Assembly (NCBI GenBank): GCA_029237695.1
Contig: CM055265.1
Span: forward strand, 80,780,447-80,844,446
Origin: Conchocele bisecta
Lineage: Eukaryota > Mollusca > Bivalvia > Lucinida > Thyasiridae
Direction of reading: 5' to 3'
Length of the DNA: 64,000 nucleotides
Within the stretch, counting starts at the first letter, position 1. The number at the start of each line of letters is the position of its first letter. The notes under the pieces are model-generated. The model saw only the letters and a program-made list of their open reading frames with translations. It did no database searches and had not been told where the DNA came from. The translations under genes were made by a program, and so were the position numbers. Shown in pieces: positions 1 to 64,000 of the stretch.

Positions 1-120
1 GTACTTGTTGTAAGCGTATGGGGATCTTATTGGGTAGGGTTAGGATAGTGTTGGGTACTCTTGTTGGGTATTTTTATAGAGTAAAAACCCAACAAGTATT
101 CATTCGTAGGAACGTGCGTC

Positions 121-990
121 CCGTCCTCCCGTCGTCCCGTCCGTCCGTCCGTCCGTCCGTCCGTCCATCACAAAACTTTAACACTCGGGTAAATGTCTCA
201 TAATTTCTTCATCCTTTCGACCGATCTCCTTCATATTTCATATACATATTGCTCTAATGGTCCTCTACCGCCCTGTGCCAAATCCACGTTTATCCTGCCC
301 CCGCCAAGCCCAGGGTTAAGATCACATACTTAGTGCTTCAAAAACTTTAACGGTCAGGTAAATATCTTATAATTTCTGTTTTCTTTCACGGATCAGCTTC
401 ATATTTTATATATGCATTGCTCTAATGGTCCTCTACCGCCCTGTGCCAAATCCACGTTCGTCCTGCCCCCCGCCAAGCCCAGGGTCAAGGTCACACACTT
501 GGTGCTTCAAAAACTTTAACGCTCAGGTAAAAGAAAATTTTGACTTGGAATTTGGCCTCATTTATTATCAAAGCGATATGTGGGACTTCCGTGTTCTATG
601 AACACATTTTCTAGTTTATTAAACTTCACACATGCATAGAAGACGACCCAAAGGTGTGGCGCACGTACGAATGACAACTCTTGCGTCGTTAATTTCTTAG
701 TTATCTCCATTTGTTGTTTCGTGCACTGATTTCGTGTCTGGAGCATAACTCGAACACCCTTTGGAATATTTTCATGAAACTTCACACATGCATAGACCAC
801 GACCCTAAAGGTGTGTCACGCAAGAATGACAACTCTTGCATCACTAATTTTTTAATTATCTCCCTTTGTTTTTCCGTCACTGATTTTGTCTCCGGAGCAT
901 AACTCGAACACCCTTTTTTCAAACTACTTGTGTATCTGGGGAGGGGGATACACATGCGCTTGTCGACAAGCGTCCATTTCTAGTTATACT
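121..990 (+). repeat. Array-bearing (pearl-like) element, 169-bp and 156-bp units
   Basis: A (GTCC)n run at 137-166 is followed by just over two 169-bp units (173, 341, 510; each with 'aaactttaac...caggtaaat' and 'cctctaccgccctgtgccaaatccacg'), then two 156-bp units (621, 777; 'aaacttcacacatgcatag'). The end is cgtccatttctagttat, the same terminal word as in the 158-bp elements. Open frames here are repeat translations, not genes. The left border is uncertain. Confidence 0.7.
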
Positions 991-1116
991 TCGCCACTGA
1001 AAGATGATCACAATTTCAATTTTATCACAGGTCCGGCGGACTTGTTGCTTGTAAAATGCAAAGGTCCGACATTACAATTCACAGGTCCAGGACCTCACAC
1101 CAGTGCTATTTTCAGG

Positions 1117-1245
1117 CACTGCAGACGATCCTAAATTTTCACTTACAAAGTTTAGTGAAACGGCCAACAGATTTCTATTCTAATGTTTGCAAACAGTGTA
1201 GATCCAGATGAGACGGCTCAACACGACATTAAATTAGTCACTATC
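1117..1245 (+). repeat. Fragments of the TTTCACTAAAC fold-back MITE and TTAA-2
   Basis: 1117-1165 is the right end of the family ending 'gtttagtgaaacggcc'. 1175-1240 is an internal TTAA-2 piece (tgcaaacagtgtagatccag). Both are truncated. Confidence 0.6.
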
Positions 1246-1374
1246 AATAGAACAGAAACTTGCATCAGAACACTGGTTATTTTTCAGTATGAAACTTCAG
1301 TGTTTTTACTACAACCCAATATTTACCGTAGTTATTTTTAGTCAGGTTTTTTGAAAAAAAAATCCAGGCTATTG

Positions 1375-2657
1375 GATTGGCGAAAGCCGGGCGGGCGGGC
1401 GGGCGAGCGGGCGGCGGGCGGCGTCCACAATCAATGTTAAGTTTTCGTGTTTGAGTCCATTTCTTTGTTACTGTACCACCTAGGACCACCAAACTTTCAC
1501 AGCTTCATAATCAAGGGGTGCCCACCACATACCACTATCCAACATGTTACTTTTTTTTTAACTTGACCCATTTTTTCCGCGTAGTCGACTTAGCCATTTT
1601 CAATGTTAACTTTTCGCGTTTACAATGTTAAGTTTTCGTGTTTAAGTCCATTTCTTTGGTACTGTACCACCTAGGACCACCAAACTTTCACAGCTTCATA
1701 ACCAAGGGGTGCCTACCACATACAACTATCCAACATGTGACCATTTTTTTACCTTCACCTATTATTTCTACATAATTGACTTAGCCATTTTCAACGTTAA
1801 CTTTTTAACGTACGTCTGGTTAGAGTTTTTTGGTTAAAACTTTTTCGTTATACTATATCTCTGCAACTGCTTCGCCCATTACCTTGAAACTTCACATGGG
1901 TGTTTATCATCATCCATATGCCCAATGTCAAGGTCAAATTACTTTTAATTTTTTTGTTAAAGTTTTTTCGTGTACTATATCTCTGCAACTGCTTCAGCCA
2001 ATACCTTGATACTTCACATGGGTGTTTATCATCATTGTTGCACCTGCTTGCGGAAAGCGCGATCCTGTGCCCAATGTCAAGGTCAAATTACTTTGAATTT
2101 TTTTGTTAAATTTTTTTCGTGTACTATATCTCTGCAACTGCTTCACCCAATACCTTGATACTTCACATGGGTGTTTATCATCATTGTCGCACCTGCTTGC
2201 GGAAAGCGCGATCCTGTGCCCTATGTCAAGTTCAAATTACTTTGAATTTTTTTGTTAAAGTTTTTTCGTGTACTATATCTCTGCAACTGCTTCACCCAAT
2301 ACCTTGATACTTCACATGGGTGTTAATCATCATTGTCGCACCTGCTTGCGGAAAGCGCGATCCTGTGCTCTATGTCAAGTTCAAATTACTTTGAATTTTT
2401 TTGTTAACGTTTTTTCGTGTACTATATCTCTGCAACTGCTTCACCCAATACCTTGATACTTCACATGGGTGTTTATCATCATTGTCACACCTGCTTGCGG
2501 AAAGCGCGATATCGTCGGCATTTTGGCATACGTCCGTCCATTCGTCCGTGTGTCCGGTTAAAGTTTTTTGGTTAAAGTTTTTCCATCTACTATATCTATT
2601 TTTTTAGTGTCCATGCCTCGCCCCAAGGCGCGACATGCAGGCCACGGCCATCTAGTC
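1375..2657 (+). repeat. Array-bearing element: 191-bp pair followed by a 149-bp array
   Basis: A (GGGC)n run (1388-1422) leads into two 191-bp units (1432, 1623). Then come one 122-bp and four regular 149-bp steps with phase points 1851, 1973, 2122, 2271 and 2420 ('tactatatctctgcaactgcttc'). The end is gcaggccacggccatctagt. Each 149-bp unit contains gcgatcctgtgc..caatgtcaaggtcaaattac. A related element lies at 31249-31853 and a minimal one at 23177-23318. Repeated 62-residue frames are only array translations. Confidence 0.8.
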
Positions 2658-2840
2658 TACAAAAAGTGGGTATAATTATGTTATCCAAGTGTCTATGCTT
2701 GGAAAAAACCTGGCCTTCGTGGCTTTGCCTCGTTTCTTGTTCAGTATTTAAACAGTTGTTTGATCAAATCAAGTTGAGCATGGCAGTTGTTCAAATTTTG
2801 CCGTATTTGGTTTTATTTGTGTTTCATTTTCGTTGAATTT

Positions 2841-3052
2841 TGCTTAGCCCTTAGAATGTTGAAAACGAAAATTGTCATCTACTGTTGGTTCTTCTTTCTC
2901 ATCAAAGCATGGTTTGACAGCACTTTGGAATCATTTCCATTGGAAATTATTCTAAAGTGCGCTCAAATCATCTTTTCAATGAGATTGATGGAAAATAGAA
3001 AATAAACAGCAGGCAACAACATTAGGTTCAGTAAGGTAAGGGTTAAGCCGAG
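2841..3052 (+). repeat. TTAA-1 fold-back MITE, degraded copy
   Basis: Contains the hallmark hairpin (catggtttgacagcacttt...aaagtgcgctcaaatcat) and the right end 'aacagcag...taagggttaa'. The left end reads ttagcccttag instead of ttaaccctt. Confidence 0.7.
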
Positions 3053-3126
3053 GCTAGAAGGTGTTTGTGCAGTGGACCGTAACAGTGTTGGCAAAGGCTG
3101 TGACAGAAAGGGTGGTAGTAATGTTC

Positions 3127-3205
3127 AGCAAGTATCCCCGGCCTTTAATGACCTTAGCTGTTAATGGGCCATTAAATGCCAATAAATACAAATCAGCGAT
3201 TGTCA
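3127..3205 (+). repeat. Fragment of the CAAA-tailed element, 3' end
   Basis: Reads 'ggcctttaatgaccttagctgttaatgggccattaaatgccaataaa' in part, the 3' end of the family described at 44137-44530. Confidence 0.6.
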
Positions 3206-3527
3206 TGGATCTCTTGACTCTTTTATTTCAGGTTACTCATCCGTGCATATGTGTTCAGAAAATCTATACAGATATATAATTACATTTTATATTCCTTAAA
3301 ATTATCTTTCGCCATGCAATAATAACACAGTGTATTAAGGAAGTCATAATATTTTCGTCTCCCGCGTATTGAGGGTTAATGTTGTTAATATACAATTATG
3401 TATGCATGACAAATAACATTGTTTTCTGTTGATTTTAATTTATTTAAATATTGCCTTTGGCGCTTTATCGCTGCATGTTTAAAGCTATTTGTCATGTTGT
3501 TTATGTTTTTCTTTGCCATTTTGACAG

Positions 3528-3587
3528 GTGCATCAGTGCAGAATGGAACACAATGCGTTGTTGGACCCCACCCTCGGTGATAAAAAG
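3528..3587 (+). CDS. NDRG: NDRG candidate coding exon 1 (start codon exon)
   Basis: A 60-nt stretch between a pyrimidine-rich acceptor (ttttgacag) and the donor AAG|GTTTGC. In phase it reads VHQCRMEHNALLDPTLGDKK and joins exon 2 without a shift. The ATG at 3543 has A at -3 and G at +4, so it is a good start; 15 codons would be contributed. NDRG N-termini are variable, so homology cannot confirm it. Support is only splice-site quality, phase and the acidic/polar composition typical of this part of the family. The alternative is translation starting at the ATG at 13296, with this block either non-coding or not an exon. An AG acceptor at its start implies at least one more upstream 5'UTR exon, which I did not find. 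Confidence 0.5.
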
Positions 3588-6500
3588 GTTTGCTTAATTA
3601 AAGCTGATTGTTTCTTCTGCTCAATGTTGTCCCTAAGTTTAATGTGGCTCCATATGTTTGATATCATTTTGGTTGCATTGACGATGACTATGCAAAATTA
3701 CATTTACTTAAAGGCACTGTTGATATTTCGGACTGTTTGATAGTTTTTTGATAGTTTGATATCAACCACATCCAGCACTTTATTTGATCATATTCCAATA
3801 AGGATGTGTTTTATTTGACTATATACTATTGTAAACTTTGTTATACAGGGGAGATAATTTGGTTTTTCAATATCCTGTATTACTTTACCGGGAAGCACAA
3901 TTTGTGAAACATAACACTTTTTTTTATGTGTAAAATATCCAGGTTTTCATTCTGGACACGAGTTTAAATAATATTAATTATGTTAACCCGTTCAACACTA
4001 CATACCTCTATCACCATGTTTGCAAACAGTGTAGATCCAGATGAGCCGGCTCGTAACGAGCCGTCTTCTCAGGATCTGCACCGTTTGCGGATATTTCTAA
4101 AAACAGTACCCCCGTCTAATAAATGGAATAGTCTGAAAAATAACATGGGAGTGTCTATTACTTCGGGGTGAAAGGGTTAAATTAGTAGCCATCGATTTCA
4201 CAAACCGTAGTGTTCGTAACGCTAGTTGTTTTTCTTTACATTTGTATTAACCCTTTCAACACCACAGGCCTGTATAGTGGTATTGGCAAAAAGTGTAGAT
4301 CCAGATGAGCCGGCTCGTGACGAGCCGTGCCGTCTCATCAGGATCTGCACTTTTTGCAAGTAATTTTCATATTTTTGAGAGCAAAAACACCCCCTTTTCA
4401 TAAATGGACTAGTCTGAAAATCATTTTGTGACGATTGGATTGGTTGCAAAATTAACATATCAAAATCCATTCCAGTTACTTCGTGGTGAAAGGGTTAAGC
4501 ACATTGTTTTTACTGGACCCCAATTTGTTTGTACTGGACCCCAATTTGACTTCAGGAAACTCATAGGTACCACTTGGTTCCAACGTAAAATAAAAATTCT
4601 CAATTGAATTCATTTTCACTAATCTTGTTTCAGCACGGTCCGCACATATCTGAAATACAGTGCCTTTAAAATGCCATTAACCCTTAGACAACTACACACA
4701 ACAGTTGTCGTCTGCTGTTGCTTTTATATCTTGCCTTATTTCTCAATAAAACCATGGTTTGACAGCACTTCAGAATCATTTCCAATGGAAATGATTCTCA
4801 AGTGCTGTCAAACCATGTTGTAAATTATTATACCCCACAAAGTTTGTTGGGGGTATATAGGAGTCAGCTTGTCGGTCGGTCTGTCGGTCTGTTGGAAATT
4901 CCCTTCCGCTCTATATCTTCTACACCGATGCATGGATTATCAAATGGCTTGGCACAAATGTTTCTCATGATGAGAAGGTGTGTCGCGATCAATAACCACG
5001 CACCTACGTCCAAGGTCAAGGTCACAGTTGAAGGTCAAAGGTCAAACCTATAGAAATTCCCTTCCGCTCTATATCTTCTACACCGATGCATGGATTATCA
5101 AATGGCTTGGCACAAATGTTTCTCATGATGAGAAGGTGTGTCACGATCAATAACCACGCGCCTACATCCAAGGTCAAGGTCACAGTTGAAGGTTCAAAGG
5201 TGTCAAACCTATCTTAAATTCCCTTCGCTCTATATCTATCTACACCGATGCAATGGTTGGATTATCAAATGGCTTGGCACATGATTTTCGGCATGATGAG
5301 AATGGTGTGTCGCGATCAAGGTAATCCACGCGCCTACATCCAAGGTGGACAAGGTCACAGTTGAAGGTCAACACGGTCAAACCAATATTCGAAACTTCCC
5401 TTCGCTCTATATCTTCTACACCGATGCATGGATTATCAAAATGGCTTCAACAAATGTTTCTTATATGGAGAAAGGTGTTGTCGCGATCAATAACCAGCCC
5501 TACTCCAAGGTTCAAGGTCACAGTTGGAAGGTCAAAGGTCAAACCTATTGAAATTTCCCTTGCCCTTATATCTTCTACACCGAAAACATGGATTATCAAA
5601 TGGTTGGCACAAATGTTTATCATGTAGAAGGTGTCGCGATCAATAACCACGCACCTACGTCCAAGGTCAAGGTCACAGTTGAAGGTCAAATGTCAAACCT
5701 ATTGAAATTCCCTTCCGCTCTATATCTTCTACACCGAAACATGGATTATCAAATGGCTTGGCACAAATGTTTTTCTCATGATGAAGAATGTGTCGCGACA
5801 ATAACCACGGCACCTACGTCCAACGCACTAACGTCAAGGTCCCAAAGGAGCACAGTGAAAGTCAAAGGTCAACAATAAATTGAAATTCCCAAATGGCTTG
5901 GCACAAATGTTTCTCATAATGAAAGTGTGTCGGCGAATCAAATAAACCACGCCCACCTACTCCAGGTTCAAAGGTCGCCTGTAAGTCAGGTCCAACAACT
6001 AATGGAAACATCCCGTCCGCTCTATACTCCACCGACCGAATAAGGCATTGTAAAGTAAAATCCCAAATGGCTTGGCACAAATGTTTCTCATAATGAGAAG
6101 GTGTGTCGCATCAACCACGCACCTACTCCAAGGTCAAGGTCACTGTTGAAAGGTCAAAGGTCAAACCTATTGAAACCCTCCGCTCTATATCTTCTACAAC
6201 CGATGCATGTATTATCAAATGGCTTGGCACAAATGTTTCTCATGATGAGAAGGTGTGTCGCGATCAATAACCACGCACCTACGTCCAAGGTCAAGGTCAC
6301 AGTTGAAGGTCAAAGGTCAAACCTATTGAAATTCCCTTCCGCTCTATATCTTCTACACCGATGCATGGATTATCACACTATGCCCAGGGTCAAGGTCACA
6401 GACTTGATGCGTTTGAAACCTTAACGCTCGGCTAAATGGCTTATACTCAAAAATGCCTCGTTTTCTTTGGCTGCCAGTGGGGGTATTCGTGTGCCGACAG

Positions 6501-9500
6501 GCCACATTTCTAGTTATAATTGCTGTCAAACCATGTATTTGACAATAAAAATAGAAAATAGACAGCAGACGACAAATAATTAAGATAGCGGTTTAAGGGT
6601 TAATCACTTTCACTTTGTCAGGTGTATAGCGATGTTTCAAAATCAAGATAAATTTGTCGATTAACAATACATTAGGATGTGAAAGTTCACAGAGGCATGT
6701 TCGGTCTCTCTTTTCTGTCGTATACCAGGGCTCCAGATAAGGAATTAGTAATTGAGTATTTTCACTCCATCATTTCTGAAGCAATTGGGTGTTTCGAAAT
6801 TTTAATTGGGTAAAATAAAATCACACTACTGTTTACACTTCGAAATGAAAACATGTCTTGGCATTTCATTAGAATTGTCTCCTTGGAGATAATTCTAATG
6901 AAATACCAAGATGTGTTTTCATGGAAAATAAGAAAACTATGCTATATTTGTGCTCTGTTTATTGTTTTCTGCAGCATGATAAATGAACCACAAAATTGTA
7001 ATTGCTTTTTGATACTCGCTACTTCTGATTTCAATTGGGTTTTTGGCAATTTTAATTGGGTATTTACGCAAATACGCAGCTTATCTGGAGCTCTGGTATA
7101 CAGTCATTTTCCATTTACAAATGGATCACGTCTGTTAAAACACAGTAAAGGACGACGCATTGTCATGTCTGAAAGCAAAAACAGCAGTAATGCTGCATTT
7201 GCAGAGCTTCAGATAAGCTGCGTATTGGTGTATTTTACGCAATTATTGTAGCTGAATACGCATTGATTATCAAAAATGGGAGTAAAAAATACGCACAGCA
7301 ATGTGAAAATACACATTGATTTCCAAATTGACTAGTGAAAATACTGTCATAAAGTAGAAAATACACTTAGTTGAGCTGCAAAAAGCGAATGTTTAAATTT
7401 GTTATATTTTTAGCTCGACTATTCGAAGAATAAGTAGAGCTTATGTTGTCACCCCGGCGTCGGTGTCACCGTCACGCCTTGGTTAAGGTTTTTAGTCAAG
7501 CTTGTATATGGAATACTACTGGCCCTACACCCACCATACTTGGACAACTTCATCTCCTAGTGATGTACATCAATAACCCCTGATCTATATTTGACCTTGA
7601 CCTACATTTCCTCTTGAATTACTTGGTTAATTCCCCTTGGTTAAGGTTTTTAGTCAACCTTGGTTAAGGTTTTTAGTCAAGCTTGTATATGCAATACTAC
7701 TGGCCCTACACCCACCATACTTGGACAACTTCATCTCCTAGTGATGCACATCAATAACCCCTCATCTATATTTGACCTTGACCTACATTTCCTCTTCAAT
7801 TACTTACTTAATTCTGGTTAAGGTTTTTAGTCAACCTTGGTTAAGGTTTTTTGTCAAGCTTGTACATTGAATACTATTGTGCATCCAGACACCATACTTC
7901 GACAACCTTTTCTCATAGGTATGTACATCAATAACCCCTGATCTATATTTGACCTTGACCTACATTTCCTCTACAATTACTTACTTAATTCCTTTTGGTT
8001 AAGGTTTTTAGTCAACCTTCTATATGGAATACTACTGGCCCTACACCCACCATACTTGGACAACTTCATCTCTTAGTGATGTACATCAACAACTCCTGAT
8101 CTATATTTGACCTTGACCTACATTTCCTCTTGAATTACTTACTTAATTAACCCCTTGGTTGGTTAAGGTTTTTAGTCAAGCTTGTAGATGGAATACTCCT
8201 GGCCCTACACCAACCATACTTGGACAACTTCATCTCCTAGTGATGTACATCAACAACCCCTGACCTATATTTGACCTTGACCTACATTTAACCTTGAATT
8301 ACTTAGTTAATTCCCCTTGGTTAAGGTTTTTACTCGACCTTGGTTAAGCTTTTTACTCAAGCTTGTACATGGAATACTATTGTGCATACAGACACCATAC
8401 TTGGACAACCTTTTCTCATAGTGATGTACATCAATAACCCCTGATCTATATTTGACCTTGACCTACATTTCCTCTTCAATTACTTACTTAATTCTCCTTG
8501 GTTAAGGTTTTTAGTCAAGCTTGTAGATGGAATACTCATGGCCCTACACCAACCATACTTGGACAACTTCATCTCCTAGTGATGTACATCAACAACCCCT
8601 GACCTATATTTCACCTTGACCTACATTTAACCTTAAATTACTTACTTAATTCCCCTTGGTTAAGGTTTTTACTCAACCTTGGTTACGGTTTTTAATCAAG
8701 CTTGTAGATGGAATACTATTGTGCATACAGACACCATACTTGGATAACTTTTTCTCATAGGGATGTACATCAATAACCCCTGACCTTTATTTTACCTTCA
8801 CCTACATTTAACCTTGAATTACTTGGTTAATGTTTATAGTCAAGCTTGTATATGGAATACTTCTGGGCCTACATCAACCATACTTGGACAACTTCATCTC
8901 CTAGTGATGTACATCAATAATCCCTGACCTATATTTGACCTTGACCTACTTTTATCCTTGGATTACTTAGTTATCTCCCCTTGGTTACGGTTTTTAGTCA
9001 AGCTTGTATATGGAATACTCCTGGGCCTACAGCAACCATACTTGGAAAACGTTATCTTCTAGTGATGTACATCAATAACCCCTCACCTATATCTGACATT
9101 GACCTACATTTAACCTTGAATTACTTACTTAATTTCCCTTGGTTAATGTTTTTAGTCAACCTTGGTTAAGGTTTTTATGCAGGCCGCAGCCACCTTCTTT
9201 GTCAAGCTATGTGTACACCGACAACCCTCGTAGTCGAGCTATGTTGTTCTCCTACAGCTCTTGTTGTTATCATTTGTTCCCTATTTAGTAATGAAGTAAA
9301 TAAATAATCCATTTGTAAAAATAAAATACGCAATGATTTTGAAATCAGGGGGTACAGTATGCTTTAGACAAAAAGCTTATCTGGAGCACTGATTTGATGT
9401 CCCAGATTAATTGGACAGATAAATAAATTATTCTCCATCTGATGGCAAATGAAACCTTGTCAAAAACGTGATGTCCTTGACCAGATGTGGTAAGTATCGC

Positions 9501-10417
9501 ACCAAGACGATCCTATAACTTGTCCAGACGAGATAAATGTATACATGTAGTTGTCTTCATGTCTTAGTTTGATGAGATGTCGCTTGTGGGCAGTATCACG
9601 TTATTGACAGGATATCGTGTTATTTATGTTGTCCAATGTATCACGTCCTGACCAGCTGTCTTCACTTTAAAAAAATGTTGACAAATTAGGCATGTCAAGA
9701 TGACATCATCTCTCACGTTAACCCATTACATGATAAGGATACACCATTTTGTTTGTGGAAAATCCTAAATATTTTCTTTATATGTTCGTAGAAGTATATG
9801 TCGCGACCACCATTTGAACCGTCTCGCCGAGACGGTTCAAATGAGTGGTCACAACATATAATTTCATTGAGAAATAATAAAAATAAAATATTTAAACAAA
9901 TTATACCCGTAAAGGTGTATTCCGAATGTAATAAGTTAAGTAGGGCCATTTTTTTTTTATTTGTTGGTTTACAGATCCGCCGACCCGATTTTTTGGCAAT
10001 GTGGAAAAAAAATTAATTTTAAATTTCCGATTTTTTTTTTAGATTTTTTTACCGCCGATGGAAAAAAACCCCAAAAAAAACAATATTAAAAAAGAATTTG
10101 AATGCTCGTACAACCTATTTAACGGGAGACTCAACTTCAGGTTTATTCGTGTGCTCTACATGACCTGAATTTTTACTTGCAAAATTGGAAATAAACCTGA
10201 AGTTGAGTCTCCCGTTGAATCAGAAAACTGTACAGAAAGCCAACTGTGTGACCACAATGCTCATACACTAGAGTATTTGATGAGTATTTTATCATCAAAA
10301 TCAGAGGTAGTTATACAAAGATACTGGAAGTTAATAAGCTGTATAAAATACGTCACAAATTACGTCACATCATTCGGCAATATTCGGAAACCACGTGATC
10401 CCCCCCCCCACCTTGTG

Positions 10418-10465
<48 letters not shown>

Positions 10466-13400
10466 TAATGACTTTATTTAATGAGGGTAAAACATCAGTT
10501 GGTAAATCCAATCTTCCCTGAGGCCCTCTCTAACTACAAAATATACATACTATACAAACATACATACATACTATGTACATTATAAACATGCATAAAAGAC
10601 TTGTGATTTACAACAAGTTGGTCAAGATTCGACACTGGTGTTTAATAGACAAGCAGAAAGTTTAGAAGTGATGTTGCTGTGCATGGTACCATTACAAATA
10701 CAGATTTTTGAATGATACCAGACTTTGTGCTTGCCTTACCGTATCTGGGAGATTGTTCCAGATTCGAGATCCAGAGTAGGCTAAGGATTTTCGGAATATT
10801 TCTCTATGTGGCTTTGGTACATAAAGTAAGCTATTTACAGAAGAACGCAGATTTAGGTTATGAATTTCATGTGTATAAGTGAATTTATTTTGGAGATATG
10901 TTGGAGAAATTTTATTTAGAGATTTATACATTAAAATAGCCTTTTTATAATCAACCCTTGCATCAAACTGCATCCAGCCAAGCTCTTTGAATAGTGTGGC
11001 TGAAGGAGTATAAATATCTTCATTCAGAATTAGCCTTGCCGATCGTTTCTGAAATTTTATTATTTGATTCAATAATTCATCATTACTGTTTCCCCAGATC
11101 GTACAACAGTAATCAAGGTGAGGTAATATATATGCATTAAAGAATAGCTTTCTTGATGGTATGTCTAAGTATTGTTTCACACGACTTAGTAAGTAAAGCA
11201 AGGAATTGCATTTCTTGACAGTTCTTGTTATTTGTTCAGACCATGACAGTGTGCTATCAATAGTAATACCCAAAAGTCGTTCTTCATTGCTATATTGGAT
11301 TAATGTGTTGTGTAACATTGGCAATTGTTAGGTTATCAATAGCTGACATTAATGTACGAACTGTCATACCAAAACATTTTTACCAGGAGCGTAAATGTGA
11401 AACAATAGTGCTCAGTGTGTATCAAGTGCCAAGTATGGTGACATCAACGAATTGTCACACGACTTGGTAAATAAATACATATACTCTTGATTCATTTTAT
11501 TTAATTATTTTTATTTTACTTACTAAACCTAAACCAGATACTGTATTAATATGTATGCATTATGCAACCCATTCACAATGATCAACATTCAACATTATGT
11601 GAATATTAAACTGAGTTGCTATCTAGAATATAAAGAACCTTGCTGAATCGACATCCTACATTAACCGACAAACTCTTGGTCCGAGACGATGCCGGTTAAC
11701 ACAAGTTTCACTGTATCACAATCACTGGCCTTTTTTTTTTTTTACCGACCGACAAACCGACTCAACCGACTCAACCGACTCAACCGACTCAACCGACTCA
11801 ACCATGTGCCTAAAAAAGGTGATTTTTTTTTTTTTTTACCAACCGACCCAAACAACCCTGTGCCAAAAAAAAATAAATTGAAAAACCTTATTTTTATTTT
11901 TTTCTGACCGACCGACCCGATCTCGAGGAAAAAAAAATCCGTAAACCAACAAATAAAAAAAAAATGGCCTAGATGACAAATAGGTTCCACCATACAAACC
12001 AGAAATTAGTAAAATAATCTGTATGCTCACATGCAATTGAGTGTTACATGCACCGTGTCTCCGATATTAAAATACACGTACATGCATGTGGTTTATAGAC
12101 TGTCCAAAGTTTGATCAAATTTCATGCAGTATATATTTTCTTTGAAGTTTAAATCATTGTGTGACATTTGTGCACACGTATGATGTATTAAATGCCCCCT
12201 GGATGACAGTTGTGGGCCATTATAATTTGCACTTATAATTCCAGCACAAAAATATTTACACAATTCCCTAACATTTGATTGGCCCGTAGCAAGTCTCTGT
12301 CAAAAGTTTAGATCCCAGTAAACTCCCACACCGAACTACTTTCCGTAACCGTGAGGCGCAGTTAAAATAATTCTTAAGAAAACGGAAAATAAACACATTT
12401 TCTTCATGAATTTATTTCAAATGCTGAAATTATAAGGAATGAATGGCCTTTTTGTGGAATTTATCGGGGATATAAACTTGGAAAAGTCGCGGGAATACTG
12501 ACGAGGCTTTAAAAAATTACAATTTTCGAAAATTGTAATTTTTTTATCGCTTTGTCCAGTATTCCCGCGACTTTTCCAAGTTTATACCCCGATAAATTCC
12601 ACAAAAAGGCCATTCATTCCTATAATATGTCTGTTCGTCTGTGTCAGTCACACATTGCTTATCCGGCGAACTACTTCTACATGTTTTCAGCCAATCTCCT
12701 GCGTACTCGGTATACATCAAGTACTCAAGTGTGTAACAATATTGTTATGCCCTCGGTAGTTTGGACTAAGTGTCTGTTCAGAGTTTCTAAATTCTGTCAT
12801 GACTATATTATCCCTTGAAGGATTACTTTAATATTTTAGTGCATCATACTTGTGCACAAATGCCACACAATCCATGCTGCCCTTAATATAACCTTGCACT
12901 TTTTACCTTCACAACATTTTTGCAAGTAATTTTCATATTTTTGAGAACAAAAACACCCCCTTTTCAAAAATCAACTAGTCTTTAAGTCAGTGTGTGACGG
13001 TTGGATTGGTTGCAAAATTAACATATCAAAATCCATTGCATTTACTTAGGGGTGAAAGGGTTAATTATAATGTAACAAGTCTGCATTCTGCGCAACAAAA
13101 ACAACATTATGTTAACTGATAAATAGAATACTAGTCTGGTATCGTTTGATATCAAGTTTATCAGGTTCTGCTCGGAAATGGTATGAATTCCTCGACAAGC
13201 CTCGGAATTCCTACTTATTTCATGGCCTTACATAATAAACTTCTTATCAAAACACATGGTATGTATATTGTCTCTGTTTTTCACAGGCCGGGAATATGGA
13301 GAAGTTGACCCATATAGAGTTGACCGGGATTGAGTGTCAGGACACGAAGCCACGCGCCTTTGTGGAAGCCTCCAGCATAATAATCCAGGTAGAGTAGCAT

Positions 13401-16400
13401 AACGAGGCTCGTAACTGGTAACTCGCTATGCTTTGGCCGAATACATGTCGACTGAATACAAATTGTCGTATCCTGCATTGACCCGCCTGTGTCTGTCTGT
13501 TTCACGATAGCTGCCCAAATTTTATAAACAATGCAAAAACAATATATTTTTTTGATAATGTTAAATTTTATCTAAATTTAAGAATGAGCCTCGTTTTATT
13601 TTGGGAAATTTGTTCCAATATTGATTAAATTTATTACGAAAAAAACAAACAATTTCCCCATGTTAAATCCCCATAGACATCTTCACAGAGTGACGTCTTC
13701 ACAGAGTGAAGAGTCTATGGGGATTTAACATGGGGAAATTTTGATAATTTCAGAAATACTTGACCGATTTTCAAAATTTAACTTGTTTTCTTAGATCATT
13801 TCCAAGCTATCTAGCCAGGTTTCAGAGTGAATTTCCCATTCATTTGTAGGGTTGAATGAGGGTTTAATGCCACCTCTGAATCTGGTTTCAGTCGGAAGAT
13901 ATTGAGACGCCATGTGGTACCATGCATGTGGCAATCCAGGGAGACAGAACGAAGCAGGCCATCTTTACCTACCATGACATTGGACTTAACCGTAAGATAG
14001 TTGAGAATATTTACTATTCAACGAACTTGGCATTTGCAAGTCCCATAGTTGCAAAATGTTTTCCATTGTTTGATGAACATGCAAGAATGCTGAACTATCT
14101 TTTATCAGTTAATTATATGAAGTATGTCGAGGGGTATATTGTATTTGTAATTCCGTTCGTCCGTTTGTCTGTCCGTCCGTCTTGTTAAACTTTTTGGACA
14201 CCTATTGTAACGTTAAGTCATATTGACCTTAAACTTCATATATTACATTATCATCATCCGTTTTCATTCCATACCACACCCATGCGGCCTTCATGTCCAA
14301 GGTCAAATTACTTAGAAATTTGCGTCTGTCGGATTTGCGTTAAAGTTTTCGGGTACCCATTATCTCTGCAACGGTAAGTCGGATTAACTTCAAACTTCAT
14401 ATACAGTCGAACCTGTGTTAACGACCACCTGTGAATAGCGACCACCACAACGGCCAGTTAAAAACCCCCCGTCCAATTTGTTCTTTAAAATACCTTGGAA
14501 TAACGACCACCTCCGAACAACGACCAACGACCGGTGATTTTCGTTCCTACGCGAAAATTTTTGACTGCGAACAGCGACCATCAGCGACCAAGTCAGGTTT
14601 TGTCGCAAAAGAAAATAACATTGCAATCGCCGATTTTCCTTTCATCAAAATATTGCATAACTCCATTAACGGTAATTCCCGATATGTATTCCGTGTCGTG
14701 TATTCCGCGCAAGTCATAAAACTGGATCATTAGCTGGCAAATTGTGTTTACACGATGCTGATTCGTCTACAGTGACAAGACTAAGACTTCACACCGCGCG
14801 TGTCAAGTGTAAATTTCACACCGCAGGGCACAAGGCCATATCAAGATCAATACACGCGGTTGCTGACATCAGTCACGTAGTCCATACTAGACTGGTACCC
14901 TGTCGGATGCGCAGCATAGCGTTATTCCTAGCGACCGGGAACCAGTCTAAAGTGACACGACAAACGTGTTTATTTGAATTGGGTCTCGATCTCCGACAAA
15001 TCCCGGCTTATTGCATTAGCGACCAGACCAGGCAGTGGATTCGCGTAGTCTGCCCATGGTTTGTTTACATGGTTTACAATGCTCGCGAATCTGTAATTAA
15101 AAACATCAGTAATTACGTCAGCGGACATTGCCAATTCGTCATAGGCTGCTTAAATATTCGGGCTTGACCAGGATAGTATACAGTACATTGGACAGAAAGC
15201 AAATAAGCCTGGTGTTCTCTCCTGATTTGGACACCTAGCTCGTGTGGGTTACTCGACTTGACGCATTCAATGAAATATTTTTGTTACAAAAAAACTCGCG
15301 GTTTTCACAGGCCGCGCCACATAGGCTATCGTTTTAATACAGACTATATGACCGTTATTAATTTCAACTGGTGGTGTGAAATACTAATGGTCATGCTAAA
15401 TTAAACCACTTACATGTAATTACGACAAGCTATTAAATGGTGCACCAAAGCAAGCCGCGGGATATACTTATCGTGAAGATAATTACTCCCCTTTGTATAT
15501 AATTTCCAAAGCGAGGCTGGGTTCAGAAAACTAACAACAAGATGACAAAACAAAATAAATTGACTATTTTAGCCATTTTCGTGCAATTTTTAATTGATGA
15601 AAAGCAGATACACTCCACGATCGTGCAATAGCGAATTGTCAGGTTGAAGTGTGTATACAGCCAAGACGTTTTCTATGCATGCATATATAATACAATAGAA
15701 TGCTAAATACATGGCCGACTTTGTTGTGAAACCGGGAAAATGTTCGACCCTTGGAACAACGACCACCTGTCAACAACGACCACTTTGGCCACTTCCCTTT
15801 GCCGGTCGTTGTTCACAGGTTCGACTGTACTTCCTTGTCCTCATCCATATTTTCATTCCATACGACACCCATGCGGCCTTCATATCCAAAGTCAAGGTCA
15901 AATGAAGTTTTTATTTGTCGGTCCAGGCGGCAGCCGGGGGTATACGTGAGCCCCTGCTCACTTTCTCTAGTTCATTATACATTGACTGAATACATGCTGA
16001 CTGATAACAATTTGTCATATCCTGCATTGATACTATCTGTATACCCAGGTCACAAATGCTTTCGCCGACGTTCCATTGGTCGAATGGTGTCACATGACTG
16101 AATGAAATCAGTGCAATGGTATTTTCAATGAAAACCACTTCATATCTGCTCATCCTGTAGCATAAAACATTACCAGGGGGCCGTTTCACTAAACTTTGTA
16201 CAACTATAATGTTTGTAAGTGCAAATTTAGGATCGTCTGGAAATTTCAATTGATGGATATACATTTGATCGCAGCCTATGCTCAATAAATGTAAATCCAA
16301 TAATTGTTTACAAGGAAACATTGTTAATGTGAAATTTACAGACTATCATAATTTTGCACTTACAAACATTTTAATCGTACAAAATGTGGTGAAACGTCCC

Positions 16401-19400
16401 CCCGGATGAATAGAATCTTTGGATATCAAGTTTGTCAAACTTGGGTTGGAAATTGTAGGAATTCAAACGCTTTTCCCAACCTTGCCTGATAAACTTCTCT
16501 ATATTGATATCATTTGTTAGGGCGCCTTCTGAAGGAAGGAGTGCTTATGGCATAACCCCAACGTCGTAGTCAGTGTAGTGTCTGTCTGGTTGTCTGTCCG
16601 TCTGTCCATCTTCAAAAATTAATAACTTCTCTAATGATGCTCTATCATGCTGTGATAAATCCACGACGCTCAGAACCCGCTAACCCTAAGGTCACAGTCT
16701 TAGCGCTTCCATACATTTATAATTTCTGTTTTCTTTCATCGCTCTTCTTGATATTTTACACATCCCTTCCTCTAATGGTTCTTTATCATGTTGTGTGAAA
16801 TTCATGACCCTCAGACCCTCGATAAGGTCACAATATTTGCGCTTTTGCAAACTTAACCCTTAGACCGCTATCTTATTTTTTTTGTCGTCTGCTGTTTATT
16901 TTCCATTTTGATCATCAAAAACATGCTTTGACAGCACTTTAGAATAATTTACAACATGCTTTGACAGCACTTCAGAATCATTTTCATTGGAAATGATTCT
17001 GAAGTGCTGTCAAACCATGTTTTTATTGAGAAATAAGGCAAGATATAAAAGCAGCAGCAGACGACAATTGTTGTGAGTAGCGGTCAAAGGGTTAACATTG
17101 GGGGAAATTTTCACACAGCTTCTTGATATCCTTCTGACAACTCTTGTTACGCATTGCTGTTGCCTTATCCATACAATAGACACTATAGCACTGAAGGCTA
17201 TAGTGTCTATTGTACAGAAATTGGTGGGTGGGGTAATGGTTTACAAATGAGCCTTTTATCGGATCCTAGGTCTGAGTCTTCCACCTGTGATTGTATTCAC
17301 GTACCGACTGAAATGTAAAAAGCACCAGTCATATATCAAAGTCATGTGATTGCCTTTTACAGACGTGACCTGTTTCCAAGGGTTCTTCAGCTACCCGGAC
17401 ATGCAGGCCATCCTGAAGCACTTCTGTGTTTACCATCTGAATGCCCCGGGCCAGGAGGAAGGGGCCATGACCATCAAACCCGAGTATGTTTATGTTTAAC
17501 CCGTACAAGGCGGAATCAAATTGTTTTTGTTTAACTCTTTGCACATTAGCTGTGAAAATAACAGCCAACAAATTGGAGGTATTTTTAATATTCTTATTTA
17601 TCTCGTTTTTAGCTTCACATTTTGCGGATTTTTTTTTGCGTCAGAAAGTTTGTACAAGCTTCTTCATCATGGTACGACTTTAATATTACTTGACGGATTG
17701 CTTCAATATTTGGACACTTGATATATGTGAGCATTTGGAACACATTCATGCCGCTATTAACATGACCTTGACCTTTTATACTATTACATTTTTGTGGAAA
17801 CACTTAGCCATTTTTTTACGTCAAAAAGTTTGTACAAGTTTCTTTTCATGATATACTTTAAAGGTACATGCCCACGCAGCAGGTTACACTGTACTACTAC
17901 TTTTCATTTTCTGTCATGCCTTATATGAGCCATTTGTCTACCCACTAACGAGTTATTTTTAATTACGGCGCGTGTTAATTGGTGTTAAATCGTATTTTAT
18001 ATGCCGCGACCAGAAAGGGTATTTTCCGACCTTGTGCTATTTTTACCAACACGCGTCACGTGACACGGTCAATCATATCACAGCTTTGACATGCGCAGTG
18101 AGGTATCGGAAGTTGAGAAGAAAAATCTCTGTTCGAGTCCAAATCTAAATCTCCACGTAACTCTTTCCATTTGGTGATCTGGTCTCCAATATTAAGCACT
18201 CTCCCTCAGACATTTTGCCTTTTTTTTGGCCGACGCCGTTTCATGCAATTTCCGTCCTGGACGTTTCGACATGTTGATATTCTTGTTTACATATTGGGAA
18301 GCCTACTGGCGTGCGTAGTATACTGCGCATGTGCACCGCAAGCCGTGATGTGAAAGTCGTCGTCCCCGCACATTATCAAAATAGACTGTTACCGCCGCGC
18401 GTCGCTAACAGTAAATTGATAATTAATAAATGATTATATTTGTATAGCGGGCACTCGTAATGTTTAGAACTGGTGGAATAGTGACATAATTATACACTTA
18501 TTAATTCCTATAAAGAACATTTTGTGCCTACTGCGTGGGCATGTACCTTTAATATTACTTGATGTATTGCTTCAATATTTGGACACTTGATACATGTGAT
18601 CATTCGGAACACCCTCATGCCGCCATTAACATGACTTTGACCTTTTTGTTGTACCTGCTTTAGCAGAAGTCACGACTATAATTGCCACTTTTTACGTCGT
18701 CCGAAATATTCTGAAGTTTGTACAAGCTTCTTCATCATGGTATAACTTTAATATTACTTGACGGATTTCTTCAATATTTGGACACTTGATACATGTGAGC
18801 ATTTGGAACACACTCATGCCGCCATTAACATGACCTTGACCATTTTGACCTTCACATGGTTGTGGAAACGCTTAGGCATTTTTTTTATGTCAAAAAGTTT
18901 CTTCAACCTTGACCTTTTTCGTATGTTAAACATGCACTTCTCTGATGGTTTTTATGATGCTTACTTCAGCACATGCCCATGATCATGTTATGGTCAAATG
19001 CCTTGGAGAGTGTGACACTGCTTCTGTGGCAGAATTCTTGTTGTGATGCTTACTTGAGCACATGCCCATGATCATGTTACGGTCAAATGCCTCGGCAGGC
19101 GCAACACTGCTTCCGTGGTGGAATTCTTGTTTATTTTCACTTGTTTGCGGAAACACTTATCCATTTTGTTTGCGTCAAAAAGTTTGTACACGTTTCTTCA
19201 TCATCATATAACATTAATGTTACTTGATGGATTGCTTCAATGTTTGGACACTTGATACATGTAAGCATTTGTAACACACTCATGCTGCCATTAACATGAC
19301 CTTGACCGTGTTTACCTTCACATGGTTGTGGAAACACTAACTATTTTTTATGTCAGAAAGTTTCTTCAACTTTGATTTTTTTCGTGTTTTAAGCATGCAC

Positions 19401-22400
19401 TTCTCTGACAGTTTTTGTGATGCTTACTTTAGCACATGCCCATGATCATGTTACAGTCAAATTTGATGATTAAAAGGATGCAGAATTATTATACTGAATT
19501 TATTACATTATCACAGCCATTTTGGCTGTGATAATGTAATAAATTCAGTATAATAAAAATTAATAAATTCATCATTAAAGTGAAAATTTGCTATATAAGA
19601 AACTAGATAAGTATACTTTGCTAGATAAGTGGTGAAATAGGCTACTGTTGTTAGCTGAATAGATGTGCTAATTTTGTTTTGCATGTTAATATATTCCATG
19701 CTGAGGATATGACATTTTGTCTGTGGAAAATCCTAAATATTTTCTTATTCATGCTTAAGTATATGTTGCGGCTATCATTTGAACCATCTCGGCGAGACGG
19801 TTCAATTGAGTGGTCACAGCATATACATTTTATTGAGATATAACAGAAATTATATGGGTTGTGGACTAGGGGTTAGAACACCTGACTTCCCATCTGGAAG
19901 TTGTGGGTTCAGACATCGCCTTAAACATCAAAACATTACTTTCACTGTATTTCCAACCTACTGGTCTTTCGGATGAGACTTTGAAACCGAGGTCCCGTCC
20001 CTAAATGACCTTAGCTGTTGCGTGGACGTTATACCCATTCATTGCGTGGACATTATTATAGGAATGAATGGTCTTTTTGTGGAATTTATCGGGGTATAAA
20101 CTTGGAAAAGTCGCGGGAATACTGGACGAAGGCCGGAAGGCCTCGTTCAGTATTCCCGCGACTTTTCCAAGTTTATATCCCCGATAAATTCCACAAAAAG
20201 GCCATTCATTCCTTATAATTCCAGCATTTGAAATAAATTCATCAAGAAAATGTGTTTATTTTCCGTTTTCTTAAGAATTATTTTAACTGCACCTGATGGT
20301 TACGGAAAGTAATTCGGCATGGGAGTTTACTGGGATATACATTTTGGAGAGAGACTTGCTACGGACCAATCAAATGTTAGGGAATTGTGTAAATATTTTT
20401 GTGCTGGAATTATACCCATTCATTTTCACTTTAAAAATGTCGTAGCACTACAGGTGTATTCTGAATATAATGCTGAGCTCCAGATAAGTTTTGTATCTCA
20501 CACAGTTATTTTAGCAGAATACGCATTGATTATCAAAAGTGGGAGTACACAATACTCACAGCAATGTGAAAATATTCATTGATTTTCAAATTGAGTAGTG
20601 AAAATACTGTAATAAAGTTGAAATTTACTTAGTTGAGTTGCAAAACAAACTGTGTTTGCTTTTTGCAGCTCAAATAAGTGAATTTTTAAATTTGTTTTAT
20701 TTTTTTATCATTTGTTATAAAGAAGAAAATCAATAATACATTTGTAAAAGTAAAATATGCATTGAATTAGAAATCTGTGGTTAGGTACAAAACTTACCTG
20801 GATAATGAGTTAATTAGGTAGGTGTGTAGACTAACCGGGTGATTTACTTGGTATAACATGACCTGTAGCCTATTTCATCAACATTGCAAAGTATACTTTA
20901 CTAGCAAAGTATACTTTGAGGGAGAAATTTTCAATTTTTTTAAAAATTTATTAATTTTTATTATACTGAATTTATTACATTATCACAGCCATTTAATGGC
21001 TGTAATAATGTAATAAATTCAGTATAATAATTCTGCATACTTTTAATCATGAAATATATGCATTTGTTAGTTCTATGTGAAATAATGCATTTCTGGAAAA
21101 ATAAATGATTACTCCCTCAAAGTATACTTTGCTAGTAAAGTATACTTTGCAATGTTGATGAAATAGGCTACAGATGATGGGAATGGCATATGTTGGCGAC
21201 ATATAATTGACAGAATTCTGTAAACAATTATATTTAGAACACGGTGCACCCAATTTTATTGCATTATCTGTCTTATTCATTCTGTGTGATACACTACAAG
21301 AGGTGTGGGTGATTGGCTGGGCGAATGCGACGTCGTAAATTAAAGTATGGGGTTCCTCCTTGTAAGAACCACGATTTGCCTTGTTTGGCTTTCGGGTACA
21401 TTTTTATCTTTGGCTCTTTTGTTTGGGAGTTGAATTGGGTTATTGCCCATTATAAAAGTAGTAAGATTATTACTGATTCTATTGCTTTTGGGAGGAGGCC
21501 AAATGATTCTGGTGTGGCGAGGACCTGGCATCAGATCAGGATTATTCTGATTTCAGGGATGAATATATAGATTTTTTATTGTAAATATTCAGTTCTGATT
21601 TTGGGAATTTCCCCCGCTTTTGTGCAGGTAATATATGGGATTTAGTACTAAACCCATTGACCCGGCTTTAAATGACCTTAGCTGTTGATAGGCCGTTAAA
21701 CCCCAACAAACAAATAAACAAACGAACAAACTACACGAGGTGAAACTTACTGAGTAGCTGTGCATACTAACGTGCCTCATATGGAAATACAACGTGCAGT
21801 ATAGTATACAATAATAAGAACATGTTCACATACATTTTATCAAATATCTCACCACACTTATGAAACAGTTACCTTTGAAAGCAATCCTAATATAATGTAT
21901 TGTTTACCCTAGTTTCTCGACCAATGAAAGAACAGCATTTTGTCACAATTAATCACATATTGCGACACTTTTGCCAATATATATTAAATTAATCATTAAA
22001 TGTTCAGCCGCAACATTTAGAACTGATTTTATGCCTTGTTGTCATCAGTTCACGAGACGCAAAGCATATTACGGCCCACACACGCACTCACTTCATGTTA
22101 CACCGCCAATCACATGTTAGTATAGCGTTTAAGGGCGGAGCTTCGCGAGTGGGCTGGTAAACAATAAGTATGTTAAGGTCACATAATGAATTTTGAATAA
22201 ATTAATTTCTCACTCGCTAGCGCTCGCTACAAAATTAATTTATTAAAAATTCAATATATGAACTATAACTATTACATATTATATTACCATTGCTTCAGTG
22301 TGTGCAGATACATGTATACATTTCATGTTCTCATTATGTGTATATGATATTATATATCTTACTTGTTCTTTTCTATCTTGCAGACCAAACACAGATGAAA

Positions 22401-25400
22401 CTGCAAAGAAAGTGTATGTACCATGAGTTTTGTAACGTAAAACAACTCATAAAGTATGTTCCTTTAATAAATTATATGGAAATATTTTTGAAAACCTGGT
22501 AATTGTCTCTATCTCGTACACCTGCAAGCTGACACATTGGTATCACAGGTGAAAGACTCAGACCTGTGACATAAAAAAGAAATCCCATTGAAAAAACATT
22601 ACCCCACCCACCTGTAGTCATACTTTTCGTCACTTTCCTGAGCCGTACAGGCAAAAGCAAAATCATTTTATCAAGTAACTTAGTTTTCAGTCATCAAATG
22701 TGCACTGACTGACAATCATTTTGACGTATCCTGCATTGATGGGTCAGAACTACTTGATGACGTTTCATTTGTCGAACGCTGGCACTTAGCATTACCAAAT
22801 GACATCAGTGTAACGATGCAGCGTAAACAAGTCTTTCCAATGAAAACCGTATTATTTTTGGAAATGGATATATAGAGAATAGTAGGTTAGTGCTGTGAAT
22901 GGGAAACATATCTGGTGAGGTTTAGGATGGACGAGGCTTGGACATGTGTTTGTAAAATGCGTATGAATTTTGATTAGGTCGTATTGACAAGATATCAAAT
23001 ATATTTCACGGCACTGCATTGTAATATAATTCCTTTGCAAGCCTCGGAATTCCTACAAGTTTCCTAGCCTTGCACTGGATCATGGGAGGATTTGTGTAAC
23101 TTAAAGATTGATTCTTAAGGATTAATACCTTAATGATTATGTTGATTGCACTTCAGTGCTGAAAATATATTTTTGTTGCACCCGCTTGCGGACAGCGTGA
23201 TATAGTCGGCACATTGGCGTACGGTCACGTTGTACGTACGTGCGTCCGGGTTAAAGTTTTTCAGTATACTATCAAAGCCTCAGTGGGCATGACATACGGG
23301 CCGCGGCCATCTAGTTTGTATTTTCAGTGCTGAGCGTATGTTTCTTCCCCCATCCCCACCTCCTCACACAAGTGCATTCCTGTCTATATGTGACCTTACT
23401 GTTGAACAGACATAAAGCCTCAAACAATCAAATCTTAACCTTGTTTGATAATACATTGTATATGTTACCGTAATAACCCTAAATATTTGGACACAATTTG
23501 CTTTGGGAAAACCCCTATTAAATGAAACCCCTATTAAATAGGGGTTTCCCCAAACAAATTGTATCCAAATACATTGTTATTGTGATCAAACCAGTTCTGC
23601 CATACTGTCCCTATATATTGGCACACTCGCTGTTTTAGGGAAACCATATATTTGTATGTGTTTCCCCAAATAAATGGTGTCTGAATATTTGGGTTTATTA
23701 CTGTGTTTGCCGGAGCTCTAATGGATGGTGTATGCACTGAATGGCTCTCTGGTATTGTGTAGACAACTCGTGCAAAGGCAATAAGCCCCATTATGTCAGA
23801 TCATAATACAGTTTATAATTTCTTCCAGATTTTTGTACCCGACAATGGACGAGTTGGCAGAAGCTATCCAAACTGTGGCCAACTATTTTGAGTAAGTAAA
23901 TTTCTTATTATGTCTTCTGTTTGTTTGCTCGATATTGTTGTACACATGCATTTCTCTGATTGTTTTCTCTGATGCTGTGACAAATCCATGACCTACCGGC
24001 CACCTGACCGTTAACCACATCTTGGTCACAGACTTTGAGCTTATACGAAACTTAACATTACAGTAAAGTTTGTATATTTTAGAGTATTACTGATCCTACT
24101 GATTTTGGGAGGGGGGCAAGTGATTCTGATTTGGGGATTTTCCCCCCATTTGTACATGTAATATATGGGATTTATTACTAAACCCATTGTCCCGGCCTTA
24201 AATGACCTTAACAAACAATCAAACAAACAAACAAAAAGTGTGTATATAAACTTCAGAGGAGGGTATGCATATTTTAACAGTGAAACCATCCTTATCAGGA
24301 TTATGGATTCATGTCTCAGTGATCCAGATAAGCTGCGTATTTTCTTAAATACCCAATTAAAATTGCCAAAAACCCAATTGAAATTAGAAGGAGTGAGTAT
24401 CAAAAAGCAATACAAAAAAATTGTGGTATCTTTACCATGCTGCAGAAAACAATAAACAGACCACAAATATAGCATATTTTCCTTATTTTCCATGAAAACA
24501 AATCTTGGTATTTCAAGAAATGCCAATACATGTTTTCATTTCAAAGCAAACTATTCAATAATTACTGTCTGTTGATGTGTAAACAGTAGTATGAATTTAG
24601 TTTACCCAATTAAAAAATACCCAATTGCTTCAGAAATGATGGAATGACAATACTTGATTACTAATTCCTTATCTGGAGCCCTGATGTCTTATTGGATTCT
24701 TGTCATAACATAGATGTGAAAAGCTAGTAGCTTACATAAATTTGTATCCATAGCAATGGGATTTGCTTTGTTCAACCAGTGTAGATCCAAATCAGCCTGT
24801 GCATTCACACTGTCTGATTGCAATCTGCACTATTCGCCATTCCATCAATAAATTTTTTTTCATGCTTCTAACAAGTAACATAGATCGCTATCAGGCTAGT
24901 TGAGTGTGTTATTAGACCCCCCGCAATGAGCGTGTGTATGCTGGAGTCCGGTTGACCGTCCGTCCGTGTGTCCATCCGTCACTAAACTTAACATCAGAGA
25001 AATATGTTATATGTTAATATTTCATGCATGCATTCCTCTAAGGCTCTACTATCATGCTGTTACAAATCCCCGCTGATCTCGAAGTCAAGGTCACATACTT
25101 AGTCTCTTTACAAAACTTAACATCATAGAAATTGGTTATAACTTCTATTTCCTTGCTCGGATCTGCTTCACATTTCACACACACATTGCTCCAATGGACT
25201 CTACCATCATGTGACAAATTCATGTTTGTGCCGCCCCCGCTAAGCCCAGAGTCAAGGTCACAAGCCCACAAACTTGGAAAATGTTTACATATTTAGGGGT
25301 ACCTGGGCCGACGCTTACTGACCAATCTAGTTTGATCAGGAGCTACACTGGTCACAAAACCCATATGCCTCATTTCTCCAGTCACAGTCACATTTGTATG

Positions 25401-28400
25401 AGAACCTGTTGTATATCTGTGCAGTTGTGATATTGTTTGATTACACCATGTGATTTCTGTTGCAGCATTAAGAGATTCATTGGCATTGGGGTGGGGTCAG
25501 GATCCAATATACTGACCAGATATGCGGTGAGTACTTGTGGCTTGCTACCAATTAATGGGTGGCCCTGGGCTCGTTTCACTAAACTTTGTACAACTAAAAT
25601 GTTTGTAAGTGCAAAATTATGATAGTCTGCACTATTAACAATGTTTTCTTGTAAACAATTATTCAGTCAATCCTGCACATTTGCACAGTCTGATAAATGT
25701 CTACACTGTTAACTGTTAGTGAAACAAATGAATAAGAGCTGCCCGACTGAGAAAGGGAGGTTCTGGCCAGCTAAGTGTATACCGTCTGTTTCACGAAACC
25801 TGCCCAAATTTTACGGTCATATAAACAATGTAAAAACAATACTCTTTTCGATAATATTAAATTTTATCAAAATTTGAGAATGAGCCTTTTTATTTCGCGA
25901 AATTTGGTCCAATATTGATTTTATTGTGAAAAATTGATTTGTGTATGGGAATTTAACATGGGGGAAAACGAGGTGGAGGAGCAAAAAAATTTGGGAAATT
26001 CACTCTGAAACCTGGCTAGATAGCTTTGAAATGATCTAACTAAGAAAACAAAAGTTAAATTTTGAAAATCGGTCCAGTATTTCTGAAATTATCCAAATTT
26101 CCCCATGTTAAATCCCCATAGACATCTTCACTCTGTAACATGGGGAATTGTTTTTGCATTGTTTATATGGCCATAACATTTGGGCAGGTTTCATGAAACA
26201 GACAGTCAAGATCGAACAGCACATTTCATATGTGGCCTGATAGCAAGCTCTGTTGCTTGTTAGAAGCATGATGGGTGTTTCATTGATGAAATGGCGAACA
26301 GTGCAGATCCTGATCAGACTGCGGATGCACAGCCTGATCTAGATTTACACGGGTCACAAAACCCATAAGCCCCATTTCTCCAGTTCCAGCCACATACGAG
26401 ACGAGTCATTTTATTGTAATCTGAGCGATATCTCATGAAAAACATGTACACATTTTATATTTTCCATATTAAATATGACGTTGACAGTTAACAAAATGAC
26501 GTTGAAAGAATGTGCAGAGTAAATGCGGAATACAATTTGGCATTTGCTATGAAAATTTCATCACCTTTCGACGTTATTTACAGAAAGCATCACAGTTTCT
26601 GTAAATATTTTTAATGCAAGATCACACATCTACCTCCGTACAAAATCACATAGCTCGTCTCATAGGCAGATCGGGAGCTAGATAGTCCACAAATGCCACA
26701 AGTTCCAATCCTCAGTGATACAATGACACATTATTCCATTCCAGTTGATGTATCCAACCCGTGTGGACTCGCTGTGCCTGGTGAACGCCAATGCTACGAG
26801 GCCGGGCTGGATGGAATGGGGCTACCAGAAGGTTTGTGCACCATTCTAACCTACATACAGTGTCTTAGACTTGCAACAGACAAGAAATTCCATAGCTGTG
26901 GGTTATTTGATTTGTATGTGGATATATGCACGAGTACCGCAGCGTGATCGTTGCGCGGTGGAAGGAGTGGCATATATCCACATACAAAATATCCTTTATT
27001 ATTATATACGTAAATCACTTGTAATGTATATGTGCCTACAAAAACACACACAATGTCACTAAAATAAACAAATTAGTGATGATTTAGAAGGAACTATTTT
27101 AAGAGGTGAAATGTAGTTCCGTCACTGACCAATATGAATTCACGAGAATATGGAAAAATATTGACGGATTACGTACCATTGTGTAACGAAAGTACGTATA
27201 TAATAAGTTTAAATATGCACTGGCAAGAAGTAATATGATAGTGATAAATTACATTTTTGGAGCATTTATCCTTGTATAAACAGTCCATTTATACTAGCTG
27301 ACGGCCTTCCATGTTTATTTTGTATTATTTTAATGTTTCGCGATCGTGAGTGTTCAACAGTCAATATTTATTGATTTAGATACATTACTCTTTTATACAT
27401 GATAAATTGCATATGTGTCCGTTTGAATGCCTGTTCGGTACACTCTGGTTTATTAGTTAACCCACTATGCATTGACCGAATATACGCTGACTGATAACAA
27501 ACTGTTGTATCCTGCATGGAGTAATGATGCCATGTAACTCGTTGTTTACAGTGATAACCATATATATATGCCTATTATCTAGCATAAACTGTTATCTGAT
27601 TCATAGAATATGATGCTAGTGTCTTTTGATATCAATATCACCAGGCTCAGCTCGGAAACGGTAGGAATTCCGAGGCTCGCCTCGGAATTCCTACCATTTC
27701 CGAGCTGAGCCTTATAAACTTGACACTAGTATGGTATTTTCTATATATAAAAATGTCACTACTTGTGTAGCCTCAGGGGCCAGTCTGCATATGTATGCAG
27801 CTTGATCAGGGTCTACACTGTTGGCTATTACACCCGTTACTGTAGTTACAGTATGTAACATAGAAAATATTTCATCTACATATTTGTTTCTCAGCGCATG
27901 TTTGTGTTAATATGGTCGCGCCATCTGACGTCACATTGTTCATTTGTTAGTTGGGTACCTGATCTAGCTTACATAAAGTAAAACGTTGTAATTTGTGGCT
28001 ATGACTGCAGAAATGGGGCTTATGGGTTTTACAACCAGTGTAGATCCAGATCAGCCGGTGCATCCGCATAGTCTGATCAGGAACTAAACTGTTCGCCATT
28101 CCATCAAGCAATATAGATCATTACCAGGCTACAGAAGTCTGCCATTTGATCAGGAGCTACACTGGTCACAAATCTCATAAGCCCCATTTCCCCAGTCACA
28201 GCCACATGTAACATTGACAGATGAACTCTTGGTACCTGACACATAGTAATTAGTGTCTGGAGAAATGGGGCTTATGATTTTGCAACCAGTGTAGAACCAG
28301 ATCAGCCTGTGCATCCGCACAGTCTGATCAGGATCTGCACTGGTCGCCATTCAAACAATGAAACACCCGACCCGTTATACAGAAGTCTGCCATTTGATCG

Positions 28401-31400
28401 GGAGTTACACTGGTCACAAATCCCATAAGCCCCATTTTCCCAGTCACAGCCACATGTAACATTGACAGATGAACTCCTGGTACCTGTGGAGCGGACATTT
28501 AGTAATTTGTGGCTGTGACTGGAGAAATGGGGCTTATGGATTTTGCAACCAGTGTATATCCAGATCAGCCTGTGCATCCGCACAGTTTGATCAGGATCTG
28601 CACTGTTCGCCATTCCAACAATGAAACACCTGACCCGTTATATAGATCATTATCAGATCACAGAAGTCTGCCATGTGATCGGGAGCTACACTGGTCACAA
28701 ATTGCATAAGCCCCATTTCCCCAGTCACAGCCACATGTAACATTGACAGATGAACTCCTGGTACCTGTGGAGCGGACAGATCACCAGCTTTACAGAGGAG
28801 TACCTCCTGTGGCACTGGTTTGGCGCGGTAAGTCTCACATACTACACTCTTCTCATGCACATTGCACTGGGGTTAGCTCACGGGGGGTTGGCTTGGTTAT
28901 AGGATGGTATGACATACTGTTTTAGCTGAATACAAAATGTTATACAAGGTATTCATCAAGCATCACAGACATTTTTTACACAAAAACGTGTGTACATTAA
29001 TGTTCAGATGGAAATTGATGCACATTCTGATCACAACCTACATATACACTGATTACCAGTCAATCTGGCATTTAGTGTTACCCTTGTCCGTCCGTTCCGT
29101 TCCGTCCATTCGTCACCAGCCTTGTAACTCGTCAAACATTTAAACCATACTAGCTACAGACCTGAAACTTGGTAAGTTGCTTCGTTATGATGAGTGGATG
29201 CGTAAAGTTTATTTTGATTTTTAATTTGTCCCCCGGGTCATGGACTAACTCCCCCCTTTTCGTCTTAGAATTTCCCAATTTTGCCTTGTAACTTGTAAAA
29301 CTTTTAAACCGTACTAGCTACAGACCTGAAACTTGGTATGTAGCTTCCTTATGATGAGTAGATGTGCAAAGTTTATTTAATTTTTGATTCAACCCACAGG
29401 TCAGATTATCTCCCCCTTTTTGACTTAGAATTTCACCATTTTGCTTCATAACTTGTTAAACTTCTAAACCGTAATAGCTGAAGGCTTGTTGCTTGGTATG
29501 TAGTTTCTTTATGGTATGTAGATGCACACGGTGAATTTCTATTTTTGCTTTCACACTGAGCCATGGATTATCTCCCCCTTTTGGATTTGGAATTTTGCCT
29601 CGTTTACAATCAAAGCGATATGTGGGGCATCCGTGTTCTATGAACACATTTCCTAGTTTGTTCTGACCATAAAACGTCAGATTGACTAAATGACAAGTTC
29701 TTGAACACCAATTTATGATATGCAATTTGACTATAATTGGAAATTGTGATCAGGATCTATGCCGATCATGCATGTTCTAACAGCCTTTTAAGCTGGTGGT
29801 CCATGTTCTCCAGTGTTTGGTTATACACATTACAGGAGTAGTAAGATTAGTACTACCCTATTACTTATAGTGGGTGGGCCTAAGTAACAGGGGGCCATTT
29901 CACTCAACTTTGTATGACTAAAATGCTTGTAAGTTCAAAATTAACATTAACAATGTTTTCTTGTAAACAATTATTGCATTTGTATTTATTGAAATATGCA
30001 GCCTATGTTCAATAAATGTAAATCCATCAATTGAAAGTTTCAGACGATCCTAAATTTGCACTTACAAACATTTTAGTTGTACAAAGTTTAGTGACCCGGC
30101 CCCCAGGTGTGGTGATGACCTGGCAACAGTTCAAGTTTAGTGACCCGGCCCCCAGGTGTGGTGATGACCTGGCAACAGTTCAAGTTTAGTGACCCGGCCC
30201 CCAGGTGTGGTGATGACCTGGCAACAGTTCAAGTTTAGTGACCCGGCCCCCAGGTGTGGTGATGACCTGGCAACAGTTCAAGTTTTTCTAATTTCGGAGC
30301 TGAATGTATAAAATTGTTATGCCCCCAGTCGAGCTGGGAGGCATACATTGTTTGGACGGTGAAGGCTCCAGATAAGGAATTAGTAATTGAGTATTGTCAC
30401 TCCATCATTTCTGAAGCAATTGGGTATTTCCACATTTTAATTGGATAAAATAAAATCTCACTACTGTTTACACATTAACGGACAGCAATTATTGAATTAT
30501 TGGAACCTTATCTGTTGACAGGCCATTTAACACCGTTATGTAAAATAAATAAATTCTCGATTTTTCAGAGAACACGCTGGGAGAACCACGATCTTGTGAT
30601 GGTGTACCGAGACTACATACGGTCCATCAACACGCAGAATCTCTCCCTTTTTACTGAAGCATACCTCAAGTAAGAATCCCAATTTGTATCGCTGTAGTTT
30701 ATCACTATATAGTGATGCAATTGAGAATCAACTATTGTACCACAAATCGAAGAAATAGTCCAGCTTGATATACCACAAATGTACGATTCCAAAGTTTCGG
30801 CCTAAGGCCTAAGGCCTTGCTTGATCAAGGAATATTAATCAAGCATAATGAACCACAAACTGACATTCCAACATTTTGACCTAAGGCCTTATCAAGAAAG
30901 CATAATCGACCACAAACCCACTTTTCCAACGTTTCGGCCAAAGACCTTTATCAAGGAATATTAGTGGAGCTTAATGAACCACAAACCAACTATTCCAACT
31001 TTTTGGCGTAAGGCCTTTAGCAAGGAATAAGTGAACTACTTCCTTGATAAAGGCCTTAGACCAACATGTTGATGGGTTTGTGGTTCATTAAGCATCATTC
31101 AACATAGCATACATATTCCTGTGTCGTGTATTTTACCACTACGACTGTCATAAGACAAGTGGCCTAATCAACAAGGGGTGACCGTTAGACAGGCATATGT
31201 GTTGCTATATTGGCTAGGAATATAAAAACCACAAAATAATGTGTACTTTTTGTCGCCCCCGCTTGCGGAAAGCGCGATATAGTCGGTACTTTGACGTACG
31301 TGTGTCCGGTTAAAGTTTTTGGTTAAGTTTTTTGGTTAAAGTTTTTCGTTATACTATATTTCTGCAACTGCTTTGCCCATTACCTTGAAACTTCACATGG

Positions 31401-34400
31401 GTGTTTATCATCATCCATATTTTCATTCTACCTCCCACCCGTGCGACCCCTGTGCCCAATGTCAAGGTCAAATTACTTTGAAGTTTTTGGTTAAAGTTTT
31501 TGGTTAAAGTTTTTGGTTAAAGTTTTTTCATGTACTATATCTCTGCACCTGCTTAGCCCATTACCTTGAAACTTCACATGGGTGTTTATCATCTATATTT
31601 TCATTCTACCCCCCTCCCGTGCAGCCCCTGTGCCCAATGTCAAGGTCTAATTACTTTGTAATTTTTGGTTTAAGTTTTTGTCGCGCCCGCTTGCGGAAAG
31701 CACGATATAGTCGGCACTTTGGTGTACGTCCGTCCGTACGTACGTGTGTCCGGTTAAAGTTTTTTGGGTAAAGTTTTTCCCTCTACTATATCTCTTTTTT
31801 TAGTGTCCATGCCTCGCCCCAAGGCGCGACATGCAGGCCGCGGCCATCTAGTATGATGAAAGTATGAAATTTTGCATATTACCATTTTCACTAAACAAAT
31901 ATTTATTTTCTCTATTTACTTTTTGATGTGCGATGATCATACTTTATAATATGTTGATAAAAATATCTATTCAGGTAACGCATTTAAATACAGTAGAAGA
32001 TCAATCTCTCTAACAGGTCTCTATCGAACACTCCGGAAAATTCGAACTCGTCCAGTGGTCCCGACAAATTTCGCTATATAAATCATATTTTTTAGCTCGG
32101 CTATTCGAAGAATAGTTAAGAGCTTATGTAGTCACCCCGGCGTCGGCGTCACCGTCGCCGTCAAGCTTGTATATGGAATACTCCTGGCCCTACTCCCACC
32201 ATACTTGGACAACTTCATCTCCTAGTGATGTACATCAACAACCCCTGACCTATATTTGACCTTGACCTACATTTAACTTTGAATTACTTAGTTAATTCCC
32301 CTTGGTTAAGGTTTTTAGTCAACCTTGGTTAAGGTTTTTAGTCAAGCTTGTAGATGGAATACTATTGTGCATACAGACACCATACTTGGACAACCTTTTC
32401 TCATAGGGATGTACATCAATAACTCCTGATCTATATTTGACCTTGACCTACATTTCCTCTTGAATTACTTACTTAATTCCCCTTGGTTAAGGTTTTTAGT
32501 CAACCTTGTTTAAGGTTTTTAGTCAAGCTTGTAGATGTAATACTATTGTGCATACAGACACCATACTTGGATAACTTTTTCTCATAGGGATGTACATCAA
32601 TAACCCCTGACCTATATTTTACCTTGACCTACATTTAACCTTGAATTACTTAGGTATTTCCCCTTGGTTAAGGTTTGTACTCAAACTTGGTTAAGGTTTA
32701 TAGTCAAGCTTGTATATGGAATACTCCTGGGCCTACAGCAACCATACTTGGACAACTTCATCTCCTAGTGATGTACATCAATAATCCCTGACCTATATTT
32801 GACTTTGACCTACTTTTACCCTTGGATTACTTAGTTATTTACCTTGGTTAAGGTTTTTAGTCAAGCTTGTATATGGAATACTCCTGGGCCTACAGCAACC
32901 ATACTTGGAAAACTTCATCTCCTAGTGATGTACACCTATATTTTACCTTGTCCTACATTTAACCTTGAATTACTTAGTTAATTCCCCTTGGTTAAGGTTT
33001 GTACTCAAACTTGGTTAAGGTTTATAGTCAAGCTTGTACATGGAATACTATTGTGCATACAGACACCATACTTGGACAACCTTTAAGGTTTTTAGTCAAG
33101 CTTGTATATGGAATACTCCTGGGCCTACAGCAACCATACTTGGAAAACTTCATCTCCTAGTGATGTACATCAATAACCCCTGACCTATATCTGACATTGA
33201 CCTACATTTAACCTTGAATTACTTAGTTAATTTCCCTTGGTTAAGGTTTTTAGTCAACCTTGGTTAAGGTTTTTATGCGGGCCGCGGCCACCTTCTTTGT
33301 CAAGCTATGTGTACATCGACAACCCTCGTAGTCGAGCTATGCTGTTCTCCTACAGCTCTTGTTTTTACCTAAAATTCGAACTACGACAAAGTCGAACTCT
33401 GGAACCGAAGTCACGGTCCCTTGGTCAGTCAATCAACGTAAAGTGCTATTGATAGCTCGTACAGGTAAGTTTGTCGCAAGCGGATCTGTTTGCCTAACGA
33501 GGTGTGAATATCACGATTGGCGGTCTCTTCGATTTGTTTCGCTTGACAGGTGGTGACATTATATCACAAATTTAAAAATTAAACGGTGTTAATTCCACGT
33601 CAAGATGACCACAATAATGAATTCATTTGAACAAAATTCGCCTTTAAATATTTAATTGAATTTTAACTGTCACTCGAAAATGATCTGTGATAAAAAAACA
33701 TTCACTAGCAATAAAAATTGTCCATGGTTGTGAAGTTGTGGTTGTGAAGCGTAATTATAGCATAGTAAAATAAACACGTTTACAATAGGAATATTGCTCA
33801 CGACAACTTCTGGGTTTCGGTACGAAAAAACAAAACAAAGATGAGACGGTGTGTAATATTCAGTTTAATTAACAGTTTATTTATTTACGTATGCACACAT
33901 GTACATATTGAAATAAAATAATTTATTCATTATTATGTTTATTTGATATTTCTTCCAGAAGGCCATACAAACATCAATCAATGGTGTCATTCCTAAATGG
34001 AATGAAATCACTGACTAGTATTGATTTTCTTTCCCTCGAACTATGCCTGACTCAAACTTTTATTTCAGTCTGTTGCCGAGAGATCGATCTTCTACTGTAA
34101 TTTGAAACTGGCCTGCCTCATTTGTATATCTCAGGGATGAGAATTCTCAGATTTTTGGCTGATTTCAGACTTTTCTCTTGTAAAGTGAATTTTCGAAATG
34201 TTACAGGTTCAGTCAGATCTGTCCAAATTTGATACTTTTGCAAGGGGGGTTAGGAGTTTTCAGTCTTTTCAGAGGTATTTCAGACTTTTTTTCTCAGCAT
34301 CGCTCTCATCCCTGATATCTACAATTATGCGCATCACTGGAATGAATTGAGATATCAATATGCAATCATATGTAGACAACAGGCATTTGTAATTTGGATA

Positions 34401-36271
34401 AGGGGTGGAATACGATTATGTACTTGTTTATATTTCATAATAATAACATTTTTGGCCTAATCCATGGGAGTGCAGGTTTAAGCATTGAATCATTTACATG
34501 CTGAATCATTTACATACATGGTGTATCATTTACATGCTGAATCATTTACATGCTGAATCATTTACATGCTGAAATGCTGAATAATTTACAATGTGGAATC
34601 ATTTACATGCTGAAATGCTGAATCATTTACATGCTGAAATGATGAATCATTTACATGCTGGATCATTTACAATGATGAATCATTTACATGATGAATCATT
34701 TACATGCTGAAATGATGAATCAGTTACAATGCTGAATCATTTACATGCTGAATCATTTACATGCTGAAATGCTGAATCATTTACAATGCTGAATCATTTA
34801 CATGCTGAAAGCTGAATCATTTACATGCTGAAATGCTGAATCATTTACAATGCTGAATCATTTGCATGCTGAATCATTTGCATGCTGAAATGCTGAATCA
34901 TTTACATGCTGAAATGCTGAATAATTTACAATACTGAATCATTTACATGCTGAAATGGTGAATCATTTACATGCTGAAAATCATTTACATGCTGAAAATA
35001 ATTTACATGCTGAATCATTTACATGCTGAAATGCTGAATCATTTACATGCTGAATCATTTACATACATGGTGAATCATTTGCATGTGCATTTACATTTAT
35101 TGTTGTTTTCAGGAGGACAGATTTAAACATCGTGAGGGAGTTGGATTCCATGAAGAAAGCCGCATGCAGGACTGTCAAGTGAGTTTTAACCCTCACTACG
35201 TGGGAGACGAAAATTGTCATTTGCTGTTTTTCATTGTTGCCTTAATTCTTAACAAAAAACCTGTTTTGGCAGCACATGAGAATTGTCTCCAGTGGAGATG
35301 ATTCTCTTGCGCTGTCAAAACAGGTTTTTATCAAGAAATATTGAAAACAAAACATTTCCAGCAGACGACAAAATTTAATTCAGTGTAGTAAAGGTTAAGT
35401 AACGCATTAAATTAAAAAAATACACATTTGTTGTGTATGAAAATTGTTTAATAGTTTATTTCCATTTAGTCTTATGTCCAATGAAAGTATACATTGTCTT
35501 TTATACAGCTACCTTAGAGGTAAAATATATTAATGAAACTATAGCACAACACGTTTCACATTCAATGTGCACGTATAAAAATATTACCATTTAAAAAGTG
35601 GGACTTTTCTTTTCCACTTCAGAATATTACTATGATAGCTGCCTTGTTAACCCTTTCGCCTTGAATTGATTTTGATATGTTAAATTTCTGACCAATCCAA
35701 GCGTCTGAAAATGATTTTTGGACTAGTCCATTTATGAAAAGAGTGTCGTTTTTTTTATGCCACCGGGTTTCGAAGAAACGGGTGGCATATAGTGTTTGGA
35801 CCGTCCGTCCGTCCGTCCGTCCGTCCGGGCACACATTAGGGTACTTATGTGGCTAACCCCACAGGGTTATGGACTTAGTAAAGGATAGGGTTGGTTACAA
35901 TTAGCCACCTAAAAAATCCTTTTATGTGGCTAAAAATCGTTTTATGTGGCTAATATTTAACATGTGATAAGCCACATAAATATAGTACTGTAAGAACGTC
36001 CGTCCGTCCGTCCGTCCGTCCGTCCGGGCACACATTAGGGTACTTATGTGGCTAGCCCCACAGGGTTATGGACTTGTTAAAGGATAGGGTTGGTTACAAT
36101 TAGCCACCTAAAAAATCGTTTTATGTGGCTAAAAATCGTTTTATGTGGCTAATATTTAACATGTGATAAGCCACATAAGTACCCTAATGTAAGAACGTCC
36201 GTCCGTCCGTCCGTCCGTCCGTCCACCACCTAAGGGATGTCACGTAAGGACGTCCGTCCGTCCGTCCGTCC

Positions 36272-36302
<31 letters not shown>

Positions 36303-39300
36303 ACACTTTTCGGTTAACCTCTTTGTCACAGTTTCTCAAATATGCTGCAGGTGGCATCCGCATTCGACAGACGCATTTCTTGTTTTCTTCTAAAATCTAT
36401 GAAGTTATTTGCAAAAAGTGCATATCCTGACGAGACGGCTCGTCTGGATCTACAAGGTTTGAAAACACCACTATAGAGGGCTGTCGTGTTGAAAAGGTTA
36501 ACATTTATCCAGTTTTTCTTGTGCGGTTTAATGTGACCCAGGATGGTACATTGCGAACATCTATCACAGATGTAGGAGCATGCTGCTTGTAGGCGACGAC
36601 TCGTCTGGATCTACATTTTAGAGGGCTGTAGTGTGGAAATTGTTAAAATTGATCAGTTTTTCAAAGAACAATTTCATTTTTGTGTGGTTTAAAGGTACAT
36701 GCCCACTCAGTAGGCACAAAATGTTCTTTATAGGAATTAAATAAGTGTATAATTGTGTCACTATTCCACCAGTTCTAAATATTACAAGTGCCCACTATAC
36801 AGATATATTCATTTACTTTAGTAATATTTATTTTACTGATGGTGACTATCGGTGGTAATGGCTATTTTCATATGCAAATGGGGCATTCAATTTTTTTTTT
36901 TTATAATATTAATTATATGCGTCACCAGAATAATTTTTCTTTCCGACAGATTATAAAGCATGATCATTCCACATCAAAAAATAAATACAGAGAACAAATA
37001 GTAATGTCCGTTAACATTTTAAGGAAACACGTTTATTGCCCCTGATATCAGTATGGAAATTTACGTCTGATATAAAATGTATAATACTGCCAATCAATAC
37101 GTGGGGTAATGGTGAATGAATGTTTATTTTGCCAGAAAATTTCTCTGATATAAAGAACATTTTGTGCCTACTGAGTGGGCATGTGCATTTAATGTGACCC
37201 AGGCTGGTACATTGTGAATGTCTATCACAGGTGCAGGAGCATGCTGCTTGTGGGCGATGATTCGGCTCACCTGGATGACGTCGTCGAGATGAACGGCCGA
37301 ATGGATCCCGAGATAACCGACTTCATGAAGGTATGTGTAACACAACGTTTGGATAACTGTCACGTTTATACAGTTTTAATTTCTAAACTGACTTCATTAA
37401 TGTATGTGTAACACAACGTTTTGATAACTGTCAAGTTTATTGTTTTAACCCTTACACCTAAAATAGTATAAAATGGATAACCCTAGCCATGGTCTGGACT
37501 GACAAACAAAAACTTACCGTATTAACCCTAAATATTTGGACACAATTTGCTTTGGGAAACCCCTATTAACCCTTACACCGCTATCTTAATTTTTTTGTCG
37601 TCTGCTGTTTATTTTCTATTGTCCATTTTTATACCCCCACAAACAAAGTTTGTTGGGGGTATATAGGAGTCTGTCGGTCTGTTGGAAATTCCCTTCCGCT
37701 CTATATCTTCTACACCGATGCATGGATTATCAAATGGCTTGGCACAAATGTTTGTCATGATGAGAAGGTGTGTCGCGATCAATAACCACGCACCTACGTC
37801 CAAGGTCAAGGTCACAGTTGAAGGTCAAAGGTCAAACCTATATAAATTCCCTTCCGCTCTATATCTTCTACACCGATGCATGGATTTTCAAATGGCTTGG
37901 CACAAATGTTTCTCATGATGAGAAGGTGTGTTGTGATCAATAACCACGCACCTACGTCCAAGGTCAACGTCACAGTTGAAGGTCAAAGGTCAAACCTATT
38001 GAAATTCCCTTCCGCTCTTTATCTTCTACACCGAAGCATGGATTATCAAATGGCTTGACACAAATGTTTCTCATGATGAGAAGGTGTGTCGCGATCAATA
38101 ACCACGCACCTACGTCCAAGGTCAAGGTCTCAGTTGAAAGTCAAAGGTCAAAAATATTGAAATTCCCAAATGGCTTGGCACAAATGTTTCTCATGATGGA
38201 AGGTGTGTCGCGATCAAATTAACCAGCACCTCGTCCAAGGTCAAGGTCATGTTGAAGGTCAAAAGGTCAACCTATTGAAATTCCCTTCCGGCTCTTTATC
38301 ACCCGATGCATGGATTATCAAATGGCTTGGCACAAATGTTTCTCAATGAATGAGAAGGTGTCGCGATCAATAACGCACCTAGTCCAAGGTCAAGGTCACT
38401 GTTGAAGGTCAAAGGTCAAACCTATTGAAATTCCCTTCCGCTATATCTTACACCGATGCATGGGATTCAATGGCTTGGCATGTTTCTGATGAGAAGGTGT
38501 GTGCGATCAATAACCGCACCTACGTCCAAGGTCAAGGTCATGTTGAAGGTCAAAGGTCAAACCTATTGAAATTCGCTTCCGCTCTATATCTTCTACACCG
38601 ATGCATGGATTATCAAATGGCTTGGCACAAATGTTTCTCATGATGAGAAGGTGTGTCGCGATCAATAACCACGCACCTACGTCCAAGGTCAAGGTCACAG
38701 TTGAAGGTCAAAGGTCAAACCTATTGAAATTCCCTTCCGCTCTATATCTTCTACACCGATGCATGGATTATCAAATTGCTAACCACGCACCTACGTCCAA
38801 GGTCACAGTTGAAGGTCAAAGGTCAAACCTATTGAAATTCCCTTCCGCTCTATATCTTCAACACCGATGCATGGATTATCAAATGGCTTGGCACAAATGT
38901 TTCTCATGATGAGAAGGTGTGTCGCAATCAATAACCACGCACCTACGTCCAAGGTCAAGGTCACAGTTGAAGGTCAAAGGTCAAACCTATTGAAATTCCC
39001 TTCCGCTCTATATTTTCTACACCGATGCATGGATTATCAAATGCCTTGACACAAATGTTTCTCATGATGAGAAGGTGTGTCGCGATCAATAACCACGCAC
39101 CTACGTCCATGGTCAAGGTCACAGTTGAAGGTCAAAGGTAAAAAATATTGAAATTCCCAAATGGCTTGGCACAAATGTTTCTCATGATGAGAAGGTGCGT
39201 CGCGATCAATAACCACGCACCTACGTCCAAGGTCAAGGTCACTGTTGAAGGTCAAAGGTCAAACCTATTGAAATTCCCTTCCGCTCTATATCTTCTACAC

Positions 39301-42175: not shown

Positions 42176-42224
42176 TCGGTCAGCCGTACAAGTCACTTCT
42201 GCTGTAAAAGCGTTCAAATTTATT

Positions 42225-42557
42225 GTGTCAATGCTGAATGAAATTTTGTCTTCTGCTGTTGACTTTTTCCACCATTTTCCCATGAAAAACATTGTTTGAC
42301 AGCATTTTAGAAGATTCTAAAATGCTGCAAATTCATGTTTTATTAAGAGAAAAAAATGCTTGTTGACAGTACTTTAGAATCATTTCCAATGGAAATGATT
42401 CTAAAATGCTGCCAAACCATGTTTTATTGAGACAAAAAAAATGCCTTCACAGGAAATGATTATAAAATGATGCCTGCCAAAGCATGTTTCATTCACAGAA
42501 AAGACAAAATATAAAACAGCAGACTACACTTTTTGGTTCCCGCATTCTAAGGGTTAA
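42225..42557 (+). repeat. TTAA-1-like fold-back in the NDRG 3'UTR
   Basis: Contains gtcttctgctgttgactttt, three cycles of 'gacagcattttagaa...ttctaaaatgctg' and the right end cgcattctaagggttaa (TTAA 42554-42557). It begins within about 50 nt of the stop codon, so most of the proximal 3'UTR is repeat-derived. Confidence 0.75.
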
Positions 42558-42832
42558 TGGTGTCAATTAACTACTATCAACTTACTGTTGTCACGCGATG
42601 TACTTGATCGTTGCACTGCTTTTCAAATGTGTGAGGGCCATTCAAAAAGTTTTGAAGGCTGTATCTTTGTATTTATTGGGCAATCGTCTTGATTTCTTGT
42701 CTTGAGTTTAATAATACAGGTATATCAAATGTATTCCATATGTTTCTAGAAAAATAGACAATATACGTGTGACATCCTTACCATAGCAACCATCGTTTTG
42801 GCAAGGTAGCGCAGTTCAATATTCAATCATAA

Positions 42833-43202
42833 TACAGAGCTCCAGATAAGCTGCGTATTTGCTTAAATACCCAATTAAAATTGCCAAAAACCCAATTGAA
42901 ATCAGAAGTAGCGAGTATCAAAAAGCAATAAAAGAAATTGTGGTACCTTTTCCCTTATCTTGCTGCAGAAAACAATAAACAGGCCACAAATATAGCATAT
43001 TTCTCTTATTTTCCATGAAAAGACATCTTGGTATTGCCAAGACATGTTTTCATTTCGAAGCAAACTATTCAATAATTGCTGTCTGTTGATGTGTAAACAG
43101 TAGTGATTTCATTTTACCCAATTAAAATTTTGAAATAACCAATTGCTTCAAAAATGATGGAGTGACAATACTCAATTACTAATTCCTTATCTGGAGCCCT
43201 GA
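42833..43202 (-). repeat. CCAGATAAG-ended MITE (family 1), third copy
   Basis: Ends cagagctccagataagctgc and ccttatctggagccctgat; close to 24317-24685 over the full length. Confidence 0.82.
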
Positions 43203-43234
43203 TAATATATATTAATTTTGCAATAATTTATAGA

Positions 43235-43401
43235 AATAAAGACATGTAAACATACTAGCATACAACCAATATATGTACATGTATTGTGACCGACGAAAGT
43301 TGTATATATGTGCATTTAAAAGTTACAGCCACTGTATGAGCACATTTTGAAAGCCCTTTGTACATTTTGTTTGGCAGTTGCCCGTAAATTGCTGAAATAA
43401 A
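43235..43401 (+). terminator. Candidate NDRG polyadenylation signals
   Basis: AATAAA occurs at 43235-43240 and 43396-43401, about 1.1 and 1.2 kb after the stop codon. The second lies in non-repeat sequence and is followed by TGT-containing sequence. The intervening 3' flank contains a TTAA-1-like fold-back and a CCAGATAAG-ended MITE. AATAAA is frequent by chance at this base composition, so this is only a candidate 3' end. Confidence 0.25.
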
Positions 43402-43729
43402 TCTTGTCATCTAGTGTTATTAATTTCTAGGTGAATAGAGCGAAGAATGCATAAATATGGGTTATTTCAGTATTACAATTATTGAGAGTTGCATTACTTT
43501 TTGAACACCCTGTATGAGGCATACAAATATTGTTTACCCTGTCACCTCTAAATATCTGATATTGGTAGCTCTCTTCTCATTTCTGGACAATGGGGGATCG
43601 TAGCTAGTTATTTCCCTTTGAATTTATTTATAGAAATCTGATCCAACGTGTATATTTTATGGCCTAATTGCTTGCAATAAAACTGAATTTCAACTAGTGT
43701 TCATCCAGATAATCCTACATATCTGCGCA

Positions 43730-44040
43730 ATCGGTAACCTATTTCACCAACATTGCAAAGTATACTTAGCTAGCAAAGTATACTTTGAGGGAGAAATTTT
43801 CAATTTTAGGATAATTTTATTTTTTTTTATTATACTGAATTTATTACATTATCACAGCCATTTTGGCTGTGATAATGTAATAAATTCAGTATAATAATTC
43901 TGCATACTTTTAATCATCAAATATATGCAGTAGTTAGTTCTATATGACATAATGCATTTCGGGAAAAATAAATGATTACTCCCTCAAAGTATACTTTGGT
44001 AGATAAGTATGCTTTGCCATTTTGATGAAATCGGCTACTG
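43730..44040 (+). repeat. FB-B fold-back MITE
   Basis: Full copy: outer arms taacctatttcaccaacatt / ttgatgaaatcggctactg, inner palindrome attatcacagccattttggc. Confidence 0.85.
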
Positions 44041-44136
44041 ATACGCAACTGCATTACATTTGTATTTGCCAGATTCATATTTTCACACTTATTAATTGTA
44101 TTGCAATCAGTGTAGACCCAGATCAGACTGCACATA

Positions 44137-44530
44137 GTGGGTGGCAGGTGGGAGCACGCGATGGGTACTTTAACGATCGGGTTTCATCCTTACCGGAATC
44201 CCGACTGGAGACCTGGTTTGGCCCTCACATATGTCTTTGGCATTTTGTATGTGACAGTTGAATCTGGTTATACCCCTTATGTGAGTATTACGATATTCGT
44301 AATCCTATTCATGGGGAAGGGGCCAAGTGATCTGGTGTGGTATGGACCTGGCACCAGGTCAGGATATTCTAATTTCAGGGCTGAATATATTTGTTCTCAA
44401 TGTAAATATTCCGTTCTGATTTTGGGATTTCCCCCCCAATGCAGCAGGTTAAAATGGGATCGAACCTGTTTGCCCGGCCTTACATGACCTTAGCCGTTGA
44501 TAGGCCGTTAAACACTAATAAACAAACAAA
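44137..44530 (+). repeat. CAAA-tailed SINE-like element, longest copy
   Basis: About 390 bp: gtgggtggcaggtgggagca, cttaccggaatcccgactgg, ctcacatatgtctttggcat, aggggccaagtgatctggtg, acctggcaccaggtcaggat, gggatttcccccccaatgca, 'gaccttagccgttgataggc' and (AAAC)n. It has a CAAA tail and a 3' end shared with the tRNA-SINE body (gaccttagctgttg), suggesting a common LINE partner. Other copies: 21313-21725, 24070-24240, 49905-50060, 50085-50490 (reverse), 50490-50690, 51240-51470, 54100-54330 (reverse), 55340-55400, 55870-56100 (reverse), 57185-57640 (reverse), 59490-59670 (reverse). Confidence 0.8.
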
Positions 44531-44968
44531 CAGACTGCACATATGTGCAGTCTGATCTGGGTTTACCCTGTTTGCAGTCTTTATTTTTGCAGTCTGTTAA
44601 GTTATACAGTAAGAAATAAACGCTAATATAAACCAAAGGACTGGATCTCTATAAATAGATTTTCAAAGGGAAATAACTAGCTACGATCCCCCATTCCACT
44701 AATCAGATAAGGGGTAGTTTTAAAAAAAAAAGAGAAATATTGACAAACACTGCAGATCCTGATGGATCGGCTTGTTGCTTGTTACAAGCAGGCTGATCTG
44801 GATCTACAGTGTTTGTACATGTTGGGTTTATGGCCTGTAGGGTGGAAAGGATGAAGAAGTAAAAGAAACATGACAGAGCCAGCAGACGACAATATTTGTT
44901 TCACCATTGCAAGGATTTGTATGGGATATGGCACCGTGTTGATGGTAACGTGCTGATTACCATTACGA

Positions 44969-45400
44969 TATATGTGGCTGTGACTGGAGAATTGGGCTTA
45001 TGTGTTTTGCGACCAGTGTCGGAGTGTGGTATTTGATCAGTAGCCTATTTCACCAACATTGCAAAGTATACTTATCTAGCCAAGTATACTTTGAGGGAGA
45101 AATTTTCAATTTAAGGATAAATTTATTAATATTTATTATACTGAATTTATTACATTATCACAGCCATTTTGGCTGTGATAATGTAATACATTCAGTATAA
45201 TAATTCTTCATACTTTTAATCATCAAATATATGCAGTAGTTAGTTCTATTTGAAATAAATGCATTTTGGGGAAAAATAAATGATTACTCCCTTAAAGTAT
45301 ACTTGCTAGATAAGTATACTCTGCAATTTTGATGAAATCGGTTACTGGAGCTACACTGGTCACAAATCTCATAAGCCACATTTATCCAGCCACATGTATT
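44969..45400 (+). repeat. GTGACTGGAGAAATGGGG element interrupted by FB-B
   Basis: Left part gtggctgtgactggagaatt...tatttgatcag, right part gagctacactggtcacaaat. FB-B occupies 45038-45347. The uninterrupted family reads tttgatcaggagctacactg, so the two halves join exactly. Confidence 0.85.
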
Positions 45401-45653
45401 GATGTCACAGTTGGTGCCACGTTACAAGAATGTTGTCTAAAATATAATTCTCTGTTTTCTGTGATCATTGCAAATTTGTTATGCAATTTATTACATATGT
45501 TGTAAAAAATCATAATATTGGACACAAATTGACATAATTGGGCTTTTGAAGTTACCCATACATCAATGACAGTATATATACGTACATGTACCATAATACC
45601 CAAAATAATCGGAAACAATTTATTCTAGCCAACCCATAAATATCTGTAGCCTA

Positions 45654-45936
45654 TTTCATCAACATTGCAAAGTATACTTTGAGGGAGAAATTTTCATTTT
45701 TTTTTTAAATTTATTAATTTTTATTATACTGAATTTATTACATTATCACAGCCATTTAATGGCTGTGATAATGTAATAAATTCAGTATAATAATTCTGCA
45801 TACTTTTAATCATGAAATACATGCATTTGTTAGTTCTATATGAAATAATGCATTTCAGGAAAAATAAATGATTACTCCCTCAAAGTATACTTTGCTAGTA
45901 AAGTATACTTTGCAATGTTGATGAAATAGGCTACTG
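45654..45936 (+). repeat. FB-B fold-back MITE
   Basis: Arms tgtagcctatttcatcaaca / tgttgatgaaataggctact; one of the two caaagtatacttt words is missing from the left arm. Followed at 45945-46000 by a CAAA-tailed fragment. Confidence 0.85.
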
Positions 45937-46363
45937 GTCTCCCACAATAAATGACCTTAGCTGTTGATAGGCCGTTAACCCCCAACAAACAAACAAACAA
46001 ACGGGTCTCCCACAAAAAAAATGTATATATCATAATAATAACAACATACATGTATTTGAATACAATTTGTGTTGAGAAATCCCTACTTTAAATGGTGTCT
46101 GAATATTGAGGGTTATTACGGTATATATCATTGCAAGTTTGTTTACACAATGTATCTGTTTGCTGTTGTAAGTTAATCAGGTATTTTTTGTATCTAAAGA
46201 CCCATTGGGATCCAAAATATGACACTATCGTCCTTGGGAATTTTCTAAAGTTCAAGGTCAAGGCCACTGAGGACTACTAGCAGATAGAGACATCGACTAG
46301 CTGCAAAGGAGCCCCATTATATCAGTCTGTGTTACATTCGTGTATATTATTTCCACTCCAGTT

Positions 46364-46603
46364 GTGGCTGTGACTTGAGAAATAGGGCTTATAGGCTTTG
46401 AGACCAGTGTAGATCCAGATCAGCCTGTGCATCCGCACAGTCTGATCGGGATCTGCACTGTTCAACATTCCATCAATGATATACCCAACCCGTTATGCGT
46501 CTAACAATCAATAATCATTATCAGGCTTCAGGAGAGTGCTATTTTGATTATGAACTATACTGGTCAGAAATTCTATAAGCCCCATTTCTCCAGTCACGGC
46601 CAC
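46364..46603 (+). repeat. GTGACTGGAGAAATGGGG element, full copy
   Basis: TIR-like ends gtggctgtgacttgagaaat and atttctccagtcacggccac. Between them gtgtagatccagatcagcct, ctgatcgggatctgcactgt and ctatactggtcagaaattc. Other copies: 49762-49890, 51090-51152, 53093-53530 (split), 55005-55228 (reverse), 56735-56976 (reverse) and the three units at 27987-28738. Confidence 0.82.
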
Positions 46604-46712
46604 AAGTAAGTATGAGTGCTTTCAAAGTGGCATTAATTGAGTACCTGTAGTATGTTTCACTGTTTTCCTGGTGTCGAAATGCCAATCACATACTAGTACA
46701 ATGTATTGCAAT

Positions 46713-46950
46713 TTAACCCTTAGACCGCTACTCACAACAATTGTTGTCTGCTGTTGTTTTTATTTCTCAATAAAAACATGGTTTGACAGCACTTAAGAAT
46801 CATTTCCAATGGAAATGATTCTGAAGTGCTGTCAAAGCATGTTGTATATTATTCTAAAGTGCTGTCAAAGCATGTTTTTGATGATAAAAATGGAAAATAG
46901 AAAATAAACAGCAGACGACAAAAGAATTAAGATAGGGGTCTAATGGTTAA
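46713..46950 (-). repeat. TTAA-1 fold-back MITE
   Basis: TTAA at 46713-46716 and 46947-46950. Reverse of 16853-17095; hairpin gacagcacttaagaatcatt / aatgattctgaagtgctgtc. Confidence 0.85.
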
Positions 46951-47442
46951 GGGAGGTGCTACATTCAAACAAACATGTGCACACGAAGGGGTGGGCCCAA
47001 CTATAAAATGGTTGACATTGAATTTTTAGTAAACAAATTTCTACGCTCGCTCAGAATTAATTAAACTATTACTTATAGTTCTGTTACCGTTTGAGTGGAA
47101 TGATTGTGTGCTTGTTGCACTGTCAATTTAGTGTTCAAACTTTATACTCTTAAATGCGCAATAAGTTACACAATTCTAGTCATTGTCGTCACGTTGGTGT
47201 TGTGGCTGAGCTTCTGAGCTAGTGTTGTCGATTTCTGACTTACATCATTCAATTTTCAGAAAATTATTTGCCAAATATCACAGAAGACTCTTGGTAATCA
47301 TTTTCTGAAAATTAAGTTATGCAAAAAGACTTCCGAGTTCTTTGGTAAATCATTTTGTTAAAATTTTGTTATGCCAGTTATTATAACAATACTGTAAATG
47401 TTCGAAAAATCTGTCAAATGGCATATTAAAATTGGCTGACTG

Positions 47443-47690
47443 CGGGCTGTTTCACTAAACTTTGTACGACTAAGATGTTTGTAAAATTATGATAATCTGT
47501 AAATTTCACATTAACACTATTTTCTTGTTAACAATTGCTGGATTTTCATTTATTGAGCATATGCTGCATATGCAGCCTATGCTCAATAAATGTAAATCCA
47601 TCAATGGAAATTGAAATTTCCAGACGATCCTAAATTTGCACTTACGGTATGAACATTTTAGTCGTACAAAGTTTAGTGAAACGGGCCCCA
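47443..47690 (+). repeat. GGCCGTTTCACTAAAC fold-back MITE, intact
   Basis: Ends gggctgtttcactaaacttt and aaagtttagtgaaacgggcc; central palindrome gagcatatgctgcatatgca / gcagcctatgctc. Confidence 0.85.
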
Positions 47691-47699
47691 GATGTTTAC

Positions 47700-48530
47700 T
47701 GAACTTATGAAGGGTCATCTATTGGATGAGTATTATCTTCATATGTAAATTGATGACTGTGATTTAAAGTTGTGATTTTAGGTTATGCTATAGAAGACAT
47801 AAACCTTAAATGCACAACCTTGATGATATCCGTGCAAATTGATCTGAAACAAACTACACATATTATGTTAATCATGGTTTAAACAATAAAATTCATGCGT
47901 GTCACGTCATTGACCTTTTCAACCCTTAATAACTGGAATGGACTGATATTAAAATTATTGAAGGATCAATCCAATTATCACAATAGGATGTTCATACTAC
48001 TCCATTTTTTAGAAGGGTGGTGTTGTTTCTTTCTAAAAAATATGAAAAGTATATGCAAATGTTCACATTTTATGAGGCGGCTAAAACGTCTAAAACGTTT
48101 TTTGTAGCACTGCATAGACGCAAAATTTCAGAAAAACCTGTTTGTGTTTGTATTTCAGTGCACATGAGTTTTTACCGGAATGCTAAGTCATAATAAATGG
48201 TTTCAACTCTGTAAAAAAAAAAGAGGAAAACTATAACAATAAGGTGCTAACACTTATCTCATACAAGCTGTGTGTCGAGGGTACCGGTATTTAATTTTCA
48301 TATTCAGTCCATAATACATAAACTTAATATTTTGTAAAGTTCTAGTAATTTCTGTTACCCTTCATGGAATGTGTTTCACACATTTCATCCTGCATTATTC
48401 TCCAAATATCCCCAACCCCACTTTCACCCAAAGTGAAAGCACATGTGACCTAGGGCCCAGTAATTGACCCATTCTAAAAAAAGTTACCCCACCCACCCAT
48501 ATATATTCAAGGTGCATGAATAATAAGCAA
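47700..48530. other. No recognised gene or repeat
   Basis: AT-rich sequence without a supported exon or a repeat that recurs in the window. Short TATA-like and C-rich words near 48420-48505 precede the possible first exon at 48536. Confidence 0.45.
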
Positions 48531-48535
48531 CAACA

Positions 48536-48570
48536 ATGTCTGAAAGTGTTGAAAGCGCGCCCACTCTAAA
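48536..48570 (+). CDS. Possible first coding exon of an unknown gene
   Basis: ATG with A at -3, followed by 11 codons (MSESVESAPTL) and a strong donor AAA|GTAAGTATT. The acidic, Ser-rich N-terminus, the CAACAACAATG leader and a TATATAT about 30 nt upstream look like a gene start, but no continuing exon was found within the window and such short matches arise by chance. A fold-back repeat begins 45 nt downstream. Confidence 0.22.
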
Positions 48571-48614
48571 GTAAGTATTATTTGATATTTTCCTTAATAT
48601 GCAACATATTTTGA

Positions 48615-48785
48615 TGAAATATGGCGCAGCAAACGCGTCTTCACGAGCTGCATTTGGTGGTCCTGGGAGTTCGGCACATACTTATGTCGTTTTTGCGAAG
48701 AATCGATTTCCGTGTCTGTAGAAGTTGGGGCCAAATTGCCGAGACCACAAAATGCAGCTTAACAAGACGCGTGCGCCATATGTCA
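48615..48785 (+). repeat. Fold-back element with GCGCAGCAAACGCGTCTT arms
   Basis: Arms atggcgcagcaaacgcgtct...gagctgcattt and aaatgcagctt...agacgcgtgcgccatat around 100 bp. Confidence 0.75.
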
Positions 48786-49164
48786 TCAAAATCTGTTACA
48801 TAATAAGGACAAAATAAAAGAATACATACTTTAAATCGGAGGGCTTCTGGAAGTTTCAGTACTTGGTGTTGTTGTTGTAACCACGTGATCATACACCTTG
48901 TTATTGGGTCATATACTGGGTCCGAGGTCAGAGTCGTCCACCTGTGATTTCAAGGACATTTGACTATGTCTATGTTCTTTTTCATATTTGGCTGATATAT
49001 TGCTAGCATCATCCTACATCATTCATTCACTTACGTCTTTGTTAACATTTTGTACATTTCTTGTAATTTATGTTCAATTGAATGTTTTCATATTTGTTAT
49101 ACATTTATTTTTCATTCCATAGCCTAAACCTGCATGCCCAAGGTCCTGGCCAAATGACTTGCAT

Positions 49165-49665
49165 TACCGTAATGACCCTAAATATTTGGACACCAATTAT
49201 TTGGGGAAAGAGAAATATATGGTTTCCCCACAACAGTGAGCATGCCAATATTTAGTATGGCAGTAGTGGTCTAATCACAATAACAATGTATTTGGATACA
49301 ATTTGTTTGTTTCCCAAAAAAAAAAAATTGTGATTTGGATACAATTTGTTTTGTGAAACCCCTATTTAACCCTTAGACCGCTACATACAACAATTGTTGT
49401 CTGCTGTTGCTTTTATATCTTGCCTTATTTCTCAATAAAAACATGTTTTGACAGCACTTCAGAATCATTTCCCATGATTCTAAAGTGATGTCAAAGCATG
49501 TTGTAAATTATTCTAAAGTGCTGTCTAAAGCATGTTTTTGATGATAAAAATGGAAAATAGAAAATAAACAGCAGACGACAAAAAAAATAAGATAGCGGTG
49601 AAAGGGTTAATAGGGGTTTCCCAAAGCAAATTGTGTCCAAATATTTAGGGTTGATACGGTAAGTT
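49165..49665 (+). repeat. 'AACCCTAAATATTTGGACAC' MITE interrupted by TTAA-1
   Basis: Left half ends gaaacccctat and right half begins taggggtttcccaaagc. TTAA-1 occupies 49366-49610 with TTAA on both sides. The uninterrupted family has cccctattaaatagggg. Confidence 0.85.
49366..49610 (-). repeat. TTAA-1 fold-back MITE, cleanly inserted
   Basis: TTAA at 49366-49369 and 49607-49610, ends cccttagaccgcta and gatagcggtgaaaggg. The hairpin is partly eroded (cattt/cccatgattctaaagtga). Confidence 0.88.
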
Positions 49666-49904
49666 TTTGTTTGTCAATCCAGACCACGACCATGTGCATG
49701 ATATGTTTTTCAATACTTTATACCTTGATTATCAATCTCATATGCTTCATCATCAATATTTTTGGCTGTCACTGGAGAAATGGGGCTTATTGGTTTTACG
49801 ACCAGTGTAGATCCAGATCAACCTGTGATCCGCAGTCTGATCAGAATCTGCACTGATTACCATTCTATCAATAAAACACCCGTCATGCTTCTAACGTGTG
49901 AATT

Positions 49905-50690
49905 GGGCAGCTGGTTGAGAGCATGCGAAGGATACATTTAACGGTGGGATTCTTCCTTACCAGAATCCCGATATCCCTGGATTTACATTCGGGTACATTG
50001 TTTGCTTTCTGGTACGTGAGAGTTGAATCCGGTTATACCCATGATTAAAGTAATATGATTAGTACTAATCATATTACTTTGGGGGAGTGTTTGTTTGTTT
50101 GTTTGTTTGTTTATTGGTGTTTAACAACTTATTAACAGCTACGGTCATATAAGACCTGGCAAACGGGTGCGATCCCATTTTAACCTGCTGCATTGGGGTG
50201 GGGGGGGGGAAATCCCCAAATCAGAACGGAATATTTACATCAAGAAAAAATATATTCAGCCCTGAAATTAGAAATTAGAATAACCTGACCTGGTCCCAGG
50301 CCCATACCAAACCTGAAATAGAATTACGAATAATCATAATACTCACATTAGGGGTATAACCAGATTCAACTGTCACATACCAAATGCCAAAGACGTACGT
50401 AAGGGCCAAACCAGGTCTCCAGTCGGAATTCCGGTAAGGATAAACCGACCGTTAAATTACCCATCGCATGCTCCCACCTGCCACCCACTTTGGGGTAAGT
50501 GACTCTGGTGTGGTGAGAACCTGGCACCAGGTCAGGTTATTCTAATTTCAGGGCTGAATATTTTTTGTCTGTAAATATTCAGTTCTGATTTTTAGATTTA
50601 CCCCCCATCAAAACAGGTAACATAGGAGATTCCACCCCATTAGCCTAAAATTACTGTAGCTGACAGGCAATTAAACACTAATAATTCCAG
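49905..50690. repeat. Three CAAA-tailed element copies in alternating orientation
   Basis: 49905-50060 is a 5' part (+), 50085-50490 a near-complete copy (-) starting at (GTTT)n, and 50490-50690 a 3' part (+). The outer copies are fragments of one broken copy into which the middle one could have inserted. Confidence 0.7.
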
Positions 50691-51035
50691 CACAAAAATA
50701 TTTACACAATTGATTGGCCCGTAGCAAGTCTCTGTGCAAAATTTATATCACTGTAAACTCCCACGCCGAACTACTTTCTACAGGTGCGCTGTCAGTGCTG
50801 TCAATGTAAACAAATGGCTGCCGTCTGTCAAAATAAACGCATTTTCTTGATGAATTTATTTCAAATGCTGGAATTATAAGGAATGAATGGCCTTTTTGTT
50901 GAATTTATCGGGGATATAAACTTGGCAAAGACGCGGGAATACTGGACGAAGCCTTCCGGCCTTCGTCCAGGATTCCCGCGACTTTTCCAAGTTTATACCC
51001 CGATAAATTCCACAAAAAGGCCATTAATTCCTATA
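50682..51035 (+). repeat. FB-A fold-back element, third copy
   Basis: Asymmetric arm 50682-50880 (ttccagcacaaaaatattta...gaatttatttcaaatgctgg), fold-back 50880-51035 with loop gaagccttccggccttcg. It contains an extra 'aatgtaaacaaatggctgcc' compared with copy 1. Confidence 0.85.
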
Positions 51036-52065
51036 TTAAATCAAATCTAACGAGCGAAATAGACCGTTATGAGGCTACAGGAATGTGCTATTTGATCAGG
51101 AGATACACCGGTCAGAAATCCCATAAGCCCTATTTCTCCAGTCACAGCCACATCGTCATTCTATCCCACCACAAAACAACCATATATCTTTGCAACCATA
51201 ATAATTTTACCAAAAGCTACACTGGTCACAAATCACATAAGCCGTCTTGTATGAGTAATACGATTATTCAAAATTCTATTACTTTTAGGGGAAGGGGCCA
51301 AGTGACTTAGATGTGATATGGACCTGGCACCAGGTCAGGTTATTCTAATTTCAGAGCTGAATATATATTTATTTCGATGTAAAATATTCTGTTCTGATTT
51401 TGGGATTTTCTCCCCAATGCAGCAGGTTACATGTAGGATCATAGGCCGTTAAACACCAATAAATCAATCTCATAAGCCCCATTACTCCAGTCACAGCAAC
51501 AAATTAAATATGTCAGCAAGCGCGATATGCTGGCCGCGGCCATATAGTCTTGAAGTAAATGGTCGCATTTGCAAGGAGCTGCCTGATAGATGGGGCTGTT
51601 TTGGACAACGTCTATGCCGTTTACAGGAGAATGGGGCCATTTTGGATTCTTTTGCCGGCACTCCATTTGCAGAATGTGTGATAACAACATTTCCATGCGT
51701 CTTTCGTCTTTTTTTTTGCGATCCTTACATAGGAAAATCACAACTATACTTGGGTAAGAATTTCAGAAACCTTTTTCTTTCTTCCTACAGTATAAACCAT
51801 GTGCTAATTTTCATATGCATATGAAACACACCAAGTGATTGTGTACCTAAATAGATTGTTCATGAACAATGTTTACAGAAACAATGATATTTTCTATTAA
51901 TGCAAGTTGACAAATTTTCATGATTCTATTCCACATTTGACCGGAACATTTCATCAACTTTCTACATCATTTACTGAAAATATAAATTTTGTAAATATAT
52001 TTCACGAGTTATCGCACATCTTCTTGGGTACAAGATCACATGGCTCGTCTTGTACTAGAATATAG

Positions 52066-52140
52066 TACAGTGGAACCTCTCTCAACCGGACACCCTGGTA
52101 GGTCCCCAGGGTGTCTGGCTTAGAGAGGTTCCACCGTAAC
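52066..52140 (+). repeat. Short fold-back with CAGTGGAACCTCTC ends
   Basis: tacagtggaacctctctcaa ... agagaggttccaccgta, a 70-bp near-palindrome with gtgtccgg/acaccctgg in the loop. TA at both ends suggests a Tc1/mariner MITE. Confidence 0.7.
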
Positions 52141-52399
52141 CCATCTACAGCGAAACCCATCTAAATTTTAACACAATATATATGTTGATAAATGCTTTCC
52201 ATACATTCCAAATTATCTATAGTGAAATCTCTATACTGGGCACCCCGAGATAGTAGAAATGGTCGGTCATAATATTTCAGGGTGATTGGTTCCACAATCA
52301 CATTGTAAGTGAGATCGTACTTTCTTAATAGCTGAACATCTGTAGGTTTCAAATCCCAAAATAAATTGTTTTCACACCTGGTAACCATTCCCCACCATT

Positions 52400-52695
52400 T
52401 CAGCCCATGTTAAATTCTCATCGAAAAATCAATTTTTCATCCCAATATCTACATTTGGAGGAATACAAAATTCGGAACAGATAGTATTTTTTATTATTTT
52501 GAAGAAAAAGAGTTGAAATTGCACAGAACAAACCAAAGCTTTATGGTTGTAAACACGTCTTCGGGTCAGAGGTCAAGATTATATAATGTGTTACCAATTT
52601 TCATGATTTATGTGTTATTTCCGTAACGATAGTAGCTATGGTCACTAAAAACCTGGTGCATGAACTTGTTACGAAGTATTATTGATTTGATTACC
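52400..52695. other. No recognised feature
   Basis: AT-rich, no supported exon, RNA gene or recurrent repeat. Confidence 0.4.
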
Positions 52696-52697
52696 GG

Positions 52698-52953
52698 TAT
52701 ACACTTGAGCGCAGTTCTAATTGGTCACCCTGTACTCGAGACGTTTTTAGACAAATAATTTGATCAATTATTTTAGAGTGATCGCATATTAAATGCATTA
52801 ATACAATACATTGCCTTGCTAATGAGTTAATGCTACATATAAATCACCTTTTATACTGATTCTGGGTAGAATATAAACTGATAGGCACTGACTGATTTGT
52901 CTAAAAACGTCCCACGTATAGGGTGACCAATTAGAACTTCGCTCAAGTGTACA
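52698..52953 (+). repeat. TA-flanked fold-back with TACACTTGAGCG ends
   Basis: Arms acacttgagcgcagttctaa and ttagaacttcgctcaagtgt, extending through attggtcaccctgta / tatagggtgaccaat and gacgtttttagacaaat / gtctaaaaacgtc. Only one copy in the window. Confidence 0.78.
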
Positions 52954-53092
52954 TGTACTTGATCCAGCTTAACCTTTGTATAAGTTCATCAGACCCTGTG
53001 TCAAAGGTCAAGATTTCATCATTTATTTTGTCATGCATTGTGTAATGCCAGCTATACTATTGTGTTGCTGTGTAGGAGATATGATATTTGTT

Positions 53093-53530
53093 GCTGTGAC
53101 TGGAAAAATAGGGCTTATGGGTTTTGCGACCAGTGTAGATCCTGATTAGTCTGTGCATCGCATCCGCACAATCTGATCAGCATCTGCACTGCTCATCATT
53201 CCATGAATGAAATACCAGTCATGTTCTAATAAGCAATATAGATCATTATCAGGATACAGGAGGCCGTTTCACTAAACTTTGTACGACTAAAATGTTCGTA
53301 AGTGCAAATTTAGGATTGTCTGGAAATTTCAATTTCAGCCTATGCTCAATAAATATAAATCCAATAATTGTTTACAAGAAAACAATGTTAATGTGAAATT
53401 TACAGACTACCATAATTTTGCACTTACGAACATTTTAGTTGTACAAAGTTTAGCGAAACGGCCCCCTGGATTGTGCTATTTGAGCTACACTTTAATCCAA
53501 TAAGTCACAGTTCTCCAGTCAAAGCCACAC
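53093..53530 (+). repeat. GTGACTGGAGAAATGGGG element interrupted by the TTTCACTAAAC MITE
   Basis: Left part gctgtgactggaaaaatagg...cattatcaggatacagga. The MITE is 53262-53468. The right part gtgctatttgagctacact...cagtcaaagccac completes the element. Confidence 0.78.
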
Positions 53531-54654
53531 ATTTGTTTATAGAGTGTATGTGGACAATTTGAAGTCACTGGGCCTCGGATATGCACAGAAAGTGAAACAA
53601 ATTAGTAAAAAATATTGTAATTATAAATTTGCATCATTTGAATATGCCTGAACCCATTTGTGTACAAAAATATAATACTAAAAAAGAACCGGTGTTGCAA
53701 ATGCAACATTTTTCTGCAATAAATGGTTACTAATATAATTTTATTTATATTACTAGATTTTAACTGAGGAATGTTCCATATTGGTATGTGTATAGCAAAA
53801 AATGCATAACCAAATTATCTCCCCTGTTTATAACAATGTCTGTATCCGAGACACAGTACCTTTAAATATGAAACATGACAACATTGAATATACAGCTTCT
53901 GTGTCAAATGTGAAATAAATACATACATAACTTACATGTTTTGTTCTTGTTGCTATTCCCAACGTTAAGACAAGATACAATTCTTGTTTCATTCAAGATG
54001 GCCGCTGTATATCAAGGTTTGCTTTGTAACTGATGGATACGATATATGTACATGTATGGGTAACCAGGGATATAGCGTACTGTATTCCAACTGATTTGAT
54101 TTATTGGTCTTTAACAGCCTATGAACAGCTGAGGTCACCTAAAGCTGGGTCAACGGGTTCGATCCCGCATGTAACCTGCTGCATTGGGGAGAAAATCCCA
54201 ACGGAATATTTACATTAAAATAAATATATATTCAGCCCTGAAATTAGAATAACCTGACCTGATGCCAGGTCCATACCACACCAAAGTCACTTGGGCCCCT
54301 TCCCCTGAAAGTAATAGGATTATGAATAATCATAGATGTGGACTGAGAAACTGAAACTTTAATGCAGAATCAAAAGAGTTAAGTTTATGTGTTGCGGTCG
54401 GATAAATGACCGGTCAGAAAGGTGTAAACTATATACCCCTCGGCATACTTCGAAATGCCGGTCCAAAAATATTTTCTGTACCTAAATTTGTCCATTAGCA
54501 TAACTTGAAAACTCATCTGTCCAACCATTGCCACAAGTAAACAGCTTAGAGTATACATTTCTATAGGATGGAAACTCGGATACTACAAAAATACAATTCA
54601 TCCACATTGTTATCAGGTTTATTTGAAGCAATTTCTTAAATAAAACAATGGTAT

Positions 54655-54925
54655 GTACATATTATAACAAGGGCATCGTTATTACAAATCTAATCCCCTC
54701 GCTGGCAGCCTTGATAATAGAACAAAAACAAAATAACGTTCCCAGTGACCTTGCTTTGTGCGGTTGGAAGTGGGTCGTATGCAAAACCAGCATCATTCCA
54801 GGACACATTGTGGCCAAATATTATCAAAATACGTGAAGTGGTTCATAAGTTACTTACGTACGTATAATGTACATACATGGACTAACATTATATCCCCTCT
54901 TGCCTATCAGCGCGGGGATAACAAC
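54655..54925 (+). repeat. 'AAGGGCATCGTTAT' dispersed repeat, copy 1
   Basis: aagggcatcgttattacaaa, cccctcgctggcagccttga, 'agtgaccttg', catatta tcaaaatacgtgaagtg-like text and tcagcgcggggataa. Copy 2 at 60368-60662 has the same order. Confidence 0.7.
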
Positions 54926-55489
54926 ATGTGCATATGTTTTCTTCGAATTCAGTTAGAATTCATGTTTCGTTTCAGCAACTTTACACCACAATTATGGGTA
55001 TACAGAAATGAGGCTTATGGCATTTATGACCAGTGTAGCTCCTGATCAAATAACACACTCCTGTAGCCTGATAATGATCTACAATGCTTGTTAGAAACAT
55101 GATGGGTGTTTCATCGATGGAATGGCGAACAGTGCAGATCCTGATCAGACTGTGCGGATGCACAGGCTGATCTGGATATGCACTGGTCGCAAAACCCATA
55201 AGCCCCATTTCTCCAGTCACAGCCACAAATACATACATTCTACACCCATTTATTTAAAATCCATCAGACCATGAGAGGAGACACGGAGTAAACGAAAGAT
55301 AATCGAACCGGAACAAACATCCAAGTATTTTCTTGTCCTGTGTTTGTTTGTTTAATGGTGTTTAACGGCCTATCAACAGTTAAAGTCATGTACATGTAAT
55401 GTAAATGGTTGTAGATTGTATTTAGACATGCATGTAGACAACGGTGTGTTCACATGTCTTTAATAAATATGCATAATACATATAAAATA

Positions 55490-55635
55490 CCAGACTGGTG
55501 TCTTCTGGTATCAAGTTTATCAGGCAAGGCTGGGACAATTTAGGTATTCCGAGGTTCACCAAGAAATTTGCACTGTTTTGGAGCCGAACCTGATAAACTT
55601 GATATCAAAAGACACTAGCATGCTATTCTGGAACT
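55490..55635 (+). repeat. TTTGATATCAAG fold-back MITE
   Basis: taccagactggtgtcttctg / ccaagatatc-type arms: aacttgatatcaaaagacac and gtgtcttctggtatcaagtt, around 'gaggttcaccaagaa'. Confidence 0.75.
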
Positions 55636-56280
55636 GTTTGAACCCACTGCCTGCGGCCTTTGGGTTCAAACAGTTCCCTCGTGCCACAGCAAATGCTTAC
55701 CCACGGGTGGACATTGTCGAACCTTATATTCACATTTAGAAATGAATCAGTTAACCCTTCCAACCCACAGACCATAAAGCCAACATTTGCAAACAATGTG
55801 CATCCAGATGAGCTGGCTCATAACAAGCCATCTCCGGGATCTGCAGCATTTGTCCATATTGTTCAATTCTACAAATATTTAATTTATTTGTGTTTAACGG
55901 CCTATCGACAGCTAAGGTCATTTAAGGCCGGGCAAACGGGATCGATCCCACATTTAACCTGCTGCATTGGGGGAACATCCCAAAATAAGAACGAAATATT
56001 TACATAAAGAAAAATATATAGTCAGCCCCGAAATTAGAATAACCTGACCTGGTGCCAGGTCCATACCACACCAAAAATCACTTGGCCCATCCCGTAAAAG
56101 TAGATACTGGTAGAACATGTAAGTTTTTCACTTGAAATTCGAGATAATTAGCATTTCACACATTTGCCCATCTAGAACAAAATTTATTTAGTGTGCATGC
56201 CCGCAGAGTCCCAGCGAGTCACATCGGTAGTTCTGGTATGGAGCGAAATTTGAGAAATCAGTAAAGGGCTGCATATCACG

Positions 56281-56625
56281 TTAACCATTTCAACACTACA
56301 GGGGCACGTTTCACTAAACTTTGTACGACTAAAATGTTTGTAAGTGCAACTTTAGGATAGTCTGGAAATTTCAATTGATGGATTTGCATTTATAGAGCAT
56401 AGGCTGCATATGCACCTATGCTCAATAAATGCAAATCCAATAATTGTTCACAAGAAAACATTGTTAATTTGAATTTTACAGACTATCATAATTTTGCACT
56501 TACAAACATTTTAGTCGTACAATGTTTAGTGAAACGGCCCCCTGACCTTTATAGATGAGTTTGCAACAAGTGTAAATCCAGTTGAGCCGACTCGTAACGA
56601 GCTGTCTCATCAGGATCTGCAGGAA
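56281..56625 (+). repeat. TTAA-2 MITE interrupted by the TTTCACTAAAC MITE
   Basis: ttaaccatttcaacactaca continues, after 56301-56544, with acctttatagatgag and gtaaatccagttgagccgac. The uninterrupted family has caccacaggcctgtatagtg. Confidence 0.78.
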
Positions 56626-57084
56626 ATACTAGAGAAATATTGTGATATACGGCATCTCTGATCGTATATCTACATCAAGTCATATTGTACAATGAATCAC
56701 TAAACTAATTAAATACAAGCATGTAAAACTGATATGTGGCTGTGACTGGAGAAATAAGGCATATGGGAATCCTGACCAGTGTAGTTCCTGATCAAATAAC
56801 ACATTCCTGTAGTCGGACAACGATATACATGTATATTGCTTGCTGGAAGCATGACGGGTGTTTCACTGATGGAATTACAAACAGTGCAGATCCTGATCAG
56901 ACTGTGCGGATGCACAGTCTGATCTAGATCTACACTGGTCGCAAAACCCACAAGCCCCATTTCTCTAGTCACAGCCACACGTTGGTTTTCACTCATCAGT
57001 TCACAAATAGCTTTAAAGTCTCATTAATGCACACACATAATAGCAATATAATACAAGTAAAAGTGAATAGTGTAACGTCTCGGC

Positions 57085-57150
57085 ATCATACTGAGACGGG
57101 ACCTCGGTTTAAAGTCTTATCCGAAAGACTAGGCTGGACAACAAGAAATA
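57085..57150 (-). repeat. SINE 3' fragment
   Basis: gagacgggacctcggtttaa and agtcttatccgaaagactag are the reverse of the SINE body. Confidence 0.65.
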
Positions 57151-57184
57151 AACCCACTCCATCAGAAGATGGTCTACATCTACA

Positions 57185-57640
57185 ATCATTGTTTATTAGT
57201 GTTTAATGGCCTATTAACAGCTAAGGTCATGTAAGGCCGGACAAACGGGTTCGGTCCCATTTCAACCTGCTGCACTGGGGGGAAAATCCCAAAATCAGAA
57301 CGGAATATTTATATCAAGAACAAATATATTCAGCCCTGAAATTAGAATCCCGTTTTAACCTGCTGCATTTGGGGGAAAATCCCAAAATCAGAACGGAATA
57401 TTTACATCGAGAAAAAATATATTCAGCCTTGAAATTAGAATAACCTGCCCTGGGGCCAGGTCCATACCACACCAAAATCACTTGGCCCTTTCCCCTAAAA
57501 TAGGATTACGAGTAATCGTAATACTCACATAAAGGGTATAGCCAGATTCAACTGTCACATACAAAATGCCAAAGACGTATGTGAGGGCCAAACCAGGTCT
57601 CCAGTCGGAATTCCGGTAAGGATGAACCCCGATCGTTGAA
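57185..57640 (-). repeat. CAAA-tailed element, reverse copies
   Basis: Two 3' parts in a row (57185-57345 and 57350-57640), each with tgctgca(c/t)tgggggaaaatcc and tcagaacggaatattta, so one has inserted in or duplicated next to the other. Confidence 0.7.
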
Positions 57641-57699
57641 TTACCCGTCGGATTGAAGTGCGCTACTGTTTGTTCCACATTTTCCTGCTATGTTTGGCC

Positions 57700-58150
57700 A
57701 TTAAACACATTAAATCACAAATATATCGAAACTTAGAAAACAAAATTGTGAATATTAAAAATGTCACTCCCTAATTTTTTGGATTCAACGAAATTTCGTC
57801 AATATAGATTTTATAGGGAAAATACAACTGGCACAGGGAGAGAGGCTGGTTCTACACAGGATGTAATATTACTTGAATTTTTTGTAATACCTTAATGTAT
57901 CTATATGCCTAACTACACCAATTTTCAAACACAAAAAAAACATGTTTCGCAAATGATTTAGTATACAAAACTAACATATACTGCCTAATAGATATATCCC
58001 AAGTCTTGAGATGTATATCTTAATCGCAATGTGAAAATAACAAAATCTTGTTTTGTGTACCACTCAGCACAGAATGGCAATATTGACAGTTTTCATTTCC
58101 GTAGTCCGAGCATCTCCATGTTAGCGTACTCACTACTACTCGGAGAGAAG
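57700..58150. other. No recognised feature
   Basis: AT-rich sequence without supported coding potential or a recurrent repeat. Confidence 0.4.
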
Positions 58151-58153
58151 ACA

Positions 58154-58262
58154 GTTATAGTGGGGTCAGCGTGTAAGTGCAAACACGAACGAACAAGACA
58201 GGTTGGAACCAACCTGTCGTGTTCATTCGTGTGTGCACTTACACGCTGACCCCACTGTACAC
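58154..58262 (+). repeat. Near-perfect palindrome without spacer
   Basis: Left arm tagtggggtcagcgtgtaag...gacaggttgg meets ccaacctgtc...cttacacgctgaccccactg. Arms are about 50 bp with about five mismatches. It does not recur in the window. Confidence 0.88.
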
Positions 58263-58269
58263 ACAAAAC

Positions 58270-58860
58270 CATAACGTCATAACGCACATGAGCGAAATTG
58301 TGGAAACGCGGAAGTAAACCTTTCTCTCTACATTCGGACTCACAAAAACAATACATGAATTCTTTAAAAACAGTTTGCATCAATGACATTGATATTTACA
58401 CAATCAAATAAGTACAGATTCCGGGATTGCTATATGTGGAATACGTAATAAGTTCACAATTTGGTTTCACAAATTATATTGCAAGACTAACGAAGCAAAT
58501 CGTGATATTTATCAAGTTGTACCCGAGCGTCATTCGGAAAATATATCGGGCACCGAACGAAGCACATGCTGTTTGTTGATCAACAAATATTGATACTTCT
58601 ATCGGCTACAAAATTTTTACCAAAATTAATGCACACAGTTTTGAAGAGTGTCTAAATACAAAGGCGTTCAATTTATGGGAAAACCAGGGGAAAATGCGAT
58701 AGCAGGCCATATTCTGGGAGCTACACATATATGAGCTTTAAATTACATGTACTTTGAAATTATTTTTAAAAATTCAGCCTCTTTCTGGGGAAGGTTCTAC
58801 TCGGGATCCCCTTTTGAACCCAAGGAAGATAAACAGACTGCCGTTTTTAGGACGAACACT
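58270..58860. other. No recognised feature
   Basis: No exon, RNA gene or recurrent repeat supported. Confidence 0.4.
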
Positions 58861-58997
58861 TAGATGCACAGGTCTGAACCCGTTTTAGGTCACAAACTTT
58901 CAAACGTATCTGCTAATATTACTGGGATCTTCTGTAAAACCTTAAATTACATGTACCGGTACTTTAAAATCAAAAAATTATCGCTCTCTGGTTTGCT

Positions 58998-59118
58998 CAA
59001 TGCCGGGTATGGAAGCCTCTTGTGTCAATGCCATGCCCGGGTATGGAAGGCTTTCTTGTGCTCAATGCCCGGGTATGGAAGGCTTTCTTGTGCTCAATGC
59101 CCGGGTATGGAAGGCGTT
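58998..59118 (+). repeat. 32-bp tandem repeat (CCCGGGTATGGAAGG)
   Basis: tgcccgggtatggaaggctt recurs at 59034, 59066 and 59098, after a diverged first copy at 59001. It is GC-rich in an AT-rich setting. Confidence 0.88.
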
Positions 59119-59756
59119 CGAGCCAATTTCCACCCTTAAATATAAGTTTACATACTTCATATATGTTCACAATATGTTAATTATATGCATTACCAGTGTG
59201 TGACAAACGATTCATGCCACATTTGAACAAGAACACACATCAGAAAACAACACGTCACAATGTACATGCTGTCTTTCAAATCACAATAGCATTATCATTA
59301 TAAAACAATAAAATATCAGAATTTCAATCTGTTTTGTGGTATAATTTGTGCAAACATTTCTAACATTTTGAGCACATTATACGACATCAGAATATATTAA
59401 TAACCATATATTTTCCCTGCTACCAGCTGTTACTGAGTACAAGAAATGATAATACCGCAACTAGTATATACCGTTTAACCCTAAATATTCAGTTTGTTTA
59501 TAGGTGTTTAACGACCTATCAACAGCTAAGGTCGGGCCAACGGGTTCGGTCCCGTATATAACCTGCTGCATTGGGGGGAAAATCCCTAAATCAGAACAGA
59601 ACATTTACATAAAAAAAAATACATTCAGCCCGGAAATTAGAATAACCTGACCTGGTGCCAGGTCGTACCCTAAATATTCATACACAATTTAGTCTGGGAA
59701 AAACATATAAATATATGTAGTAATTTCCAATAACCTCCAAAGGGAAGCACATTTAA

Positions 59757-60094
59757 TACACATTGTTTTAAAGTCACTCTTTTTATTAAATTTTCGACCA
59801 CATGGTCTTAGTAACATTTATCCGACTAATTTATGGTCTTCCCGTACTGACGTTCATGTAATTCAATGCTCTCGTTCAATGACACAATCTTTCTGTAACA
59901 CGCATCGAGGGTAATCTGAACAAGGTCGAGGGATGCATCCCGCATTTGTCTATGAGATCCGTGTCCATATCCAAATATGCACACCAGTTTATGGAAAACC
60001 CTAGAGGAATCTGCGCAAACTATTGAGGCATCTCTGCAAAAAAGACCACGAGGTCGAAAATTTAATAAAAAGAGTGACTTTAAAACAATGTGTA
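59757..60094. mobile_element. TA-flanked inverted-repeat element carrying an exon-like frame
   Basis: TIRs tacacattgttttaaagtca...ttaaattttcgaccacatgg and ccacgaggtcgaaaatttaa...tgactttaaaacaatgtgta, about 50 bp each, with TA at both ends. The 235-bp interior is not repetitive within the window and is open on the - strand. Confidence 0.78.
59826..60033 (-). pseudogene. Exon-like frame inside a TA-flanked inverted-repeat element
   Basis: On the - strand a good acceptor (cttttttgcag) precedes an open frame of 68 codons ending in TAG at 59826-59828. It contains DASIVCADSSRVFHKLVCIF, GYGHGSHRQMRDASLDLVQI, TLDACYRKIVSLNESIEL and HERQYGKTIN. Composition is protein-like: mixed, amphipathic, no low complexity. 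The frame also stays open upstream of the acceptor through the terminal repeat, so it may not be spliced. It is enclosed by 45-50-bp inverted repeats (59757-60094). It could be a captured exon, a genuine terminal exon of a nearby - strand gene into which repeats inserted, or chance. I do not recognise the protein. Confidence 0.35.
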
Positions 60095-60179
60095 TAAATA
60101 TATAGTTTCCCACAATGAGGTGTCCCAATAGTTATGGTCAGTATTATTGTACTGGTTTATCACAATAACAATGTATTCA

Positions 60180-60245
60180 GACACAGTGTGTTTTGGGAAA
60201 CCCCCTAGGGGGTTTCCCAAAACACACTGTGTCTGAGTACTTAAG
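60180..60245 (+). repeat. Palindrome of the ATTTGGACAC family
   Basis: acacagtgtgttttgggaaa / tttcccaaaacacactgtgt around ccccctaggggg. Confidence 0.8.
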
Positions 60246-60367
60246 TGTTATTACGGTAGACCATGATTCTGAACACAGATAAAAAATGTTCACAAAAATT
60301 CGCATCGAACAACAACTGACAATGGGCCCTGGGGTTAAAATCAATTATCACTAACTGACTTAGAGAC

Positions 60368-60662
60368 AGGTGAATCAAGGGCATCGTTATCACTAAGCAA
60401 ATCCCCTCGCTGGCAACCTTGAAAATTTTTGCCTTACGAACAAGGTGAACATATGTGCTCAGTGACCTTGACCTTGGGCAATCGGACATGGGTCATATGC
60501 AAAACAAAGCATCATCCCTAGACACAGTGTGACCGAATATTATCAAAATCAGTGAAGCGGTTCATAGGTTATTGAAACATAGAGGTGTTACTTATGCACG
60601 TACGTATGTATGTACATGGACTAATGCTATATCCCTTCTTGACTATCGGCGAGGGGATAATA
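60368..60662 (+). repeat. 'AAGGGCATCGTTAT' dispersed repeat, copy 2
   Basis: Same order of words as 54655-54925, ending cttgactatcggcgagggga. Confidence 0.7.
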
Positions 60663-61022
60663 TAATGCAGCTAGGTACCATTATTGAATACCCGAGACAT
60701 CATCTGTGACAAAATGCCCATAAACACGGGTCAACGTGATTTCCATCTCAATCTTTTTAATTCACGGTGGCTAGGTCAATTTAGATACTTATTAAAGCTA
60801 GCTCTAACTCATTAGAGATAGGTGAAATAAAGTACAGCTACGTTTAAAATAAATAAATTACAGCTAGGTAAAATAAATAAATTACAGTTAGGTAAAATTA
60901 TTTAAACATTTCTCTAGTAATTCAGAACTAGCTATATTTTAGTTTATGTAGATTTATACTTCTGACAAATACCATAAAATATCATGTAGTCACATAGTGT
61001 TATTATTTTTCCAATTAACACT

Positions 61023-61235
61023 TTAACCCTTTCAACACTACAGACCTCTTTTGTGATGTTTGCCGTCTCATCGGAATCTGCAATTTTTGCAAGTACATTG
61101 TAATCTTCATATTTTTTAGGAAAACAAACACCTTTTTATAAATGGACTAGCCTGAAAATCATTTTATGATGATTGGATTGGTAGAAAATTAACACACCAC
61201 AGTCCATTCCAGTTACTTAGGGTTGAAAGTGTTAA
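61023..61235 (+). repeat. TTAA-2 MITE, short copy
   Basis: TTAA 61023-61026 and 61232-61235, ends ccctttcaacactacag / gttgaaagtgtt; the gatccagatgagccgg part is deleted. Confidence 0.8.
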
Positions 61236-61424
61236 ATTATTGCCATAACGAGCATGTCATGAGAAGTTTGGGAGTCTGACGTCGAATCGAGATATCGCTT
61301 TGATGTTACATGAAAGTCTTCCTTCTTACACAATATACATGCATAGTGGTGTTACAGCATATCTAATATTTGAACAAATACTACAGACATGATGATAAAA
61401 AAAAAAAATAATTAATTCATCAAA

Positions 61425-61805
61425 CAGTCGAACCTCAGCGAACAGCCACCTATACAACAGCCACCTCTCCGTAACAGCTGTAGCCTATTTCACCAAAATT
61501 ACAATGTATATACTTTATCTTGCTAAGTACACTTTGAGAGAGAAATTTTCAATTTAAGGATAAATTTATTAATTTTTATTATACTGAATTTATTCTGCAT
61601 ACTTAATCATCAAATTAATATGCATTTCGGGAAAGATAAATTATTACTCCCTCAAGTACACTTAGCTAGACAAGTATGCTTAACAATTGTGGTGAAATCG
61701 GCTACTGGTATTATATTTAACCTCCCTATATCTAACAGCCACGCCATCCGATAACCAAGTTTCGTGTCTTCCCATGGGTGGCTGTTGTAGAAAGGTTGCA
61801 TTGTA
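61425..61805 (+). repeat. MITE with CAGTCGAACCTC end, interrupted by FB-B
   Basis: cagtcgaacctcagcgaaca and acagccacctatacaacagc on the left, catgggtggctgttgtagaa and aggttgcattgta on the right. FB-B is 61479-61707. The left terminus resembles that of the 1.43-kb element. Confidence 0.72.
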
Positions 61806-62053
61806 TTTTTACATATATCAGTCATAAAATAAATAAAAGTCAATTCGACCTTACCGAAGATTTACTCGGCGGCATGCCTCACATAGTATGTGTTACTTAG
61901 TTTTGCAAATGGTATAACATTTCTCACTCAGTGATGAAGCTACTCCGATGAAACGTGAAGATTTACTCGCGATCCACCTCACATACTATGTGTAGCTTCT
62001 TTTTGTGCCGGGTATAAATCTCAGTGACTAACGACACCATTCGATGGATCCTC

Positions 62054-62387
62054 TCACACGGAAGGCACTTTATATCCGTAGACAATATTCTGTAACTTCT
62101 TAAGGCGCGGGCGTTTCCGTTTGGGTTTGGACTTTCCGCGGTAGTACTGGTTCAGCAGGAACAGGATCACGAGTGCCGTGCCCAGGAAGGCGAGGGCAGG
62201 GAACACGGCGGTCGTGTCAATGTCACCCGGGCCCGCCACATGGAGGTCGGGCAGGAGGGCCCCCTGGTCATCCCGGATCCCGGCGTCTACGTCGTCCTCC
62301 AGGCGGCCGCGATTGTTCAGGGCCAGCAGTAGCTCCGGGGCCTCAATACCAGCAATGGACAGGAGGTGTTGGGGCCGGTATAAATTC
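62054..62387 (-). CDS. Terminal exon of an unrecognised single-pass membrane protein
   Basis: On the - strand an acceptor (tatgtttcag) is followed by 110 codons and TGA at 62054-62056. The exon begins with one base completing a codon, then NLYRPQHLLSIAGIEAPELL and an acidic stretch (RLEDDVDAGIRDDQG). Next come GPGDIDTTAVFPALAFLGTA, a hydrophobic helix (about AVFPALAFLGTALVILFLL), then a short strongly basic tail (YYRGKSKPKRKRPRLKKLQ) ending in NIVYGYKVPSV. By the positive-inside rule the basic tail is cytoplasmic, so this is the end of a type I membrane protein with an extracellular or luminal N-terminus. GC content and CpG are far above the surroundings, as expected for coding sequence. Upstream exons must lie at higher coordinates, probably beyond the window. 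I do not recognise the family. Confidence 0.72.
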
Positions 62388-62402
62388 CTGAAACATAGAG
62401 TG

Positions 62403-62470
62403 TAAGAATGGGTTTAACATCCCAGCAACAGCTACGGCCATTTAGGGATGGGACCTCGGTTTCAAGTCTA
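62403..62470 (-). repeat. SINE 3' fragment beside the membrane-protein exon
   Basis: aacatcccagcaacagctac and ggacctcggtttcaagtc are the reverse of the SINE body. It starts about 15 bp from the acceptor of the - strand exon, so it lies at the very end of that intron. Confidence 0.7.
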
Positions 62471-62745
62471 GCTATTACGGTTTAAAGGTTTTGCGAGTTA
62501 TAAGCAAAATTGGGAAATTCTAAGTCGGAAAGGGGGATATAATCCATGACCCGGGGGTCGAATATAAAAATTGAAATAAGCTCTGTGCATCTACTCGTCA
62601 TAAAGAAGCTACATACCAAGTTTCAGGTCTGTAGCTAGTACGGTTTAAAATGTTTACGAGTTACAAGCCAAAATTGAAAACTTCCAAGTCAAAAAGGGGA
62701 GATAATCCATGATTTGGGGGTCGAATAAAAAATTGAACGGAGGTC
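62470..62745 (-). repeat. Array-bearing element, two reversed units
   Basis: Units with ccaagtttcaggtctgtagc and 'tagtacggttta' are the inverse of 29140-29600. Confidence 0.7.
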
Positions 62746-62824
62746 ACTTACAAGTTGTCAGTGACCTTGATCGTGATTGGAGGTCATTTACAAGGTGTCA
62801 GTTACATTAGTTTAGTTTAAACAG

Positions 62825-64000
62825 TACAGTCAAACCTGTGCTAACGACCACCTGGGAATAGCGACCACCTGTCCACAACGGCCAGTTAAAAATCCCCCCG
62901 TCCAATTTTGTTCTTTATAAGACCTTGGAATAACGACCACCCCCGAACTGCGACCAGCGACCAGCTATTTTCATTCCCATACGGCATTTTTGTATGTGAA
63001 CAGCGGCCATGTCAAGTTTTTGTCAGCAAAAAAAATAGCACCACAATAGCTATTTTCCTTTCATCATAATCTGGCCGCAATCATTTGAATTGCAACTGGT
63101 CGTATCCAATTAGTCATCAATTACATTTGCATACATTGGCACAATGCTCTTTTGAAAACATTCACCTTGCCCGATATGGTCGGTGTCATTTTGGCGACAT
63201 TAAATATTTTCCATGAAAAATATTGCATAACTCCATTAACGGTAATTCCCGATATGTATTCCGTGTCGTGTATTCCAATAGGCATAATGCAATTCCGCGT
63301 AAGTCATAAAACTCCATCATTAGCTGTGTTTACACAATTCTGATTCGTCTACAGTGACAAGACTAAGACTTCAAACACACCACACAAGTGTAAATTTCAC
63401 AACGCGGGGCACAAGGCCATATCAAAGATCAATACACGCGGTTGCTGACGTCAGTCACGTAGTCCACACTAGACTGGTACCCTGTCGGATGCGCAGCCTA
63501 GTGAAACAATACTACCGAGAACCAGTCTAAAGTGACACGACAATTTCTTCTTTGAAAGTGACACGACAAACGTGTTTATATGAATTGGGTCTCGATCTCC
63601 GACATATCCCGGCTTATTGCATTAGCGGCCAGGCCAGACCAGGCAGTGGATTCGCGTAGTCTGCCCATGGTTTACAATGCTCGCCAATCTCTAATTAAAA
63701 ACATCAGTAATTACGTCAGTGGACATTGCCAATTCGTCATAGGCTGCTTACATATTCGGGCTTGATCAGGATATTATACATTGGACAGAACGCAAATAAG
63801 CCTGGTGTTCTCTGCCGATTTGGACACCTATCTCGCGTGGGTTACTCGACTGGACACATTCAATGAAATATTTTTGTTACAAATAAAAATCGCGATTTTC
63901 ACAGGCCGCGCCACATAGGCTATCGTTTTAATAAAGACTATATGACCGTTATTAATTTCAACTGATGGTGTGAAATTGAGAATAAGAAAACAAAATACTA
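62825..64000 (+). mobile_element. TA-flanked 1.43-kb element, second copy, cut by the window end
   Basis: Starts tacagtcaaacctgtgctaa and follows 14402-15380 in order over its whole visible length, with indels (for example an extra stretch at 63080-63210). The two copies keep atgcgcagc, ggtctcgatctccgac and gtaattacgtcag blocks. Confidence 0.8.

What the first reader, a model, noticed from the sequence alone, without database searches (positions are those of the whole stretch)
27987..41466. Exon-intron borders of one gene repeatedly duplicated in tandem
Seen: four borders of the NDRG gene have extra tandem copies that contain the splice site plus only the first or last 11-31 nt of the exon: exon 8 acceptor (2 extra), exon 11 acceptor (1 extra), exon 11 donor (2 extra), exon 12 acceptor (1 extra). 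In each acceptor case the complete exon follows the last copy; in the donor case it precedes the first. That is the arrangement expected if only the copy attached to the full exon is under selection. Inference: this is a recurrent route of intron growth, in which unequal exchange or template switching has one endpoint in the exon edge and leaves decoy splice sites. Four cases in one gene is more than I would expect by chance. A bias of duplication endpoints toward exon edges (splice-site secondary structure, R-loops, MITE hairpins nearby) would be new to me.
Basis: partly seen in the sequence, partly recalled or inferred. Interest (0 to 1): 0.8.

Follow-up and report, generated by a model that had tools for sequence, protein, structure and literature searches.

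The report
Tandem-copied exon edges left as decoys
Small DNA duplications often copy the edge of a coding exon together with its splice signal into the neighbouring intron, apparently because splicing ignores such half-copies, so this odd-looking gene is ordinary among the genes checked in its genome.

Summary
In detail: four borders of an NDRG gene have local extra copies holding the splice site plus about 12-41 nt of exon, with the intact exon at the proper end. The copies are 80-89% identical to the true border, so not an assembly artefact. The claimed excess fails: a shift control expects 5.9 +/- 2.4 of 24 borders covered; 3 are seen under its rule, 4 in all. The pattern recurs in 9 of 35 other exons sampled (TCP1, kinesin). 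Together 14 of 91 edges carry copies, against 13-16 expected from pseudo-exons placed in introns. Local-duplication coverage is flat in introns up to the splice site (17-25%), then falls inside exons from 16% to under 1% beyond 90 nt. No whole exon is duplicated (0 of 46; significant with one of two detection methods). 19 of 22 decoys keep AG/GT, about as drift predicts. Best reading: near-uniform small duplications and insertions filtered by selection; half-exons without a partner splice site escape notice, whole exons do not. The four cases differ in origin: a MITE-bearing triplication, two tandem duplications, one insertion flanked by a ~28-bp repeat. A mild endpoint bias toward exon edges is not excluded (P 0.06-0.11).

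The parts
27988..28238 (+). Exon 8 array, unit 1: MITE copy + decoy acceptor (AG 28219-28220) + ~18 nt exon piece
28239..28501 (+). Exon 8 array, unit 2: MITE copy + decoy acceptor (exon piece from 28469, ~29-32 nt)
28502..28827 (+). Exon 8 array, unit 3: MITE copy + true acceptor + complete exon 8 (28750-28827)
36434..36606 (+). Upstream copy of exon 11 acceptor: begins in a dispersed repeat, then intron, decoy acceptor, exon piece 36570-36606
36689..37192 (+). Later TTAA-flanked MITE insertion (44-nt inverted ends, 95% complementary) that split the second exon 11 acceptor copy
37231..37330 (+). Exon 11, complete, with true acceptor and donor
37386..37448 (+). Decoy donor 1 of exon 11 (71 bp downstream, exon end at 37401, GT kept)
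40343..40408 (+). Decoy donor 2 of exon 11 (exon end at 40354, GT changed to CT), displaced by inserted repeats
41286..41320 (+). Decoy acceptor of exon 12 with 13 nt of exon (41308-41320): left arm of the direct repeat that flanks the insert
41321..41432 (+). Insert (ends approximate) with a hairpin-like fold, 77% identical to 40850-40979
41433..41541 (+). Right arm of the direct repeat, true acceptor and complete exon 12 (41454-41541)

Best explanation
This genome carries a heavy load of small local duplications and insertions (units mostly ~50-300 bp, covering roughly a fifth of intron sequence in the sample). They fall about uniformly along genes. One that begins in an intron and ends inside an exon copies a single splice site with a stub of exon; the copy has no partner splice site, so exon definition passes over it, the protein is unchanged and the intron simply grows. 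One that covers a whole exon makes a spliceable extra exon and is removed by selection. The result is decoy edges at about 15% of exon edges, a smooth fall of duplication coverage inside exons, and no whole-exon copies in the sample. In NDRG the routes were: tandem triplication of a MITE-bearing unit (exon 8), two tandem duplications (exon 11 acceptor and donor), and one insertion flanked by a ~28-bp direct repeat (exon 12). Shown: the copies, their rates against controls, the gradient, no whole-exon copy in 46 exons, and retention of AG/GT. Inferred: that splicing ignores the decoys, and that selection rather than mutation shapes the gradient.
For: Rate: 14 of 91 edges in 46 exons (TCP1 9/52, kinesin 1/18, NDRG 4/21) against 13.1 +/- 3.8 and 16.1 +/- 4.4 for pseudo-exons. 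Profile: introns 0.17-0.25 with no rise at the edge; exon bins of 15 nt 0.163, 0.107, 0.078, 0.058, 0.036, 0.021, 0.008. Whole exons: 0 of 40 with gapped detection against 8% (32/400) and 13% (519/4000) of pseudo-exons; in the same test 10 of 40 exons had an edge copy against 28% and 27%. Decoys keep AG/GT in 19 of 22 copies, 16.4 expected from their identity. Alignments of independent cases: L060, L062, L063, L068, L069, L073, L074; L082 by coordinates only. NDRG protein is colinear with octopus NDRG3-like across the exon 11 and 12 borders.
Against: Whole-exon absence is not significant with ungapped detection (0 of 46, 1.0 and 1.8 expected, P(0) 0.37 and 0.16). Pieces up to 60 nt are somewhat more frequent than expected (13 against 7.9 and 8.8, P 0.057 and 0.11), which pure selection does not predict. 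No RNA data: use of the decoys in splicing was not tested. The sample is three gene families; kinesin gave only 1 of 9 exons, with shorter flanks searched. One counted edge (L052) rests on a weak 27-nt match whose copy lacks the GT. Exon borders outside NDRG were set by a splice-score rule, not by transcripts.
Confidence: 0.72

Rival explanations
1. Mutational bias: duplication endpoints are drawn to the first tens of nucleotides inside exons (reader's hypothesis: R-loops, splice-site structure, nearby MITE hairpins).
For: Exon-side reach is short (mean 31.8 nt against 53.8 and 64.6 in pseudo-exons, P 0.019 and 0.002); short-reach edges 13 against 7.9 and 8.8 expected (P 0.057, 0.11).
Against: Edges are not spanned more often than intron points (14 against 13.1 and 16.1) and coverage does not peak at the edge. 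Purifying selection alone predicts short reach.
Confidence: 0.15
2. Transposons do it: insertions a few nucleotides inside exons duplicate the splice site as part of the flanking repeat, so decoys are footprints of insertions, as in introner-type intron gain.
For: Exon 12: the insert is flanked by a ~28-bp direct repeat holding acceptor + 13 nt exon, and a 77% identical element lies ~470 bp upstream. The exon 8 unit holds a high-copy MITE. Splice sites borne by target-site duplications are known in introners (PMC9860276, passages read).
Against: Exon 11 donor, L068, L074 and L082 look like head-to-tail copies by their spacing, though units outside NDRG were not checked for repeat families. A ~28-bp repeat is long for a cut-and-paste element (recalled). 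The exon 8 left break lies about 6 nt outside the MITE end. The genome search for the exon 12 element did not complete.
Confidence: 0.1
3. Assembly or haplotype artefact.
For: The window and other stretches are rich in tandem repeats, which are hard to assemble.
Against: NDRG copies are 80-89% identical to the true borders and one carries its own later insertion. The exon 8 edge with the same junction occurs at a second place 1.77 Mb away.
Confidence: 0.02

Closest known systems
[quoted passage not shown]
   Same: A small tandem duplication inside a gene is absorbed because a duplicated splice motif lets splicing remove the extra DNA.
   Different: There an exon-internal AG/GY is duplicated and a new intron arises. 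Here a real splice site with intron sequence beside it is duplicated and an existing intron grows.
Introners and transposon-borne introns with splice sites in target-site duplications (PMC9860276, passages read; PMC3296678, passages read)
   Same: Exon 12: inserted DNA flanked by direct repeats that carry the splice site.
   Different: The insertion extends an old intron; repeat ~28 bp rather than the 3-9 bp quoted there; no multi-gene family shown.
Intron gain by double-strand-break repair with filler DNA and flanking direct repeats (PMC3296678, passages read; the Daphnia work is recalled)
   Same: Direct repeats flank filler DNA at the exon 12 border.
   Different: Old intron enlarged, and the filler resembles a nearby element.
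Tandem exon duplication (recalled)
   Same: Local duplication of coding DNA in genes.
   Different: In the 46 exons sampled the copied exon is partial and lacks one splice site.
Satellite-like and Helentron-borne tandem repeats in bivalve genomes (PMC7492417, search listing only)
   Same: Genome replete with short tandem arrays, as in these introns.
   Different: Those arrays are described as carried by mobile elements; here the copied edges are gene sequence. Whether the rest of each unit is repeat-derived was looked at only in NDRG.

Membership tests
Tandem duplication as mutation type | Adjacent head-to-tail copies sharing one junction | tested here: met
   Exon 8 (three units), exon 11 acceptor, exon 11 donor (71 bp apart). 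Exon 12 does not fit: only the ~28-bp edge is repeated around an insert
Intron gain by tandem genomic duplication | New intron created by the duplicated motif | tested here: not met
   The NDRG copies of exons 8 and 11 contain intron sequence beside the splice site, so the intron existed before the event; intron positions in relatives were not available
Introner / transposon-borne intron | Many related insertions in genes with shared ends | tested here: inconclusive
   Exon 12 element: two copies in 225 kb of fetched sequence; the whole-genome search did not complete
Introner / transposon-borne intron | Splice site lies in the target-site duplication | tested here: inconclusive
   Exon 12 flanking repeat holds the acceptor, but whether it is a target-site duplication is unproven
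MITE in the exon 8 unit | Terminal inverted repeats | tested here: met
   26 copies L009-L034 printed with matching inverted ends TGTGGCTGTGAC... / ...GTCACAGCCACA
MITE in the exon 8 unit | TA target-site duplication | tested here: inconclusive
   Counted by eye: TA on the left in 14, on the right in 17, on both sides in 12 of 26 copies; the exon 8 copy itself has none intact. Superfamily not tested
Tandem exon duplication | Whole exon with both splice sites copied | tested here: not met
   0 of 46 exons ungapped, 0 of 40 gapped
Decoys spliced into mRNA | RNA support | not testable with these tools
   no RNA reads available

The most novel reading that the evidence does not exclude
Duplication endpoints are genuinely drawn to the first ~60 nt inside exons (about 1.5-fold over the intron rate), so exon edges are mildly fragile sites and introns grow preferentially by copying their own borders.
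Probability: 0.15. Interest if true: 0.7.

Novelty: new variant of a known kind. Interest (0 to 1): 0.48.

Why it matters
If the sample holds genome-wide, genomes like this one contain a large natural experiment on splicing: many real splice sites copied with 10-100 nt of exon but no partner site. The length at which such copies stop being tolerated would measure how much exon makes a splice site visible, and would show that introns can grow by copying their own borders at no visible cost. It also warns gene finders and alignment tools of true-looking exon fragments in introns.

Tried and rejected
Assembly error: judged unlikely, copies are diverged and one carries a later insertion. Exon 8 decoys as a product of transposition exactly at the MITE end: not supported, the repeated stretch begins about 6 nt outside it. 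Exon-edge excess in the gene: rejected. My first self-comparison (blastn) appears to lose short offsets (the 49-bp and 71-bp copies were absent from its lists), so the exon 11 donor's 71-bp copy was missed; a direct offset scan (ungapped, offsets 20-1000) was used. The two methods differ in places: the L069 acceptor is found only by gapped search, L052 only by the ungapped scan. The ORF beside L008 could not be named. The NDRG-like locus on C8 gave one clear exon in 20 kb. Literature: listings showed no title on exon-edge decoys as a class, but searches listed only 15 of 213, 79, 45 and 95 matches; PMC2891723, PMC3296678, PMC9860276 and PMC2767349 were opened, passages only.

Rows dropped before counts: L045 (intronless chaperonin on a separate contig), L049 and L050 (long open frames), L058 (no acceptor found), the NDRG exon near 25467 (end not resolved) and the stop side of the last exon. 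TCP1 gave 48 matches, loci for 30, 26 exons used. Kinesin gave 124 matches, letters for 9 exons only, picked from the top of the list, with shorter flanks.

Full report
The NDRG gene runs on the + strand with its last exons at 28750, 30569, 35113, 37231, 41454 and 42072. Identity is firm: Pfam Ndr E=2e-37, PDB NDRG3 E=4e-31; the best of 12 protein relatives are octopus NDRG3-like (73%) and Tegillarca (65%). Exons 8-13 joined align to octopus without a gap at the exon 11 and exon 12 borders; the query begins at exon 8, so that acceptor is not tested by it.

Observation. All four duplicated borders exist as described. Exon 8: three units of MITE + acceptor + exon start. The MITE is high-copy (6330 first-look candidates, 40 scored) with matching inverted ends in the 26 copies printed. 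The two internal junctions have the same layout (exon ...GACA, two variable bases, T, then AGTAATT), so they are most simply one duplication followed by amplification. Exon 11 acceptor: a ~160-bp duplication whose exon-side break falls where exon (GGCTCACCTGGAT) and intron (GGCTCGTCTGGAT) agree in 11 of 13 bases; the intron side lies in a dispersed repeat, and the second copy was later split by a TTAA-flanked MITE. Exon 11 donor: copies 71 bp apart, a third pushed to 40343 by later repeats. Exon 12: only ~28 bp around the acceptor is repeated, with an insert between the arms that is 77% identical to 40850-40979; this is an insertion with a flanking direct repeat, by target duplication or template switching.

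Is it an excess? In this gene 26% of intron positions are covered by a local duplication within 300 bp and 32% within 1 kb. Shifting the 24 edge positions rigidly through the window gives 5.9 +/- 2.4 covered, with 3 observed under the same rule and 4 in all. Seven other 10-kb stretches have 14-69% coverage at 1 kb. So the gene is not unusual.

Independent exons. Of 30 TCP1 loci, 26 exons had usable borders. Eight of them carry edge copies in the final count (one, L052, weak), among them L060 (both edges, several copies), L063 (donor, 93% and 89%), L068, L073 and L074. Nine kinesin exons gave one (L082, two copies, 98 nt of exon). Border definition was checked on nine NDRG exons first: the 17 true splice edges were recovered, while the last exon, which ends at a stop, got a false donor.

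Combined result: 46 exons, 91 edges, 14 covered (TCP1 9/52, kinesin 1/18, NDRG 4/21; 9 acceptors and 5 donors). Pseudo-exons of the same lengths give 13.1 +/- 3.8 in the same contexts and 16.1 +/- 4.4 elsewhere. Coverage is flat through introns (0.17-0.25 by 100-nt bin) and falls inside exons: 0.163, 0.107, 0.078, 0.058, 0.036, 0.021, 0.008 per 15 nt. Mean reach into exons is 31.8 nt, against 53.8 and 64.6 in pseudo-exons (P 0.019 and 0.002). Whole-exon copies: 0 of 46 (1.0 and 1.8 expected; not significant) with ungapped detection. With gapped detection it is 0 of 40 against 8% and 13%, i.e. P about 0.04 and 0.004 by my arithmetic. Of 22 decoy copies 19 keep AG or GT, 16.4 expected from identity; the displaced second donor copy of exon 11, outside this count, has lost it.

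Reading. Edge rates equal to the intron rate, no peak at the edge, a smooth fall inside exons and no whole-exon copies are what near-uniform duplication plus purifying selection would leave. A half exon without a partner splice site is tolerated; a complete one is not.

A decoy has moved. Among the 40 candidates scored, the best place outside the NDRG array for the exon 8 unit is C1:82583032-82583336, 1.77 Mb away. There, between one MITE copy and the remnant of another, lies the exon 8 edge (acceptor + 32 nt of exon, alignment score 31, best of 500 letter shuffles 13) with the same exon/AGTAATT junction. So a MITE-edge-MITE unit was probably copied out of the NDRG array. A search with the spacer alone returned only the three NDRG copies and missed this diverged one, so it gives no sign of a large family but would not see old copies.

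Against known work: intron gain by tandem duplication of proto-splice sites (PMC2891723), introners with splice sites in target duplications (PMC9860276) and repair with filler and direct repeats (PMC3296678) share steps with these cases but make new introns, whereas here old introns grow (passages read). The listings I saw (several capped at 15) showed no paper on decoy exon edges as a genome-wide class; that is a limit of the searches, not proof of absence.

Noticed in passing
L008:1500-1800 (C1:82583032-82583336): The NDRG exon 8 edge with the array junction sits between a MITE copy and the remnant of another, 1.77 Mb from NDRG: an exon-edge decoy apparently carried off in a MITE-edge-MITE unit.
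   Followed up: partly
30084-30285: Four 49-bp tandem copies, 100% identical, in the intron after exon 8: very young duplication or a read/assembly effect.
   Followed up: no
41308-41320 and 41454-41466: The exon 12 decoy encodes I-A-D-C as in octopus NDRG3-like, while the functional exon now reads I-S-D-C: the decoy may preserve the older coding state.
   Followed up: partly
36689-37192 and about 17860-18560: TTAA-flanked MITE with long inverted ends (TTAAAGGTACATGCCCAC...); the second place was read by eye.
   Followed up: no
40975-41099: Palindromic element (59-nt arms, 85% complementary, 7 nt between them), close to the relative of the exon 12 insert.
   Followed up: no
L045 (C895:2025450-2026946): Intronless 554-residue chaperonin-like open frame on a separate contig over 2 Mb long: possibly a bacterial associate in the assembly.
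   Followed up: no
L074:1251-1568, L082:3-616: TCP1 and kinesin acceptors with more than one extra copy, exon pieces up to 56 and 98 nt: good test cases for a minigene assay.
   Followed up: partly
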